Virus record (IMG/VR): IMGVR_UViG_3300028025_003303
Location: 1 to 43,946 of that record
Strand: one strand, 5' to 3'
Length of the DNA: 43,946 nt
Source: a virus
The position numbers and the translations under genes were made by a program. Below are positions 1 to 43,946 of the stretch, piece by piece. How positions within the stretch are numbered: position 1 is the first letter of the stretch; every line of letters begins with the position of its first letter. Under the pieces are notes generated by a model, which was not told where the DNA came from, made no database searches, and was given only the letters and a program-made list of their open reading frames with translations.

Positions 1-77
1 GCTTCTTGGATGTCTGCTGCATCTGCCAAACCTGGAATTTTCGTTGGTACTAAGACACCAATATCTTCAACTGCCAT
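1..77 (-). CDS. N-terminus of a phage virion/tail protein (truncated by window edge)
   Basis: Only the first 25 codons are present. The start is well supported by a GGAGAGGTGAT ribosome site just upstream on the - strand. The peptide runs MAVEDIGVLVPTKIPG and then LADAADIQEA. Its position directly downstream of tail-type genes on the same strand suggests another minor tail or fibre protein. Function cannot be fixed from so short a stretch. Confidence 0.6.
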   Translation of the reverse strand, partial: MAVEDIGVLVPTKIPGLADAADIQE

Positions 78-115
78 AATGTATCACCTCTCCAAAATTA
101 TACCACATTTTAACT

Positions 116-703
116 CTAACTTGAAAGTCCTGGAACTATTGAAATAACCAAGTGAACAGTTAAATATCCATCTAATTCTAACCACTCTGCTGGACCAGAC
201 TCACTGCTATATTCTACTGCTGTAACATCTACAACTAAATTAGATCCATCGCCAGTAAGTGCGGGTATAGAAATAGATGAAGCAATAGGATTACTATGTG
301 TAATAGAATGTTGAACGTTAAAGTTATCTGCAGTAAGAGGTGATCCAGTTACCTCAACAATATCTGCAATTGGAATTGTTATTGATGTTGTTCCCGCAGA
401 AAAAATTGCTTCGTAGTTAATTGAATAGATTGAAGGGTTTAAATCTAAAACCTTAATCCAAGTATCTCCACCAGGTTCTGATACATATTGATACATATAT
501 CCAAGTTCGCCACCTGGAGATGTATTAATATATAAATCATTAAGAAGTGGGGTTTGACCAATTACGATTGAGTTTGGATCTCCTACGCCAACAAATACTT
601 GACTTCCACGAGTTCCGCTTGGACCGATATCTACAAGAAGTTCAACTACCGCTGGTGGGCCAAGAACTGTAATGTCATCATTAGATAGCAATACATCAGG
701 CAT
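116..703 (-). CDS. putative minor tail / fibre protein
   Basis: The protein has 195 residues. It is rich in beta-branched and small residues, with no membrane segment and no catalytic motif. A short collagen-like turn (GPSGTRGSQVF, about residues 27-37) is followed by GDPNSIVIGQTPLLNDLYIN, a pattern common in actinophage tail fibres. Its ATG overlaps the upstream gene by one base, so it is probably translated in the same operon as the BppU-like proteins. The tail assignment is inferred from composition and neighbours. Confidence 0.55.
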   Translation of the reverse strand: MPDVLLSNDDITVLGPPAVVELLVDIGPSGTRGSQVFVGVGDPNSIVIGQTPLLNDLYINTSPGGELGYMYQYVSEPGGDTWIKVLDLNPSIYSINYEAIFSAGTTSITIPIADIVEVTGSPLTADNFNVQHSITHSNPIASSISIPALTGDGSNLVVDVTAVEYSSESGPAEWLELDGYLTVHLVISIVPGLSS

Positions 704-1050
704 TAAGCAACCGCACCTGTAATATCATCTGTAACTGTTATTGATCCAGTTAGCAAGGTATAAATAACTGATGCTCCTGTTGTAATCTGTACGTCATAAA
801 CATATGTTCCAGGAGCAAGTTGTCTTCCAACACCTGGCAAAATTGTGCAAGTAACAATATCTGTTGTAGCATTTACAACTGCTTGGGCTTCATACTGTGT
901 TGCAGCAGATCCTCTTTGATTAGCAATAAAAAACTGAGAAGTATATCCAGTTAAATCAAATGCAGAACCATTAGCATTCTTGGGGCGAATTACAAACTGT
1001 GCTGTATCTCCACGATAATAATTAAAATTATACGAACCTGGAAAAGCCAT
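703..1050 (-). CDS. BppU-N-like beta-sandwich virion protein
   Basis: The protein has 115 residues. The pattern YYRGDTAQFVI...G.AFDLTGYTSQFFI (about residues 11-47) matches the N-terminal domain seen in phage baseplate upper proteins, which form small beta-sandwiches attaching receptor-binding fibres to the baseplate. The C-terminal half continues as alternating beta strands ending in TVTDDITGAVA. The gene at 1172-1567 carries the same RGDTA core, so the two are probably diverged duplicates. A structural role is likely; the exact position in the virion is unknown. Confidence 0.6.
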   Translation of the reverse strand: MAFPGSYNFNYYRGDTAQFVIRPKNANGSAFDLTGYTSQFFIANQRGSAATQYEAQAVVNATTDIVTCTILPGVGRQLAPGTYVYDVQITTGASVIYTLLTGSITVTDDITGAVA

Positions 1051-1175
1051 TAGGACTCCTGACTAACTGTTGTATTGTGCTGAACTTTGTAAAAAGTTTT
1101 TTCAACCTTAATAACTGAGGGTAGACGATCATTAACTGAGTCAACCTTAACAACTATACCTGTTGGAATACTCAT
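1050..1175 (-). CDS. small protein between two BppU-like genes
   Basis: This 41-residue protein begins MSIPTGIVVKVDSVNDRLPS. Its ATG lies inside the upstream stop (ATGA) and its TAA shares a base with the next ATG (TAATG), so it is translationally coupled on both sides. It has no recognisable domain. The pattern of alternating hydrophobic and charged residues suggests two beta strands. It probably belongs to the tail operon. Confidence 0.6.
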   Translation of the reverse strand: MSIPTGIVVKVDSVNDRLPSVIKVEKTFYKVQHNTTVSQES

Positions 1176-1567
1176 AGACTACCTCCTGGAGAAACATCTC
1201 CCACTACAGTAATTGTACCAATAATCGGAGTCCAGATTGTATTTTCTCCTGCTGTTGGAATATTTACTTGAAGGTCAAATGGTAGTTCTGCAACAACTGA
1301 TTTATATTTTGAACCCCAGTTAAGTGTCAATGATGCTGGTGCTGTAATGGTTACAGAATAGCCATTAGAGTCCACTACGAGTTCATCTAGGACATCTCCA
1401 TTAGGATCATAGGCTGTAGCCACATAAGTCCATCCAGTGCAGTTAAAACCTGTAATCTCGTCATTTTGTAAAAAATCTACATTTAAGACTGCGGTGTCGC
1501 CACGAACTACTTTCCATTGAATACTCGCTGGATTAGCACCATATTTTTGAATTGTTGAGACGCACAT
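1172..1567 (-). CDS. BppU-N-like virion protein, first gene of the tail operon
   Basis: The protein has 131 residues. VVRGDTAVLNVDF (about 19-31) followed by GFNCTGWTYVATAYD resembles the strand pattern of the 115-residue neighbour and of baseplate BppU N-domains. A TATAAT box (- strand, 1576-1581) sits 8 nt upstream of the ATG with no Shine-Dalgarno, so the message may be leaderless or nearly so. The gene heads the run leading off the left edge. Confidence 0.6.
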   Translation of the reverse strand: MCVSTIQKYGANPASIQWKVVRGDTAVLNVDFLQNDEITGFNCTGWTYVATAYDPNGDVLDELVVDSNGYSVTITAPASLTLNWGSKYKSVVAELPFDLQVNIPTAGENTIWTPIIGTITVVGDVSPGGSL

Positions 1568-1870
1568 AATATTTGATTATACCATAAAATAAGGCTAGAC
1601 ACCTAGACGCAGTGGGGTGGGGGGTAGAATCTAGGTGCTAGCCTAAAAATTATAACATTATATTATAAATAGTATAAAGATAAAAGGTTTTTAATGTATT
1701 TCAACCAGTGTATAAAAGTTTACACAATTGTAACAATCCGATATGTCCGTTTTATACTGTTTTATTACAAATGTCCAGGGTAGCGATAGTGTATACTTAA
1801 AATATATAAAGAAAAGAATAACTAGCAAGTAAAGTTTTTAAGATATCTTTTATATATAATATATAGTGAA
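1568..1870. other. 303-base gap between tail operon and holin-like gene
   Basis: No credible gene is seen on either strand. The gap holds the tail-operon TATAAT box, the long hairpin at 1592-1644, a tandem (T)CCG element (AATCCG 1735-1740 and TGTCCG 1744-1749, 9 bp apart) of the kind found before early operons, and several TATACT-like boxes on the + strand (near 1753 and 1792). It is very AT-rich between 1650 and 1870. A regulatory or terminator role is inferred. Confidence 0.5.
1592..1644 (-). terminator. long stem with G-rich loop upstream of the tail operon
   Basis: AGGCTAG-A-CACCTAG (1592-1606) pairs with CTAGGTGCTAGCCT (1631-1644), leaving one bulged A. The loop is unusually G-rich on the + strand, with runs of four and six G. 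On the - strand it follows the holin-like gene and precedes the tail promoter, so it could end the upstream transcript. It lacks a strong T-run, so another structural role is possible. Confidence 0.45.
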
Positions 1871-2086
1871 TTATTTTTTAGAATGATGATTAATGTGTTC
1901 AATCAAAAGATCAAACAATTTGTCAGTTTTTATTTCTAGGCGATTAACGGAGTCTTTTAAACTGGATCCTGAATTTGGCTTAAGTTCGTTTAAATAGTGT
2001 TTTACGAGCCAACGAATTCCACCAGCAACAATAGTTATAATTGTGAGAAGTGTTAAAGTTAATGCTGCCCAGTCTTGTAGTGACAT
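1871..2086 (-). CDS. holin-like one-TM protein (DUF2746-like)
   Basis: The protein has 71 residues. A single transmembrane helix spans about residues 6-28 (WAALTLTLLTIITIVAGGI). A polar stretch follows, then a coiled-coil-like segment (SVNRLEIKTDKLFDLLIEHI) and a basic tail, HHSKK. This layout matches the small membrane proteins often annotated as holin or DUF2746 in actinophages. No neighbouring lysin is present here; the lysin is at 39167-39751, so the lysis role is uncertain. Confidence 0.5.
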   Translation of the reverse strand: MSLQDWAALTLTLLTIITIVAGGIRWLVKHYLNELKPNSGSSLKDSVNRLEIKTDKLFDLLIEHINHHSKK

Positions 2087-2117
2087 AAGGTTTATTATAT
2101 CATTATTTGAGATTAAA

Positions 2118-2145
2118 TTTCGGCGGGATAAGAGTTAAGCCGAAA
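2118..2145. other. hairpin between divergent genes
   Basis: TTTCGGC (2118-2124) pairs with GCCGAAA (2139-2145) across a 14-nt loop. It lies in the 171-base divergent region between the holin-like gene and the nuclease-like gene. It could be an operator or part of a 5' leader. No T-run follows, so it is not a typical terminator. Confidence 0.35.
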
Positions 2146-2257
2146 ATAGAGATATCAAACCAACATAAGACACAATACGACTGCAAGCAGTCTAATAATG
2201 TCAATAGGATGTAATATCTATGTTTGCTTGTAATCCCGATATGAGTTATAATGAAGT

Positions 2258-2854
2258 GTGATAGATACAATCAAAAATATTCTTATTGAAGGTTTGACAG
2301 AAAAATTAAAAATTCATCACTCTGTCTATAGACTTCCCTGCACCTCAGAATTTTTGGAGGAACTTATATCAAACACTTTTACAGAACATGGTCTAATAAA
2401 CGATTGGCAGCCCAATAGAAGCCATAGCGTCAGTGTAGATATGTCATTGGATACAGGGCAGTCTTTTTCTATCAAATCAGGCGTATATGCAAATAACACA
2501 CTCACCTTCTCTGGATCCAGGCTAGGCAAACATGATGGTTTGGATAATATGATAGCCAGTGTTGTAGATAATAGTGCTGATTACTATGTGTGTCTTGCAA
2601 AAGCAGATCAGGATTGGTCTTGTGTACCGTCGCAAAATGAGACAAAAATATATTATCTATTTGTATTTGATGCCCAAACCCTAATATACGATAACGGATT
2701 ATGGAATAAGGTTCAAACCAAATCTGGAGGATATAATTATGTTATGGAATCTATAGGCATGTCAGCACGTATTAATACCTCTATGTCTTCTCAGTTATGG
2801 ACTAGTGTTAATGAATCGCTTATTGGTTCCCCGACAAAATTGGAAATATTATGA
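2258..2854 (+). CDS. putative restriction-type nuclease (weak PD-(D/E)xK)
   Basis: The protein has 198 residues and starts at GTG. The centre reads SVSVDMSLDTGQSFSIKSG (about 57-75): an Asp on one strand, then a strand ending in Ile-Lys, as in PD-(D/E)xK folds, although the acidic residue before xK is replaced by Ser71. TLTFSGSRLGKHDGLDNM follows, resembling a DNA-contacting loop. The stop overlaps the ATG of the zinc protein by 4 bp, so the two are coupled. Nuclease function is a tentative inference. Confidence 0.4.
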   Translation: MIDTIKNILIEGLTEKLKIHHSVYRLPCTSEFLEELISNTFTEHGLINDWQPNRSHSVSVDMSLDTGQSFSIKSGVYANNTLTFSGSRLGKHDGLDNMIASVVDNSADYYVCLAKADQDWSCVPSQNETKIYYLFVFDAQTLIYDNGLWNKVQTKSGGYNYVMESIGMSARINTSMSSQLWTSVNESLIGSPTKLEIL

Positions 2855-3042
2855 GTGCCAAACCTTGGGATATGATCAATGGTTCTCCCAGAGTGCCAGA
2901 AGAAGTTATTAAGGAAAGATTAGATATTTGTCATGCATGCCCTGCTTTTAGACCATTGACCCAGACATGTAAGAAGTGTGGATGTTTTATGAAAATGAAG
3001 ACACAGTTAGAAAAGGCTTATTGTCCTTTAGGTAAGTGGTAA
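2851..3042 (+). CDS. small zinc-binding protein (DUF6171-like)
   Basis: The protein has 63 residues. Cysteines are spaced as CHAC (27-30), CKKCGC (40-45) and a final CPLGKW (58-63), giving enough ligands for a rubredoxin- or ribbon-like zinc site. The CGCFMKMKTQLEKAYCPLGKW ending is the hallmark of DUF6171-type proteins common in phages. The molecular role is unknown. It is coupled (ATGA) to the nuclease-like gene upstream. Confidence 0.7.
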   Translation: MSAKPWDMINGSPRVPEEVIKERLDICHACPAFRPLTQTCKKCGCFMKMKTQLEKAYCPLGKW

Positions 3043-3043
3043 T

Positions 3044-3799
3044 TTAAGGCTTTTGATGATCTGAAAATTTATTTCCGTAAACATCTTGTCCTCTAAAATA
3101 ATCTCTTCCAACTTTATTAGGCAAATCTGGATCTACTATTTCTCTTTTAAGTCCAGCATCAAACTCTGCATTTAATTCGTCTAAAATTATGTTTTCAGGA
3201 AAAATGTTTTCTGCATCAACTATATCAAAATTATCTGCAAAATACCTAGGAATTGGCACAAACGCTGCAAGAGGAAACCCTGCTGGAATGTTTACTTTTA
3301 TATTAGGCATTTGAATTTTAATATTAAATATAAAATCTCTTCTTATGTTGTCTGTTTCTACAATACCATTTAGAACTGTTATATTTGGAATAATGTAGTT
3401 AGGCGGATTAATAGTCATAACATTAACTCCAGGTGGAGTTCTTACTGCAAATGGAACAATGATTGAAATAATACCGTGGCCAAAATGAGATTCAATTCTT
3501 GGATAAAGATTTTCTAATTCATCTATAGTTTTGTTGGGAAAGTTAAACTTAATGGAGTCAGCACCCTCAGTGCCATCCCATTCAAATTCAACATCAAATT
3601 GACTTTTAATTATAAAACCAGTTTTATTTCCTATGGCTAATGGCAAACAGTTATAGAAGTGTGGAGTAAACCAGTCTCTTTGTTTTGTTGGTTTTGATAT
3701 AACTTCTTGACTTTTATTTTTATCAAAATTGCCATATAGATTGCTATAGAAGAGAGCAACTGTGTTATCTGGAACATCATTAATACCATTATTAATCAT
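3044..3799 (-). CDS. DUF6065 family protein
   Basis: The protein has 251 residues and is a recognisable DUF6065 member. The motifs in order are CLPLAIGNKTGF, FEWDG, SHFGHGIISIIVPFAVRTPP, GIVETD and a Pro-rich FPLAAFVPIPRYF. These match the family pattern of LPL.IAN..GW, SHFG.GI...P..FRTPPG and GIVETDW. The family's function is unknown. Here the Trp after GIVETD is replaced by Asn. It is transcribed divergently from the SpeD-like gene 76 bp away. Confidence 0.75.
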   Translation of the reverse strand: MINNGINDVPDNTVALFYSNLYGNFDKNKSQEVISKPTKQRDWFTPHFYNCLPLAIGNKTGFIIKSQFDVEFEWDGTEGADSIKFNFPNKTIDELENLYPRIESHFGHGIISIIVPFAVRTPPGVNVMTINPPNYIIPNITVLNGIVETDNIRRDFIFNIKIQMPNIKVNIPAGFPLAAFVPIPRYFADNFDIVDAENIFPENIILDELNAEFDAGLKREIVDPDLPNKVGRDYFRGQDVYGNKFSDHQKP

Positions 3800-3875
3800 T
3801 TATACCCCCCGTATTATTTAAGTATACCATTGCACCCATAATACTGTATACTTGATATATTGAAATGGGGGAAAT
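3800..3875. promoter_or_regulatory. divergent promoter pair, DUF6065 / SpeD
   Basis: Two back-to-back TATACT boxes lie here: one on the - strand (3831-3836) for the DUF6065 gene and one on the + strand (3847-3852) for the SpeD-like gene. Neither has a good -35. The DUF6065 gene is preceded by a GGGGGG run on its coding strand and the SpeD-like gene by GGGGGAAA, either of which could serve as a ribosome site. The close packing suggests joint control of both genes. Confidence 0.5.
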
Positions 3876-4286
3876 ATGTTATTTCACAAACATTTACTAA
3901 TTAATGCCAAAGTTAATAATCCAATGAATAGTGAAGATAAGGCAATAGACTTTCTTCAACGTTTGGTTGAACGCATTGATATGAAAATTATTAAAGGACC
4001 TTTTGCTTCATATGTTGACAAACCAGGAAATAAGGGTTTGACTGCTATTGTGATGATTGAGACTAGCCATATAGCATTTCATATATGGGATGAGCAAGAT
4101 CCAGGTTTAGTGCAGTTTGATTTGTATACCTGCGGAAAATTGGATTTGCCTGAAGTCTTGAATGTAATCCGTGAAGATTTTGATATCGTGTCTATGGATT
4201 ATAATTTGTTTGACAGGGAGAATGGTTTTGTCTTAGAGCAGAGTGGAACATACCCTGACAAATATGACATGCTTGTAGAAATCTGA
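3876..4286 (+). CDS. speD: SpeD-like pyruvoyl decarboxylase (AdoMet decarboxylase family)
   Basis: The protein has 136 residues, matching class 1B SpeD. ETSHIAFHIWDE (62-73) aligns with the family's SESHxxxHTWPE self-cleavage site: Ser64 is the expected pyruvoyl precursor and His65 and His69 are kept. Cys86 in DLYTCG aligns with the catalytic cysteine. SpeD normally makes decarboxylated AdoMet for spermidine synthesis. The residue before Ser64 is Thr instead of Glu, so processing or substrate may differ. Some SpeD homologues, including viral ones, are known to act on arginine or ornithine. No spermidine synthase is seen nearby. Confidence 0.8.
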   Translation: MLFHKHLLINAKVNNPMNSEDKAIDFLQRLVERIDMKIIKGPFASYVDKPGNKGLTAIVMIETSHIAFHIWDEQDPGLVQFDLYTCGKLDLPEVLNVIREDFDIVSMDYNLFDRENGFVLEQSGTYPDKYDMLVEI

Positions 4287-4292
4287 AAAAAT

Positions 4293-4853
4293 TTATAAAT
4301 AATCAATCATCTTTTGTAATAAAATTTTATTATCATTGACTTGACCTAAAACTCTATTACAGTTTGAACATAACAAACCTCTAATACATTTTCCACATGA
4401 TCCAGATCCAGAACAGCATGCATGATCATGGTCTATTGATAGACGTTTTTTAAACTTTTCTGGTTCCCCGCAAATTTTACAAACCCCATTTTGAGACTTT
4501 TCTAGATTTACATAATCATCTCTTGTCAAACCATATCTTTTAAGGTTTCCTACATGACCAATAAGTGGTTGACAGGTTTTACAGTATGTATTATTAGACC
4601 AGAAAGAAGACTTGGGTAGATACTGTTCACAATAACGACAATGTATTTTTGTACCCTGCATCTTTCTAGGCATGACTCTTTTTGAATCATCTTCTGCAAG
4701 ATCATATTCACGCACACAAGTTTTACAAAAATGTTTGTATCCATCAGGTGATTTTGTAAATTTATGAAATTCTGAAAAACTTTTAAAATTTTTACATTTA
4801 GTGCATTGTTTTTTATCTGCTAAAACTATTGGGCGTTCATGTTGTTTTCTCAT
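4293..4853 (-). CDS. recombination endonuclease VII with extra zinc knuckles
   Basis: The protein has 186 residues. The C-terminal half (about 107-186) is an endonuclease VII domain: YGLTRDDY, a CKIC pair (125-128), the metal site DHDH (141-144) and CSNCNRVLGQ (162-171). T4 gp49 enzymes of this family resolve Holliday junctions and debranch DNA before packaging. The N-terminal half holds two further four-cysteine sets (17/20/43/46 and 72/75/91/94), likely zinc knuckles for DNA binding. It is convergent with the SpeD-like gene. Confidence 0.85.
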   Translation of the reverse strand: MRKQHERPIVLADKKQCTKCKNFKSFSEFHKFTKSPDGYKHFCKTCVREYDLAEDDSKRVMPRKMQGTKIHCRYCEQYLPKSSFWSNNTYCKTCQPLIGHVGNLKRYGLTRDDYVNLEKSQNGVCKICGEPEKFKKRLSIDHDHACCSGSGSCGKCIRGLLCSNCNRVLGQVNDNKILLQKMIDYL

Positions 4854-4965
4854 ATAACTAGTATAGCATATTTTCAGATTCTAGTCAGATTTTATATTCA
4901 AACTTTCTGTCATTTTGTTGGTCTTGTATGATATGTAATTTTAAAAATAAAAATACAAAAAAATA

Positions 4966-4990
4966 GTGAGGACACGAAACGCATCCCCAC
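4966..4990 (-). terminator. intrinsic terminator after the small left-facing operon
   Basis: On the - strand GTGGGGATGCG pairs with CGTGTCCTCAC around a TTT loop. The 11-bp stem includes three G-U pairs and is followed by TATTTTTTTG. It sits just past the stop of the gene ending at 5003 and so ends the 5003-5740 operon. A short AGCCTA/TAGGCT stem lies at the stop codon itself. Confidence 0.75.
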
Positions 4991-5002
4991 CATCTAGCCT
5001 AT

Positions 5003-5176
5003 CTAGGCTGTACCTTGTAAATAACCATCTATCCCAACAAGATCACAAGTAACCTTAACTCTTTGATTTTTTTTGAGTGTTGAGCGATAAAGTTTGATAA
5101 AGTCTAACACCTCTTGCTTAGACATCAGGCTAATGTCTCTGGTGTTACCTTGCATAGATGTAATTGTTACTTTCAT
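5003..5176 (-). CDS. small early protein, paralogue of the 7405-7590 product
   Basis: The protein has 57 residues and starts MKVTITSMQGNTRDISLMSK. It aligns along its whole length with the 61-residue protein at 7405-7590: both have a strand-turn-strand start, a helix FI.LY/FISTY, then RVKVTCDLVGIDGYLQG versus SVKVACDALGVRGTLRG. The pair shows duplication between the left- and right-facing early operons. Function unknown. It is the last gene of its operon and its TAG lies in a hairpin. Confidence 0.7.
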   Translation of the reverse strand: MKVTITSMQGNTRDISLMSKQEVLDFIKLYRSTLKKNQRVKVTCDLVGIDGYLQGTA

Positions 5177-5272
5177 TTATTTCCCCTCAAAAATTTCTAG
5201 TAGTGTGTCTATTTGTTCATCTGTTAGATGGTCAATTTGTATTGCGTTAGCAAAACCTAGTAGGTCATTCAT
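5177..5272 (-). CDS. 31-residue acidic helical protein
   Basis: The protein reads MNDLLGFANAIQIDHLTDEQ followed by IDTLLEIFEGK. It is predicted to be mostly helix and is acidic. The start overlaps the upstream TGA by 4 bp, and AAATAA ends directly against the next ATG. The LTDEQIDTLLEIF pattern looks like a small protein-interaction helix. No function is known. Confidence 0.6.
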   Translation of the reverse strand: MNDLLGFANAIQIDHLTDEQIDTLLEIFEGK

Positions 5273-5436
5273 TTATTGACCTCTACCTTCATGATGTTAG
5301 CAGAGAACTTAACACGCTTAGCAACCTCGCTAGAGTTTAGTTCTGCTATAACCTTATCAACATCCTTGATGTTATTAGCAATGTTATTGATTGAGAGTAG
5401 ATTGCTACCCTGCCAAATTGAGTAAGTGATAGTCAT
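5269..5436 (-). CDS. 55-residue hypothetical early protein
   Basis: The protein starts MTITYSIWQGSNLLSINNIA and ends in KVEVNK. It is a small mixed alpha/beta protein without cysteines or a membrane segment. A GGAGTTATCTAATT ribosome site precedes the ATG, which lies just downstream of the 27-residue membrane peptide. It is coupled to the next gene by a 4-bp overlap. Function is not recognised. Confidence 0.6.
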   Translation of the reverse strand: MTITYSIWQGSNLLSINNIANNIKDVDKVIAELNSSEVAKRVKFSANIMKVEVNK

Positions 5437-5438
5437 AA

Positions 5439-5522
5439 TTAGATAACTCCTTCGTTAGTTAATACCATACCTAATATCATTGTGATAAAGGATAGAGATG
5501 AGATGATGAGTAGGATAGTCAT
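5439..5522 (-). CDS. 27-residue membrane peptide
   Basis: The peptide consists almost entirely of one hydrophobic helix (TILLIISSLSFITMILGMVL) ending in TNEGVI. It lies within a tightly packed operon, 2 bp from its downstream neighbour. Single-helix peptides of this size recur in this genome (10384, 15984, 20811). The role is unknown; inner-membrane insertion is inferred. Confidence 0.5.
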   Translation of the reverse strand: MTILLIISSLSFITMILGMVLTNEGVI

Positions 5523-5524
5523 GG

Positions 5525-5740
5525 TTAGTTTCCTACCTTCGTGTTATTCATAACCCAACGGCTTTCGTTAGGTGATAGATAGCGGTGTGATACTACACCT
5601 TGCTTAGTAGCAAGCAATTCTAGGTATGCCTTGCGGCTAATGTAGTTTCCTACTGTATTGCGAAAGACCATAGGGCTTCCTGTATTAGATGAAGCCATAA
5701 CATGGTTAGGCTCTAATGTTATTGTATTTAGTGTAGTCAT
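5525..5740 (-). CDS. 71-residue hypothetical, first gene of left-facing early operon
   Basis: The protein starts MTTLNTITLEPNHVMASSNT and continues with GSPMVFRNTVGNYISRKAY. AGAAAGGTAGTTAAA provides a ribosome site. The C-terminal half is basic and polar, with VVSHRYLSPNESRWVMNN. There is no recognised domain. As the first gene of the operon, it is served by the promoters at 5860-5925 and 6011-6076. Confidence 0.6.
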   Translation of the reverse strand: MTTLNTITLEPNHVMASSNTGSPMVFRNTVGNYISRKAYLELLATKQGVVSHRYLSPNESRWVMNNTKVGN

Positions 5741-5859
5741 TTTAACTACCTTTCTTTTAATCTAGTTAGCGATTTGCTAACCTTTTTGCTGACCTAGGTT
5801 ATTTGCTCTATTGCTAGAGGCTCACTAGGATTTTCCTTTATTTAATTTTCTATGTCGTA

Positions 5860-5925
5860 AGACTATCACACTTACCCTGAAAAGTCAAGGCGACACGCTG
5901 TATCTTTCGTGTGATTTAGGTCACT
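5860..5925 (-). promoter_or_regulatory. left-facing promoter A with CRP-like operator
   Basis: On the - strand: -35 TTGACT (5888-5883), 17-bp spacer, -10 TAGTCT (5865-5860). The palindrome TGTGA-TTTAGG-TCACT (5910-5925) is centred about 64.5 bp upstream of the inferred start near 5853. The arrangement is a near copy of promoter B 151 bp away. Confidence 0.7.
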
Positions 5926-6010
5926 TATTCGCTAGGCTCATCCGAACATCTGTTCGTCTTATTTGCTAGGCTCATTAACCTTATCTATCTCTATTTATTT
6001 GTATAAGGGA

Positions 6011-6076
6011 ATACTATCACACTACCCCCCAAAAGTCAAGTCCTACATCGGCGTGTCGTGTGTGATATAGCCCACA
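6011..6076 (-). promoter_or_regulatory. left-facing promoter B with CRP-like operator
   Basis: On the - strand: -35 TTGACT (6039-6034), 17-bp spacer containing a run of six G, -10 TAGTAT (6016-6011). TGTGA-TATAGC-CCACA (6061-6076) is centred at about -64.5, the same offset as in promoter A. Duplicate promoters for one short operon suggest strong or staged early expression. Confidence 0.7.
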
Positions 6077-6116
6077 TTTTTGGGCCGCCCCAATGTCCGA
6101 TTTGTACCTATTTAAA

Positions 6117-6202
6117 TGTGGTGTAACTCACAGTGGCTTATGTCCGAAATGTCCGTTTTGTGGTACCAAAAATGTCAGTGGTAGGTGTTATACTTCTAGT
6201 AT
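6117..6202 (+). promoter_or_regulatory. right-facing early promoter with palindrome and TGTCCG pair
   Basis: Elements in order: TGTGG-TGTAAC-TCACA (6117-6132), TGTCCGAAATGTCCG (6141-6155), -35 GTCAGT (6174-6179), 17-bp spacer, -10 TAGTAT (6197-6202). The palindrome centre is about 84.5 bp upstream of the inferred start. The AAATGTCAGT box is shared with promoters at 7353 and 8398, defining a second promoter class. Confidence 0.65.
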
Positions 6203-6244
6203 AAAGAAAGTCAGAAAAGGTTTCTGAACTAGAAAGGAATTCAA

Positions 6245-6427
6245 ATGAATTCAAATGTAATAATCACAGTGTGTAAATCACACGTTCCTAATAAGTCTGC
6301 TATCTCAGAGTTAGTAGATACACAATTCACGTTTTGTGAAGTTTGTGAAAATAACATTGAACGTTGGTATAACGATTCAGACCCTGAACGTCTACCAATG
6401 TGGACATCTTGGCAGGTGTCTAAATGA
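6245..6427 (+). CDS. 60-residue zinc-knuckle-like early protein
   Basis: The protein starts MNSNVIITVCKSHVPNKSAI. C10, H13 and the pair C33/C36 (CEVC) could bind one zinc ion; the acidic and aromatic tail is RWYNDSDPERLPMWTSWQVS. AGAAAGGAATTCAA is the ribosome site. The stop overlaps the next ATG (ATGA). Small Cys-containing proteins are frequent here and may bind host proteins or nucleic acid, but no function is recognised. Confidence 0.65.
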   Translation: MNSNVIITVCKSHVPNKSAISELVDTQFTFCEVCENNIERWYNDSDPERLPMWTSWQVSK

Positions 6428-6531
6428 TAGACTTTGTTAAACAGTTAGAATTAAATAACTACCTTGATGAAAATCAAGACCCACTAGCAAAAATGCTAGA
6501 TGAACTTATCCTGAAAGGAGAATACAAATAA
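6424..6531 (+). CDS. 35-residue acidic helical protein
   Basis: The protein reads MIDFVKQLELNNYLDENQDP then LAKMLDELILKGEYK. It is acidic and probably two helices. Overlaps at both ends (ATGA with the previous gene, TAATG with the next) show a coupled operon. The amphipathic LAKMLDELIL helix resembles toxin- or polymerase-binding phage peptides, but this is only a resemblance. Confidence 0.6.
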   Translation: MIDFVKQLELNNYLDENQDPLAKMLDELILKGEYK

Positions 6532-6677
6532 TGAATGACTTTGAAATTAAAAATAATTTGTTAAATGAAATTAAAGAATTGACAGAAAATAATTATCCTA
6601 AAATGTGGGGTAGTGCTTCTGCGCTTCTCACAATTGAACAATTAGAAATTATCAAATCAGTTATGGAAAATAAATGA
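6531..6677 (+). CDS. 48-residue hypothetical helical protein
   Basis: The protein starts MNDFEIKNNLLNEIKELTEN, has a central turn NYPKMWGSASA, and ends in a second helix LTIEQLEIIKSVMENK. A helix-turn-helix hairpin is likely. Good AAAGGAG ribosome site. It overlaps the next ATG by 4 bp. Function unknown. Confidence 0.6.
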   Translation: MNDFEIKNNLLNEIKELTENNYPKMWGSASALLTIEQLEIIKSVMENK

Positions 6678-6799
6678 TAAAAGAAATAAAAAATAAAATT
6701 ATTCGCATTCAAGAATTGCGTCGTAGTAATGCTGCGACTGCAATACCAAATAAAAAAAAATATTCTAGAAAAATAAAACATAAAAATAAATTGCAATAA
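6674..6799 (+). CDS. 41-residue very basic protein
   Basis: The protein starts MIKEIKNKIIRIQELRRSNA and continues with a Lys/Arg-rich tail (KKKYSRKIKHKNKLQ). The high positive charge points to nucleic-acid or ribosome binding, though composition alone is weak evidence. It is the last gene of the first right-facing operon; its TAA is 5 bp before GGCCGCCCC. Confidence 0.55.
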   Translation: MIKEIKNKIIRIQELRRSNAATAIPNKKKYSRKIKHKNKLQ

Positions 6800-6843
6800 A
6801 AAAGGCCGCCCCGTTCGGGCGTGTCGCTTTGCTTTACGTACGA

Positions 6844-6951
6844 TGTGGTTAAGATCACAGAAATTTTGTGGGCTAAATCACATCGCTGAGCGTCTCACTA
6901 TTTGGATTTACTGGCTAGTAAGTTGTAAATCTCTGCTAAATCTGTTAAACT
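6844..6951 (+). promoter_or_regulatory. early promoter with two CRP-like palindromes
   Basis: TGTGG-TTAAGA-TCACA (6844-6859) and TGTGG-GCTAAA-TCACA (6867-6882) lie 23 bp apart. A candidate promoter is TTGTAA (6923-6928), 17 bp, TAAACT (6946-6951). The second palindrome is then centred at about -83.5 and the first at about -106.5. The -35 and -10 are weaker than elsewhere. Confidence 0.5.
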
Positions 6952-6988
6952 TACATAGTAAGAAAATAAAGAAAGGAAGTGGCTAATA

Positions 6989-7186
6989 ATGGCTAACTTA
7001 TACAAAATAGAAGATTTGCTAATTGGTAAAATCTATCGCTCTAATTCTCTAACAGGAGAAATCGTATCTGCTGAAAAAGATAATCGTTCAGTATGGTATG
7101 GAGATAATACAGAAAGTTATTTGGTTGAGGTTAATTCTATCTACCGCAATAAATGGCGAACTGTTGCCGTAAAGGTAGGTGAATAA
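6989..7186 (+). CDS. 65-residue SH3-like hypothetical
   Basis: The protein starts MANLYKIEDLLIGKIYRSNS and then LTGEIVSAEKDNRSVW. It is mostly beta, with conserved spacing of YKI.DL..G.IY...TG.IV that resembles the proteins at 10589 (YKVGDTYTSQ..TGTI) and 11368 (YQIGDLFTTS..TGRI). These may share an SH3-like barrel used for nucleic-acid or protein contact. Ribosome site AAAGGAAGT. Confidence 0.6.
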   Translation: MANLYKIEDLLIGKIYRSNSLTGEIVSAEKDNRSVWYGDNTESYLVEVNSIYRNKWRTVAVKVGE

Positions 7187-7189
7187 CTA

Positions 7190-7312
7190 ATGGGATACAT
7201 TGAGATTTTTCGCCTAGATGAAAAAGGTGCTGGTTGGGTTGACCTATCAGAAGCCACACCTGATGAACTCTTAACCTTAGAGTTAGGGTTATTCCAAGAG
7301 GGTGCTTTGTGA
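7190..7312 (+). CDS. 40-residue hypothetical
   Basis: The protein reads MGYIEIFRLDEKGAGWVDLS then EATPDELLTLELGLFQEGAL. A short beta hairpin precedes one acidic amphipathic helix. It lies 3 bp after the previous stop. Its TGA is part of the CRP-like palindrome at 7308-7323, so coding and control signals overlap. Confidence 0.55.
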   Translation: MGYIEIFRLDEKGAGWVDLSEATPDELLTLELGLFQEGAL

Positions 7313-7381
7313 GGTAACTCACATCGCCACACCCCCTAGAAATACAAAAAATGTCAGTAGCCTATGGTAGGCTAGGATTAT
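7308..7381 (+). promoter_or_regulatory. early promoter, GTCAGT class, with palindrome
   Basis: TGTGA-GGTAAC-TCACA (7308-7323) is a full match to the consensus half-sites. The promoter is GTCAGT (7353-7358), 17 bp, GATTAT (7376-7381), followed by AAAC. The palindrome centre is about -72.5 from the inferred start, identical to the module at 8353. Confidence 0.65.
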
Positions 7382-7404
7382 AAACAAAACGAAAGGAAGT
7401 CAAA

Positions 7405-7590
7405 ATGACTTACACTGTAAAACTAGAAACCTTTAGCGGTGAGGTAAAATCTATCGCTCTCCCTAGCAAGGGTGCTGTTGCTCAATTCATCTCTACATAC
7501 CCTGAGAAATTGCCTGTTGGTATTTCTGTTAAGGTTGCGTGTGACGCTTTAGGCGTTCGTGGAACACTAAGAGGAAAGGCGTTAGCATAA
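7405..7590 (+). CDS. small early protein, paralogue of the 5003-5176 product
   Basis: The protein has 61 residues: MTYTVKLETFSGEVKSIALP, then FISTYPEKLPVGISVKVACD and ALGVRGTLRGKALA. It shares fold pattern and C-terminal motif (VKV.CD..G..G.L.G) with the left-facing operon protein. GAAAGGAAGT ribosome site. TAATG coupling to the next gene. Function unknown; the duplication suggests a dosage or diversification benefit. Confidence 0.7.
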   Translation: MTYTVKLETFSGEVKSIALPSKGAVAQFISTYPEKLPVGISVKVACDALGVRGTLRGKALA

Positions 7591-7739
7591 TGATAAACTC
7601 TGTAATGGCTTTTGACTGTGATGAGTGTAATGGGCAAGGTCTTATCTTTTGGGGTAATGACCTTGACTACAATGTGGAAAAGTGCGAGTGTAATGATTTC
7701 GCACTAGGTAATTTATTTTCTAGCGGAGAGGCTAACTAA
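7590..7739 (+). CDS. 49-residue Cys-rich protein
   Basis: The protein starts MINSVMAFDCDECNGQGLIF. CDEC (10-13) and CEC (32-34) form a likely four-ligand zinc site, in the manner of a DnaJ-type CxxCxGxG knuckle. TAATG junctions on both sides show coupling. Function not recognised. Confidence 0.65.
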   Translation: MINSVMAFDCDECNGQGLIFWGNDLDYNVEKCECNDFALGNLFSSGEAN

Positions 7740-7948
7740 TGATAACACTAAAACACTCAATAAATCTCGTAACCGAAATTGATGAAAACAAAATGCCTGA
7801 CCACTTGCTTAGTGGCTTGTTAAACTTATCAGAAGTCCAAATGGAAATGCTATTGCGTGAAACTTTTATCAGAGGCCTAAACGACCTTGGCGTATTTGAA
7901 AAGTTAAATGAAAATAATTCTTATGCTATTGTAAAGGTGGCAGAGTAA
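7739..7948 (+). CDS. 69-residue hypothetical
   Basis: The protein starts MITLKHSINLVTEIDENKMP and continues with a helical, acidic middle (LSEVQMEMLLRETFIRGLND) and a beta end (SYAIVKVAE). No cysteines and no membrane segment. It is coupled by TAATG at both ends. Function unknown. Confidence 0.6.
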   Translation: MITLKHSINLVTEIDENKMPDHLLSGLLNLSEVQMEMLLRETFIRGLNDLGVFEKLNENNSYAIVKVAE

Positions 7949-8124
7949 TGATGACACGCAAGGACTATGTTGCCACTGCTGAAATTCTTTCTATGTTCAA
8001 AGACTCAATTGATGAATTAGTTTTTCACGATTTAGTTGATGAATTTTGTGGAATGTTTGAAGCAGATAATACACGATTTAATTCAGATAAGTTTTTTGAA
8101 GCGTGTAATAAGGATAACCAATAA
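7948..8124 (+). CDS. conserved small phage protein (TRKDY..A family)
   Basis: The protein has 58 residues: MMTRKDYVATAEILSMFKDS, IDELVFHDLVDEFCGMFEAD, NTRFNSDKFFEACNKDNQ. The pattern TRKDY..A...L....D......DLV..F...F..DN.RF...KF..AC is widespread in actinophages and other phages, always short and unassigned. It is predicted all-helical. TAATG coupling on both sides. Confidence 0.7.
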   Translation: MMTRKDYVATAEILSMFKDSIDELVFHDLVDEFCGMFEADNTRFNSDKFFEACNKDNQ

Positions 8125-8270
8125 TGCTAACTGAATTGGATCTGCTTGCAATTATTATTGCGCTAGGTGGTGCAGGTGTTGTTATTTATTATTCAATAAA
8201 AGAAAACATTGCATTGCGAAAAGAAATCAGACGCTTGCAACTTGCATTGCGTGATGAACGTAAAAAATAA
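8124..8270 (+). CDS. 48-residue one-TM protein with coiled coil
   Basis: One transmembrane helix (LLAIIIALGGAGVVIYYSI, about 7-25) is followed by a charged coiled-coil tail (ENIALRKEIRRLQLALRDER). It ends its operon 11 bp before the first operon-end hairpin. The layout suggests an inner-membrane anchor with a cytoplasmic helix; the role is unknown. Confidence 0.6.
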   Translation: MLTELDLLAIIIALGGAGVVIYYSIKENIALRKEIRRLQLALRDERKK

Positions 8271-8281
8271 ATAAATAAATT

Positions 8282-8305
8282 CCTGAGCAAGAATAAAAAC
8301 TGCTC
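8282..8305 (+). ncRNA. operon-end hairpin, copy 1
   Basis: A 24-nt element: CCT, stem GAGCA, 11-nt loop AGAATAAAAAC, stem TGCTC. It is one of five copies (also 10779, 11591, 12300, 13496) that all follow the last stop codon of an operon. Stem differences between copies preserve pairing. No T-run follows here, so it is not a plain terminator. Confidence 0.7.
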
Positions 8306-8324
8306 CCAATTTTGGGGCGGCCCG

Positions 8325-8345
8325 TTATCCACAGGGTTATCCACA
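8325..8345 (+). promoter_or_regulatory. two perfect DnaA boxes
   Basis: TTATCCACA occurs at 8325-8333 and again at 8337-8345, a 12-bp period. Both match the bacterial DnaA-box consensus exactly. They sit between GGGGCGGCC (8314) and the palindrome at 8353. Host DnaA could bind here, either for replication initiation or to control the operon starting at 8445. Confidence 0.75.
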
Positions 8346-8352
8346 GTTAAGA

Positions 8353-8426
8353 TGTGATTAAAAACACACCCAGATTTGCCATGTCTAATCAGAAAATGTC
8401 AGTCTAATCTGATAGGCTTAGATTAT
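8353..8426 (+). promoter_or_regulatory. early promoter, GTCAGT class, near DnaA boxes
   Basis: TGTGA-TTAAAA-ACACA (8353-8368) is centred about -72.5 from the inferred start. The promoter is GTCAGT (8398-8403), 17 bp, GATTAT (8421-8426). The start site near 8433 fixes the first gene at 8445, not at the earlier in-frame ATG at 8376, which lies inside the promoter. Confidence 0.65.
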
Positions 8427-8444
8427 TCTAAGAAAGGAAAACTA

Positions 8445-8567
8445 ATGAAAGATTACTTTGATGAGTTTTATGATGACTACTACTCTAAGGAAATGCCACT
8501 AAGCGGAGATGCTTGCTACTGCAAGACTATGATGCTATGCTCAGTTTGTGCGAAGGGATATAACTAA
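8445..8567 (+). CDS. 40-residue acidic Cys-rich protein
   Basis: The protein reads MKDYFDEFYDDYYSKEMPLS then GDACYCKTMMLCSVCAKGYN. The first half is acidic and aromatic; the second has C24, C26, C32 and C35, enough for one zinc ion. AAGAAAGGAAAAC is the ribosome site and the promoter position supports this start. It is coupled (TAATG) to the next gene. Confidence 0.65.
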   Translation: MKDYFDEFYDDYYSKEMPLSGDACYCKTMMLCSVCAKGYN

Positions 8568-8752
8568 TGGGAAAGTTTAAGGATACCCTAATGGGAATAC
8601 TTGCTCATGATGCGTGTTATGGAGCAGGTTGGCAATTTACAGGAAATGCTATAGACTATGATGTATGGGCTTGTGAGTGTAATCCTTACAACATACCTGC
8701 TGATGAAATACAGGAATACCACCAATTATTCAAAACTAAGGAGAACGCATAA
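8567..8752 (+). CDS. 61-residue hypothetical
   Basis: The protein starts MGKFKDTLMGILAHDACYGA and contains GWQFTGNAIDYDVWACECNP. C17, C36 and C38 could bind metal. No family is recognised. TAATG overlaps at both ends place it in the middle of a coupled operon. Confidence 0.6.
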   Translation: MGKFKDTLMGILAHDACYGAGWQFTGNAIDYDVWACECNPYNIPADEIQEYHQLFKTKENA

Positions 8753-8967
8753 TGGAATACCTATACTCAGTAACTTGCACCTATGATGGTGATAAGTCCC
8801 CTCATTGGATTGGACGCTACGATAATGCGCTTGACGCAGTAAGTGAGTTTAATAAGTTTGTGGACTATGGATTGGCTAGCGAATACTCAACAGTTAATCT
8901 ATCAGAGCCTAATGGCAAAATGCACACTAAGGTATTTTATGCTAACGGAACAGTAGGAGGTAAGTAA
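8752..8967 (+). CDS. 71-residue hypothetical, two-strand/helix pattern
   Basis: The protein starts MEYLYSVTCTYDGDKSPHWI, then GRYDNALDAVSEFNKFVDYG. It resembles the small phage proteins that begin with a beta strand, an aromatic W.G.Y, then a helix and a strand (TVNLSEPNGKMHTKVFY). Function unknown. It is immediately followed by the next ATG. Confidence 0.6.
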   Translation: MEYLYSVTCTYDGDKSPHWIGRYDNALDAVSEFNKFVDYGLASEYSTVNLSEPNGKMHTKVFYANGTVGGK

Positions 8968-9264
8968 ATGGGAAGCGTAACTGCACTAGGAATTAAAGAT
9001 TCCGTATTAGACTTAGAAACTCAGATTCTTTATCACTTGCGTGGTAATCACTATCCACCAGTACCCGCAGAAATGGTTGCCCCTTGTATTGAAGCAATTG
9101 ACGCATACTATGATGAGGACTATGGTCGTATGATTGAAATGCCTATGGTTGGTGACTTTCAGATTCTCTATAAAGGTATGACTCACGCACCTGCTAGTGC
9201 AATTGTTGAGCAACACCACCTAGATACTTTCATTGACCCAGTAGATGAGGACTTTTATGAGTAA
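8968..9264 (+). CDS. 98-residue hypothetical
   Basis: The protein starts MGSVTALGIKDSVLDLETQI. The middle (HYPPVPAEMVAPCIEAIDAY) has a PPVP turn before a helix, and the tail is acidic (DTFIDPVDEDFYE). This pattern of a phage protein with HYPPVP...C.EAI recurs in actinophages without assigned function. The AGGAGGTAAG ribosome site is strong. Confidence 0.65.
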   Translation: MGSVTALGIKDSVLDLETQILYHLRGNHYPPVPAEMVAPCIEAIDAYYDEDYGRMIEMPMVGDFQILYKGMTHAPASAIVEQHHLDTFIDPVDEDFYE

Positions 9265-9349
9265 AACACTTCAAGAATTATTAGATGAAGCAGCACCTGC
9301 TTTAGAAACCGTGTTATGGGAAATACTAGATGAGATTGAAGGTAATTAA
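9257..9349 (+). CDS. 30-residue acidic peptide
   Basis: The peptide reads MSKTLQELLDEAAPALETVL then WEILDEIEGN. It is one strongly acidic amphipathic helix. The start overlaps the previous gene by 8 bp and its TAA abuts the next ATG. Such acidic phage peptides can mimic DNA or bind polymerase, but nothing here proves that. Confidence 0.5.
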   Translation: MSKTLQELLDEAAPALETVLWEILDEIEGN

Positions 9350-9574
9350 ATGGCTGCTACAATAATGAACATGGAATATGTTAAAGTGGATATTTTAACT
9401 TCAGGTCAATTAGAAGTAGATGATCTAATTCAAGTTGGCGATGAGGTTGTATCTATTGTAGAAATTGTTTCGTTAGCAGATGGATACACTCTTGAAATCA
9501 TAAATGATTTTGGTGAAAAAGAAGTTATTGAAGTTGAGGAATACGAACAATTTGATTTAATGATGTTGCAGTAA
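9350..9574 (+). CDS. 74-residue acidic beta protein
   Basis: The protein starts MAATIMNMEYVKVDILTSGQ, then LEVDDLIQVGDEVVSIVEIV. It is mostly beta strands with many Glu/Asp and ends EYEQFDLMMLQ. The pattern of D.L..GDEVV.I..I resembles an SH3-like or Hint-like strand layout. It is the last gene of the operon; GGGGCGGCC follows 5 bp after its stop. Confidence 0.6.
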   Translation: MAATIMNMEYVKVDILTSGQLEVDDLIQVGDEVVSIVEIVSLADGYTLEIINDFGEKEVIEVEEYEQFDLMMLQ

Positions 9575-9591
9575 AAAGCGGGGCGGCCCCC

Positions 9592-9651
9592 TGTGACCTT
9601 GCTCACACTCAATTAAGACGAGTTGATATTTTTCCTGATTTACGGTAAGAT
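9592..9651 (+). promoter_or_regulatory. promoter of GP88 gene with CRP-like palindrome
   Basis: TGTGA-CCTTGC-TCACA (9592-9607) has perfect half-sites. The promoter is TTGATA (9623-9628), 17 bp, TAAGAT (9646-9651). Six bases later comes the ATG, so transcription should start at the A of the start codon (leaderless). The palindrome is centred at -58.5. Confidence 0.7.
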
Positions 9652-9657
9652 TATTCT

Positions 9658-10377
9658 ATGCCCTTAATTAGAAGTAAAGATAGGAAAGTCGCAAATGCAG
9701 TCACACCAAACGGAAAACAAGCAAGTATCGCTAACACTTTTGGATTACCTAGTGGAAAAGATTTCTCGTGCCCTGGTGCCACGAGTGTATGTGAAAGAAT
9801 CTGCTACGCAGGAAAGTTAGAAAAACTATTCCCTGGTGTTAAGGGAGTACTACTTAACAATTGGGAATTACTTAAAGACGCAGACCACGATACTATGGAA
9901 GCGTTGCTATCAGAAATGATTGACGGTTTTAGAAAAGATTGTGAAAAGAAAAATGCTCCATTGCTATTTCGTATCCATTGGGACGGAGATTTCTTTTCGG
10001 ATGAGTACGCATTCGCATGGAAGCATGTAGTCCTTAATAATCCTGATATTCAATTTTGGGTTTATACACGAGTTAAGTCTGCCGCAGTTATGCTAAAGGA
10101 TATGGATAATCTATCTTTATACTATTCCGCAGATAGTGAAAATATAAAAGAAGCGGTAGATCTAAAAAATACTCATGGCATTCGCATGGCATACCTTGCA
10201 CAGAATTTTGCGGTAGGTCAAGCACAGATGAAAGAGATGATAGGTAAGGTAGGGGCTAAGTGTCCTGAGAATAAAAAAGCAATTCCGCTTATCTCAACAA
10301 ATGGCTCCGCTTGCGTTTCGTGTTCATTATGTGTATACTCAAAGAGCGACATTGTATTCTCGTCAAGCAAGAAGTGA
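9658..10377 (+). CDS. GP88-like protein with Cys clusters
   Basis: The protein has 239 residues and matches the actinophage 'gene 88' family. C38, C45 and C49 (CPGATSVCERICYAGK) form the N-terminal cluster; C202, C219, C222 and C225 (CVSCSLC) the C-terminal one. Between them lies RIHWDGDFFSDEYAFAWKHV, then a YTR strand. Seven cysteines in two sets suggest a zinc or Fe-S site joining the ends of a barrel-like domain. The family has no established activity. The start is leaderless, fixed by the promoter 6 bp upstream. Confidence 0.8.
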   Translation: MPLIRSKDRKVANAVTPNGKQASIANTFGLPSGKDFSCPGATSVCERICYAGKLEKLFPGVKGVLLNNWELLKDADHDTMEALLSEMIDGFRKDCEKKNAPLLFRIHWDGDFFSDEYAFAWKHVVLNNPDIQFWVYTRVKSAAVMLKDMDNLSLYYSADSENIKEAVDLKNTHGIRMAYLAQNFAVGQAQMKEMIGKVGAKCPENKKAIPLISTNGSACVSCSLCVYSKSDIVFSSSKK

Positions 10378-10383
10378 GGAATT

Positions 10384-10449
10384 ATGGAGTTAGCAATAAT
10401 AACTATCTTATTTATCATAATACTATCAGCAGGGCTAGGGCATAAGTAG
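10384..10449 (+). CDS. 21-residue membrane peptide
   Basis: The peptide is MELAIITILFIIILSAGLGH plus K. It has a GTGAGGAATT ribosome site formed from the end of the GP88 gene. A single hydrophobic helix fills the whole peptide. It is followed at once by a tandem TGTCCG element. Expression is plausible but unproven. Confidence 0.4.
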   Translation: MELAIITILFIIILSAGLGHK

Positions 10450-10558
10450 TGTCCGTTATGTCCGATTTATCCCGTGATGTATCTCACACAAATAATAATC
10501 TCAAAATGTGAGAAATCTAGGAAATCAACTTGTATTTCTTAGCCAAAAATGTTAGACT
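10450..10558 (+). promoter_or_regulatory. early promoter with TGTCCG pair and palindrome
   Basis: TGTCCG at 10450-10455 and 10459-10464 (9-bp period), then CGTGA-TGTATC-TCACA (10473-10488). The promoter is TTGTAT (10530-10535), 17 bp, TAGACT (10553-10558). The palindrome is centred at about -84.5, as in the 6117 module. Confidence 0.65.
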
Positions 10559-10588
10559 TGTAGTATCAACAAAACAAAGGAGAAACAA

Positions 10589-10759
10589 ATGGCAGTATCA
10601 AACGCAACATACAAAGTAGGAGATACCTACACAAGCCAAAAGTCAAAGCAAACAGGAACTATCCAAGAAATCGTGCCACAAGCAAATGGTAATGTTCGTG
10701 TTAAGTTAGATGTTAATGGCTCAACTCGCTGGACAACTTGGACAGCAAAGTCAGAGTAA
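10589..10759 (+). CDS. 56-residue SH3-like protein, paralogue of the 11368 product
   Basis: The protein starts MAVSNATYKVGDTYTSQKSK and continues with a beta-rich QTGTIQEIVPQANGNVRVKL. It aligns with the 56-residue protein at 11368-11538 (YKVGDTYTSQK.KQTGTI versus YQIGDLFTTSKTGVTGRI). AAAGGAGAAAC is the ribosome site. Both are single genes behind their own promoters. An SH3-like barrel is inferred; the role is unknown. Confidence 0.7.
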   Translation: MAVSNATYKVGDTYTSQKSKQTGTIQEIVPQANGNVRVKLDVNGSTRWTTWTAKSE

Positions 10760-10778
10760 TTTAGCAAACGCTAATAGT

Positions 10779-10802
10779 CCTGAGCAAGACAATAAACTGC
10801 TC
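10779..10802 (+). ncRNA. operon-end hairpin, copy 2
   Basis: CCT, stem GAGCA, loop AGACAATAAAC, stem TGCTC; 20 bp after the stop of the 56-residue gene. The downstream DNA is C-rich rather than T-rich. It is the only copy not followed by GGGGCGGCC. Confidence 0.7.
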
Positions 10803-10849
10803 AACACAACCCCCATCAAACCCACCTAAAAGAAACGGAAACAAAACAA

Positions 10850-11275
10850 ATGGCAACAAGAGGTAAAGCAATTAGCGTAAAGATACCTACGCAAAAAGTA
10901 ATCAAGGCACTAGAAGCATCACTCGCTAAACTAGAACTTGATTGGACTTCACAAGAGGAAAACGAAGCAAAGTATAACAAGGCTATTGAGGCTTGGAAAA
11001 AAGAATTATTTACTTTTGCTATTGCTAATGTAGATAAGGCTGAAAATGTGCGAAGCAATTATCGTCAATGGTCAAACAACCTTAACATAGATTTTGACCT
11101 AACAGTTAAAGAAGGCAACTTCCCTGCTGAACCTGAGCGTGGATACACTACTCTACACAGACACGAATACGAAACTCAAAAAGAGGAGATGGCTAATGCT
11201 ATCCGTATTCTTAAAATGACGGACGAGGAAGTAGTTAATACTTCTACCTACAACGCAGTTGCTCGCTATCTTTAA
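10850..11275 (+). CDS. 141-residue helical hypothetical
   Basis: The protein starts MATRGKAISVKIPTQKVIKA. Long charged helices follow (about 14-65), then a linker with AEPERGYTTLHRHEYETQKE and a last helix ILKMTDEEVVNTSTYNAV. The heptad-like spacing suggests coiled-coil pairing. No enzyme motif. A run of C and A bases upstream gives no clear Shine-Dalgarno. Function unknown. Confidence 0.6.
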   Translation: MATRGKAISVKIPTQKVIKALEASLAKLELDWTSQEENEAKYNKAIEAWKKELFTFAIANVDKAENVRSNYRQWSNNLNIDFDLTVKEGNFPAEPERGYTTLHRHEYETQKEEMANAIRILKMTDEEVVNTSTYNAVARYL

Positions 11276-11301
11276 TTAGATAACTAGGTGGGGAAGGGTA
11301 A

Positions 11302-11330
11302 TTGACTTCCCCCCTAAAATCTAGTAAAAT
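11302..11330 (+). promoter_or_regulatory. TTGACT promoter of the 56-residue gene at 11368
   Basis: TTGACT (11302-11307), 17-bp spacer beginning TCCCCCC and containing AAAAT, -10 TAAAAT (11325-11330). The spacer sequence resembles those at 12405, 17896 and 18667. No palindrome lies upstream. Confidence 0.7.
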
Positions 11331-11367
11331 TAAATAATAACAAACCACTACAAACAAAGGAAAACAA

Positions 11368-11538
11368 ATGACTCTAAGCGGATACACATACCAAATTGGT
11401 GATTTATTCACCACAAGCAAAACAGGCGTAACAGGTAGAATTGTAAAGTTCTCACCTATTAACTCTAAACTAACTCGTGTTTCTTTACAGTTAGCAAATG
11501 GTTCTCGTCGTCTTGCTATGGTAAGCACAACTAAATAA
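11368..11538 (+). CDS. 56-residue SH3-like protein, paralogue of the 10589 product
   Basis: The protein starts MTLSGYTYQIGDLFTTSKTG, then VTGRIVKFSPINSKLTRVSL and QLANGSRRLAMVSTTK. It is equal in length to its paralogue and has the same strand order. The C-terminal half differs (SRRLAMVS versus TRWTTWTA). Ribosome site AAAGGAAAAC. It is alone in its transcript, which ends in a structured 3' region. Confidence 0.7.
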   Translation: MTLSGYTYQIGDLFTTSKTGVTGRIVKFSPINSKLTRVSLQLANGSRRLAMVSTTK

Positions 11539-11540
11539 TT

Positions 11541-11614
11541 CATCTCTGAGTTCCACGCTACCTGTAGCAAGCGTCCCCTGAGATGATCGTCCTGAGTATG
11601 ACACTAAACTGCTC
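11541..11614 (+). ncRNA. structured 3' region with operon-end hairpin, copy 3
   Basis: CATCTC (11541-11546) pairs with GAGATG (11580-11585), enclosing an inner GCTAC/GTAGC hairpin (11557-11568). The 24-nt element follows at 11591-11614: CCT, GAGTA, loop, TGCTC, in which a G-U pair replaces the usual C-G. GGGGCGGCC lies 25 bp further on. It is probably the 3' end of the single-gene message. Confidence 0.65.
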
Positions 11615-11648
11615 ATCTTTTAATTGCCCCGCAAAAACGGGGCGGCCT

Positions 11649-11725
11649 TGTGATACAAATCACATCTCAGTATGTGAGACTAATTAAGAAATGCATTTGC
11701 ATTCCCCCAATATTCCTGATATTAT
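11649..11725 (+). promoter_or_regulatory. promoter of the 159-residue gene with palindrome
   Basis: TGTGA-TACAAA-TCACA (11649-11664) has perfect half-sites. The promoter is TTGCAT (11697-11702), 17-bp spacer starting TCCCCCAA, TATTAT (11720-11725). The palindrome centre is about -75.5. Confidence 0.65.
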
Positions 11726-11757
11726 TATATTAACAACAAACAGAAAGAGGCCCCGCA

Positions 11758-12237
11758 ATGTCAACCAATATCAATGACGCCGTAACAATTGATAAACTAG
11801 AAGTACCTTATAATCCAAATTTACTAGTAACCTATAAAGCAATCGCAGGCACATATGCTGCTCCTGAAGAGGCAACATATTTAACATCCAAGGTGACTGA
11901 CCTTGAATGGGACCTACACAGTGCACGTGCTCGTGAAGAAGCGCTACGTAGTCTTCAAGGAACAGTGAGACAACTTGAAGACAATATTGTAGAATGGTAC
12001 GACCCTAACTATTCTAAAGAAGAAGTTCTTGTAGCGCTATGTGAACTCTTTGGTATTAATCCAGTTAAGGAAATTGAAGTACAAGGAACTGTTTCATTCA
12101 GTGGAACAATCAGTGTACCAATGTCAGAAATTGCTGACTTTGATTTAAGTAATGTTTCAATTGAGGCTGAGTTAAGTTCATATGACTATGACGCAGACTT
12201 AAATGTAGACGAAGTTTCATTAGAGGACCATTACTAA
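11758..12237 (+). CDS. 159-residue protein with coiled coil and acidic beta tail
   Basis: The protein starts MSTNINDAVTIDKLEVPYNP. About residues 40-85 form a charged coiled coil (SKVTDLEWDLHSARAREEAL). A helix ELFGINPVKEIEVQG then leads to an acidic beta domain (SFSGTISVPMSEIADFDLSN) ending VSLEDHY. Similar coiled-coil plus 'GTVSFSGTI.VP' proteins occur in actinophages without known function. GAAAGAGG ribosome site. It is alone in its transcript. Confidence 0.65.
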   Translation: MSTNINDAVTIDKLEVPYNPNLLVTYKAIAGTYAAPEEATYLTSKVTDLEWDLHSARAREEALRSLQGTVRQLEDNIVEWYDPNYSKEEVLVALCELFGINPVKEIEVQGTVSFSGTISVPMSEIADFDLSNVSIEAELSSYDYDADLNVDEVSLEDHY

Positions 12238-12240
12238 ATT

Positions 12241-12279
12241 TGATAGGGGGCTATCAGAACTGGCGACGGTACAGCCAGT
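12241..12279 (+). ncRNA. tandem hairpins in the 3' region
   Basis: TGATAG/CTATCA closes a GGGG loop (12241-12256), followed 2 nt later by ACTGGC/GCCAGT around GACGGTACA (12259-12279). Both stems are perfect 6-bp helices, starting 4 bp after the stop of the 159-residue gene. The fourth operon-end hairpin follows 21 nt later. Confidence 0.6.
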
Positions 12280-12299
12280 ATAAATAAGGGGCCAAAAAT

Positions 12300-12323
12300 C
12301 CTAAGCAAGATTTAAAACTGCTT
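12300..12323 (+). ncRNA. operon-end hairpin, copy 4 (covarying stem)
   Basis: CCT, stem AAGCA, loop AGATTTAAAAC, stem TGCTT. Compared with the other copies, the first stem pair has changed from G-C to A-U on both sides. It is followed by ATTTTTCTTTTTAAAGG, so this copy could also terminate transcription. Confidence 0.75.
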
Positions 12324-12348
12324 ATTTTTCTTTTTAAAGGCCGCCCCG

Positions 12349-12433
12349 CGTGATCTATATCACATCAGGAAATGTCCGAATTGTCCGATGTTTAAGAAGA
12401 TAAGTTGACATCCCCCAAAATTTTTGGTATGCT
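12349..12433 (+). promoter_or_regulatory. DUF932 promoter with palindrome and TGTCCG pair
   Basis: CGTGA-TCTATA-TCACA (12349-12364); TGTCCG at 12373-12378 and 12382-12387; consensus promoter TTGACA (12405-12410), 17-bp spacer TCCCCCAAAATTTTTGG, TATGCT (12428-12433). The palindrome is centred at about -83.5. It is the most complete example of the cassette. Confidence 0.75.
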
Positions 12434-12469
12434 TAATTAAACAATCAACAGAAAAGGAAAAAATAACTC

Positions 12470-13486
12470 ATGGCACATGACCTAGAAACACAAAACGGAA
12501 AAACATCTTTTGCATCTTTCCGTGAACCCGCATGGCATGGATTGGGTACTGTTTTCACAGAAGAAAAAACAACATCAGAAATGCTGGAAGCAGCAAGTCT
12601 AAATGGTTGGAATGTTCGTCTTGAAGATATGCCTATCCCATCACACTTAACAAGCGACAAGGAATACCAATATGTTGTTCGCACTAATCCTACAACTAAT
12701 ACACAAACCGATGTGCTAGGCGTTGTTGGTGAGCGTTACCATGTTTTGCAAAATGAAGATTTATTTTCATTTGGCGATAACATCCTAGATGGTGGTGGAC
12801 GTTGGGAAACCGCTGGCTCAATCAAGGGTGGACGTGTTGTGTTCGGTGCATTAGCACTAGAGCGTGAAACTGTCCTAGACCCAAATGGTGTTGCAGATAA
12901 GGTTAAAACTTATCTTCTCATTAACACATCACATGATGGCTCAATCGCTATTCAAGCAAGCATCACACCTGTTCGTGTTGTGTGCGCTAATACTCTTAAC
13001 CTTGCGTTAAATCGCACTAAGAAAAAAGATGGCGTAAAGCAATCTTTCAAGATTCGTCACACACAAACTGCCAATGGTAAAGTACAAATTGCTCGTGAGA
13101 CTTTAGGCATGGCTAATAAATACATGGACGAATTTGATATCATGGCTAAGGCAATGATTGAAAAGACTGTTGATGCTAAAATGTTTAACGACATTATTCT
13201 TGCTGCTTATCCTAAGCCAGATGCAGATGCAAAAGGCTCATTCAAGAAGTGGGAAAATAAAATAGATATGATTAACGATATCTATACTGGTGAATTTAAC
13301 GGAATGATTGCTGGAAATGCGTGGGGTGCGTTCAATGCACTAACTGAGCGTTTAGACTGGTATCGTTCTGCTCGTGGTGGTTCTAACGAATCTATCCTTG
13401 CAAGTGCATCAGGATTTGACCCTGCTATTAACGCAGAGAAAAATCGTTTGCTAAAAGTTGTACAAAATACTTTGCAACTAGTTTAG
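12470..13486 (+). CDS. DUF932 phage/plasmid-like protein
   Basis: The protein has 338 residues, the usual length for this family. The N-terminus shows the family signature REPAWHGLGTVF (about 18-29), then VVGERYHVLQNED, GGRWETAG and the conserved centre SITPVRVVCANTLNLAL. DUF932 proteins are common on phages and plasmids and lack an established biochemical role; links to replication or recombination have been suggested from gene context. It is alone between a strong promoter and tRNA-Asp. Confidence 0.85.
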   Translation: MAHDLETQNGKTSFASFREPAWHGLGTVFTEEKTTSEMLEAASLNGWNVRLEDMPIPSHLTSDKEYQYVVRTNPTTNTQTDVLGVVGERYHVLQNEDLFSFGDNILDGGGRWETAGSIKGGRVVFGALALERETVLDPNGVADKVKTYLLINTSHDGSIAIQASITPVRVVCANTLNLALNRTKKKDGVKQSFKIRHTQTANGKVQIARETLGMANKYMDEFDIMAKAMIEKTVDAKMFNDIILAAYPKPDADAKGSFKKWENKIDMINDIYTGEFNGMIAGNAWGAFNALTERLDWYRSARGGSNESILASASGFDPAINAEKNRLLKVVQNTLQLV

Positions 13487-13495
13487 TAAAAAAAT

Positions 13496-13519
13496 CCTGA
13501 GCATGATTTAAAACTGCTC
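13496..13519 (+). ncRNA. operon-end hairpin, copy 5, next to tRNA-Asp
   Basis: CCT, stem GAGCA, loop TGATTTAAAAC, stem TGCTC; 10 bp after the DUF932 stop and only 4 bp before the tRNA. Its placement between an mRNA and a tRNA would fit an RNA-processing signal as well as a 3'-end stabiliser. Confidence 0.7.
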
Positions 13520-13523
13520 GCAT

Positions 13524-13597
13524 GGAGTGTTAGCATAGTTGGTTAATGCGCTACCCTGTCACGGTAGAGATCACGGGTTCAAGTCCCGTACACTTCG
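13524..13597 (+). tRNA. tRNA-Asp (anticodon GTC)
   Basis: A 74-nt cloverleaf: acceptor GGAGTGT/ACACTTC with one G-U pair, anticodon stem CTACC/GGTAG around CTGTCAC (anticodon GTC), T arm CGGG-TTCAAGT-CCCG, discriminator G. CCA is not encoded. It appears to be co-transcribed with the DUF932 gene. GGGGCGGCC follows 7 bp after the tRNA. Confidence 0.92.
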
Positions 13598-13657
13598 CAA
13601 GTGCGGGGCGGCCCTCAATAATAGTATATTAATACATAAAAACTTTATTAAGAGGAC

Positions 13658-13686
13658 TTGATTTATTTCCCGAAACCCTGTAAAAT
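13658..13686 (+). promoter_or_regulatory. promoter for leaderless gene at 13693
   Basis: TTGATT (13658-13663), 17 bp, TAAAAT (13681-13686), then exactly 6 nt to the ATG. It starts the long coupled operon 13693-16435. No CRP-like palindrome was noticed upstream. Confidence 0.7.
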
Positions 13687-13692
13687 AATAAT

Positions 13693-13866
13693 ATGACCTT
13701 AAAAACCGTAGAAAAACTAAGAGCCATAACAGTTGGAAACCTTGTAGATGAAATCTATAATGATAATTACTCTCACCTAGAGTTTATGGATAACATGGGT
13801 GGAGATTGCGATTGTGTTATTCACACTACCCTTGAAACTATCCTAGAGTATTGGGAGGTAAAGTAA
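13693..13866 (+). CDS. 57-residue hypothetical, leaderless
   Basis: The protein starts MTLKTVEKLRAITVGNLVDE. CDC (39-41) and H44 might bind metal. It is acidic and mostly helical. The start is inferred from the promoter geometry, with transcription beginning at the A of ATG. TAATG coupling to the next gene. Function unknown. Confidence 0.65.
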   Translation: MTLKTVEKLRAITVGNLVDEIYNDNYSHLEFMDNMGGDCDCVIHTTLETILEYWEVK

Positions 13867-14033
13867 TGTTAGGCTATACATATAAAGATATACAAGCATT
13901 TGGTAATAGTTTAACTTGGGCTATTGATACCGCTAAGTCTCAGGGTGAAGAACAACAGTATAAACAATTATTAATTGTATGGGATTTCTTTGAAGGTTTG
14001 TTGGCAGAGGGGTATGTAGCAGATGTGGGCTAA
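13866..14033 (+). CDS. 55-residue hypothetical
   Basis: The protein starts MLGYTYKDIQAFGNSLTWAI. A longer form from TTG at 13851 is possible, but the ATG at 13866 overlaps the upstream TAA as in other genes here and follows GGGAGGTAAA. It is all-helical with aromatic residues. It overlaps the next gene by 11 bp. Confidence 0.6.
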   Translation: MLGYTYKDIQAFGNSLTWAIDTAKSQGEEQQYKQLLIVWDFFEGLLAEGYVADVG

Positions 14034-14253
14034 ATATACATTTGTTTGTGATCCATTTAAATGTGATTCTCTTCTTGAATTTACCGCCAGGGATGGGTAT
14101 GGCTTCCCTAATGGGATAGTTAGTATGACCTGCCCTTGTGGTAGAGAAATGCAATATGTCAGTGTGGAAGATATTGAGAGCAAGTTCTATGAACCTGTGA
14201 TTAAGGTCACACCCCCAAAAGTTGTCAAAATCAACACCAACCCTTATAATTAA
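14023..14253 (+). CDS. 76-residue zinc-ribbon protein
   Basis: The protein starts MWAKYTFVCDPFKCDSLLEF. C9, C14 and the pair CPC (37-39) in MTCPCGREMQYV give a four-ligand zinc ribbon. It shares layout with the 49-residue protein at 20992 (YEFTCDGCG...LHCPCGLKM), so the two are likely paralogues. GAGGGGTATGTAGCAG is the ribosome site. Confidence 0.7.
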   Translation: MWAKYTFVCDPFKCDSLLEFTARDGYGFPNGIVSMTCPCGREMQYVSVEDIESKFYEPVIKVTPPKVVKINTNPYN

Positions 14254-14282
14254 TATTAAGACACTACAGAAAGAATCCCAAA

Positions 14283-14459
14283 ATGCCAACATATGATGTA
14301 AAGGTACTCGTAGAATATAATTACGAGGTAGAAGCAAACTCTGATAAAGAAGCAGAGGAGCAAGGCTGGATGTATGAGGACTATGCCTATTCAGGTGAAG
14401 TTTATTCTATTGAGATAGATGAACAGATTCCAGAACCAGAAGAAGAGGAAGTAGCCTAA
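14283..14459 (+). CDS. 58-residue acidic hypothetical
   Basis: The protein starts MPTYDVKVLVEYNYEVEANS and ends IPEPEEEEVA. The first strand pair resembles the start of the 15826 product (MAKWDIEVIFEP...FEYE), so these may be related small folds. The tail is highly acidic. TAATG coupling to the next gene. Confidence 0.6.
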   Translation: MPTYDVKVLVEYNYEVEANSDKEAEEQGWMYEDYAYSGEVYSIEIDEQIPEPEEEEVA

Positions 14460-14992
14460 TGCATACCCTTCACTGGTGGGCAGTAGAGGCAGAGGATGAG
14501 CAAGAAGCCTTTAGCCTTGTTAAAGAAAGATTAACTAATGATTCAGGAGACAGTTGGGTAGACTGGTCTGATTGGCATGTCGTTGGTGGTGGTCGTTGGA
14601 ATCCCAAAGGCGACGGATATCAAGACCAATCAAACATGATTATCTCATTTGCTAAAGAGCCTGATAACTTTAAAGAAAAACTTGAGGGTATCAAGACTGC
14701 TCGTAAAGACGAGATGAATGAAATGCTTTCCAAGATTAAACCTGATAAGTTTATTAGTGATATGGTTGACTATATCTCAAACAATGGTATGCCAAACCCT
14801 GAAGAACGATTCTCTATGAATAACTACTACATTGGGATTGCAACTGATTTGTTACAGGATAGTTATAAATCAAGCAGTTACTTTTATGATATGAAGGAGT
14901 TCACTGCTAATCTAGAGTATGTTTACGAACGACTTGACAAATCCCCTGAAAATATGGGACAATATTTAGTACCAGTAGATTTCCATTTCTAA
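14459..14992 (+). CDS. 177-residue conserved phage protein (HTLHWWAVEA)
   Basis: The N-terminus MHTLHWWAVEAEDEQEAFSL is a ferredoxin-like strand-helix start. WSDWHVVGGGRW (about 38-49) is a strongly conserved aromatic/glycine motif in this phage protein type. The C-terminal half is helical, with YYIGIATDLLQDS. No enzyme motif is recognised. It is in the middle of the coupled operon. Confidence 0.65.
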   Translation: MHTLHWWAVEAEDEQEAFSLVKERLTNDSGDSWVDWSDWHVVGGGRWNPKGDGYQDQSNMIISFAKEPDNFKEKLEGIKTARKDEMNEMLSKIKPDKFISDMVDYISNNGMPNPEERFSMNNYYIGIATDLLQDSYKSSSYFYDMKEFTANLEYVYERLDKSPENMGQYLVPVDFHF

Positions 14993-15001
14993 GGAGACAC
15001 C

Positions 15002-15217
15002 ATGACTGAAAACAAACTAAAACTAGAAAGTCTGATAGATAGTGCTTGGGAAAACTTTGCTGAGATATCAGCAGATGAAGAAGCAGGCGACTACTCAGAC
15101 GCAATGCTATCTATGGAGCGCACCGAAGCGCAAGGGTATGCTGAAGGATTAGCAGTTGCCTATGAACTAATCTTTGGAGAGGCATACATTCCAAAGGAGA
15201 GTACTAATGTCAACTAA
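15002..15217 (+). CDS. 71-residue acidic helical protein
   Basis: The protein starts MTENKLKLESLIDSAWENFA. Two acidic helices with GYAEGLAVAYELIFGEAYIP near the end; this GYAEGLA.AY pattern appears in several actinophage small proteins. AAGGAGACACC is a strong ribosome site. It overlaps the next gene by 11 bp. Confidence 0.65.
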   Translation: MTENKLKLESLIDSAWENFAEISADEEAGDYSDAMLSMERTEAQGYAEGLAVAYELIFGEAYIPKESTNVN

Positions 15218-15647
15218 TATTTTTTTTGAAGAGATGGACCTAGATGCATGGTTTGATACATACAAGCCAATCAAAAACCATCTAGATGAGAATTCATCCT
15301 TTGATGGCCACATGTTTGAGACATATGGTGATGAGGTTGAATTTGTCAAGGCACAGGATGAGAATCGCATCTGGATGTATGGTGATGGAGATGACGGAGA
15401 AGGTCATATCTGGAATGGTTGGCATATTGTTAATAGGATTGGTTACTTCATTACTGAGGTCCCCTGCCCAATTGACACTGAGATTCAAGTCAATCTAAAT
15501 GATTACTATTATTTCTGCGAAGGCTGTCATCAAGAATGGGAAGGCAATGCTGGTCATCTTGTTAATGACACATTAGGTGAGATTGAGAAATGTCCTGCTT
15601 GTGCAACCATGGAAGAGATAGAGGAGTATGGCTATGAACAAGGCTGA
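15207..15647 (+). CDS. 146-residue protein with C-terminal zinc finger
   Basis: The start at 15207 is chosen because AAAGGAGAGTACTA precedes it; an earlier ATG at 15174 lacks this. The N-terminal two thirds are acidic and aromatic (DGHMFETYGDEVEFVKAQDE, HIWNGWHIV). The end holds CEGC (about 104-107) and CPAC (131-134), a four-cysteine zinc site. The W.GWHIV strand recalls the 14459 product. Function unknown. Confidence 0.65.
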   Translation: MSTNIFFEEMDLDAWFDTYKPIKNHLDENSSFDGHMFETYGDEVEFVKAQDENRIWMYGDGDDGEGHIWNGWHIVNRIGYFITEVPCPIDTEIQVNLNDYYYFCEGCHQEWEGNAGHLVNDTLGEIEKCPACATMEEIEEYGYEQG

Positions 15648-15786
15648 GATTAATAGTTCACTAAACACTGCACAAAAACTTTTATGGTCTGGATCTTTAC
15701 ATGAAGTAGATGAGGCCCATAACATCATTGCTAAACTAATCGTAGATCTAGAGAAGGACCAAGTAGACAAAAACGATGATATTTGA
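15634..15786 (+). CDS. 50-residue helical hypothetical
   Basis: The protein starts MNKAEINSSLNTAQKLLWSG and continues SLHEVDEAHNIIAKLIVDLE. A helical hairpin with an acidic tail. The start overlaps the previous gene by 14 bp and follows GAGGAGTATGGCT. No known family. Confidence 0.6.
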   Translation: MNKAEINSSLNTAQKLLWSGSLHEVDEAHNIIAKLIVDLEKDQVDKNDDI

Positions 15787-15825
15787 TATGATAAAAAGAC
15801 AACCACTATCAGAGGAGACCAACTA

Positions 15826-15984
15826 ATGGCAAAATGGGACATTGAAGTAATCTTTGAACCAACTGGCACCTTTATGAATTTTGAATATGAAACCGACAAT
15901 GAAGATGAAGACAGCATCTTTAATGAGATAAATAACCAACTATCAATCGTACCATTTCTAGTAGAAAAAAATGAGGAAGAGTAA
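15826..15984 (+). CDS. 52-residue acidic hypothetical
   Basis: The protein starts MAKWDIEVIFEPTGTFMNFE and continues with acidic YETDNEDEDS. It has a strand-strand-helix-strand pattern similar to the start of the 58-residue product at 14283. GAGGAGACCAAC ribosome site. It is coupled by TAATG to the membrane peptide. Confidence 0.6.
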   Translation: MAKWDIEVIFEPTGTFMNFEYETDNEDEDSIFNEINNQLSIVPFLVEKNEEE

Positions 15985-16076
15985 TGGGATTTGTAATTGC
16001 ATTTTTTATTATTTTCATTGCAATTGGTACGCTAGCAGGCGGACTAACAGGCTATTCCAACGAACCTAAACTGTAA
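15984..16076 (+). CDS. 30-residue membrane peptide
   Basis: The peptide reads MGFVIAFFIIFIAIGTLAGG then LTGYSNEPKL. One hydrophobic helix with a small polar tail. TAATG coupling to the upstream gene supports translation. Role unknown. Confidence 0.5.
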   Translation: MGFVIAFFIIFIAIGTLAGGLTGYSNEPKL

Positions 16077-16087
16077 AGGAGAATAAA

Positions 16088-16435
16088 GTGGGAGCACGTA
16101 TTAATTTTGTATTTAAAGACAGCACAGAGGGACCTAGTGTAGTTCTTTACAGTCATTGGGGCCAAGACTCGTGGGAGGCTGACATTGCTGCAGCGCTAGA
16201 GCATGCACGTCCTAGATGGCAAGACTCTTCATATGGGACCCGTATGATGATTAGTTATCTTATGCAACACAGCATTCTTGATGAAACAGGGTTTGGCCTA
16301 TATGCTGTCAATGGTGAAAACTATGACTTAGGGGAGCAGACCGTGGTTATTGATTTTATTAATAAGACAGTTACTGATAATGTACCAGTAGAATGGGATA
16401 AATTTGTGGCTGCGTATTCGCCACTGAGTGTCTAG
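16088..16435 (+). CDS. 115-residue conserved phage protein (GARINFVFKD)
   Basis: GTG start with AAGGAGAATAAA upstream. The protein starts MGARINFVFKDSTEGPSVVL and contains the conserved YSHWGQDSWEADIAAALEHA and ETGFGLYAVNGENYDLGEQT, followed by IDFINKTV. This family is widespread in tailed phages and is unassigned. It ends the operon; its TAG lies inside the hairpin at 16430-16452. Confidence 0.7.
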   Translation: MGARINFVFKDSTEGPSVVLYSHWGQDSWEADIAAALEHARPRWQDSSYGTRMMISYLMQHSILDETGFGLYAVNGENYDLGEQTVVIDFINKTVTDNVPVEWDKFVAAYSPLSV

Positions 16436-16452
16436 ATAGGGGTCATCTAGAC
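16430..16452 (+). terminator. 8-bp perfect hairpin over a stop codon
   Basis: GTCTAGAT (16430-16437), loop AGGGGTC, ATCTAGAC (16445-16452). The TAG stop of the preceding gene is within the left arm. No T-run follows, so it is more likely a 3'-end or processing structure than a classical terminator. Confidence 0.5.
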
Positions 16453-16485
16453 AAATGCTAGGGGGAGGGCAGGTTTGTGGTGGGC

Positions 16486-16514
16486 TTGCTCTCCCCACAC
16501 TTTTTTGATAGAAT
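16486..16514 (+). promoter_or_regulatory. promoter for leaderless gene at 16521
   Basis: TTGCTC (16486-16491), 17-bp spacer, TAGAAT (16509-16514), then 6 nt to ATG. The spacer carries CCCC and a T-run. Confidence 0.65.
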
Positions 16515-16520
16515 TGGGGT

Positions 16521-16754
16521 ATGGGATTTATGCGTAGGTCTATTAGACTAGCAGTAAGCAAAGAGGAGAAGGTAGCCAATAAAATGGTTGCTCTCTTGTC
16601 TGACTTTACCCTTGACCTAGAAGCCATTGGTTTTTATTTAGCAAAGGGTTCTCCACACATTATTTATACGAGGGCTAATGAAGTATTAGAGGCTATGCAG
16701 TATAATAAAGAAGTTGACGAATTAGATAGAGGTGTCTACTATGGAACAAAGTAA
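16521..16754 (+). CDS. 77-residue hypothetical, leaderless
   Basis: The protein starts MGFMRRSIRLAVSKEEKVAN. The basic N-terminus is followed by helices (KMVALLSDFTLDLEAIGFYL) and an aromatic PHIIYTRAN. The start is fixed by the -10 box 6 bp upstream. It overlaps the next gene by 14 bp. Function unknown. Confidence 0.65.
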   Translation: MGFMRRSIRLAVSKEEKVANKMVALLSDFTLDLEAIGFYLAKGSPHIIYTRANEVLEAMQYNKEVDELDRGVYYGTK

Positions 16755-17022
16755 TTTATTTGATAACAAGGTAAGCATCCTTGCTGAACTATGGATGAAC
16801 TATCGTGATGACGAACAGTTAAAAGATTTTATAGAATACAACGATCTTGGTTTGCCTATGGCTTATTTCTTAATGAATGAATTGGTTTTGCCTACCCAGC
16901 AATCAGAAATTTACATTAACGAAACCTATAATCTTTTAATTGCTTCTCTTGGCGTTAAAGATGTTGAGTATGAATCCTTAGACGAACTTTTATCTACTGA
17001 GCCTGACGACTTCGGCAACTAA
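16741..17022 (+). CDS. 93-residue acidic helical protein
   Basis: The protein starts MEQSNLFDNKVSILAELWMN and then YRDDEQLKDFIEYNDLGLPM. The all-helical pattern with ILAELW..YR.D..L.DFI..ND.GLP.A...... matches a small protein family common in actinophages (unassigned). The ATG at 16741 follows AGAGGTG; an alternative GTG at 16732 would add three residues. It is the last gene before the repeat region. Confidence 0.65.
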   Translation: MEQSNLFDNKVSILAELWMNYRDDEQLKDFIEYNDLGLPMAYFLMNELVLPTQQSEIYINETYNLLIASLGVKDVEYESLDELLSTEPDDFGN

Positions 17023-17078
17023 TAATAAATCCTGCTTTTTGGGGGCGGCCCAAATCATATCAAAAGGGACATATCTAC

Positions 17079-17855
17079 CAAACCTTATTTTCCAAAAAGA
17101 CATTAAGAACCCTTTCTAAAAAATCCCAGAAAGTTTGCCAAACCTTTCTATCTCAAACCTTTCAAACCTTATATCCGACAAACCTTTATACCAGGATATA
17201 GGGTTTTGTATCTTATACTATAGGTATTACGATCATATCTTTTTATCCCCCGCCCTAAAGCGTTTTAATTATCCTATTAGACATTACGACGGGCCTCAAA
17301 AAATCGCTGGAAGTTTGGCGGGGGATTTAGAAACATAACACTTCTACCCCCTATAAGATAACAAACCTTTTCTTCTGGTTTTTAAATAAATACCAAACCT
17401 TTCTATTCTTTTTGCTGGATTTTCCTACATTTTTCCTACATTTTTGTACAAAATTTATAGGGGTTTTTAGCATACAAGGTTTGACAAATAGAAGGTTTGG
17501 GAGTATAATCCGCTATCAAGGTTTGGGGTTTGGTAGGTTTGAAGGTTTGTTAGATACTAGATGTAGTGGTTTGGCATTACGAACGCCCCATATATAGGCG
17601 CCTAATCACCCACTTCACTCCACTTTCCTCCACCAAAACCAAATCTAAAAAATATCAGTAAGATTTAATTTGCTTACCAAACCTCACCAGATAGCATTTA
17701 AAAGCCTTCTAAGCCTATTTTGGGAGGGTATCAAACCATCATCCTGGATCCATATTCAGGCATATCTGGTTTATCAAACCAGCATAGAGCCTATGGGTTC
17801 AAACCTTCATATCCTGGATATCTGGCATATCTGGCTATCTCAAAAACAAGGTTTG
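17079..17855. repeat. field of CAAACCTTT / AAGGTTTG repeats
   Basis: Forward copies CAAACCTT(T): 17079, 17139, 17154, 17163, 17179, 17362, 17394, then 17678 (CAAACCT) and 17800. Inverted copies AAGGTTTG: 17476, 17492, 17518, 17535 (one mismatch), 17542, and 17848. Degenerate CAAACC at 17732 and 17775. The orientation switches in blocks: forward on the left, inverted in the middle, mostly forward on the right. Spacing is irregular (9 to 180 bp), unlike CRISPR. Iteron- or ParB/centromere-like binding sites are the simplest reading. Confidence 0.8.
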
Positions 17856-17895
17856 GTATATAGGGTTATGTCTTATAGGGGTGATTGGGTACTCT

Positions 17896-17924
17896 TTGAC
17901 TTCCCCGCCAAAATTTGATATACT
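17896..17924 (+). promoter_or_regulatory. TTGACT promoter for the methyltransferase-like gene
   Basis: TTGACT (17896-17901), spacer TCCCCGCCAAAATTTGA (17 bp), TATACT (17919-17924). The spacer is nearly identical to that of the promoter at 18667, although the genes downstream are unrelated. Confidence 0.8.
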
Positions 17925-17947
17925 TAAAAAACAACATTGGGGTTTAA

Positions 17948-18622
17948 ATGAGCGATAAAAAATATGTAAGAATAGTTGTAGATGGCAAAGAAAATATTAA
18001 CATTAACATGGAAAAACGTTTTCTTCAAATGGCTTCTATTTTAAATACCTTAGAGCATAAAGGCATGAACAACATAGATAATATGCCTATGCTATCTATT
18101 CCATTCTTAGATTGGTTAAACTCTTATGATTTTTCAAACCATTTTATGGTTGAGTTTGGCTCTGGGAATTCCACCAACTATTTTGCTGATAGATTTAAAA
18201 AAGTTTTATCCTATGAAACAGATCAATCGTGGTTTGACAAAATATCTTCATCTGCAAAAGAAAATGTAGAATGTAGGTTAATCTCTAAAGAGGATATTCT
18301 TTCAGGCAACTATGATATTTTTTCAGAAGATAATTTAGTGGTTTTTATGGACATGAATATTAATAGAAAAAATGCCATGGAGACATTATTAAAGCAACAT
18401 GCTCCAGATATGATTATTTTAGACAATAGCGAATGGGACCCAAATAATTGTAAAATAATTCAAGATAAAGGGTATATGCAAATACCATTTTGGGGTATAA
18501 GATTTGAAGAATATTATGATAAATGTACATCTGTATTTTTAAAACAAGGATATAGGCTTCCTTATACAAACCATAAATATTTTGTTCCAGGAGCCTACGT
18601 TGTAAATTCAGATATATCTTAG
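17948..18622 (+). CDS. putative class I SAM methyltransferase-like protein
   Basis: The protein has 224 residues. The centre reads FMVEFGSGNSTNYFADRFKK (about 66-85), the strand-glycine loop-helix of SAM-binding folds, followed by VLSYETDQSWF in which the acidic end of strand 2 is Glu89 or Asp91. IILDNSEW (about 157-164) resembles motif IV. Similar proteins with EFGSGxST are found in sugar- and surface-modification clusters. The acceptor is unknown. It lies 3.3 kb upstream of the glycan island. Confidence 0.6.
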   Translation: MSDKKYVRIVVDGKENININMEKRFLQMASILNTLEHKGMNNIDNMPMLSIPFLDWLNSYDFSNHFMVEFGSGNSTNYFADRFKKVLSYETDQSWFDKISSSAKENVECRLISKEDILSGNYDIFSEDNLVVFMDMNINRKNAMETLLKQHAPDMIILDNSEWDPNNCKIIQDKGYMQIPFWGIRFEEYYDKCTSVFLKQGYRLPYTNHKYFVPGAYVVNSDIS

Positions 18623-18666
18623 TGGTCTATTCACCGCAAATGACTATAGGGGTAACAAGGTTCTTA

Positions 18667-18695
18667 TTGACTTCCCCCGCAAAATTTGATATGCT
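18667..18695 (+). promoter_or_regulatory. TTGACT promoter for leaderless gene at 18702
   Basis: TTGACT (18667-18672), spacer TCCCCCGCAAAATTTGA (17 bp), TATGCT (18690-18695), then 6 nt to ATG. Confidence 0.8.
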
Positions 18696-18701
18696 TGGTA
18701 C

Positions 18702-18878
18702 ATGAGCAATGTTGATGACTTTCTAAATGATCCTTGGAAACATTTTAATGAGATGCGTAAGACTCCCCATGTATGTGACTACAACTATATAGTTGATTCC
18801 ATATCAGGACAGCCTGCCTTCTTTGAAATATGTAAATACTGCCTTGATACAAGTGCTGTTATTGAAATGGACAATTAA
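18702..18878 (+). CDS. 58-residue zinc-knuckle protein, leaderless
   Basis: The protein starts MSNVDDFLNDPWKHFNEMRK. H23, C25 and CKYC (44-47) may bind zinc. The start is set by the promoter 6 bp upstream. TAATG coupling to the next gene. Function unknown. Confidence 0.65.
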   Translation: MSNVDDFLNDPWKHFNEMRKTPHVCDYNYIVDSISGQPAFFEICKYCLDTSAVIEMDN

Positions 18879-19141
18879 TGCACGTTAGACAGGTCAGAAC
18901 AAAAAACAATAGATTTAGTACCGTACAATACGATAGTGCTGGAAATATATTAACGCCATCTAGAAAAAAAGAACTCAAGAAACTTGCCAAGAAGCATCCC
19001 AAAGGTGGTCCTAAGTGGGTTAAAATTATAAGTCAATATAGTGGCACATGCTGTGTCTGTCATAACAATATGTTGATTGGTAAAGAAATGTTGTGGAATA
19101 AAAAAAATAAAAAGACTAAGCATATTGGATGTGACAAATGA
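18878..19141 (+). CDS. 87-residue basic zinc-finger protein
   Basis: The protein starts MHVRQVRTKNNRFSTVQYDS. A Lys-rich middle (SRKKELKKLAKKHPKGGPKW) precedes CCVCHNNMLIGKEMLWN (about 58-74) and a final HIGC, the CxxC...HxxC arrangement of a short treble-clef-like finger. Nucleic-acid binding is likely from charge and fold. It overlaps the next gene by 4 bp. Confidence 0.65.
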   Translation: MHVRQVRTKNNRFSTVQYDSAGNILTPSRKKELKKLAKKHPKGGPKWVKIISQYSGTCCVCHNNMLIGKEMLWNKKNKKTKHIGCDK

Positions 19142-19344
19142 TTAACCTAGAAATCCCAGATCCATTTGCTAACTTTGTGGCTAGGAAAGAACGTAAGTCT
19201 AAAGGTTTTATATATGATTGGTTTGCTGGAGAGTGGTCTATGAACTGTGGATGTTGTGGGGAATTGATTTGTGCCCCCACCAAAAAAACGATTATACAAA
19301 CCAGGCTTTACCATACAAGAAATGAATGCTTAAATGGATACTAA
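19138..19344 (+). CDS. 68-residue zinc protein
   Basis: The protein starts MINLEIPDPFANFVARKERK. CGCCGELIC (37-45) and a distal H59...C64 could form one zinc site. Basic and aromatic residues dominate. It overlaps the next gene by 11 bp. Function unknown. Confidence 0.6.
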   Translation: MINLEIPDPFANFVARKERKSKGFIYDWFAGEWSMNCGCCGELICAPTKKTIIQTRLYHTRNECLNGY

Positions 19345-19441
19345 ATGTACTAAATGTGATATGTCAGAATTTGAAGAAGACTTTTACGAAACTCATCAAT
19401 GGCTTCCAGGAAAATTGTGGTGCGTTAATAAAAATGACTAG
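19334..19441 (+). CDS. 35-residue Cys protein
   Basis: The protein reads MDTKCTKCDMSEFEEDFYET then HQWLPGKLWCVNKND. CTKC (5-8) with H21 and C30 resembles a minimal zinc knuckle. It overlaps both neighbours in different frames, typical of this coupled set of zinc proteins. Confidence 0.5.
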   Translation: MDTKCTKCDMSEFEEDFYETHQWLPGKLWCVNKND

Positions 19442-19541
19442 GATAATAGTCTGTCCTACCTGTAATAAAGAGTGGGAACTTAGATGGGGTATCTTTGCTT
19501 ACGATTCTTTATCTAGGCATATGAAGACTACTCACCGATAG
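19434..19541 (+). CDS. 35-residue single C2H2 zinc finger
   Basis: The protein reads MTRIIVCPTCNKEWELRWGI then FAYDSLSRHMKTTHR. CPTC (7-10) and H29/H34 give a C-x2-C-x18-H-x4-H finger, a layout known from small virus and actinobacterial proteins. The spacing between the pairs is longer than the classical 12. It is the last gene of the operon. Confidence 0.65.
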   Translation: MTRIIVCPTCNKEWELRWGIFAYDSLSRHMKTTHR

Positions 19542-19555
19542 TGCCCTTTAGGGCA
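19542..19555 (+). terminator. short hairpin after zinc-protein operon
   Basis: TGCCC, TTTA loop, GGGCA directly after the TAG of the C2H2 gene. The downstream sequence is not T-rich, so termination is uncertain. Confidence 0.4.
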
Positions 19556-19609
19556 TATGGAGGTTTTATATCTCTCCCGCCGCCGAACTTAAAATCTCTA
19601 TTTTGCGCC

Positions 19610-19638
19610 TTGCCTTTATCGCCGAACTTTGTTATAAT
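19610..19638 (+). promoter_or_regulatory. strong promoter of the putative small RNA
   Basis: TTGCCT (19610-19615), 17 bp, perfect TATAAT (19633-19638). The -35 overlaps CCTTGCC (19608-19614), the left arm of an inverted repeat whose right arm GGCAAGG is at 19654-19660. GCCGAACTT is repeated at 19582 and 19621. The flanking repeats could bind a regulator. Confidence 0.75.
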
Positions 19639-19644
19639 TAATTT

Positions 19645-19800
19645 GTCGCCCTAGGCAAGGAGACGAACATTAATAAATTAAACTACCTAGTCCCGCCATC
19701 GGACTCTAAATATAAAGGGCGCAGAGGCATGAACGGTTGTTCCCTATCTTGTGGAAGTGATCGTAACTCTCTTGTCGGGGGAGACAGCGACATAAAATAA
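19645..19800 (+). ncRNA. putative structured small RNA
   Basis: The best -10 box of the region (TATAAT) drives a stretch with no ATG gene of normal size. The predicted 5' end TGTCGC (19644-19649) is complementary to GCGACA (19787-19792), closing a domain of about 140 nt that contains AGTCC/GGACT and GAAC/GTTC hairpins. It is less AT-rich than its surroundings. It may instead, or also, encode a 43-residue peptide (see the entry at 19669). No Rfam family is recognised. Confidence 0.45.
19669..19800 (+). CDS. possible 43-codon gene with ATT start
   Basis: AAGGAG (19657-19662) lies 6 bp before ATT, and the frame stays open to TAA at 19800. The product would read (M)NKLNYLVPPSDSKYKGRRG and then MNGCSLSCGSDRNSLVGGDS. 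ATT starts are very rare, so this may be chance; the internal ATG at 19729 could give a 23-residue peptide. The ribosome site being the right arm of the GGCAAGG repeat is notable. Confidence 0.25.
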   Translation: MNKLNYLVPPSDSKYKGRRGMNGCSLSCGSDRNSLVGGDSDIK

Positions 19801-19833
19801 CTGGTTACACCTGAGCATGTGTATAAAAGGCTC

Positions 19834-19862
19834 TTGACTTTTGCCACAAAATTTGGGACAAT
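19834..19862 (+). promoter_or_regulatory. promoter for leaderless glycosylase gene
   Basis: TTGACT (19834-19839), 17-bp spacer with CCACAAAATTTGG, GACAAT (19857-19862), then 6 nt to ATG. Confidence 0.7.
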
Positions 19863-19868
19863 TAATAC

Positions 19869-20330
19869 ATGCAAACCTTTCTACCTTTTTCGGATTACGA
19901 ACAGGTCGCCGAAACCCTAGATAATAAACGCCTTAACAAGCAGATTCTTGAAGGCTATCAAATCTTAAAGATATTATCTGGTGCTTCAGAATCAGGTGCT
20001 TGGAGAAACCATCCAGCCGTATTGATGTGGAAAAACTCTGAGCATTACCTTGATGAGTATATTAAGTATATGGCTATTGAGGCTAACTACCGTGGAATTA
20101 AAACAGATAAAAATATATCAAACATTAAAGAACTAAAGGCTAAGTTTGCAAAGCGTTGGGGTAATGTCAAACCCATCTGGTCTCAGCCAGAGCATCTTGA
20201 TCGTGTTACTCTTAGCCATAGGGCTAATTTATATCGTAAGGATTCTATGCATTATGCAGAGTTTAGGTTAAATACCGCCAATCCTTGCTGTGATAAGTGT
20301 TTATACTATTGGCCAACACATACGTTATGA
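19869..20330 (+). CDS. pyrimidine-dimer glycosylase-like (DenV / MSMEG_6728 type)
   Basis: The protein has 153 residues. MQTFLPFSDYEQVAETLDNK, RLNKQILEGYQILKIL and WRNHPAVLMWKNSEHYLDEY match the MSMEG_6728-type proteins, whose N-terminal part resembles T4 endonuclease V (DenV), an excision-repair enzyme for UV dimers. Arg21 and the RNHP motif are kept. A C-terminal CCDKC adds a possible metal site. Repair activity is inferred from family resemblance. Sunlit freshwater would fit such a gene. The leaderless start is supported by the promoter. Confidence 0.7.
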   Translation: MQTFLPFSDYEQVAETLDNKRLNKQILEGYQILKILSGASESGAWRNHPAVLMWKNSEHYLDEYIKYMAIEANYRGIKTDKNISNIKELKAKFAKRWGNVKPIWSQPEHLDRVTLSHRANLYRKDSMHYAEFRLNTANPCCDKCLYYWPTHTL

Positions 20331-20437
20331 TTTGGTGGATATGGAAAAGACACATTAAGTGTCGCATGGGATTTCATTTTACATTGGGCAAAGATGATAA
20401 AAGATTTTGCCTTATATGTTCGGAAGAAATGTTTTAA
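20327..20437 (+). CDS. 36-residue aromatic/zinc peptide
   Basis: The peptide starts MIWWIWKRHIKCRMGFHFTL and has CLIC near the end. H9, C12, H17 and the CLIC pair (C28, C31) may bind zinc. The start overlaps the TGA of the glycosylase gene. It is convergent with, and overlaps, the GIY-YIG-like gene by 26 bp. Confidence 0.5.
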   Translation: MIWWIWKRHIKCRMGFHFTLGKDDKRFCLICSEEMF

Positions 20438-20744
20438 TAGTTTTATTAATTATATTGATTACTTTGCGTGATGAAATTGCTTCAGAACTAAAAGCCTCAG
20501 TGTATCCATGTTGTGGCATATCTTCTTTAACAAGATAAGCCTTTGGAAACTTATTACGAAGAACCTTTAAAACCTCAGATTCAATCTGCCTTGCCAAACC
20601 CCTATCTTGAAGATACCAGTACTTAATCAGCATCCAACCTTTGACTCTATGCTGAGAGTATCTACGATTAGATAGGTTTGCTATACCAACCTTGAATGCT
20701 TTAAGAGTTGGAGAGTATATTAGGTATAGTAGGGTTCTTTCCAT
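20412..20744 (-). CDS. GIY-YIG-superfamily nuclease-like protein
   Basis: The protein has 110 residues, starting MERTLLYLIYSPTLKAFKVG. The core pattern YLIYSPTLKAFKVGIA...R..QH...GW, then L.D...A..IE..VL..LR, matches the T5orf172/MUG113 branch of GIY-YIG proteins; Arg27 or Arg28 and Glu57 are candidate catalytic residues. The start at 20744 is chosen because TATAAT (- strand) ends 6 bp upstream, as for other leaderless genes. An alternative ATG at 20765 would add 7 residues. It lies alone and opposite its neighbours, like a homing or defence gene. Confidence 0.6.
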   Translation of the reverse strand: MERTLLYLIYSPTLKAFKVGIANLSNRRYSQHRVKGWMLIKYWYLQDRGLARQIESEVLKVLRNKFPKAYLVKEDMPQHGYTEAFSSEAISSRKVINIINKTIKTFLPNI

Positions 20745-20758
20745 GTGTTTATTATATC

Positions 20759-20787
20759 TTGACATACCGCCACAAAATTGATATACT
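20759..20787 (+). promoter_or_regulatory. TTGACA promoter, overlapping the opposing gene's start region
   Basis: TTGACA (20759-20764), 17-bp spacer TACCGCCACAAAATTGA, TATACT (20782-20787). The GIY-YIG-like gene promoter (TATAAT, 20756-20751 on the - strand) overlaps it, so the two promoters face away from each other and may compete. Confidence 0.75.
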
Positions 20788-20810
20788 GAATATAACGATA
20801 GGGGGCTAGA

Positions 20811-20894
20811 GTGATTAATTTATTATTTCTTATACCAGCATTTATTTTGGGGTACGTTGCTTGTTATTTTGTAATGACATACAAGGTTGACTAA
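20811..20894 (+). CDS. 27-residue membrane peptide
   Basis: GTG start; reads (M)INLLFLIPAFILGYVACYF then VMTYKVD. One transmembrane helix. GGGGGCTAGA may act as ribosome site. TAATG coupling to the next gene. Role unknown. Confidence 0.5.
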   Translation: MINLLFLIPAFILGYVACYFVMTYKVD

Positions 20895-20992
20895 TGAAAG
20901 AACCCAAAATCATGACTATGGATTGGCGTGGACTTGGATACTGGCCTGTCTGGAAAGATGGTAGGATAGTCTGGGAGAAAGAAGATAAGTAA
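20894..20992 (+). CDS. 32-residue Trp-rich peptide
   Basis: The peptide reads MKEPKIMTMDWRGLGYWPVW then KDGRIVWEKEDK. The Trp/Gly-rich beta hairpin is distinctive. TAATG coupling on both sides supports translation. No family is recognised. Confidence 0.5.
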   Translation: MKEPKIMTMDWRGLGYWPVWKDGRIVWEKEDK

Positions 20993-21141
20993 TGCATACC
21001 TATGAATTTACCTGTGATGGCTGCGGTACCAAGATCACTATGGAGATACACAAAGAGTTAGACTATAATCTTCACTGCCCTTGCGGATTAAAGATGACTT
21101 TAATATTTTATTTAAAGAGTCCAGACGTAAGAGCAGAGTAA
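20992..21141 (+). CDS. 49-residue zinc ribbon, paralogue of the 14023 product
   Basis: The protein starts MHTYEFTCDGCGTKITMEIH. CDGC (8-11) and CPC (29-31) form a four-ligand ribbon. The layout Y.F.CD..C...L....LHCPCG.KM matches the 76-residue protein at 14023. Function unknown. Confidence 0.65.
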   Translation: MHTYEFTCDGCGTKITMEIHKELDYNLHCPCGLKMTLIFYLKSPDVRAE

Positions 21142-21159
21142 AGGTTTTATTTCTATAAC

Positions 21160-21188
21160 TTTACAAAACCCCATATCTTCTGTATACT
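21160..21188 (+). promoter_or_regulatory. promoter for leaderless gene at 21195
   Basis: TTTACA (21160-21165), 17 bp, TATACT (21183-21188), then 6 nt to ATG. Confidence 0.7.
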
Positions 21189-21194
21189 TGTTAT

Positions 21195-21332
21195 ATGGAA
21201 AAAACATTGAACATACATATAAAAGAAATACGAGAGCAAATAGCCAAAGAGATTGAGGCTATTGAAATTAGAGATAGTATTGAAAATGCTGTTGGTATGA
21301 GATTAATTGCTGCTAAGGTTGCAAGAGGATAA
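21195..21332 (+). CDS. 45-residue helical protein, related to the 21531 product
   Basis: The protein starts MEKTLNIHIKEIREQIAKEI and ends AAKVARG. The middle KEIREQIAKEIE and the end resemble KEIRDQIAVDIE...AAIARGQ in the 70-residue protein at 21531, so the two are likely duplicates. The start is fixed by the promoter. It is followed by a tRNA. Confidence 0.6.
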   Translation: MEKTLNIHIKEIREQIAKEIEAIEIRDSIENAVGMRLIAAKVARG

Positions 21333-21342
21333 ATCTTTTTAA

Positions 21343-21416
21343 GCAGCAGTAGCCAAGTTGGTCAAGGCACCGAACTCATAATTCGGCTATCGTAGGTTCA
21401 AGTCCTACCTGCTGTA
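21343..21416 (+). tRNA. tRNA with CAT anticodon (Met or lysidine Ile2)
   Basis: A 74-nt cloverleaf: acceptor GCAGCAG/CTGCTGT (first pair G-U), anticodon stem CCGAA/TTCGG around CTCATAA (anticodon CAT), T arm GTAGG-TTCAAGT-CCTAC, discriminator A. It lacks the three G-C pairs of initiator anticodon stems, so it is elongator Met or Ile2 (CAU modified to lysidine). CCA is not encoded. A short T-run (21336-21340) precedes it. Confidence 0.9.
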
Positions 21417-21436
21417 CGATCTGGTATTATAGAAGT

Positions 21437-21538
21437 ATGTTTTGTGACTACTGTGGTGGCAGGTTAGTTAATGGCGATTGTAATAATTGCTTTAGTAACT
21501 CTAGTGCCCTGAGAGATTTTGAGGATGAAGATGACTAA
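21437..21538 (+). CDS. 33-residue zinc ribbon
   Basis: The peptide reads MFCDYCGGRLVNGDCNNCFS then NSSALRDFEDEDD. CDYC (3-6) and CNNC (15-18) form a compact four-cysteine ribbon with an acidic tail. TATTAT lies 6 bp before the ATG, so it may be leaderless, although the -35 would fall in the tRNA. It overlaps the next gene by 8 bp. Confidence 0.6.
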   Translation: MFCDYCGGRLVNGDCNNCFSNSSALRDFEDEDD

Positions 21539-21743
21539 CTGGACAGAAGAACTAACAGAAAAACAAAAAGAGCAGGTTTGGGACTTTATTGTTTTTACTG
21601 TAAAAGAAATAAGAGATCAGATAGCCGTTGATATTGAAGGAACATCTCAACTTTGGAAAGCAAAAGGATTGAACAAATCTCGCAGGACTCAAAAAGCATT
21701 TGAAATTTCTGCTGCAATTGCTAGAGGGCAGAACGAGGTTTAA
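21531..21743 (+). CDS. 70-residue helical protein, related to the 21195 product
   Basis: The protein starts MTNWTEELTEKQKEQVWDFI. The ATG at 21531 follows GAGGATGAAG; an earlier ATG at 21519 would overlap the zinc ribbon more. KEIRDQIAVDIEGTS and KAFEISAAIARGQ align with the 45-residue protein. Function unknown. Confidence 0.6.
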   Translation: MTNWTEELTEKQKEQVWDFIVFTVKEIRDQIAVDIEGTSQLWKAKGLNKSRRTQKAFEISAAIARGQNEV

Positions 21744-21744
21744 C

Positions 21745-21906
21745 ATGGGAGAACTTGAAGAAGGCATTAAAAATGTTCTTTTTAATATAGCAAAAGAACT
21801 AACTATTCACGAACTTGATGAGTCAAATGCTATTATTGAAATAAACTATGATAAGTATACTGTTGAAATTATGGAACTATTTAAAAAGTATTTGGAAGGA
21901 AGGTAG
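21745..21906 (+). CDS. 53-residue helical protein
   Basis: The protein starts MGELEEGIKNVLFNIAKELT. It is acidic, mixed helix and strand, ending ELFKKYLEGR. GAGGTTTAAC is the ribosome site and supports 21745 over the in-frame ATG at 21700. It directly precedes the glycan island, and its AAGGAAGGTAG end serves as ribosome site for the next gene. Confidence 0.6.
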   Translation: MGELEEGIKNVLFNIAKELTIHELDESNAIIEINYDKYTVEIMELFKKYLEGR

Positions 21907-21908
21907 TC

Positions 21909-22625
21909 ATGGCTCATACTAAAAAAGAAACTATTACGATTGGGTGGTGTGATGGTGGAATGGTTGAAGGTAGATTTGCAGATGGAATAATTAATACAAT
22001 TATGACCTGTGATAAAGAAAATATAAAATTTGTAAACAAACTTCGTGTTAATGGAAATCAAATTGGAAGACAGAGACAGGTTTTGTTTGATAAATGGGCT
22101 GATGATATTAAAAGTGATTGGCTTTTATGGGTAGATTCAGACATTGTTTTAACTCCAGCAGTTTTTAAAACAATTTGGGAAACAGCAGACAGACTATCTA
22201 AACCAGTAGTAACTGGAGTTTATTTTGTTTCTAAAGAAAATGAACAATCTTTAATGCAACCATTTCCAGCAATATTTAATCAAGGAAGTAATGAGCACGA
22301 GTTAGTAATCATTCACCCACTGCCAGACAATCAAGTTATAAAGGTTGACTCTGCTGGGTTTGGACTAACACTTATGCATAAATCAATTATTGATCCTATT
22401 CGTGCAGTTGAACCAGACTACTCTTTGTTTGGAGAAAAAGAGGGTCTTGGAAATAAATACATTAGTGAAGATATTGTATTTTTCCGTAAGTTAAAAAAGG
22501 CTGGAATTCCATTGTATGCTCACACTGGTGCTACAGTTCAACATTTAAAAACCTTCTCATTTGATCAAAACTATTACAATTTATATTGGAATGGGCTACA
22601 AAAAGAATTATTTACTAAAGGATAG
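21909..22625 (+). CDS. GT-A glycosyltransferase, first gene of the glycan island
   Basis: The protein has 238 residues. QIGRQRQVLFDKWADDIKSD precedes the nucleotide-sugar motif WVDSDIVL with DxD at residues 76-78, the metal site of GT-A folds. VVTGVYFVSKENEQ and a late SEDIVFFRKLKKAGIPLY (the (E/D)D acceptor-side motif) complete the GT2-like pattern. It would transfer a sugar from a nucleotide donor in the cytoplasm. The AAGGAAGGTAGTC ribosome site is strong. Donor and acceptor are unknown. Confidence 0.75.
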   Translation: MAHTKKETITIGWCDGGMVEGRFADGIINTIMTCDKENIKFVNKLRVNGNQIGRQRQVLFDKWADDIKSDWLLWVDSDIVLTPAVFKTIWETADRLSKPVVTGVYFVSKENEQSLMQPFPAIFNQGSNEHELVIIHPLPDNQVIKVDSAGFGLTLMHKSIIDPIRAVEPDYSLFGEKEGLGNKYISEDIVFFRKLKKAGIPLYAHTGATVQHLKTFSFDQNYYNLYWNGLQKELFTKG

Positions 22626-22629
22626 ATCA

Positions 22630-23589
22630 TTGGCTAATATAGTATTTCTTGGTAACTTTGAGGTATCTTATAGTAGTGAGAATCATCACGCTAAGTCTTT
22701 AGAGTCTCTTGGACATACCGTTGAAAAAATGCAGGAAAAGAAAGCAACAAGCGAACAAATATTAAAGCAAGCATTACGATCAAATCTTTTTATCTGGGTT
22801 CATACACATAGGTGGAATACTCCAGGATCAATGCCTATGGATGAAGTTCTTATAAAATTAAAAGATGCTGGTATTCCAACAATGACTTATCATCTTGATT
22901 TATGGTTTGGTATTGAACGACAAAAAGATTTAGAAAATGATAACTTTTATAAAACAATCGGGCACTTCTTTACAGTTGATAAACTAATGGCTGATTGGTT
23001 TAATGAAAATACAAATGTAAAAGGACACTTTATACCTGCTGGTGTTTACGATAAAGAATGCTATATTCACTCAGACTACGATAAGTATGGCTTTGAGCAC
23101 GATGTTATTTTTGTTGGTAGCAGGGGCTATCATCATGAACATAAGTATCGCCCAGAACTAATAGACTTTTTAAGAAAAACATATGGTAAAAAATTCCTTC
23201 ATGTTGGTGGAGATGGAGATACTGGAACTGTGCGTGGTGATGCATTAAACCGCATGTATGCAAAAAGCAAGGTAGCAATTGGAGATAGCCTTAACATTAA
23301 CTTTAACTATCCTTACTATACTAGTGATAGGTTGTTTGAAAGTACTGGTCGTGGTGGTTTTACCATTTACCCTCGCATTAAAGGTCTTGAAGAATATTTT
23401 GAAGATGGTAAAGAAATTATTTTTTATGAGCATGGAAACTTTAATGACCTAAAAGAAAAAATAGATCAGTATTTATTAGATGGCATATCAAGAGAGAGTA
23501 TAAGGTCAGCAGGGCATGAAAGAACTAAGAGTGAACATACCTATGTGCATAGGTGGAGTTCAATTATGAATGAGTTAGGAATCAAATGA
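22630..23589 (+). CDS. GT-B glycosyltransferase
   Basis: The protein has 319 residues from a TTG start at 22630 with AAAGGATAGATCA upstream; the in-frame ATG at 22561 would overlap the previous gene by 65 bp. The N-terminal domain (NIVFLGNFEVSYSSENHHAK) and the C-terminal domain with DVIFVGSRGYHHEHKYRPEL, FLHVGGDGD and DRLFESTGRGGFTIYPRIKG follow group 1 / DUF3880-type enzymes in which ...E....G.... contacts the nucleotide sugar. It overlaps the next gene by 4 bp. Confidence 0.75.
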   Translation: MANIVFLGNFEVSYSSENHHAKSLESLGHTVEKMQEKKATSEQILKQALRSNLFIWVHTHRWNTPGSMPMDEVLIKLKDAGIPTMTYHLDLWFGIERQKDLENDNFYKTIGHFFTVDKLMADWFNENTNVKGHFIPAGVYDKECYIHSDYDKYGFEHDVIFVGSRGYHHEHKYRPELIDFLRKTYGKKFLHVGGDGDTGTVRGDALNRMYAKSKVAIGDSLNINFNYPYYTSDRLFESTGRGGFTIYPRIKGLEEYFEDGKEIIFYEHGNFNDLKEKIDQYLLDGISRESIRSAGHERTKSEHTYVHRWSSIMNELGIK

Positions 23590-24515
23590 AAAACATAGCG
23601 ATTACTGGTGCAACTGGACTTCTTGGCTCACACTTATCAAACTACTATTTATCTTTAGGCTATAACGTATTTGTATTATTAAAAGATGAGCATAGCCGTA
23701 CAGAACTTTCTAAAGACGTAAACAAGGTATATGGAAGTATCAATAACAAAACAGATATTGATTTCTTCATAGAAAAGTCAAGACCAGATTACTTTATTCA
23801 TCTTGCAGCGCAGACTCAGGCATACGACTCAATTAAATACCCTTACAATACTTTTTATACAAATATGGTTGGAACATTAAATGTTCTTGAGTCATTAAGA
23901 GAATACAAAGGCTGCAAGTCAATCATCGTTGCATCTAGCGATAAAGCCTATGGTGAATTAACTAATGATGAATACTTTGAAGACCATATTCTTAATGGAG
24001 TATATCCATATGATGCATCTAAATCTATTACAGATATCATATGTAATTCATATAGAAATACATACAGTATGCCAGTTGTAACTACACGTGCTTGTAATAT
24101 ATACGGAACTGGCGATAATAATATTCAGCGATTGATCCCTGGAATTGTAAGGGCATATAAGAATGATGTGTTATTTACAATAAGAAATGCTGGCAGAGAT
24201 ATTAGAGAATATATAAATGTTAAAGATGTTGTATCAGCATATTCAAACATACTTACATATGGCGAAACAGTTAACAACATCCCATCATTTAACATATCTT
24301 CTGGTGAAAGATATTCTACTCTTGAAGTATTTAATATTGTCCAAGATGTTATTGGTAAAAAGATTAGGCATGAGATAGTTGCAAGTGACGGATTTGAAAT
24401 TAAAAAACAATTTATGAACTCATCTTTGCTGCAAGAAAAAACTGGATGGAAACCAGAACATACTATGAAAGATACAATGAGAGAAATAGTTGATTTTTAT
24501 ATGGAGAATAAATGA
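23586..24515 (+). CDS. NAD-dependent sugar-nucleotide dehydratase/epimerase (extended SDR)
   Basis: The protein has 309 residues. The NAD(P) loop GATGLLG is at 8-14. VASSDKAYG (115-123) and Y142-x3-K146 are the extended-SDR active site; SSDKAYG is typical of CDP-glucose and GDP-mannose 4,6-dehydratases. TRACNIYGTGDNNIQRLIPG matches the family's sugar-binding region. It probably makes a keto-deoxy or epimerised nucleotide sugar used by the neighbouring transferases. Which sugar cannot be told from sequence. Confidence 0.8.
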   Translation: MKNIAITGATGLLGSHLSNYYLSLGYNVFVLLKDEHSRTELSKDVNKVYGSINNKTDIDFFIEKSRPDYFIHLAAQTQAYDSIKYPYNTFYTNMVGTLNVLESLREYKGCKSIIVASSDKAYGELTNDEYFEDHILNGVYPYDASKSITDIICNSYRNTYSMPVVTTRACNIYGTGDNNIQRLIPGIVRAYKNDVLFTIRNAGRDIREYINVKDVVSAYSNILTYGETVNNIPSFNISSGERYSTLEVFNIVQDVIGKKIRHEIVASDGFEIKKQFMNSSLLQEKTGWKPEHTMKDTMREIVDFYMENK

Positions 24516-25021
24516 ACATAAACTTTGGATGTGGAAGTATTCAGCCTTCTGATTGGACTAACATAGATCTTGATACAGAATTTAAAACTGAGTATAGAGA
24601 TTTAAGTTTAATACCTGACAACTCTTGTGATGTTCTTGTTTGTCATGCAATAATTTGTTGTGTTAAGTATCATGATATTGAAAAAGTATTGTCAGAATTT
24701 TATAGAGTTTTAAAACCAAATGGAGTTGTAAGAATTAGTCTTCCAGATATAGTCTCTGGCTTTGATGCATATCAAAATAATAATATTAATTTTTTCCCTA
24801 ATTCTGAAGATGACTTAGATAAAAGATTTTCTGCATGGCTAACCTGGTATTCACAATCAGCATCGCTACTAACAAGTAAGGCGTTGCAATATAAATTACA
24901 GGCTGTTGGCTTTAATAATGTTTCTGAAACAAACTTTAAACAAACAGTATATTCAAATAAAAAAATATACGAACTTGACACAAGAGAACATGAGTTTTAT
25001 TTTGTAGAGGCAATGAAATGA
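24512..25021 (+). CDS. SAM-dependent methyltransferase (type 11-like)
   Basis: The protein has 169 residues. MNINFGCGSIQPSDWTNIDL gives the short motif I (FGCG, 5-8) and the acidic end of strand 2 (D19). LSLIPDNSCDVLVCHAI is motif II/III and EFYRVLKPNGVVRISLPD the conserved post-motif helix-strand. Such minimal enzymes often methylate sugars in glycan clusters. ATGA overlaps at both ends couple it to its neighbours. Confidence 0.8.
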   Translation: MNINFGCGSIQPSDWTNIDLDTEFKTEYRDLSLIPDNSCDVLVCHAIICCVKYHDIEKVLSEFYRVLKPNGVVRISLPDIVSGFDAYQNNNINFFPNSEDDLDKRFSAWLTWYSQSASLLTSKALQYKLQAVGFNNVSETNFKQTVYSNKKIYELDTREHEFYFVEAMK

Positions 25022-25725
25022 CAGAAATGATTAAGACAATTTTAAACGGAGAGTTTGAAATTGTGCTTCCAAAACATCGTGCAGATAGACCAGAGTGGCA
25101 TAGTGAAGAAGGTTGGGAAAAACCAAGACTTAAATCAATGAATGAACATATTGGTAAAGATGATGTTGTTTATTATGTTGGCGCAGAAGAAGGAGAGTTT
25201 CCAGCATTGTGTCAAATGTGGGGCGCAGAAGTTGTTTTGTTTGAACCAAATCCAAAAGTTTGGTCTCACCTTCCAGCAACTTGGACATCTAATAATTTAA
25301 AACTTCCAATGGTTTGTATTCCTGGATTTGCTTCTGATAAGATAAACAATCTTTCACGAGTGTATAGAGATGAATGGCCACCAGAAGTTAATGATGAAAT
25401 TTTAGCAGCGCATGGATTTAAAGAACTATATCTTGAAGGTGATTCGTATGGTCAAATTACTATAGATTCTTGTGTCTATGATCATAAGATTAAGCCACCT
25501 ACCGCAATTTGTTTAGACGTAGAGGGTAGTGAGTGGAGAGTTCTTGGAGGTGCTGAGAGAGTGCTTAAAGGTTATAAACCTAAGATTTGGTTGTCTGGAC
25601 ACCCTGAATTTATGTTGCAACAATGGGATGAGTCTTTATATAGTCTTAGACAATGGATAAAAAATTTAGGATATAAAGAAACATTGCTTGATTACCAACA
25701 CGAAGTTCACCTGTTCTATGAGTAG
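25018..25725 (+). CDS. FkbM-type methyltransferase
   Basis: The protein has 235 residues. VVYYVGAEEGEFPALCQMWG (about 49-68) and VVLFEPNPKVW follow FkbM motifs I and II, with Ala-Glu replacing part of the usual DIGAN.G. ICLDVEGSEWRVLGGAERVL is the strongly conserved late FkbM motif (D.EG.E..VL.GA). FkbM enzymes usually O-methylate sugars or polyketides. It overlaps the fusion gene by 8 bp. Confidence 0.8.
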   Translation: MTEMIKTILNGEFEIVLPKHRADRPEWHSEEGWEKPRLKSMNEHIGKDDVVYYVGAEEGEFPALCQMWGAEVVLFEPNPKVWSHLPATWTSNNLKLPMVCIPGFASDKINNLSRVYRDEWPPEVNDEILAAHGFKELYLEGDSYGQITIDSCVYDHKIKPPTAICLDVEGSEWRVLGGAERVLKGYKPKIWLSGHPEFMLQQWDESLYSLRQWIKNLGYKETLLDYQHEVHLFYE

Positions 25726-26881
25726 TATTATTTTTTGTTCACATACAGATGATGCAATTTTTTCTTTAGGAGACTATATCCTTGATAGTGATGATGAGTT
25801 TACAATCGCATCTGCATTTGCTGGGATACCAACAGATGATGCTGGATATAAAAAACACACTACATTAAGAAAAGAACATGACGAAGCCTGTTCTATGGTA
25901 AATGCTAAAGTTATTAATGGAGATCTATTAGATGATGTTTATGGAAAACAAAATGAAGATGATTTAATAAATTGGATAAAAAGTATAATTGTAGATTTTG
26001 ATAATATATATATTCCACTAGGAATTCATCATCCAGACCACGTATTTTTATCAGATACTTTATTTAATTTAATGAAGCATTTTGATAAAAAATATTTTGT
26101 ATATGCTGAGTTGCCATACAAATTGTCATATCAGGATTTATATGAAACAAGATTAAAAATTTTTACATCACTTTGTGGTTTAAAAAAAACTAACACCAAT
26201 TTTACAAAAAACAAAATTGATGCAATAAAAAAATATGATTCACAAATAAAATACGCAAGCGATCCATCTTGCATAGATGAAAAATTATTTGCACAACTTA
26301 TTGTAGAAGAAGAAGTATGGGAAGTTTCAATATTAGATCATGCTAAGGTTTTTTGGGACAATGCTGCAAAAGATGTAGATGTAAGGCATAAATATATTGC
26401 AGATGAATGGGCATCTACTCAAACATTTTTAAATCTCATAGAAAATAGCAATGACAATTGGAATAATGTTTTAGAGATTGGATGTGGAATAGGAAGGCTT
26501 CTAGTTCCTTTAGCAGATAAGTATGGTGAATGTAATTTTTATGGAATAGATATTTCTGATGAAATGATAAACCTTGCACCTAAAAGAAATAATATAAAGT
26601 ATCAAGAAGTTACAGACAATCTTGATTTAGTATACTCAATGTTAGTTTTTCAGCATATTGAGAATCAAGAAAAAATTAATTATATTAAACTTGCTTATGA
26701 AAAATTAAAGTTTGGTGGAAATTTATTTATTCAATTTGTCATTGGTGAAGAAAATTCTGCATATTCTTATCAAACATCAAAAATTAAAATTAACAATATA
26801 TTAACTGATGCAGGATTTCAAAACCTAATCTTTACAAATCAAATGCATCCTGACTGGATGTTTGTTAAGGCTACAAAATGA
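25718..26881 (+). CDS. PIG-L deacetylase fused to a SAM methyltransferase
   Basis: The protein has 387 residues. The N-terminal part (1-200) is a PIG-L/LmbE domain: CSHTDDAIFSLG (7-18) matches the family's PHPDDE with H9 and D12 as zinc ligands, and HHPDH (104-108) supplies the third; the usual Glu after DD is Ala13. PIG-L enzymes remove N-acetyl groups from sugars. The C-terminal part holds VLEIGCGIGR (251-260), YGIDIS and FQHIENQEK, a class I methyltransferase. The start at 25718 is chosen because the PIG-L motif begins there. A deacetylate-then-methylate role on one amino sugar is an attractive inference. Confidence 0.8.
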   Translation: MSSIIFCSHTDDAIFSLGDYILDSDDEFTIASAFAGIPTDDAGYKKHTTLRKEHDEACSMVNAKVINGDLLDDVYGKQNEDDLINWIKSIIVDFDNIYIPLGIHHPDHVFLSDTLFNLMKHFDKKYFVYAELPYKLSYQDLYETRLKIFTSLCGLKKTNTNFTKNKIDAIKKYDSQIKYASDPSCIDEKLFAQLIVEEEVWEVSILDHAKVFWDNAAKDVDVRHKYIADEWASTQTFLNLIENSNDNWNNVLEIGCGIGRLLVPLADKYGECNFYGIDISDEMINLAPKRNNIKYQEVTDNLDLVYSMLVFQHIENQEKINYIKLAYEKLKFGGNLFIQFVIGEENSAYSYQTSKIKINNILTDAGFQNLIFTNQMHPDWMFVKATK

Positions 26882-27726
26882 TTAAGGCCTATTTATATTC
26901 TCATGATGGCAAAGATTACGCTAATGACAAATGGGACTATGGGTTATTAAAAGAAGTATTTGATAAATATGAAATTGATCAAGTTAAAGTTACTTCTATT
27001 CCCAAAGTTGATAGAGGCTTTGTTATTGTTCCTGGACCACAGAGTTTTGGACATGAAGAAACAATAAATAAAGAAATACAAAATATATCAAGGGTGCTTT
27101 TATTTATTACGGGGGATGAAGAAAGTATATTTAATATAAACAAGATTAATCATCCTAACATTGAAATATGGATTCAATATCCTAATGAAAGTAATAAACA
27201 ATATAATAAATTACCTATTGGAGTTCCCCAACATTTAAAGCAGTTTATGCCAGACTATCCTATTAAGAATTATGATTTATATTTTGGTGGTCAAATAACT
27301 CATTCAAGAAGACAGCAACTATCAAAGGCCATACAGTCAATGCCAAACACCCTTTTTAAGCCCACAGCAGGCTTTGCACAGGGCGATCAGCCAACAGACT
27401 ACTATCGCAACCTTGCCAGCGCTAAGATTGCTCCAGCACCTTCTGGTGCGGTAACTATAGATACCTTTAGATTTTTTGAGGCTATAGAAATGTTATGCCT
27501 TCCAATAGGAGATAAAATTAATTCAAAAGGAGACTCTATTGATTTTTATAATACTGTGTTTGGATATGATATTCCTGTAAACCTTGTTTCTGCTTGGGCT
27601 GAGTTGCGTTATCTTGTTCCTGAGTTATTAAATCAATACCCTCGCAACATGCATAAAGTGGTATGCTGGTGGATGAAATATAAAAGAGATCTTGGAATAA
27701 AAATTATGAGGCAGATCAATGAATAA
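26878..27726 (+). CDS. exostosin-like GT-B glycosyltransferase
   Basis: The protein has 282 residues. It starts MIKAYLYSHDGKDYANDKWD. The C-terminal half YDLYFGGQITHSRRQQLSKA, YYRNLASAKIAPAPSGAVTI and DTFRFFEAIEMLCLPI has the conserved donor-binding E near a Pro-Ile strand seen in exostosin-like and group 1 enzymes. The N-terminal domain is short. It overlaps both neighbours (4 and 8 bp). Confidence 0.65.
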   Translation: MIKAYLYSHDGKDYANDKWDYGLLKEVFDKYEIDQVKVTSIPKVDRGFVIVPGPQSFGHEETINKEIQNISRVLLFITGDEESIFNINKINHPNIEIWIQYPNESNKQYNKLPIGVPQHLKQFMPDYPIKNYDLYFGGQITHSRRQQLSKAIQSMPNTLFKPTAGFAQGDQPTDYYRNLASAKIAPAPSGAVTIDTFRFFEAIEMLCLPIGDKINSKGDSIDFYNTVFGYDIPVNLVSAWAELRYLVPELLNQYPRNMHKVVCWWMKYKRDLGIKIMRQINE

Positions 27727-28480
27727 AAATGATGTAACAATTATATTGGCTACATCTGTATTGCCAAGCCATCCAGACACACACATTATTGATGAAACAA
27801 TTAATTCTCTTAGGGTTCATTTTCCTAAAAATGAAATAATCATGCAGATAGATGGATTACGACAAGAACAAATGGATCGTGAAACTGACTATAATGAATA
27901 TAAAAATAGAATTCTGTGGAAGTGTTTGCATGAATACAATAACGTTCTTCCCATAATGTTTGATAAGCATAGCCATCAAAGCACAATGATGCGTAAAACT
28001 ATTGATGATATTCAAACATCTGCATTGCTATATGTTGAAGGTGATGCACCACTTACTCCAGACGCAGAAATTGATTGGGAAAAGTGTTTTGATTTAATTG
28101 GGCATGAGAAAGCAAACACAATTCGTTTTCATCATGAAGCCTTTATTCCAGAGGCGCACAACCATTTAATGTTTGGCATGGAAGATATCTTTATGAGAAC
28201 ATCTCAATGGAGTCAAAGACCACACCTGAGCAGAGTTTCATATTACAGAGAAGTAATTCTTCCTCCACTTGAAGATAAAGTATTTATTGAAGATACAACT
28301 CATGGAAGAATACAAGATGATATTTCTCCATATAATAATTTTAATAAAGAAGGTTGGGATAAACATAAATTATGGATATACCATCCAGAAGGAAACATTA
28401 AAAGATCTTATCATTTAGATGGTCGTGAAGGTGGAAGAAAGTTTACTTCAGATGATGACGTTTGGTTTAAAGAGCAATGA
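27719..28480 (+). CDS. GT-A-like glycosyltransferase
   Basis: The protein has 253 residues. It starts MNKNDVTIILATSVLPSHPD; the strand TIILATS, then DETINSLRVHFPKNEIIMQI and ALLYVEGDAPLTPDAEIDWE (the GD replaces the usual DxD, with D105 a likely metal ligand). The later part is rich in His and aromatic residues and ends with a Gly-Arg-Glu loop. A GT2-like enzyme is the best reading, less sure than the first island gene. Confidence 0.6.
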   Translation: MNKNDVTIILATSVLPSHPDTHIIDETINSLRVHFPKNEIIMQIDGLRQEQMDRETDYNEYKNRILWKCLHEYNNVLPIMFDKHSHQSTMMRKTIDDIQTSALLYVEGDAPLTPDAEIDWEKCFDLIGHEKANTIRFHHEAFIPEAHNHLMFGMEDIFMRTSQWSQRPHLSRVSYYREVILPPLEDKVFIEDTTHGRIQDDISPYNNFNKEGWDKHKLWIYHPEGNIKRSYHLDGREGGRKFTSDDDVWFKEQ

Positions 28481-29514
28481 GACTAGGAATTATAGCCAGA
28501 TCAGATAATACTGGGCTTGGTAATCAAACAAAAGAACTTGTTGACATGTTAAAGCCTAGTAAAATATTACTTATTGATTCAACACCCTTTAATAAAAATA
28601 CTCAGCATCCAGATTGGTACTCAGAATATAGTTGTATTAAATCAACTGGCTTTCCAACGCTACAACAAATAAAACTATTTCTTAACGAAGTTGATATTGT
28701 TATTAGTTGTGAAACATTTTACGATCAAAACTTTGTAAAGTATGCCCAAAGAAGGGGTGTAAAAACTATCCTTCAGTATAACTATGAACTTTTTGGTAAT
28801 CTTGCAGCACCAAACCTTCCACTCCCAAACATCCTTTTATCTCCAAGCGTTTGGCATATTGATCATGTTAAAAAACTTTTTGGTAAGCAATCAACAGTAA
28901 TGCATTTACCGCCACCAACAAATCCATCAATTTTTTCAGGGGCTAAAGAAATAAATATGTCTAAAGACCATAAGAGAATACTCCACATTGCTGGTAAAAA
29001 AGCAGCAAAGGATAGAAATGGGACAGATACTGTACTTCAAATGCTTAAATATTCTAAGGCAGACTATGAATTAGTTATAAGAAGCCAGAGCGAAATAGAG
29101 ACAGACATAAAGGATTCAAGGCTTACAATTGAGATAGGCAATCCTGACAACAGAGAAGATATGTATAGTGGGTTTGATGCTATGGTGCTTCCTAGACGTT
29201 ATGCAGGTCTTTGTTTGCCTATGAATGAGGCTCTTGTGAGTGCCCTGCCAGTTTTCATGACTGATATACCACCTAATAATTATATTTTACCAAAAGAGTG
29301 GTTGGTTGAATCATCATTGATTAGTTTGTTTAGAACAAAGGTTAGAATTGAATTGTTTGAAGCAAATAAAGAAAAATTAGCAAATCAAATTGATGAATAT
29401 GTAAACAACAAAAACAAGAATGAGTATAAAGAAAAAGCCTATCAGATAGGCATTGATAATTTTAGCCCAGATAATTTACTTGATAAGTATCTAGAAGTTA
29501 TTTCTCATATTTAG
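28477..29514 (+). CDS. GT-B (group 1) glycosyltransferase
   Basis: The protein has 345 residues. It starts MRLGIIARSDNTGLGNQTKE, with the N-terminal GxGxQ loop; RILHIAGKKAAKDRNGTDTV begins the C-terminal domain. SGFDAMVLPRRYAGLCLPMN followed by EALVSALPVFMTDIPPNN is the GT4 donor site (the E-x7-E region; here G-L-x-x-P-M-N-E). It is the last + strand gene of the island and overlaps the Stealth-like gene end by 17 bp. Confidence 0.75.
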   Translation: MRLGIIARSDNTGLGNQTKELVDMLKPSKILLIDSTPFNKNTQHPDWYSEYSCIKSTGFPTLQQIKLFLNEVDIVISCETFYDQNFVKYAQRRGVKTILQYNYELFGNLAAPNLPLPNILLSPSVWHIDHVKKLFGKQSTVMHLPPPTNPSIFSGAKEINMSKDHKRILHIAGKKAAKDRNGTDTVLQMLKYSKADYELVIRSQSEIETDIKDSRLTIEIGNPDNREDMYSGFDAMVLPRRYAGLCLPMNEALVSALPVFMTDIPPNNYILPKEWLVESSLISLFRTKVRIELFEANKEKLANQIDEYVNNKNKNEYKEKAYQIGIDNFSPDNLLDKYLEVISHI

Positions 29515-30190
29515 TTTTTGTTGTAAATTGTTTTCTAAGTATACTATCTAAGATTAAATCAAATGATGTATCTGCACTGGAAAGATATATATGATCTTCC
29601 TTTTTTAAATTGTATGATTTTAAAACTAAAGGGCCTTTTATATAAACCTTAACATCTTGCATCTCTTTTCCTCCAACATTAAATAGATTTCCATAAACAG
29701 ATCTCCATAAAAATTGGTCTTGGTTTTTCAATACTTCTTTTAATTTTTCTTTTTCCATTATCATTGGAACGTGAAGTTCATAATCTAAAGCATGTTCAAT
29801 CCCTAAAGAAATAACTTTTTTATATGTTGCTAAAAGTTTTCTTGTATACCCAGAGTTTGAATTTATCTTTTGATATAGATTTATTTTTTCTAAAAGTGAG
29901 CCACCATGGTAGTTATCTATACTATCTATCTTTTTTATGATATAAAAATCATCATTCATTAAAACAAATGACTCTGATATTTCGTTTGACTCTGTAATGC
30001 TTTTTAAATTATAAAATGCATTTTTATATTTTGTTAACTTCTGATCAACCTTTATATAGTTTCCAACATACCAGTCTGGTTTTCCACCAACAACCCAAAT
30101 ATTTGAGTCTGGAAAACTTTCAACTACAGATCTAATTGAATATCTTAGTTCTTCGTTGATTCCATCTTTACATATATATACAAAGTCCAT
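29498..30190 (-). CDS. Stealth-like sugar-phosphate transferase or glycosyltransferase
   Basis: The protein has 230 residues. MDFVYICKDGINEELRYSIR, NIWVVGGKPDWY and FVLMNDDFYIIKKI (about 76-89) match Stealth CR1/CR2-type patterns (R...E..yslRS.......i.iVt....P.W, and nDD.f). Stealth proteins transfer hexose-1-phosphates onto capsular polysaccharides. It is convergent to the island but likely part of the same pathway. The short length means only the core domains are present. Confidence 0.65.
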   Translation of the reverse strand: MDFVYICKDGINEELRYSIRSVVESFPDSNIWVVGGKPDWYVGNYIKVDQKLTKYKNAFYNLKSITESNEISESFVLMNDDFYIIKKIDSIDNYHGGSLLEKINLYQKINSNSGYTRKLLATYKKVISLGIEHALDYELHVPMIMEKEKLKEVLKNQDQFLWRSVYGNLFNVGGKEMQDVKVYIKGPLVLKSYNLKKEDHIYLSSADTSFDLILDSILRKQFTTKTKYEK

Positions 30191-30217
30191 ATTTCCTCAT
30201 TATAAAAATTAAGAAAA

Positions 30218-30244
30218 GGCGAACTTATTTTTAGTAAATTCGCC
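30218..30244 (-). terminator. intrinsic terminator after holin-like gene
   Basis: On the - strand GGCGAA, a 15-nt AT loop, TTCGCC, then TTTTCTTAATTTTTA. It ends the long left-facing run that begins upstream of 30261. Confidence 0.8.
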
Positions 30245-30260
30245 CTTCCTAATTAACTAA

Positions 30261-30545
30261 CTACTTCTTTTTAACAGCAGCCTTTTTCTTTTTTGGTGCA
30301 CTCTTAACAGGCACAATTTTACCAAGAGCGTCTGAAATTGCTCCTGTATCTGGCAGTACGCCAAATGCCTTGTCGTTTGGATTGAGTGCTCTCAATGCAA
30401 CTGGTGCAAGGGCAGCAACTAATGCAGCCCAAAGATCTTTAGGATCTGTTACGCCAGCCATGTAAAGTGCAATAACTGATCCAAGAACAGATCGTCCATA
30501 TGATGCAAGCATTGCTTTTGTTTTATCGTTTAGTATATTATTCAT
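30261..30545 (-). CDS. holin-like membrane protein with basic tail
   Basis: The protein has 94 residues from the ATG at 30545, which follows CCTAGGAGGAATA; longer in-frame forms lack this site. It starts MNNILNDKTKAMLASYGRSV, has one or two helices (SVLGSVIALYMAGV, LWAALVAALAPVALRAL) and ends in a Lys-rich tail (KSAPKKKKAAVKKK). The layout matches phage holin-type proteins annotated in actinophages. It is 8 bp from the XapX gene and may share its membrane role. Confidence 0.6.
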   Translation of the reverse strand: MNNILNDKTKAMLASYGRSVLGSVIALYMAGVTDPKDLWAALVAALAPVALRALNPNDKAFGVLPDTGAISDALGKIVPVKSAPKKKKAAVKKK

Positions 30546-30553
30546 TATTCCTC

Positions 30554-30712
30554 CTAGGATATAATTCGTGTTATCGTTGTAAAGCCAATCCATAGACCAA
30601 TAATTCCTGCGACTCCCGCAAAAACTGGTGGTGCTGGAACTGGCAATTTGAATGCTGCGAACACGACACCGCACCCAAAACCTGTTAGTATAGAAAAAAA
30701 TATTTCCTTCAT
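30554..30712 (-). CDS. XapX domain (DUF1427-like) membrane protein
   Basis: The protein has 52 residues: MKEIFFSILTGFGCGVVFAA, FKLPVPAPPVFAGVAGIIGL and WIGFTTITRIIS. The sequence FKLPVPAPP.FAGV.GI.G.W.G is the XapX family signature with two membrane helices around a Pro-rich turn. XapX proteins occur in bacteria and phages with no assigned activity. Overlapping control with the holin-like gene suggests joint expression. Confidence 0.75.
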   Translation of the reverse strand: MKEIFFSILTGFGCGVVFAAFKLPVPAPPVFAGVAGIIGLWIGFTTITRIIS

Positions 30713-30715
30713 TGT

Positions 30716-31075
30716 TTAACCTTTAATCTCTGCATCTGGAAGCAATGCCATAAGTTTTTCTGAATAGTTGTTTAGTCCTTTATTGCTTAATTCTTTAGAA
30801 ACTTCTTTTATTACTTTTTGTGATGTCTCTATATATTCAAATGCCCAGTCTCTTGAATCAGATAAAAACTTTATGAAGTTTTCTTTATGTATGTCTTCTC
30901 CAGAATCAATATCGCTTACTTTGGTTTTTAAAAATAACTCTTCAAGAGCAGAGTTTTTTAGATATAACTCTGCCAACAAAAATTGTGTTTTTTTAAGTTT
31001 AGAAAATATAGAGATATAGGCTATTCCAAAGGACAAAGCCAGGGTACCTAAAAATACTAAAAACATAGTTTCCAT
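30716..31075 (-). CDS. 119-residue one-TM protein with helical cytoplasmic part
   Basis: The protein starts METMFLVFLGTLALSFGIAY, an N-terminal membrane helix, followed by a long charged helical region (LKKTQFLLAELYLKNSALEE, SQKVIKEVSKELSNKGLNNY). Similar 'TM plus helical tail' proteins are frequent in phages of this type. No function assigned. Confidence 0.6.
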   Translation of the reverse strand: METMFLVFLGTLALSFGIAYISIFSKLKKTQFLLAELYLKNSALEELFLKTKVSDIDSGEDIHKENFIKFLSDSRDWAFEYIETSQKVIKEVSKELSNKGLNNYSEKLMALLPDAEIKG

Positions 31076-31105
31076 ACTATCTATTGTACTATACCAATGC
31101 CCATA

Positions 31106-31237
31106 TTAAAAGTCATCGTCTTCAATATCAAACAAGTCTAAATCAGCCAGATTGCTGAGTTTTGAGGCAAAAAATAAACTAAATGCAACAAGCATAGATA
31201 TTCCAGCCACAACCAAGATTATTACTCTTTTTTTCAT
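31106..31237 (-). CDS. 43-residue one-TM protein with acidic tail
   Basis: The protein reads MKKRVIILVVAGISMLVAFS, LFFASKLSNLADLDLFDIED and DDF. A basic start, one membrane helix and an acidic end. It overlaps the upstream gene by 4 bp (ATGA). Function unknown. Confidence 0.55.
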   Translation of the reverse strand: MKKRVIILVVAGISMLVAFSLFFASKLSNLADLDLFDIEDDDF

Positions 31238-31464
31238 TTTACTGCCTCTCTAGTTACCAGCACTATGGCTCCATTATCCTCTAGTGCATTCTTTAATTTT
31301 ACTATGTACTGTAGTGCTGCTATTTTTTCATCATGTACCATTTTTAAAAACTTATATTCGTTTAATTTTATAGTCAAGAAATGATCATTATCTATAATTT
31401 CAACACTAAAGTTTTTAGGTACCTGTATAGAATGAACTGCTCTACGCATTTCGTTTGTATACAT
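31234..31464 (-). CDS. 76-residue hypothetical
   Basis: The protein starts MYTNEMRRAVHSIQVPKNFS. Beta strands (VEIIDNDHFLTIKLNEYKFL) precede a helix (AALQYIVKLKNALEDNGAIV). It follows the WhiB gene by 1 bp and is coupled to it. No family recognised. Confidence 0.6.
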   Translation of the reverse strand: MYTNEMRRAVHSIQVPKNFSVEIIDNDHFLTIKLNEYKFLKMVHDEKIAALQYIVKLKNALEDNGAIVLVTREAVK

Positions 31465-31465
31465 A

Positions 31466-31747
31466 TTACTCCATTGTTAAAGACTGCCAAGTGTTTGACC
31501 AGTCTTGTTTAGATTTGTGCTTATTAAACTCTCTTGAAATTTCTCCAGTTTCAAGATAAACACCTCCCCAAACTCCCCACTCTTTTCCAGATACTCCGTT
31601 AGCAAAACATGTTTTTCTAACAGGGCACTGTCTACAAAGTGCATCAACATTTTGTCTAATCCCCTCTTCATCTTCATACTTATCAAAGTATAAATTTGTT
31701 TCAAGACCTAAACAAGCAGCCTCATCTTTCCATAAATGCTGCTTCAA
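31466..31747 (-). CDS. WhiB-family iron-sulphur transcription factor
   Basis: The protein has 93 residues. All four WhiB cysteines are present: C12, C38-x2-C41-x5-C47, which bind a 4Fe-4S cluster, followed by the turn GVWGG (58-62). WhiB proteins are restricted to actinobacteria and their phages and bind the housekeeping sigma factor region 4, changing promoter choice. The basic C-terminal DNA-binding tail is short (HKSKQD). A phage copy may redirect host transcription or affect septation, as shown for the mycobacteriophage TM4 WhiB; here the role is inferred. Confidence 0.93.
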   Translation of the reverse strand: MKQHLWKDEAACLGLETNLYFDKYEDEEGIRQNVDALCRQCPVRKTCFANGVSGKEWGVWGGVYLETGEISREFNKHKSKQDWSNTWQSLTME

Positions 31748-31749
31748 GA

Positions 31750-31959
31750 TTACTCCCTATACTTATTTGGAATATCCCAACCATTGCGACCTGGCGTGTA
31801 TATTTTATGTAAGTACCATTTATCTTTTATTCTAATTCCATTTACAGATGTTTTTGCCATATCTGACTCTTTTAGATCAACGACATTCCATCCATCCCAA
31901 ACAAGATTATTGTTTTTGTTTACAATTTTATCCATTGTATTTAAACTTCTAATAATCAC
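31750..31959 (-). CDS. 69-residue hypothetical next to WhiB
   Basis: GTG start overlapping the upstream TGA. It starts (M)IIRSLNTMDKIVNKNNNLV and continues VWDGWNVVDL, SDMAKTSVNGIRIKDKWYLH and KIYTPGRNGWDIPNKYRE. The WDGW.V and GR.GWDIP motifs are distinctive and recur in actinophage small proteins. Function unknown. Confidence 0.6.
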   Translation of the reverse strand: MIIRSLNTMDKIVNKNNNLVWDGWNVVDLKESDMAKTSVNGIRIKDKWYLHKIYTPGRNGWDIPNKYRE

Positions 31960-32600
31960 TTTTGCTCCCCTAATCCAATATCATAGTGATATCTATTACT
32001 ATCTTCTAAAGTCCACTTTGGACTATCTTCAACATCCCACTGACGCTCATTAATCAGTCTATCAATTACCATATTTCCATATTTAGTTGTAAACGAAGGC
32101 TCAAACAGCAATACTCTGTTGTTAGGCTGTACCGCAAAGTTTCCATCATCTCTTACAATAACATGTCCACACTTATGTTGTCCAGGACTTTCTGAATATC
32201 CATGATCAAGAATATTAGACTCAGGATTGTGCCAATCTAAAGTAAATAAATATTTTCCATGAATTTTTGTTTTAGTGCGATCAATATATGACATCTTCAT
32301 GTTTGCAAGATTAGCAAATTTTGTTACTGAAATATATGGACTAAAAGAGTTCCACAAAACTAGGTTATGAATATCTTCTTCAGGAACTCCTGGCTTTGTG
32401 CAAAAAGCATTTATTGGCATTCTCCACCAGATTCCTCCATCTTCCATTAAGAAGTGAAACAAAGGACTTCTGTTTTGAAGGGTTGAAACTCCAAAAATTA
32501 CACAAGGGAAGTATTTGTCATGACTATCTTCTTGATTACGTAAAAAGTTTCCTCTAACGTAACACTCAATAGGAGGTATATTTGCATTAAGTTCTGGCAT
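31956..32600 (-). CDS. 214-residue conserved phage protein
   Basis: The protein starts MPELNANIPPIECYVRGNFL. It carries HFLMEDGGIWWRMPINAFC, LVLWNSFSPYISVT, LFTLDWHNPE, GQHKCGHVIVRDDGNFAVQP and NNRVLLFEPSFT. The pattern is highly conserved among environmental phages including cyanophages, with no known activity. The His/Cys/Asp-rich centre might bind metal. It is coupled by ATGA to the next gene. Confidence 0.65.
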   Translation of the reverse strand: MPELNANIPPIECYVRGNFLRNQEDSHDKYFPCVIFGVSTLQNRSPLFHFLMEDGGIWWRMPINAFCTKPGVPEEDIHNLVLWNSFSPYISVTKFANLANMKMSYIDRTKTKIHGKYLFTLDWHNPESNILDHGYSESPGQHKCGHVIVRDDGNFAVQPNNRVLLFEPSFTTKYGNMVIDRLINERQWDVEDSPKWTLEDSNRYHYDIGLGEQK

Positions 32601-32601
32601 A

Positions 32602-32952
32602 TTAGTACCTAAATATCCCTACTTCAATATTTTTTGACTCAGCACTAGAAACTAATCTAGACTTTGACTCATTTGGTTTACTTAAAAAAACAAAATAGTT
32701 TACTTGATTCATATTTGTATCAAGCCAAGAAGGTGCAGTATTATAAAACTTGATTTTCTTTCCTCTAGCCTTCATGCCACGCTCTGATAAGTTAGAAAAT
32801 TCTGAAACAAAATTATTGATCTTTGCTGGCCCAACAGAATAAATAATAAATTCGTTGTCATCTTCTTTCATTCCAGAAAGCGCAACGCTCATAGCACGAA
32901 GAAAAACATTATAGTCGTTAAACTCAGATGTTCCTTGCACTGCTACTATCAT
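32602..32952 (-). CDS. SLOG/Rossmann-like protein
   Basis: The protein has 116 residues. MIVAVQGTSEFNDYNVFLRA has the strand-G-T/S-E-F pattern of YpsA/SLOG-type nucleotide folds; EFIIYSVGPAKINNFVSEFS, GKKIKFYNTAPSWLDTNMNQ, VNYFVFLSKPNESKSRLVSS and AESKNIEVGIFRY complete the repeating strand-helix order. The family binds nucleotide-derived ligands in other systems. Which ligand is involved here is unknown. Confidence 0.55.
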   Translation of the reverse strand: MIVAVQGTSEFNDYNVFLRAMSVALSGMKEDDNEFIIYSVGPAKINNFVSEFSNLSERGMKARGKKIKFYNTAPSWLDTNMNQVNYFVFLSKPNESKSRLVSSAESKNIEVGIFRY

Positions 32953-32953
32953 T

Positions 32954-33346
32954 TTATTGCATTCCTTTTCTTAAATCATCTAAGATGTCCATCATCTTTG
33001 CCAATTCTTTTTTTGACATATTGTGTATATCTAATGGTTTAATAGTGTCTTCATCTACTCTGCCATTAATAGCATTAGCAGTATAAAAAACATTATTTAC
33101 TGTCCAATATGCTTTGCCTTCTGTGATAACAACCTTTAACATATTTTTTTGAATATGTTTTTGTGACTGCCTAATCATTTTTGGCTTCTCAAACATTTCT
33201 TTAGGTATAACGTCTTTAACCATTTCATATATATGGCTTTGCCTATATACTATTTTTTTAAAAACCTTCTTACCCTTTTTGTTTGATATCTTAAGTATAA
33301 ACCATGTAGCCACAGTTGTCAACACAACAACTAATAAGTATTTCAT
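32954..33346 (-). CDS. 130-residue one-TM protein
   Basis: The protein starts MKYLLVVVLTTVATWFILKI, an N-terminal membrane anchor. A basic region (SNKKGKKVFKKIVYRQSHIY) and a small soluble part (AYWTVNNVFYTANAINGRVD) end with a helix ELAKMMDILDDLRKGM. Conserved in similar phages without function. Confidence 0.6.
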   Translation of the reverse strand: MKYLLVVVLTTVATWFILKISNKKGKKVFKKIVYRQSHIYEMVKDVIPKEMFEKPKMIRQSQKHIQKNMLKVVITEGKAYWTVNNVFYTANAINGRVDEDTIKPLDIHNMSKKELAKMMDILDDLRKGMQ

Positions 33347-33360
33347 TTTTCCCTAAAATA

Positions 33361-33537
33361 CTAAGATTTTTCTTTTTTATCAACAACTGTTTTAGTTGCT
33401 TGAGTTGTTGGTGCATAAAGAGAAATAAGTTTATTTAACTTAATCTGTAATTGAAGAACCTGAAACTCTAAATCTGATGACTTCTGCTTATAAAAATTAA
33501 CTAGTTGTTTAATTTCATCTACTGTTAAATCTTCCAT
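33361..33537 (-). CDS. 58-residue coiled-coil protein
   Basis: The protein starts MEDLTVDEIKQLVNFYKQKS and continues SDLEFQVLQLQIKLNKLISL. One long amphipathic helix with heptads and a basic tail (KTVVDKKEKS). GGGGACA ribosome site upstream. Function unknown. Confidence 0.55.
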   Translation of the reverse strand: MEDLTVDEIKQLVNFYKQKSSDLEFQVLQLQIKLNKLISLYAPTTQATKTVVDKKEKS

Positions 33538-33543
33538 TGTCCC

Positions 33544-33915
33544 CTACCCCTTTCTAAAACTAAATGCGCTTCCTATCCATGCTTTTTCTACTTTTTTCTT
33601 TTCTCTTTCTACAATTGCACGACTCCACGTAAACCCTGCATCTCCACCCCAAGCATCCCACATAATTCTTCCATTGGATGGAAACTCTGGACCATCATAA
33701 AAACCTTTGCCTTTTTTATCTACTTCATGACGAGAAAAAAAAGAAAACATTCTTTTAACAGTACTAAGAGACATTGGTGATCCATTTACAATATCAGTTG
33801 CACGACCCCAGCCTACGGGAGTTCCAGCACCAGTTGCCTTACCGTCTTCTTTCCATTTTAATGCACGACGTGCTGCAGCCTTCATTCCATCATTAGGTGT
33901 ATATGTATCAGCCAT
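33544..33915 (-). CDS. conserved phage protein (ARRALKW / WGGDAG)
   Basis: The protein has 123 residues. AARRALKWKEDGKATGAGTP, GWGRATDIVNGSPMSLSTVK, RMFSFFSRHEVDKKGKGF and WDAWGGDAGFTWSR match a domain frequent in phages and often found fused to prohead proteases or portal-adjacent proteins. The activity is unknown. It is coupled to the small basic gene by 1 bp. Confidence 0.7.
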   Translation of the reverse strand: MADTYTPNDGMKAAARRALKWKEDGKATGAGTPVGWGRATDIVNGSPMSLSTVKRMFSFFSRHEVDKKGKGFYDGPEFPSNGRIMWDAWGGDAGFTWSRAIVEREKKKVEKAWIGSAFSFRKG

Positions 33916-34049
33916 TATTTATCCTTCTTTGGGTGTTTTGCTACATAATCATCAAGAATGGCTTTAATTGTTCCATTTTTATTCATGCGAACAATTTTTC
34001 CATTTTTAATTTGTGTTGCATTAAATGCTCCCGCTTTTTTCTTTGGCAT
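33915..34049 (-). CDS. 44-residue very basic protein
   Basis: The protein reads MPKKKAGAFNATQIKNGKIV then RMNKNGTIKAILDDYVAKHP and KKDK. Lys-rich ends around a short strand pair. Single-base overlaps with both neighbours. Could bind nucleic acid; unproven. Confidence 0.6.
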   Translation of the reverse strand: MPKKKAGAFNATQIKNGKIVRMNKNGTIKAILDDYVAKHPKKDK

Positions 34050-34813
34050 TATTTTGTAAATCCTTTTGGATCAAATACGCTTCCATCCCAAATTGTTTTA
34101 GTTGTTTTAGTTTCTGACTTGTATGTTCCACCACGTCGTTTATATTCAGCAACTACCCAAGCATTAGCGTATGCAGATGGATAAACATCAAATTTATCTT
34201 TTGCTGCTTGAACAACCCTTGCATAAAGTTTAGGATTTGATGGATCGCTTCCACCACGTCTTGGTTTAATTACATCTTCGTAATTAGGCTTTTCTGCTTT
34301 ACCAATTTGAGCATCATACATAGCCATCATCATCTCTGAATCTATTTGTGGAATTTCTGAATTAGTAGAACCCATTTCAACTACAAGATCTACTGATACA
34401 GACAATGATTCAACTTTAATAACTTCAGACATGCGATGATAAGAAACATATGCTGTTTCTTCCCATGCACCATCTTCTTCTTCATATTCACGAACAATAA
34501 CTGGCTTATCATTTTCTACATATTCCATAGAATATTCTGATCCTGGCAATCCAAGTAATCCTGGATTAGTCATTACGTACTCAACACGACCAATCATATT
34601 CTTATCGTCTTCGCCCATGTACATTACAAAGTCGCCTTCTTTAATTTCATGCATACTTTTTCCTATGTTACCTTCAGAACGATTGATTGCATAAATTTGT
34701 GCTGCTGCTTCTGCCCTTGTCTGGTGGCATCCCATAACTTCATTAGTACCCTCTTTTAGCGCTGGGTATCCAGAACATCCGAATGAGCCTTTGGCTCCAA
34801 CTCTATATGGCAT
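34049..34813 (-). CDS. phage structural/maturation-associated protein with DUF5872-like end
   Basis: The protein has 254 residues. The N-terminus MPYRVGAKGSFGCSGYPALK, GTNEVMGCHQTRAEAAAQIY is a small Cys motif (C13, C29) seen in prohead-region phage proteins. A middle beta domain (SMHEIKEGDFVMYMG, GRVEYVM) is followed by NPKLYARVVQAAKDKFDVYP, SAYANAWVVAEYKRRGGTY, the DUF5872-like ending. Such modules often sit near portal or protease genes, but none is in the window. Confidence 0.65.
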   Translation of the reverse strand: MPYRVGAKGSFGCSGYPALKEGTNEVMGCHQTRAEAAAQIYAINRSEGNIGKSMHEIKEGDFVMYMGEDDKNMIGRVEYVMTNPGLLGLPGSEYSMEYVENDKPVIVREYEEEDGAWEETAYVSYHRMSEVIKVESLSVSVDLVVEMGSTNSEIPQIDSEMMMAMYDAQIGKAEKPNYEDVIKPRRGGSDPSNPKLYARVVQAAKDKFDVYPSAYANAWVVAEYKRRGGTYKSETKTTKTIWDGSVFDPKGFTK

Positions 34814-34845
34814 TGCTATCCTCCTAGACCTATATACTGATTATA

Positions 34846-35244
34846 TCAGAGTTCTTTTTTAAGCATGAGCCGTTTAAGTTCTGCTATAGCCCATTGATCT
34901 TGCTTGCTTAATTTTGACAAGTCTTCATCATTTAATGACTTTTTAGTTATGGTTATTACTGGGTCATCTGACATAAAGTCTATATTCACATACCCTTTTT
35001 CCCATAGAGTTAAAATATCACTATTCACAGTCCTAATATGCTCTTCATATAAGTCTGGCATCAACTCTTTTATTTTCGGAGTAAATGAGTAGAGAAATGA
35101 TTGATTTTCAGAATCAATACCAACAACCTCAAGACCACCATTTAGAATTAGGTAATCCATAATCTCTTCTTCATTTGGAATCATATTTTTTCCATCTGGA
35201 TTAAATATTCTCTTGAATATTTTTTTTATAATTAATAAACTCAT
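34846..35244 (-). CDS. 132-residue hypothetical
   Basis: The protein starts MSLLIIKKIFKRIFNPDGKN. After a basic hydrophobic helix it has a mixed domain (GGLEVVGIDSENQSFLYSFT, PKIKELMPDLYEEHIRTVNS) and an end helix QDQWAIAELKRLMLKKEL. It overlaps the thioredoxin gene by 44 bp in another frame, a longer overlap than elsewhere, so a shorter start (for example Met at residue 21) is possible. Confidence 0.55.
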   Translation of the reverse strand: MSLLIIKKIFKRIFNPDGKNMIPNEEEIMDYLILNGGLEVVGIDSENQSFLYSFTPKIKELMPDLYEEHIRTVNSDILTLWEKGYVNIDFMSDDPVITITKKSLNDEDLSKLSKQDQWAIAELKRLMLKKEL

Positions 35245-35479
35245 TTAGTTTTTCTCTCGTTTGCGCTCCAGTTATGCGATTAATTTGTTCTTCATCTTCA
35301 AACAATATAAAAGTTGGAACAGATGTTATTTGAAAAGTTTTAACTAAATCATTTTCTATGTCTACGTCTATAATCTGAAAAGTTACATCTACTGTTTCCC
35401 TATTTAATTCTTCAACAATTGGTCTAACTTTTTTGCATGGTTGACACCAATCTGCTGTAAAATAAAAAACAGTTCTCAT
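35201..35479 (-). CDS. thioredoxin-like protein (WCQPC)
   Basis: The protein has 92 residues. The active site is WCQPC (11-15), with Gln replacing the common Gly, and the cis-Pro is at 55 (SVPTFILF). It is shorter than cellular thioredoxin by about 15 residues. Phage thioredoxin-like proteins reduce ribonucleotide reductase or help polymerases; neither partner is visible here. The start overlaps the nuclease stop by 4 bp. Confidence 0.88.
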   Translation of the reverse strand: MRTVFYFTADWCQPCKKVRPIVEELNRETVDVTFQIIDVDIENDLVKTFQITSVPTFILFEDEEQINRITGAQTREKLNEFINYKKNIQENI

Positions 35480-35883
35480 TTTCCAGACTTTACTCTAGCC
35501 TTTTTTAATGCTTCAAAATCTTTAATTTTTGTATCACCAAGGTATCCCCAGGCATATCCATCATTGATCATTTTATTGTTCAACGATTCGGACTCTCCGT
35601 TAACATAGACCCAACCAAGAATGCGACCATACTTTTCAGATGAATCCATTTTCTCTGTACGTATAACTACAGATTTAGCATCTTTAAGACATTTCTTTAA
35701 ATATTCTTTGGCCTCAATGCCAAGAGCCTTTTCAGCCTTATCTGTTGTGCGTGATTCTGGAGTATCAATACCTGCAAGACGAACACGGGATGCAAATAAA
35801 ATATCAAACCCTAAATCAATAATAACATCAATGGTATCTCCATCAACAACATTTTTTACTTCTTTAACAAAATACTCATACAT
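35476..35883 (-). CDS. staphylococcal-nuclease-like thermonuclease
   Basis: The protein has 135 residues. The catalytic set of SNase is complete: D16 of DGDT, R35, D40-T41-P-E43 (RLAGIDTPE) and R87 (KYGRILGWVYV). The numbering of R35/D40/T41/E43/R87 even coincides with the mature S. aureus enzyme. It would cut DNA or RNA in a calcium-dependent way. No signal peptide, so it is intracellular and might degrade host nucleic acid. It is coupled to the DUF7455-like gene by one base. Confidence 0.88.
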   Translation of the reverse strand: MYEYFVKEVKNVVDGDTIDVIIDLGFDILFASRVRLAGIDTPESRTTDKAEKALGIEAKEYLKKCLKDAKSVVIRTEKMDSSEKYGRILGWVYVNGESESLNNKMINDGYAWGYLGDTKIKDFEALKKARVKSGK

Positions 35884-36137
35884 TAGTAGTCTTTACCTTT
35901 CGCTTTATTTTCAACTAATTTTTCACGTTCATCAATTATAGTAAGCATAAATGACATCATTTTTGCATAACCTTCTGGGTTGTCAATAATTTTATTATAG
36001 TGATGACCACAAAACATAAGGTCTCCAGTTAGTCCAGTTATCTTTACAAGGGCTTCTGCAGCACAAGAATCACAACGATCCATTGGACTAAGAATCCACT
36101 CTTTATTTACAACTTCTTCTGCAATCATTGTATTCAT
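35883..36137 (-). CDS. DUF7455-like zinc protein
   Basis: The protein has 84 residues. MDRCDSCAAEALVKITGLTG, DLMFCGHHYNKI has CxxC (C22, C25) and CxHH (C43, H45, H46), the signature of actinobacterial DUF7455 proteins (DRCD.C.A.A......G..L.FC.HH). The family is typical of actinobacteria and their phages. Function unknown; a structural zinc is likely. Confidence 0.75.
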   Translation of the reverse strand: MNTMIAEEVVNKEWILSPMDRCDSCAAEALVKITGLTGDLMFCGHHYNKIIDNPEGYAKMMSFMLTIIDEREKLVENKAKGKDY

Positions 36138-36146
36138 AGTATACCG

Positions 36147-36320
36147 CTACTTTCTGTTATCTGTAGAATAGAATCCTGGGGCATTAAACATAACTCCAGG
36201 GGATGACCACTGTCTCTGCATTATTGCACCACAACATGATGGCTCTCTATCTTCACCAAACTCTCGTTTAAATTCAATAGCAGAAGAACACGTTGTACAT
36301 TTATAATCGTATACTGGCAT
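36147..36320 (-). CDS. FmdB-like zinc ribbon protein
   Basis: The protein has 57 residues and starts MPVYDYKCTTCSSAIEFKRE. CTTC (8-11) and a later CC (29-30) form the ribbon of FmdB/CxxC_CxxC_SSSS type proteins (MP.Y.Y.C..C). The tail (RQWSSPGVMFNAPGFYSTDN) is the usual 'F.G.GFY.TD' ending. Role unknown. Confidence 0.75.
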   Translation of the reverse strand: MPVYDYKCTTCSSAIEFKREFGEDREPSCCGAIMQRQWSSPGVMFNAPGFYSTDNRK

Positions 36321-36356
36321 ATCTCTCCATTTATTAACAGTCTATTAATTATAGCA

Positions 36357-36641
36357 TTAGGCTATTCTGTGTGTCAATCTGTCGTGTGTTCTAATTCTAT
36401 GGCAGTTAGCACAAACAACTTCACATTTTGCTATCTCTTTTTTTATTGCTGCCCAAGAAAATCCATCATGAATCATTCTTGAAATATTATATTTTTTATC
36501 TTTTAAATGATCAAAATCTAAGATTATATGATTATTTATTCCACAATCTACACAGCCAGATTTTTCTTTAATTTTTGCAAGTCTATTTTTAAACTCTTGC
36601 TTATCATAATGGTCCAACTTTTTGTTAGTCATTGATGACAA
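36357..36641 (-). CDS. HNH endonuclease
   Basis: The protein has 94 residues. CVDCG (30-34), LDFDHLKDKKYNIS (with the metal-binding His of FDH) and CEVVCANCHRIRT (about 73-85) give the full HNH/treble-clef core with two zinc CxxC pairs. Such small enzymes are common in phages for packaging, recombination or homing. It stands alone with a gap on each side. Confidence 0.88.
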   Translation of the reverse strand: MSSMTNKKLDHYDKQEFKNRLAKIKEKSGCVDCGINNHIILDFDHLKDKKYNISRMIHDGFSWAAIKKEIAKCEVVCANCHRIRTHDRLTHRIA

Positions 36642-36660
36642 TTATATCAGTGTGTATAAG

Positions 36661-36739
36661 CCCTACACAGGTATTCCAGGCACGATAGCCAGGGAATATA
36701 GAGAAAGGTAACTACTCCATCCCAAGGTCCTGTGTAGGG
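36661..36739. ncRNA. 79-nt structured element with 11-bp closing stem
   Basis: CCCTACACAGG (36661-36671) is perfectly complementary to CCTGTGTAGGG (36729-36739). Inside, TATTCC (36672-36677) pairs with GGAATA (36693-36698) around AGGC/GCC. It sits in the 113-bp gap between Hsp20 and the HNH gene, so on the - strand it is the 3' region of Hsp20. There is no T-run. It is not a tRNA: no T-arm or anticodon loop fits. Confidence 0.6.
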
Positions 36740-36754
36740 ACTATCTACATTATA

Positions 36755-37168
36755 CTACTTGATCTTAATAGACTTAGGCTTTTTTTCTTCAGGAACGATA
36801 CGATCAATTTTGATTGTCAACATACCGTCTTTTAGTTCTGCTCCAACAACTTCCATGTATTCACCAAGAGCAAATGTGCGAGTAAATTTACGACTAGCAA
36901 TACCCTTGTGAACCACTTTAGCATCAGTAACCTCTACGATCTCTCCTTTAATAACAAGAGATCCATTGTCTACAGATACATCAATGTCTTCTTTAGAAAA
37001 TCCAGCAACTGCTAGAGACAAAACATATGTGTCTTCATCTAGTTTAAGAAGATCATATGGAGGATAGGATTGATTATTTGTTTTATATACATTGTTTAGT
37101 TGTGTTAGGTTTCTGTTAAACCCAATAAAAAAAGGGTCATTAAAAATGGCCCATGGATCGTTCATCAT
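36755..37168 (-). CDS. small heat-shock protein (Hsp20/alpha-crystallin)
   Basis: The protein has 137 residues. The alpha-crystallin domain covers about 38-132: PPYDLLKLDEDTYVLSLAVA, GFSKEDIDVSVDNGSLVIKG, then SRKFTRTFALGEYMEVVGAE and the closing LKDGMLTIKIDR. Hsp20 holds unfolded proteins; phage copies are common in aquatic viruses and may aid capsid or fibre folding. Starts at 37168 or 37165 are both possible after GAAAGGGGAATA. The three tRNAs lie upstream on the same strand. Confidence 0.9.
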   Translation of the reverse strand: MMNDPWAIFNDPFFIGFNRNLTQLNNVYKTNNQSYPPYDLLKLDEDTYVLSLAVAGFSKEDIDVSVDNGSLVIKGEIVEVTDAKVVHKGIASRKFTRTFALGEYMEVVGAELKDGMLTIKIDRIVPEEKKPKSIKIK

Positions 37169-37241
37169 ATTATTCCCCTTTCAAGCGAATAAGTTAGTGT
37201 ATCCCCATTCGGCAGATACAATACTATTATATCAGAATTTG

Positions 37242-37313
37242 TAGCCCTACAGAGAATTGAACTCTGCTCACCAAGATGAAAGCCTGGTATCCTGACCACT
37301 AGACGATAGGGCC
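37242..37313 (-). tRNA. tRNA-Glu (anticodon TTC)
   Basis: A 72-nt cloverleaf: acceptor GGCCCTA/TAGGGCT (first pair G-U), anticodon stem CCAGG/CTTGG around CTTTCAT, T arm CAGAG-TTCAATT-CTCTG, discriminator A. CCA is not encoded. Two further tRNAs lie just upstream on the same strand. Confidence 0.9.
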
Positions 37314-37314
37314 T

Positions 37315-37389
37315 TGGAGCGGAAGACGAGACTTGAACTCGCAACATCTACCTTGGCAAGGTAGTACTCTGCCATTGAGTTACTTCCGC
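37315..37389 (-). tRNA. tRNA-Gly (anticodon GCC)
   Basis: Acceptor GCGGAAG/CTTCCGC, anticodon stem CTACC/GGTAG around TTGCCAA, T arm CGAG-TTCAAGT-CTCG, discriminator T followed by encoded CCA (37315-37317). It is the only tRNA of the window with an encoded CCA. Confidence 0.92.
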
Positions 37390-37394
37390 ACTTG

Positions 37395-37467
37395 CTGGTC
37401 TGGCAGGGCACGATCCTGCGACATCCGAATTAACAGTTCGGCACTCTACCAACTGAGTTACAGACCA
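37395..37467 (-). tRNA. tRNA-Asn (anticodon GTT)
   Basis: A 73-nt cloverleaf: acceptor TGGTCTG/CAGACCA, anticodon stem CCGAA/TTCGG around CTGTTAA, T arm GCAGG-ATCGTGC-CCTGC, discriminator G. The T loop starts with A instead of the usual T, a mild departure. It lies 7 bp after the subtilase stop. Confidence 0.9.
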
Positions 37468-37474
37468 AAACCTA

Positions 37475-38344
37475 TTACTTCAATATATCAATAAAGTTGT
37501 TTGACTTTATTTGTTCACTCTCTGTTGGTTTTGACAAAGACTTAAGGTATTCATATGTTGATGAATAACTTCCCTTATAGTTTTTAACCCAATAAGATGC
37601 AAGCGCAGCAGTTGCTGCTGATGTTCCTACTGCATTCTTTGCGCTTGTTTCAAAAGAGCCTAAAGCATAGAAATCAAGTTCTTTTCCACCATTACTATGC
37701 AATGCAATTCTGCCTTCTCTTGTTGCAGAACCAACTGCAATAGATTCAGTAATACATGCTGGATAGTCTACTCTAGAAATATCATAGTTATTTCCTGCTG
37801 CAAAAATAGTTGCAACATTTAAAGATTGTAGTTTAACAATGCTGTCTCGTAAGTTAGCCTTTACTGGACAATAGTTTGCTCCAGTACGTAAGTTATGATG
37901 ACCAATTGATGCAGATGTTGCAACAATGTTAAACTTTTGTTTATTTTGTGCAACCCACTCTAATGCACTTAGCACAGAAGATTCTGTATATTGTGACTGT
38001 CTTCCATTTGCAGCCATTGGAACAATACGAATAAACACAATATTAATATCTGGGTTTACCTGTGTTGCAATTAAAGCCATGATTGTTCCATGATCAAAGC
38101 CATTAGCATATAGTTGGCTTGCTGGAAGAGATGCAGATCCAGGACCTTCTTGAATCATTTGTTTGTTTGGGCATCCTTTAGACTGCATAACACATGCCTC
38201 ATAAATAATTTTACCTTGAAGTGCTGGCAATGTTGTATCAATTGCTGTATCAATAATTGCAATTGAAGGTTTTACTTCTGCTGATGCTGGTGCAAGTAGT
38301 GTTAATCCTAATGCTACTGCAATCCCCACTGCGATTTTTTTCAT
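37475..38344 (-). CDS. secreted subtilisin-like serine protease (S8)
   Basis: The protein has 289 residues. The signal peptide MKKIAVGIAVALGLTLLAPA ends at ASA (20-22), a likely signal peptidase I site. The catalytic triad is D32 (IIDTAID), H85 (GFDHGTIMA) and S242 (GTSAATAALA), with the oxyanion Asn185 in AAGNN. Four cysteines outside the core may form disulphides. A signal peptide on a phage protease is unusual: it could act at the cell envelope at lysis or on the virion surface. No propeptide is evident. Confidence 0.9.
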   Translation of the reverse strand: MKKIAVGIAVALGLTLLAPASAEVKPSIAIIDTAIDTTLPALQGKIIYEACVMQSKGCPNKQMIQEGPGSASLPASQLYANGFDHGTIMALIATQVNPDINIVFIRIVPMAANGRQSQYTESSVLSALEWVAQNKQKFNIVATSASIGHHNLRTGANYCPVKANLRDSIVKLQSLNVATIFAAGNNYDISRVDYPACITESIAVGSATREGRIALHSNGGKELDFYALGSFETSAKNAVGTSAATAALASYWVKNYKGSYSSTYEYLKSLSKPTESEQIKSNNFIDILK

Positions 38345-38346
38345 TA

Positions 38347-38562
38347 TTACTCCTTTATTTTAAATACAACTTGACATGGGTCTCCACCTGATTCCCACTC
38401 TTCTTGCTCTTCTTCGCTCATGTATGGATCGCCATCATGAGTATTACAGAACGGTTCTGTTATCCATCCCCGCTCAATTCCGTTATCAAGCCAGATTTCA
38501 AACTCTTTGTCTTCTGACTCTTTGCTTTGAATATCTTTTAGTATTTCTTCAAACTCTTCCAT
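38347..38562 (-). CDS. 71-residue acidic hypothetical
   Basis: The protein starts MEEFEEILKDIQSKESEDKE. It has C39 and C63, and a conserved WLDNGIERGWITEPFCNTHD and GDPCQVVFKI pattern that is frequent in actinophage small proteins. It is very acidic. The stop is 2 bp before the protease start. Function unknown. Confidence 0.65.
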   Translation of the reverse strand: MEEFEEILKDIQSKESEDKEFEIWLDNGIERGWITEPFCNTHDGDPYMSEEEQEEWESGGDPCQVVFKIKE

Positions 38563-38577
38563 ACTATAAGTATAGAC

Positions 38578-39102
38578 CTAAATGCTTACCACGTCAACTG
38601 GACCCATGCAAGATGGATTAAATTTAATTGCTGCATTTACTGCAGAGACAACCCTATTCCTTGCATTTTTTTGTTTATCTGTTGCATATAACACTCCATA
38701 TGCATATTCTGCCCCAGATCCCATTGCTAAATAGTCAACTGTGTATTTAGATAAAGACATATCTACAGCACTGTGTTCATAAATTTGTCCACGAACAGCA
38801 ATAATTAAACCAAGATCGCCTTCTTTTGATGTATCAACCCAAAAATCATTATAAAACTCTCTAAGTTCTTTAATAAACTTAGTCTGCATAAACTTATCTA
38901 TATCTTTAATGTTAGGAACGCTTGGTTTAAAGTTATAACGGATTCTTTCTCCGTCCATTGAGCCAGCATATCCAATTAAGTATGGGCCAATCTTCCAAAC
39001 CTTTGGAGCGTCAAGTGCTAATATAGTTCCATCATCGCTAGCACCACGATCACCAGCCATATATACTTTATCTTCATGGCGAACTACGGCAATACAAGTC
39101 AT
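38578..39102 (-). CDS. proteasome-beta/HslV-like Ntn hydrolase
   Basis: The protein has 174 residues. It starts MTCIAVVRHEDKVYMAGDRG. After Met removal Thr becomes residue 1, Asp of AGDRG residue 17 and Lys of APKVWKIG residue 33: exactly the T1-D17-K33 catalytic set of proteasome beta subunits. YLIGYAGSMDGERI and YLAMGSGAEYAYGVLYA match the later family motifs. Such phage proteins are known only from sequence. It may cut scaffold or host proteins. No ATPase partner is seen. Confidence 0.85.
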   Translation of the reverse strand: MTCIAVVRHEDKVYMAGDRGASDDGTILALDAPKVWKIGPYLIGYAGSMDGERIRYNFKPSVPNIKDIDKFMQTKFIKELREFYNDFWVDTSKEGDLGLIIAVRGQIYEHSAVDMSLSKYTVDYLAMGSGAEYAYGVLYATDKQKNARNRVVSAVNAAIKFNPSCMGPVDVVSI

Positions 39103-39166
39103 AAGAATACCCCTCTAAAATGCGGTATATTTAGTATACCAGCAAAATTTTAGAAGGTCAAGCAGG

Positions 39167-39751
39167 TTATTTTATATTTTGACCGCAAGATGGGCAGGTT
39201 TTTGCTTTAGTTTGAGATTTTTTAACAGCAGTTGTGGCTGTTGTTTTTGCTGAACCATATTTTGGACGACCAAATCCAACTATTGAAATTAAGACTCCAG
39301 CCTTGTTTTTCTTATAGGCACGTAACTGCTTACAAACCTCTCCACCATTTCTTTGGCTTCCAGATTTCTTTGAAGAAGTGTTTCCTTCAATGCACCAAAC
39401 TGTTCCATCTTCATTATCTTTTACAACAATACCTACGTGACTAATACGATCAACGCCATCTGAAGGGAAATCAAAATAAGCAATATCTCCTGGTTCTGGA
39501 TCTGCTATGTCAACATCAATCCATTGACCAGCCTTCTTAAATGCTGCAGCACCTCCTGGAGTATAAACAGTATTAGGAACTTTTACGCCTGCTTCATTTG
39601 CACACCAGTTAATAAATGAACCGCACCATGGTTGAAAGTTAGCCTTTGTGTAAGCACCATACTTTGTTTCGTTATCTTTAGGACCTTCAATAGTCCCAAT
39701 CTCTGCTGTAGCAACTTCAATTAAACGTGCTGCTGTGCCTTGTTCTGCCAT
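39167..39751 (-). CDS. CHAP-domain endolysin
   Basis: The protein has 194 residues. The CHAP amidase/peptidase domain has Cys43 (QPWCGSFINWC), His105 (RISHVGIVV) and Glu122 (WCIEGNTSS). It cleaves peptidoglycan for lysis. The C-terminal linker is Ala/Thr/Lys-rich and ends CPSCGQNIK, a half zinc ribbon that might bind the wall or dimerise. The adjacent membrane proteins at 39754 and 40377 are holin candidates, giving a lysis cassette. Confidence 0.88.
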   Translation of the reverse strand: MAEQGTAARLIEVATAEIGTIEGPKDNETKYGAYTKANFQPWCGSFINWCANEAGVKVPNTVYTPGGAAAFKKAGQWIDVDIADPEPGDIAYFDFPSDGVDRISHVGIVVKDNEDGTVWCIEGNTSSKKSGSQRNGGEVCKQLRAYKKNKAGVLISIVGFGRPKYGSAKTTATTAVKKSQTKAKTCPSCGQNIK

Positions 39752-39753
39752 CT

Positions 39754-40158
39754 TTATTTATCCCAATCTGTATCAACTGGTTGCTCTTCTGGCATTTGTC
39801 CATCTGGCTTTGCTGCTAGACGTGCTGCTGTAGCATCAATCTCTGCTTCTAATTTTTTATCTGCCTGAGTATTTTTGGCATCTACTTCTTTATTCTGTAT
39901 TTGTGCAGCCATAACATCTTTTGCACCATCTCTACCAATTAAAATACCAGCAAGTGTTCCAGTAATAAAAGTTGCAACTGATGACAAAACATTGAAAAAC
40001 ATTTTATCGTTTTCTGACTGTGCACCAATTGGTTGTGTTACAAAAACAAGGGCATATAAGATACCCATAGTTGTGAATAGTAAGATTGTTCCTAATGTTA
40101 GACCAAGAAAGAACTTTAATCTTGCATCTAACTCATCTGAAGTATATTTTTGTTTCAT
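39754..40158 (-). CDS. two-TM holin candidate
   Basis: The protein has 134 residues. Membrane helices at about 16-38 (FLGLTLGTILLFTTMGILYA) and 54-74 (VLSSVATFITGTLAGILIGR). A charged Ala/Lys/Glu coiled-coil tail follows. It is 2 bp upstream of the endolysin gene. A holin or lysis regulator is the natural reading. Confidence 0.65.
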   Translation of the reverse strand: MKQKYTSDELDARLKFFLGLTLGTILLFTTMGILYALVFVTQPIGAQSENDKMFFNVLSSVATFITGTLAGILIGRDGAKDVMAAQIQNKEVDAKNTQADKKLEAEIDATAARLAAKPDGQMPEEQPVDTDWDK

Positions 40159-40361
40159 TTTGTTGTTACCTCTCTTGGATCATAACCATAAATATCGTTT
40201 ATGCATTCTCCATATCCTAAACAAGTTGGTGGGTTGCATGACTTTTTATTCCAGTTTTCTGGATCTTGACACTCATAACGATATTTATTAGCACATCCAG
40301 TCAAGGATAGGGCTAATAGTGATATAACTAGTAGGCTACGAAGGGTTTTCATACCCTCCAT
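40155..40361 (-). CDS. small lipoprotein (lipobox LTGC)
   Basis: The protein has 68 residues (or 65 from the second Met). The signal MKTLRSLLVISLLALS and lipobox LTGC (Cys23) are clear. The mature part KYRYECQDPENWNKKSCNPP, TCLGYGECIND has four more cysteines and is conserved in environmental phages. It sits between two holin-like genes; a spanin-like or superinfection-exclusion role is possible. The ribosome site GGAGGGT is very close to the second ATG, so the exact start is unsure. Confidence 0.75.
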   Translation of the reverse strand: MEGMKTLRSLLVISLLALSLTGCANKYRYECQDPENWNKKSCNPPTCLGYGECINDIYGYDPREVTTK

Positions 40362-40376
40362 TATACTATACTATTA

Positions 40377-40553
40377 CTATTCGTCTTCTTTACGAATTCC
40401 TATGGTTGCAAACCATATGGCTACTGAGGCTAGGGTTACGTACCCTACCACTGTCTTTGCGCTACCCTCTAAAACCACCCATGCTACAAAGAAGCCAAGA
40501 AATGTAAAGTTTTCGTTTAGGGCTGCCATGCCCCATTCTTTTAACTTTTTCAT
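40377..40553 (-). CDS. 58-residue membrane protein, holin-like
   Basis: Start at 40553 after AAGGAGATAAA. It reads MKKLKEWGMAALNENFTFLG, then FFVAWVVLEGSAKTVVGYVT and LASVAIWFATIGIRKEDE. Two membrane helices with a basic start and charged end. It overlaps no other lysis gene but is in the lysis block. Function inferred. Confidence 0.6.
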   Translation of the reverse strand: MKKLKEWGMAALNENFTFLGFFVAWVVLEGSAKTVVGYVTLASVAIWFATIGIRKEDE

Positions 40554-40554
40554 T

Positions 40555-43233
40555 TTATCTCCTTCTTCTAGGTGCAGTAGCAACAATTAATTGACCAGCA
40601 ATCACTGTTACTACCACAATATCTTCTGCTTTTTCACGTTCTGGAATAGACATATCCGCACCCATGTTAAGTAAGGCTTTACCTAACTCACATTTTTGCT
40701 CTTCTGTCAAACCTTCAATTGCCTCATCTGGATTAAAACAAGCAGCAATTGCGCCAGCCAATGCGGCTGGACTTTCTAATACAAGCAGAGCAGATGCTAC
40801 TTCTGCTTGAATAACTACAGGATTACCGTTTGCATCTTCTCTTACCTCTACTGGAATTGTAGGAGGGAGATCACGATATTCAAGTCCCGCCGATTCTATG
40901 TTGGCAGCAGTTACTGGTGCTCCATCTGCTGCTGTAATCAATACATCTGAAACTAAATCTTTTTCTGCTAAGGTAAAAGAACCATCTTGAGTTAAAGCAT
41001 CAGACAGATTATTTACCTCTGATGTAGTGATATCTCCATCTGCAGATAATGCATCTACAATTAACTCTGCTTCATTTGTAGATAATCCACCTTCAGATAC
41101 AAGTGCCTCAACCAATGATGTAACTTCTGAATTTGTAACTACCCCATCAGAATTAAGAGCATCTAGAACTAAGGCTGATTCGTTTGAACTTAAAGTTCCG
41201 TCGGATATTAAATTATCAGTCAGTGTACTAATTTCTGAAGATGTTATTTCTCCATCAGACATTAAAGCATCTAGTACTGCTTCTGCATCTGTTGCTGTTA
41301 AATTACCGTCAGCAACCAGATCTTCTACAACTGAAATAATTTCTTCTACAGTTAACGGAGGCTCTTCTTCTGGAGCAGGTGGTTCCTCAGCAGGTGGTTC
41401 TTCTGCAGGGGGGTCTTCGGCTGGTGGCTCTTCTGTTGGTGTTTCTGTGGCAGGTGGCTCTTCTACAGGAGGTTCCTCAGCAGGTGGCTCTTCTGTTGGT
41501 GGCTGTGGATCTCCATGTGGCGGAGGAGGTTCTTCTGTAGGTGGTTGGGGGTCTCCATGTGGAGGAGGTGGATTTTCACCACCATTTAGGTTGCCGCTAT
41601 TTTGAGCGGGGATAGAAATAACAGTATCAGTATATTGACTTACAGGACCAGACCAGTTAGCAACTCTAACAGTATAAGTAGCGCCTTCTGTCAAACCAGT
41701 TAATTGAATAGACTCTGGTGCACCATCTGTATTATATGTTCCACCTTCGTATGGATTTTCTGCATCTGGATCATCTGTTACTACTTGATAGAACCAAGTG
41801 TTTGCTGTATATCCTTCAGGTAAGGATGGTGTAATAGTTGCGGTAGTTCCTGCAACAATTGGAGTTGAAATTATTGGGGCAGGTGTTGGAATGTTGTTAT
41901 TAATTGCAGTAACTAATTGACTTGATTTAGTATTCAATGATGACTCAAGAGATGTTTTTGTTGATACCGCTGAGTTTACGGTATTGGTTAAAGATGTTGT
42001 ATTGATTGCATTTATATTAGAAGTATTTGTTGTATTTTGTGAAACAACTGGGGAAAGACTTTGATTTAATTGTGTAATGGTTGCGTTTGCTGCATCTACT
42101 GCTGCTTGAACTGTTCCTGTATTTGGATCTACATATGGAGTAAATGCTGAACCTTGACCTATTTGTCCAGAAAATCCAGTTCCAGAATTTGTATCTGTAA
42201 TTTGTGTTATTGCCCCATTATAAGTTTCTCTATAATTAAATCTTGCACCATTTGGTATTGGTCCAACAGCAGTTACATTTGCCATCCATGCACCATCATT
42301 TGGATTTACATCAGCATTAAATCTTACCTGAACCATTTGAGTAGAAGCATCTTGTTGTGGAAATGGTCTTAAATCCCAAGCAATATCTAAACTTGTTCCA
42401 GTAGTTGAATATGTAATTCCAGTTCCTGTACTCCAAGTAGTCCAGTCCCATCCAGCAATAGATACTGAAGGTGCGCCTGGAGTTGTATGATAAACCCATC
42501 CTTCATTTGTTCCAAATGTTATCGTTGCATTTGATCCAACAAATACATTATTATAAACAGTTCCCCCCATTTGCATTCCGAATGGAAGATTCATTTGAAC
42601 ACCAGCATCGTCTACGCCAGCAAGTACATTTGTAGTAGTTCCGATAGTGGCTTGTAAATTATTGACTGCTGTTTGAGCAGCATCAATAGCAAGGTTTGCC
42701 TGTGTTAATTCTGTTTGTGCAGTTGCTTGTGCTGTAACTGCTTCTGTTTTTGCAACTACGGCTTCAGATATTGCTGTCTGAGCCTGAGTTATTTGTGTTG
42801 TTATATTATTTATAGCGGTAGTTGCAGTAGTTACTGTAGCCTTTGCGTCTTGAACTACCTGAGAACTTTGATCTATTGGGGTAACAGATAGGTCAACATT
42901 ACTAATAGTATTAATAGCGGTTTGAACATTATTTATTTCTGCATTAGCCAAAGATATTTTGGAGGCTACTTCTGCCGTGACAGATTGGGCTTGGGAATAT
43001 TCGGTTTGTGCTTGTGTTACCTCTACTAAGGCGTTGTTTGTGGCTGTAATCGCTTGCTGGACCTCTGTTGTAGCAGTAGAAAGGGCAGAGTTAACTGCTT
43101 GTTGAGCAGGACTTACAACAACTTGTTCTTGATTTTCTGTAGCATGTGCACGATCAGGTGCCATTATTCCAAAAATTGTCACACATAGCCCTACCCCAAA
43201 GCCTATTAAAAGTCTTCGTTTTAGGTTATTCAA
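40555..43233 (-). CDS. 892-residue exported modular protein with EF-hand-like repeats
   Basis: TTG start. Signal peptide about 1-31 (RRLLIGFGVGLCVTIFG... AHA). Then an Ala/Thr/Gln coiled coil (about 35-200), a beta domain (about 205-370, with GMQMGGTVYNNVFVGSNATI), a second Thr/Asn coiled coil, an Fn3-like domain (about 455-545) and a Pro/Glu linker with repeats of EEPPAEEPP. Seven 18-residue repeats follow (about 645-770) of the form SDGxITxxEVxxLxDAL, like half EF-hands, suggesting calcium binding. The end is RRRR. It may be a virion fibre or a surface-displayed protein; a signal peptide favours export. Confidence 0.75.
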   Translation of the reverse strand: MNNLKRRLLIGFGVGLCVTIFGIMAPDRAHATENQEQVVVSPAQQAVNSALSTATTEVQQAITATNNALVEVTQAQTEYSQAQSVTAEVASKISLANAEINNVQTAINTISNVDLSVTPIDQSSQVVQDAKATVTTATTAINNITTQITQAQTAISEAVVAKTEAVTAQATAQTELTQANLAIDAAQTAVNNLQATIGTTTNVLAGVDDAGVQMNLPFGMQMGGTVYNNVFVGSNATITFGTNEGWVYHTTPGAPSVSIAGWDWTTWSTGTGITYSTTGTSLDIAWDLRPFPQQDASTQMVQVRFNADVNPNDGAWMANVTAVGPIPNGARFNYRETYNGAITQITDTNSGTGFSGQIGQGSAFTPYVDPNTGTVQAAVDAANATITQLNQSLSPVVSQNTTNTSNINAINTTSLTNTVNSAVSTKTSLESSLNTKSSQLVTAINNNIPTPAPIISTPIVAGTTATITPSLPEGYTANTWFYQVVTDDPDAENPYEGGTYNTDGAPESIQLTGLTEGATYTVRVANWSGPVSQYTDTVISIPAQNSGNLNGGENPPPPHGDPQPPTEEPPPPHGDPQPPTEEPPAEEPPVEEPPATETPTEEPPAEDPPAEEPPAEEPPAPEEEPPLTVEEIISVVEDLVADGNLTATDAEAVLDALMSDGEITSSEISTLTDNLISDGTLSSNESALVLDALNSDGVVTNSEVTSLVEALVSEGGLSTNEAELIVDALSADGDITTSEVNNLSDALTQDGSFTLAEKDLVSDVLITAADGAPVTAANIESAGLEYRDLPPTIPVEVREDANGNPVVIQAEVASALLVLESPAALAGAIAACFNPDEAIEGLTEEQKCELGKALLNMGADMSIPEREKAEDIVVVTVIAGQLIVATAPRRRR

Positions 43234-43318
43234 TTTGGGGGCTAACTCCTATGTTTAATTATATGCTTAATTATATCATTTTTTATTTAATTAAACAACA
43301 AAAAGCGCATAAAAAAGA

Positions 43319-43338
43319 GGGCAGAAATGAATCTGCCC
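43319..43338 (-). terminator. intrinsic terminator after surface-type gene
   Basis: On the - strand GGGCAGA, loop TTCATT, TCTGCCC, then TCTTTTTTATG. It follows the stop at 43356 by 17 bp and separates that gene from the 892-residue gene, which must have its own promoter (TATAAT boxes near 43262-43276). Confidence 0.85.
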
Positions 43339-43355
43339 CCTAATTTATTAAGAGT

Positions 43356-43946
43356 TTACTTCTTTAGAAGCAACTTCTGTAGTGCTGTAATTTGCTTGTT
43401 GATTGTTGCAATAAGTGCAACGATCATCTTTAAGATTTCAGCGTTGCTTACAGTAGCAGTTGATTCTGCAACCTTGTATGAAACCACCTTAGCGGAATCT
43501 GTTGATACGTATGCAGGTAGATCAACTACTGCATTAAACGCACCAGCATTGTTACCAACGGTAAACTGATAAGTTTTTGATCCGTTTGCAAATGTATCTG
43601 TTGAAGTTGCTGTTCCAACTAGTGTCATTCCACCAGCAGAGATTGCTACTCCAGTTCCAAGTGTTGCTGCATCATGTACCTTAGCACCTGAAATATCAGT
43701 TGCAGATACAGTTAACTTAGCAATGTCGCCTGGAAGGTATGAAGCCTTATCAAAGGCTGCTGTGTACTTATTAACACCTTGACCACAACGTGCATCAAAC
43801 TCATTTGAGTAGATTACTGTTAGATCTGAAAGTGTATGTTGAATGCGTACCTTTGTTGATCCTGATGTAGCAGCGCATGTCCAACCACCAGTTTGTACTG
43901 CTGTAGCAGATGATGCTCCAGCAACAGAAACAGCAGTTACCTGTGC
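43356..43946 (-). CDS. C-terminal part of a surface/S-layer-type protein (truncated by window edge)
   Basis: An open frame of 196 residues runs in from the right edge. It contains GGWTCAATSGSTKVRIQHTL, DARCGQGVNKYTAAFDKASY, LPGDIAKLTVSATDISGAKV and ends in a helix AEILKMIVALIATINKQITA, LQKLLLKK. The beta-rich body with 'Y.PGD.A.LTV.A.D..G..V' is typical of bacterial surface and Ig-like proteins, and the short C-terminal coiled coil may anchor or oligomerise it. Part of a virion or host-surface-like protein; the full length is not visible. Confidence 0.6.
   Translation of the reverse strand, partial: AQVTAVSVAGASSATAVQTGGWTCAATSGSTKVRIQHTLSDLTVIYSNEFDARCGQGVNKYTAAFDKASYLPGDIAKLTVSATDISGAKVHDAATLGTGVAISAGGMTLVGTATSTDTFANGSKTYQFTVGNNAGAFNAVVDLPAYVSTDSAKVVSYKVAESTATVSNAEILKMIVALIATINKQITALQKLLLKK

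Follow-up and report, generated by a model that had tools for sequence, protein, structure and literature searches.

The concatemer junction of phage T7, which has its own RNA polymerase, lies near a promoter, is flanked by arrays of short repeats and belongs to a repeat of 160 bp; Chung and Hinkle reportedly described, in 1990, a T7 origin together with the concatemer junction. At lambda cosB and in the pac arrays of P1, reiterated recognition words stand on the packaged side of the cut. How the repeat is duplicated during packaging of long-terminal-repeat phages is, to our knowledge, poorly understood.

The long terminal repeats of the cluster-BE phages of Streptomyces have already been published, and the ends of cluster-BE1 genomes were set by pile-ups of read starts and doubled coverage (PMC5764925). 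The terminal repeat of Samisti12 is 10,666 bp long; for Samisti12 and NootNoot the lengths that we measured equal the published ones (PMC5764925). For Jay2Jay (NC_029098; L207/L200), matching the first bases of the record gave 11,438 bp, against 10,778 bp in the table of PMC5764925.

In six cluster-BE phages the gap homologous to the locus described below holds the boundary of a direct terminal repeat of ~11 kb, cut immediately before NATTACACA and placed in non-coding DNA between convergent gene blocks. Left of the cut, at 219-732 nt, are 3-6 [AT]TTACGA units in a single orientation; right of it, at 49-86 nt, are TTAT[AC]CACA boxes in five of the six, the sixth (Bmoc) having only an inverted one at +105. 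Comrade, a member of another subfamily with a repeat of 734 bp, is cut immediately before TATTACACT.

Here we analyse a repeat field in a stretch of 43,946 nt (the window), an IMG/VR record that is a fragment of an uncultured phage and has no larger genome in IMG/VR. Genome-end cleavage, which an earlier sequence-only reading of the field did not propose, is its best-supported function: the field is probably a genome-end (concatemer-cleavage) locus, cut between 17603 and 17604. What was observed is its anatomy, the conservation of that anatomy, and the fact that contigs of three relatives end at the homologous base.

A gene-free field and its word array

The field and the genes to which it is compared comprise the following features (slashes mark the cut):

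9658-10377, plus strand: homolog (49%) of a cluster-BE terminal-repeat gene
12470-13486, plus strand: homolog (53%, phrog_1221) of a cluster-BE terminal-repeat gene
16732-17022, plus strand: gene for a 96-aa protein, function unassigned; homologs adjoin the equivalent gap in relatives
17023-17947: gene-free repeat field, 925 bp
17023-17603, plus strand: left part of the field, the predicted terminal-repeat end, with word array, ATTACGA units, AT-rich stretch and promoter
17079-17399, plus strand: seven CAAACC(TT) words
17226-17232, plus strand: ATTACGA unit, shared with Streptomyces phages
17283-17289, plus strand: ATTACGA unit
17404-17475: AT-rich stretch before the promoter, containing tandem TCCTACATTTT
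17478-17573, minus strand: seven GGTTTG words (minus orientation), overlapping and then following the promoter
17481-17509, plus strand: consensus sigma-70 promoter, TTGACA-17-TATAAT, a 12/12 match and the sole one in the window
17576-17582, plus strand: final ATTACGA unit, 21 nt left of the cut
17603/17604: predicted genome end and cleavage site, GGCGCCT/AATCACCCAC, from contig ends of relatives and homology to the BE cut
17604-17668, plus strand: conserved block opening the unique side, with AGTAAGAT at 17657-17664, 53 nt from the cut
17678-17855: five more words right of the cut, four plus (17678-17805) and one minus (17850)

We agree with the sequence-only reading that the gap is gene-free and functional; ORFs of 61-82 aa can be called in it mechanically, but relatives show indels that break the frame. 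In a search for a structured RNA, Rfam matched no family in the gap and only tRNAs scored above gathering. No DNA similarity was found in cultured phages. The 96-aa protein has no Pfam or PHROGs match above the cut-off and no cultured relative; its relatives number more than 100, all in uncultured viruses. Dozens of these uncultured relatives likewise have a gap downstream of the gene, and in a further set genes follow it directly, so that the field is not universal. Because the methyltransferase-like gene downstream of the field found no relatives in IMG/VR, we tie the field to its upstream side.

The host of the window's phage is probably actinobacterial, to which a WhiB gene (31466-31747) points. 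At 37475-38344 (minus strand) the window encodes a subtilisin-like protease with an apparent signal peptide, which is unusual for a phage.

The hexamer CAAACC occurs 19 times in the 925 bp of the gap and 46 times in the other 43 kb, the strongest word enrichment of the whole window; in dinucleotide shuffles of the gap its mean was 0.71 and its maximum 5. Counts in the gap and in the rest of the window were 15 and 14 for CAAACCT, 13 and 8 for CAAACCTT, and 5 and 2 for CAAACCTTT. The description of about 18 copies of a 7-9 bp word was borne out, as were the orientation blocks (seven plus, seven minus, four plus, one minus), and the word search, run as a check across the window, showed that the word is not equally frequent elsewhere. 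The longer words said to be interleaved are present but minor: two of the four copies of CATATCTGG and two of the three of ATCCTGGAT lie in the gap. More conserved than either, and missed by the earlier reading, are ATTACGA (three copies, all plus) and the parts around 17603/17604.

In 21 close relatives the gap after the 96-aa gene holds 11-23 CAAACC words and a 12/12 sigma-70 promoter. In distant relatives with a gap the word becomes CAAATA or CAAATT, or is sparse; since the gap persists while the word drifts, the word is the fast-changing layer of the locus.

Deeper-conserved elements in fixed order

Alignment of the 21 close relatives and reading of the distant fields revealed a fixed order: [AT]TTACGA units, AT-rich stretch, promoter, last ATTACGA, junction motif (NATTACMCA or AATCACCCA) and AGTAAGAT, followed in many relatives by the DnaA boxes TGTGGATAA and TGTGTATAA. 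Two directional biases are apparent, in counts that include near relatives and are not of independent events: [AT]TTACGA units are forward 248 times and reverse 4 times in 57 fields, and in the 300 nt to the left of the motif, a promoter with a match of 11/12 or better faces the cut in 57 of 62 junctions and away from it in one (perfect promoters, 45 junctions against none). The window follows both, with its three units all plus and left of the cut, and its promoter pointing rightward at the cut with the -10 ending 94 nt before it. Many units continue, after 12-16 nt, into TTTTTCCC, an arrangement also present in Streptomyces phages.

The junction motif reads GCNC/NATTACMCA, with AGTAAGAT 53 nt later; in 58 distinct junctions AGTAAGA follows the motif at a distance of 52-55 nt. 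In the non-coding gap of the window the motif is AATCACCCA at 17604, with one substitution, T to C. The block at 17604-17668 is the place of DnaA boxes in relatives, which have been lost in the window. An inverted repeat just left of the cut is found in some members and is not general.

Contig ends at the junction

Contig ends were taken from scans of IMG/VR with junction patterns and verified on whole contigs. At the base homologous to 17603/17604 we found the ends of three independent contigs from close relatives, one reaching it from the left and the other two from the right: G022 (3300013006_000876) starts exactly at the cut (AATCACCC, beginning AATCACCCAC); G021 (3300042691_019489) has its last base at the cut, on the other strand; and G023 (3300042673_000371) ends with the base just left of the cut (...AAAAGCGCTC). 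The first pattern starts at the cut and is therefore blind to contigs that start just inside. As a control, a second scan used a motif lying 44 nt downstream; among the contigs listed it showed none starting between cut and motif besides the two at the cut, and one starting ~15 nt left of it. In an all-against-all comparison of locus ends the junction was the sole end shared outside identical sequences. Further contigs end 15-100 nt left of the cut, and assembly breaks are thus common near it.

The base shared by the three ends is the base of the BE cut. Two of the three lie on the unique side, where mature genomes that carry a terminal repeat should have no end. These two may represent intermediates of processing, or their group may have defined ends and no long repeat.

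G010 (IMG/VR 3300043438_002264; L170-L176), of 124,540 bp, carries an exact end duplication of 8,517 bp that contains the field. This duplication is unusable as proof of a terminal repeat, because an untrimmed circular assembly gives an equal result.

Comparison with the cluster-BE boundary

Bases 17023-17603 (plus strand) correspond by homology to the repeat side of the boundary found in the six BE phages. As at the boundaries of these Stanwilliamsviridae (e.g., Samisti12, NC_042012), the junction lies in a non-coding gap adjoining homologous genes, with a one-directional [AT]TTACGA array on the repeat side and the cut motif /NATTACMCA. The genes at 9658-10377 and 12470-13486, to the left of the field, belong to the terminal repeat in BE phages; the protein of the latter has its best cultured relatives there, and its homolog occurs twice in BE phages because it lies inside the terminal repeat. 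WhiB and thioredoxin genes lie outside the terminal repeat in BE phages and likewise in the window. When trained solely on distant freshwater fields, a nucleotide profile matched the window at 17572-17667 (E 7e-9). It also gave weak matches in LukeCage (E 0.006), NootNoot (1.6), Comrade (1.9) and Samisti12 (12), all overlapping their boundaries; such scores mean little singly, and it is the positions on the boundaries that carry meaning.

There are also differences. DnaA boxes lie beyond the cut in BE phages and many freshwater relatives, whereas the window's clade has lost them; conversely, the CAAACC array and the consensus promoter toward the cut are features of the window's clade, such a promoter being absent in BE phages. 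Nor is the motif of the other end common to both: the BE right-end motif TATGGGCGCACTA occurs neither in the window nor in six contigs.

The right ends of Comrade (L203) and the BE phages (L197-L202), which represent two subfamilies, share TATGGGCGCACTA ~35-50 nt before the end.

A model of end formation

The BE homology predicts a long terminal repeat for the phage of the window. The step 17603/17604 would then be the boundary between a long direct repeat, reaching left toward ~4-7 kb, and the unique region. Replicated DNA would be cut here, presumably by terminase, to give one physical end of the packaged linear genome. To the left of the cut, the reiterated words and the one-directional ATTACGA units are putative protein sites by which the packaging or processing machinery would recognise the end; transcripts from the consensus promoter, which is of host type, would run over the cut, hinting at a link between transcription and packaging.

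The T7 concatemer junction may serve, by analogy, as the model for this reading, including any role of transcription. The likeness is one of layout: a terminal-repeat end, adjoining arrays of short repeats, and transcription directed over the junction. However, the promoter here is of host sigma-70 type, in contrast to that of T7's own polymerase, and the repeat is probably longer than 10 kb, as against 160 bp. Lambda cosB and P1 pac resemble the field in having reiterated words on the packaged side; binding of terminase to the words here is putative.

In the literature, of which subscription papers mostly lay outside our search, we found no report of the conserved end anatomy, of a promoter aimed at the end, or of DnaA boxes alongside. 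It is tempting to suppose, though we hold the idea to be doubtful, that in a large family of uncultured freshwater actinophages end cleavage, a host-type promoter through the cut and ancestral DnaA boxes are coupled at one locus by a fast-evolving word. If true, replication, transcription and packaging would be joined at the terminal-repeat boundary. The locus itself offers a link, open to experiment, of end formation with transcription and replication in long-terminal-repeat phages. Its sequence signature also allows the genome ends of uncultured actinophages to be located with single-base precision in metagenomes, no virions being needed.

Near the expected other end of the repeat is a low-coding region of 2.1 kb (4854-6988), which contains a direct repeat of 43 nt and recurring ATCACAC words. 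The HNH gene at 4293-4853, considered as a counterpart of the HNH gene of the BE terminal repeat, has no significant similarity to it and is an endonuclease VII.

Origin, operator and partition

The sequence-only reading had suggested a replication origin. The words would be iteron-like sites for a phage initiator, with the promoter priming or opening the AT-rich stretch; in relatives, host DnaA would bind boxes just downstream of the cut. We consider this possible, although we lean against it. The case for it comes largely from relatives, which share with bacterial oriC and other DnaA-box origins clustered boxes and a nearby AT-rich stretch: at 25 of 70 junctions the first 200 nt on the right side contain at least two TTAT[AC]CACA boxes (essentially none lie left), in many relatives at 45-110 bp from the cut, and both exact TTATCCACA copies of G016 (90 kb) are right of its junction. 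AT-rich repeats and a promoter stand alongside, and seven longer relatives encode a DnaB-type helicase. DnaA boxes, however, are missing from the field of the window and almost wholly from its close clade; in their irregular spacing and mixed orientation the words differ from classical iterons; and the search for an initiator gene found none, the Bac_DnaA family being absent. The predicted skew signal also failed to appear: skew at four-fold (synonymous) sites follows genes rather than position, with no replication switch at the field. At or near the junction, beside which relatives carry DnaA boxes, an origin is plausible for the family and less so for the window.

The proposal that the words form an operator cluster, as regulator sites for the promoter at 17481-17509 with the genome-end position incidental, seems to us unlikely. 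Words do overlap the -35 and spacer of the promoter in the close clade, they flank a promoter at 16-nt steps in L157/L160, and their drift is explicable by one DNA-binding protein of changing specificity. Yet about half of them are far from the promoter, on either side of the cut, and the downstream genes of many relatives are convergent, leaving the transcript without an obvious gene to serve. The contig ends would be unexplained. A partition (centromere-like) locus, the other function suggested earlier, is highly improbable: a stretch without genes that holds clusters of direct and inverted words would suit it, but a search for ParB_N (PF02195) and AAA_31/ParA (PF13614) found neither in the window, in five relatives of 90-125 kb or in Samisti12.

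The TTATCCACA pair of the window lies at 8325-8345, 9.3 kb left of the cut and outside the field. Its two boxes are separated by 12 bp, with GTTAAGAT after them, and occupy a short gap that falls within the predicted terminal repeat; this is a candidate DnaA site for the window's clade. G001 has a DnaA box at an equal distance from the cut.

Two further promoters with a conserved spacer (TTGACTTCCCCGCCAAAATTTGATATACT and a close copy) stand at 17896-17924 and 18667-18695; they recur before short genes, and in relatives.
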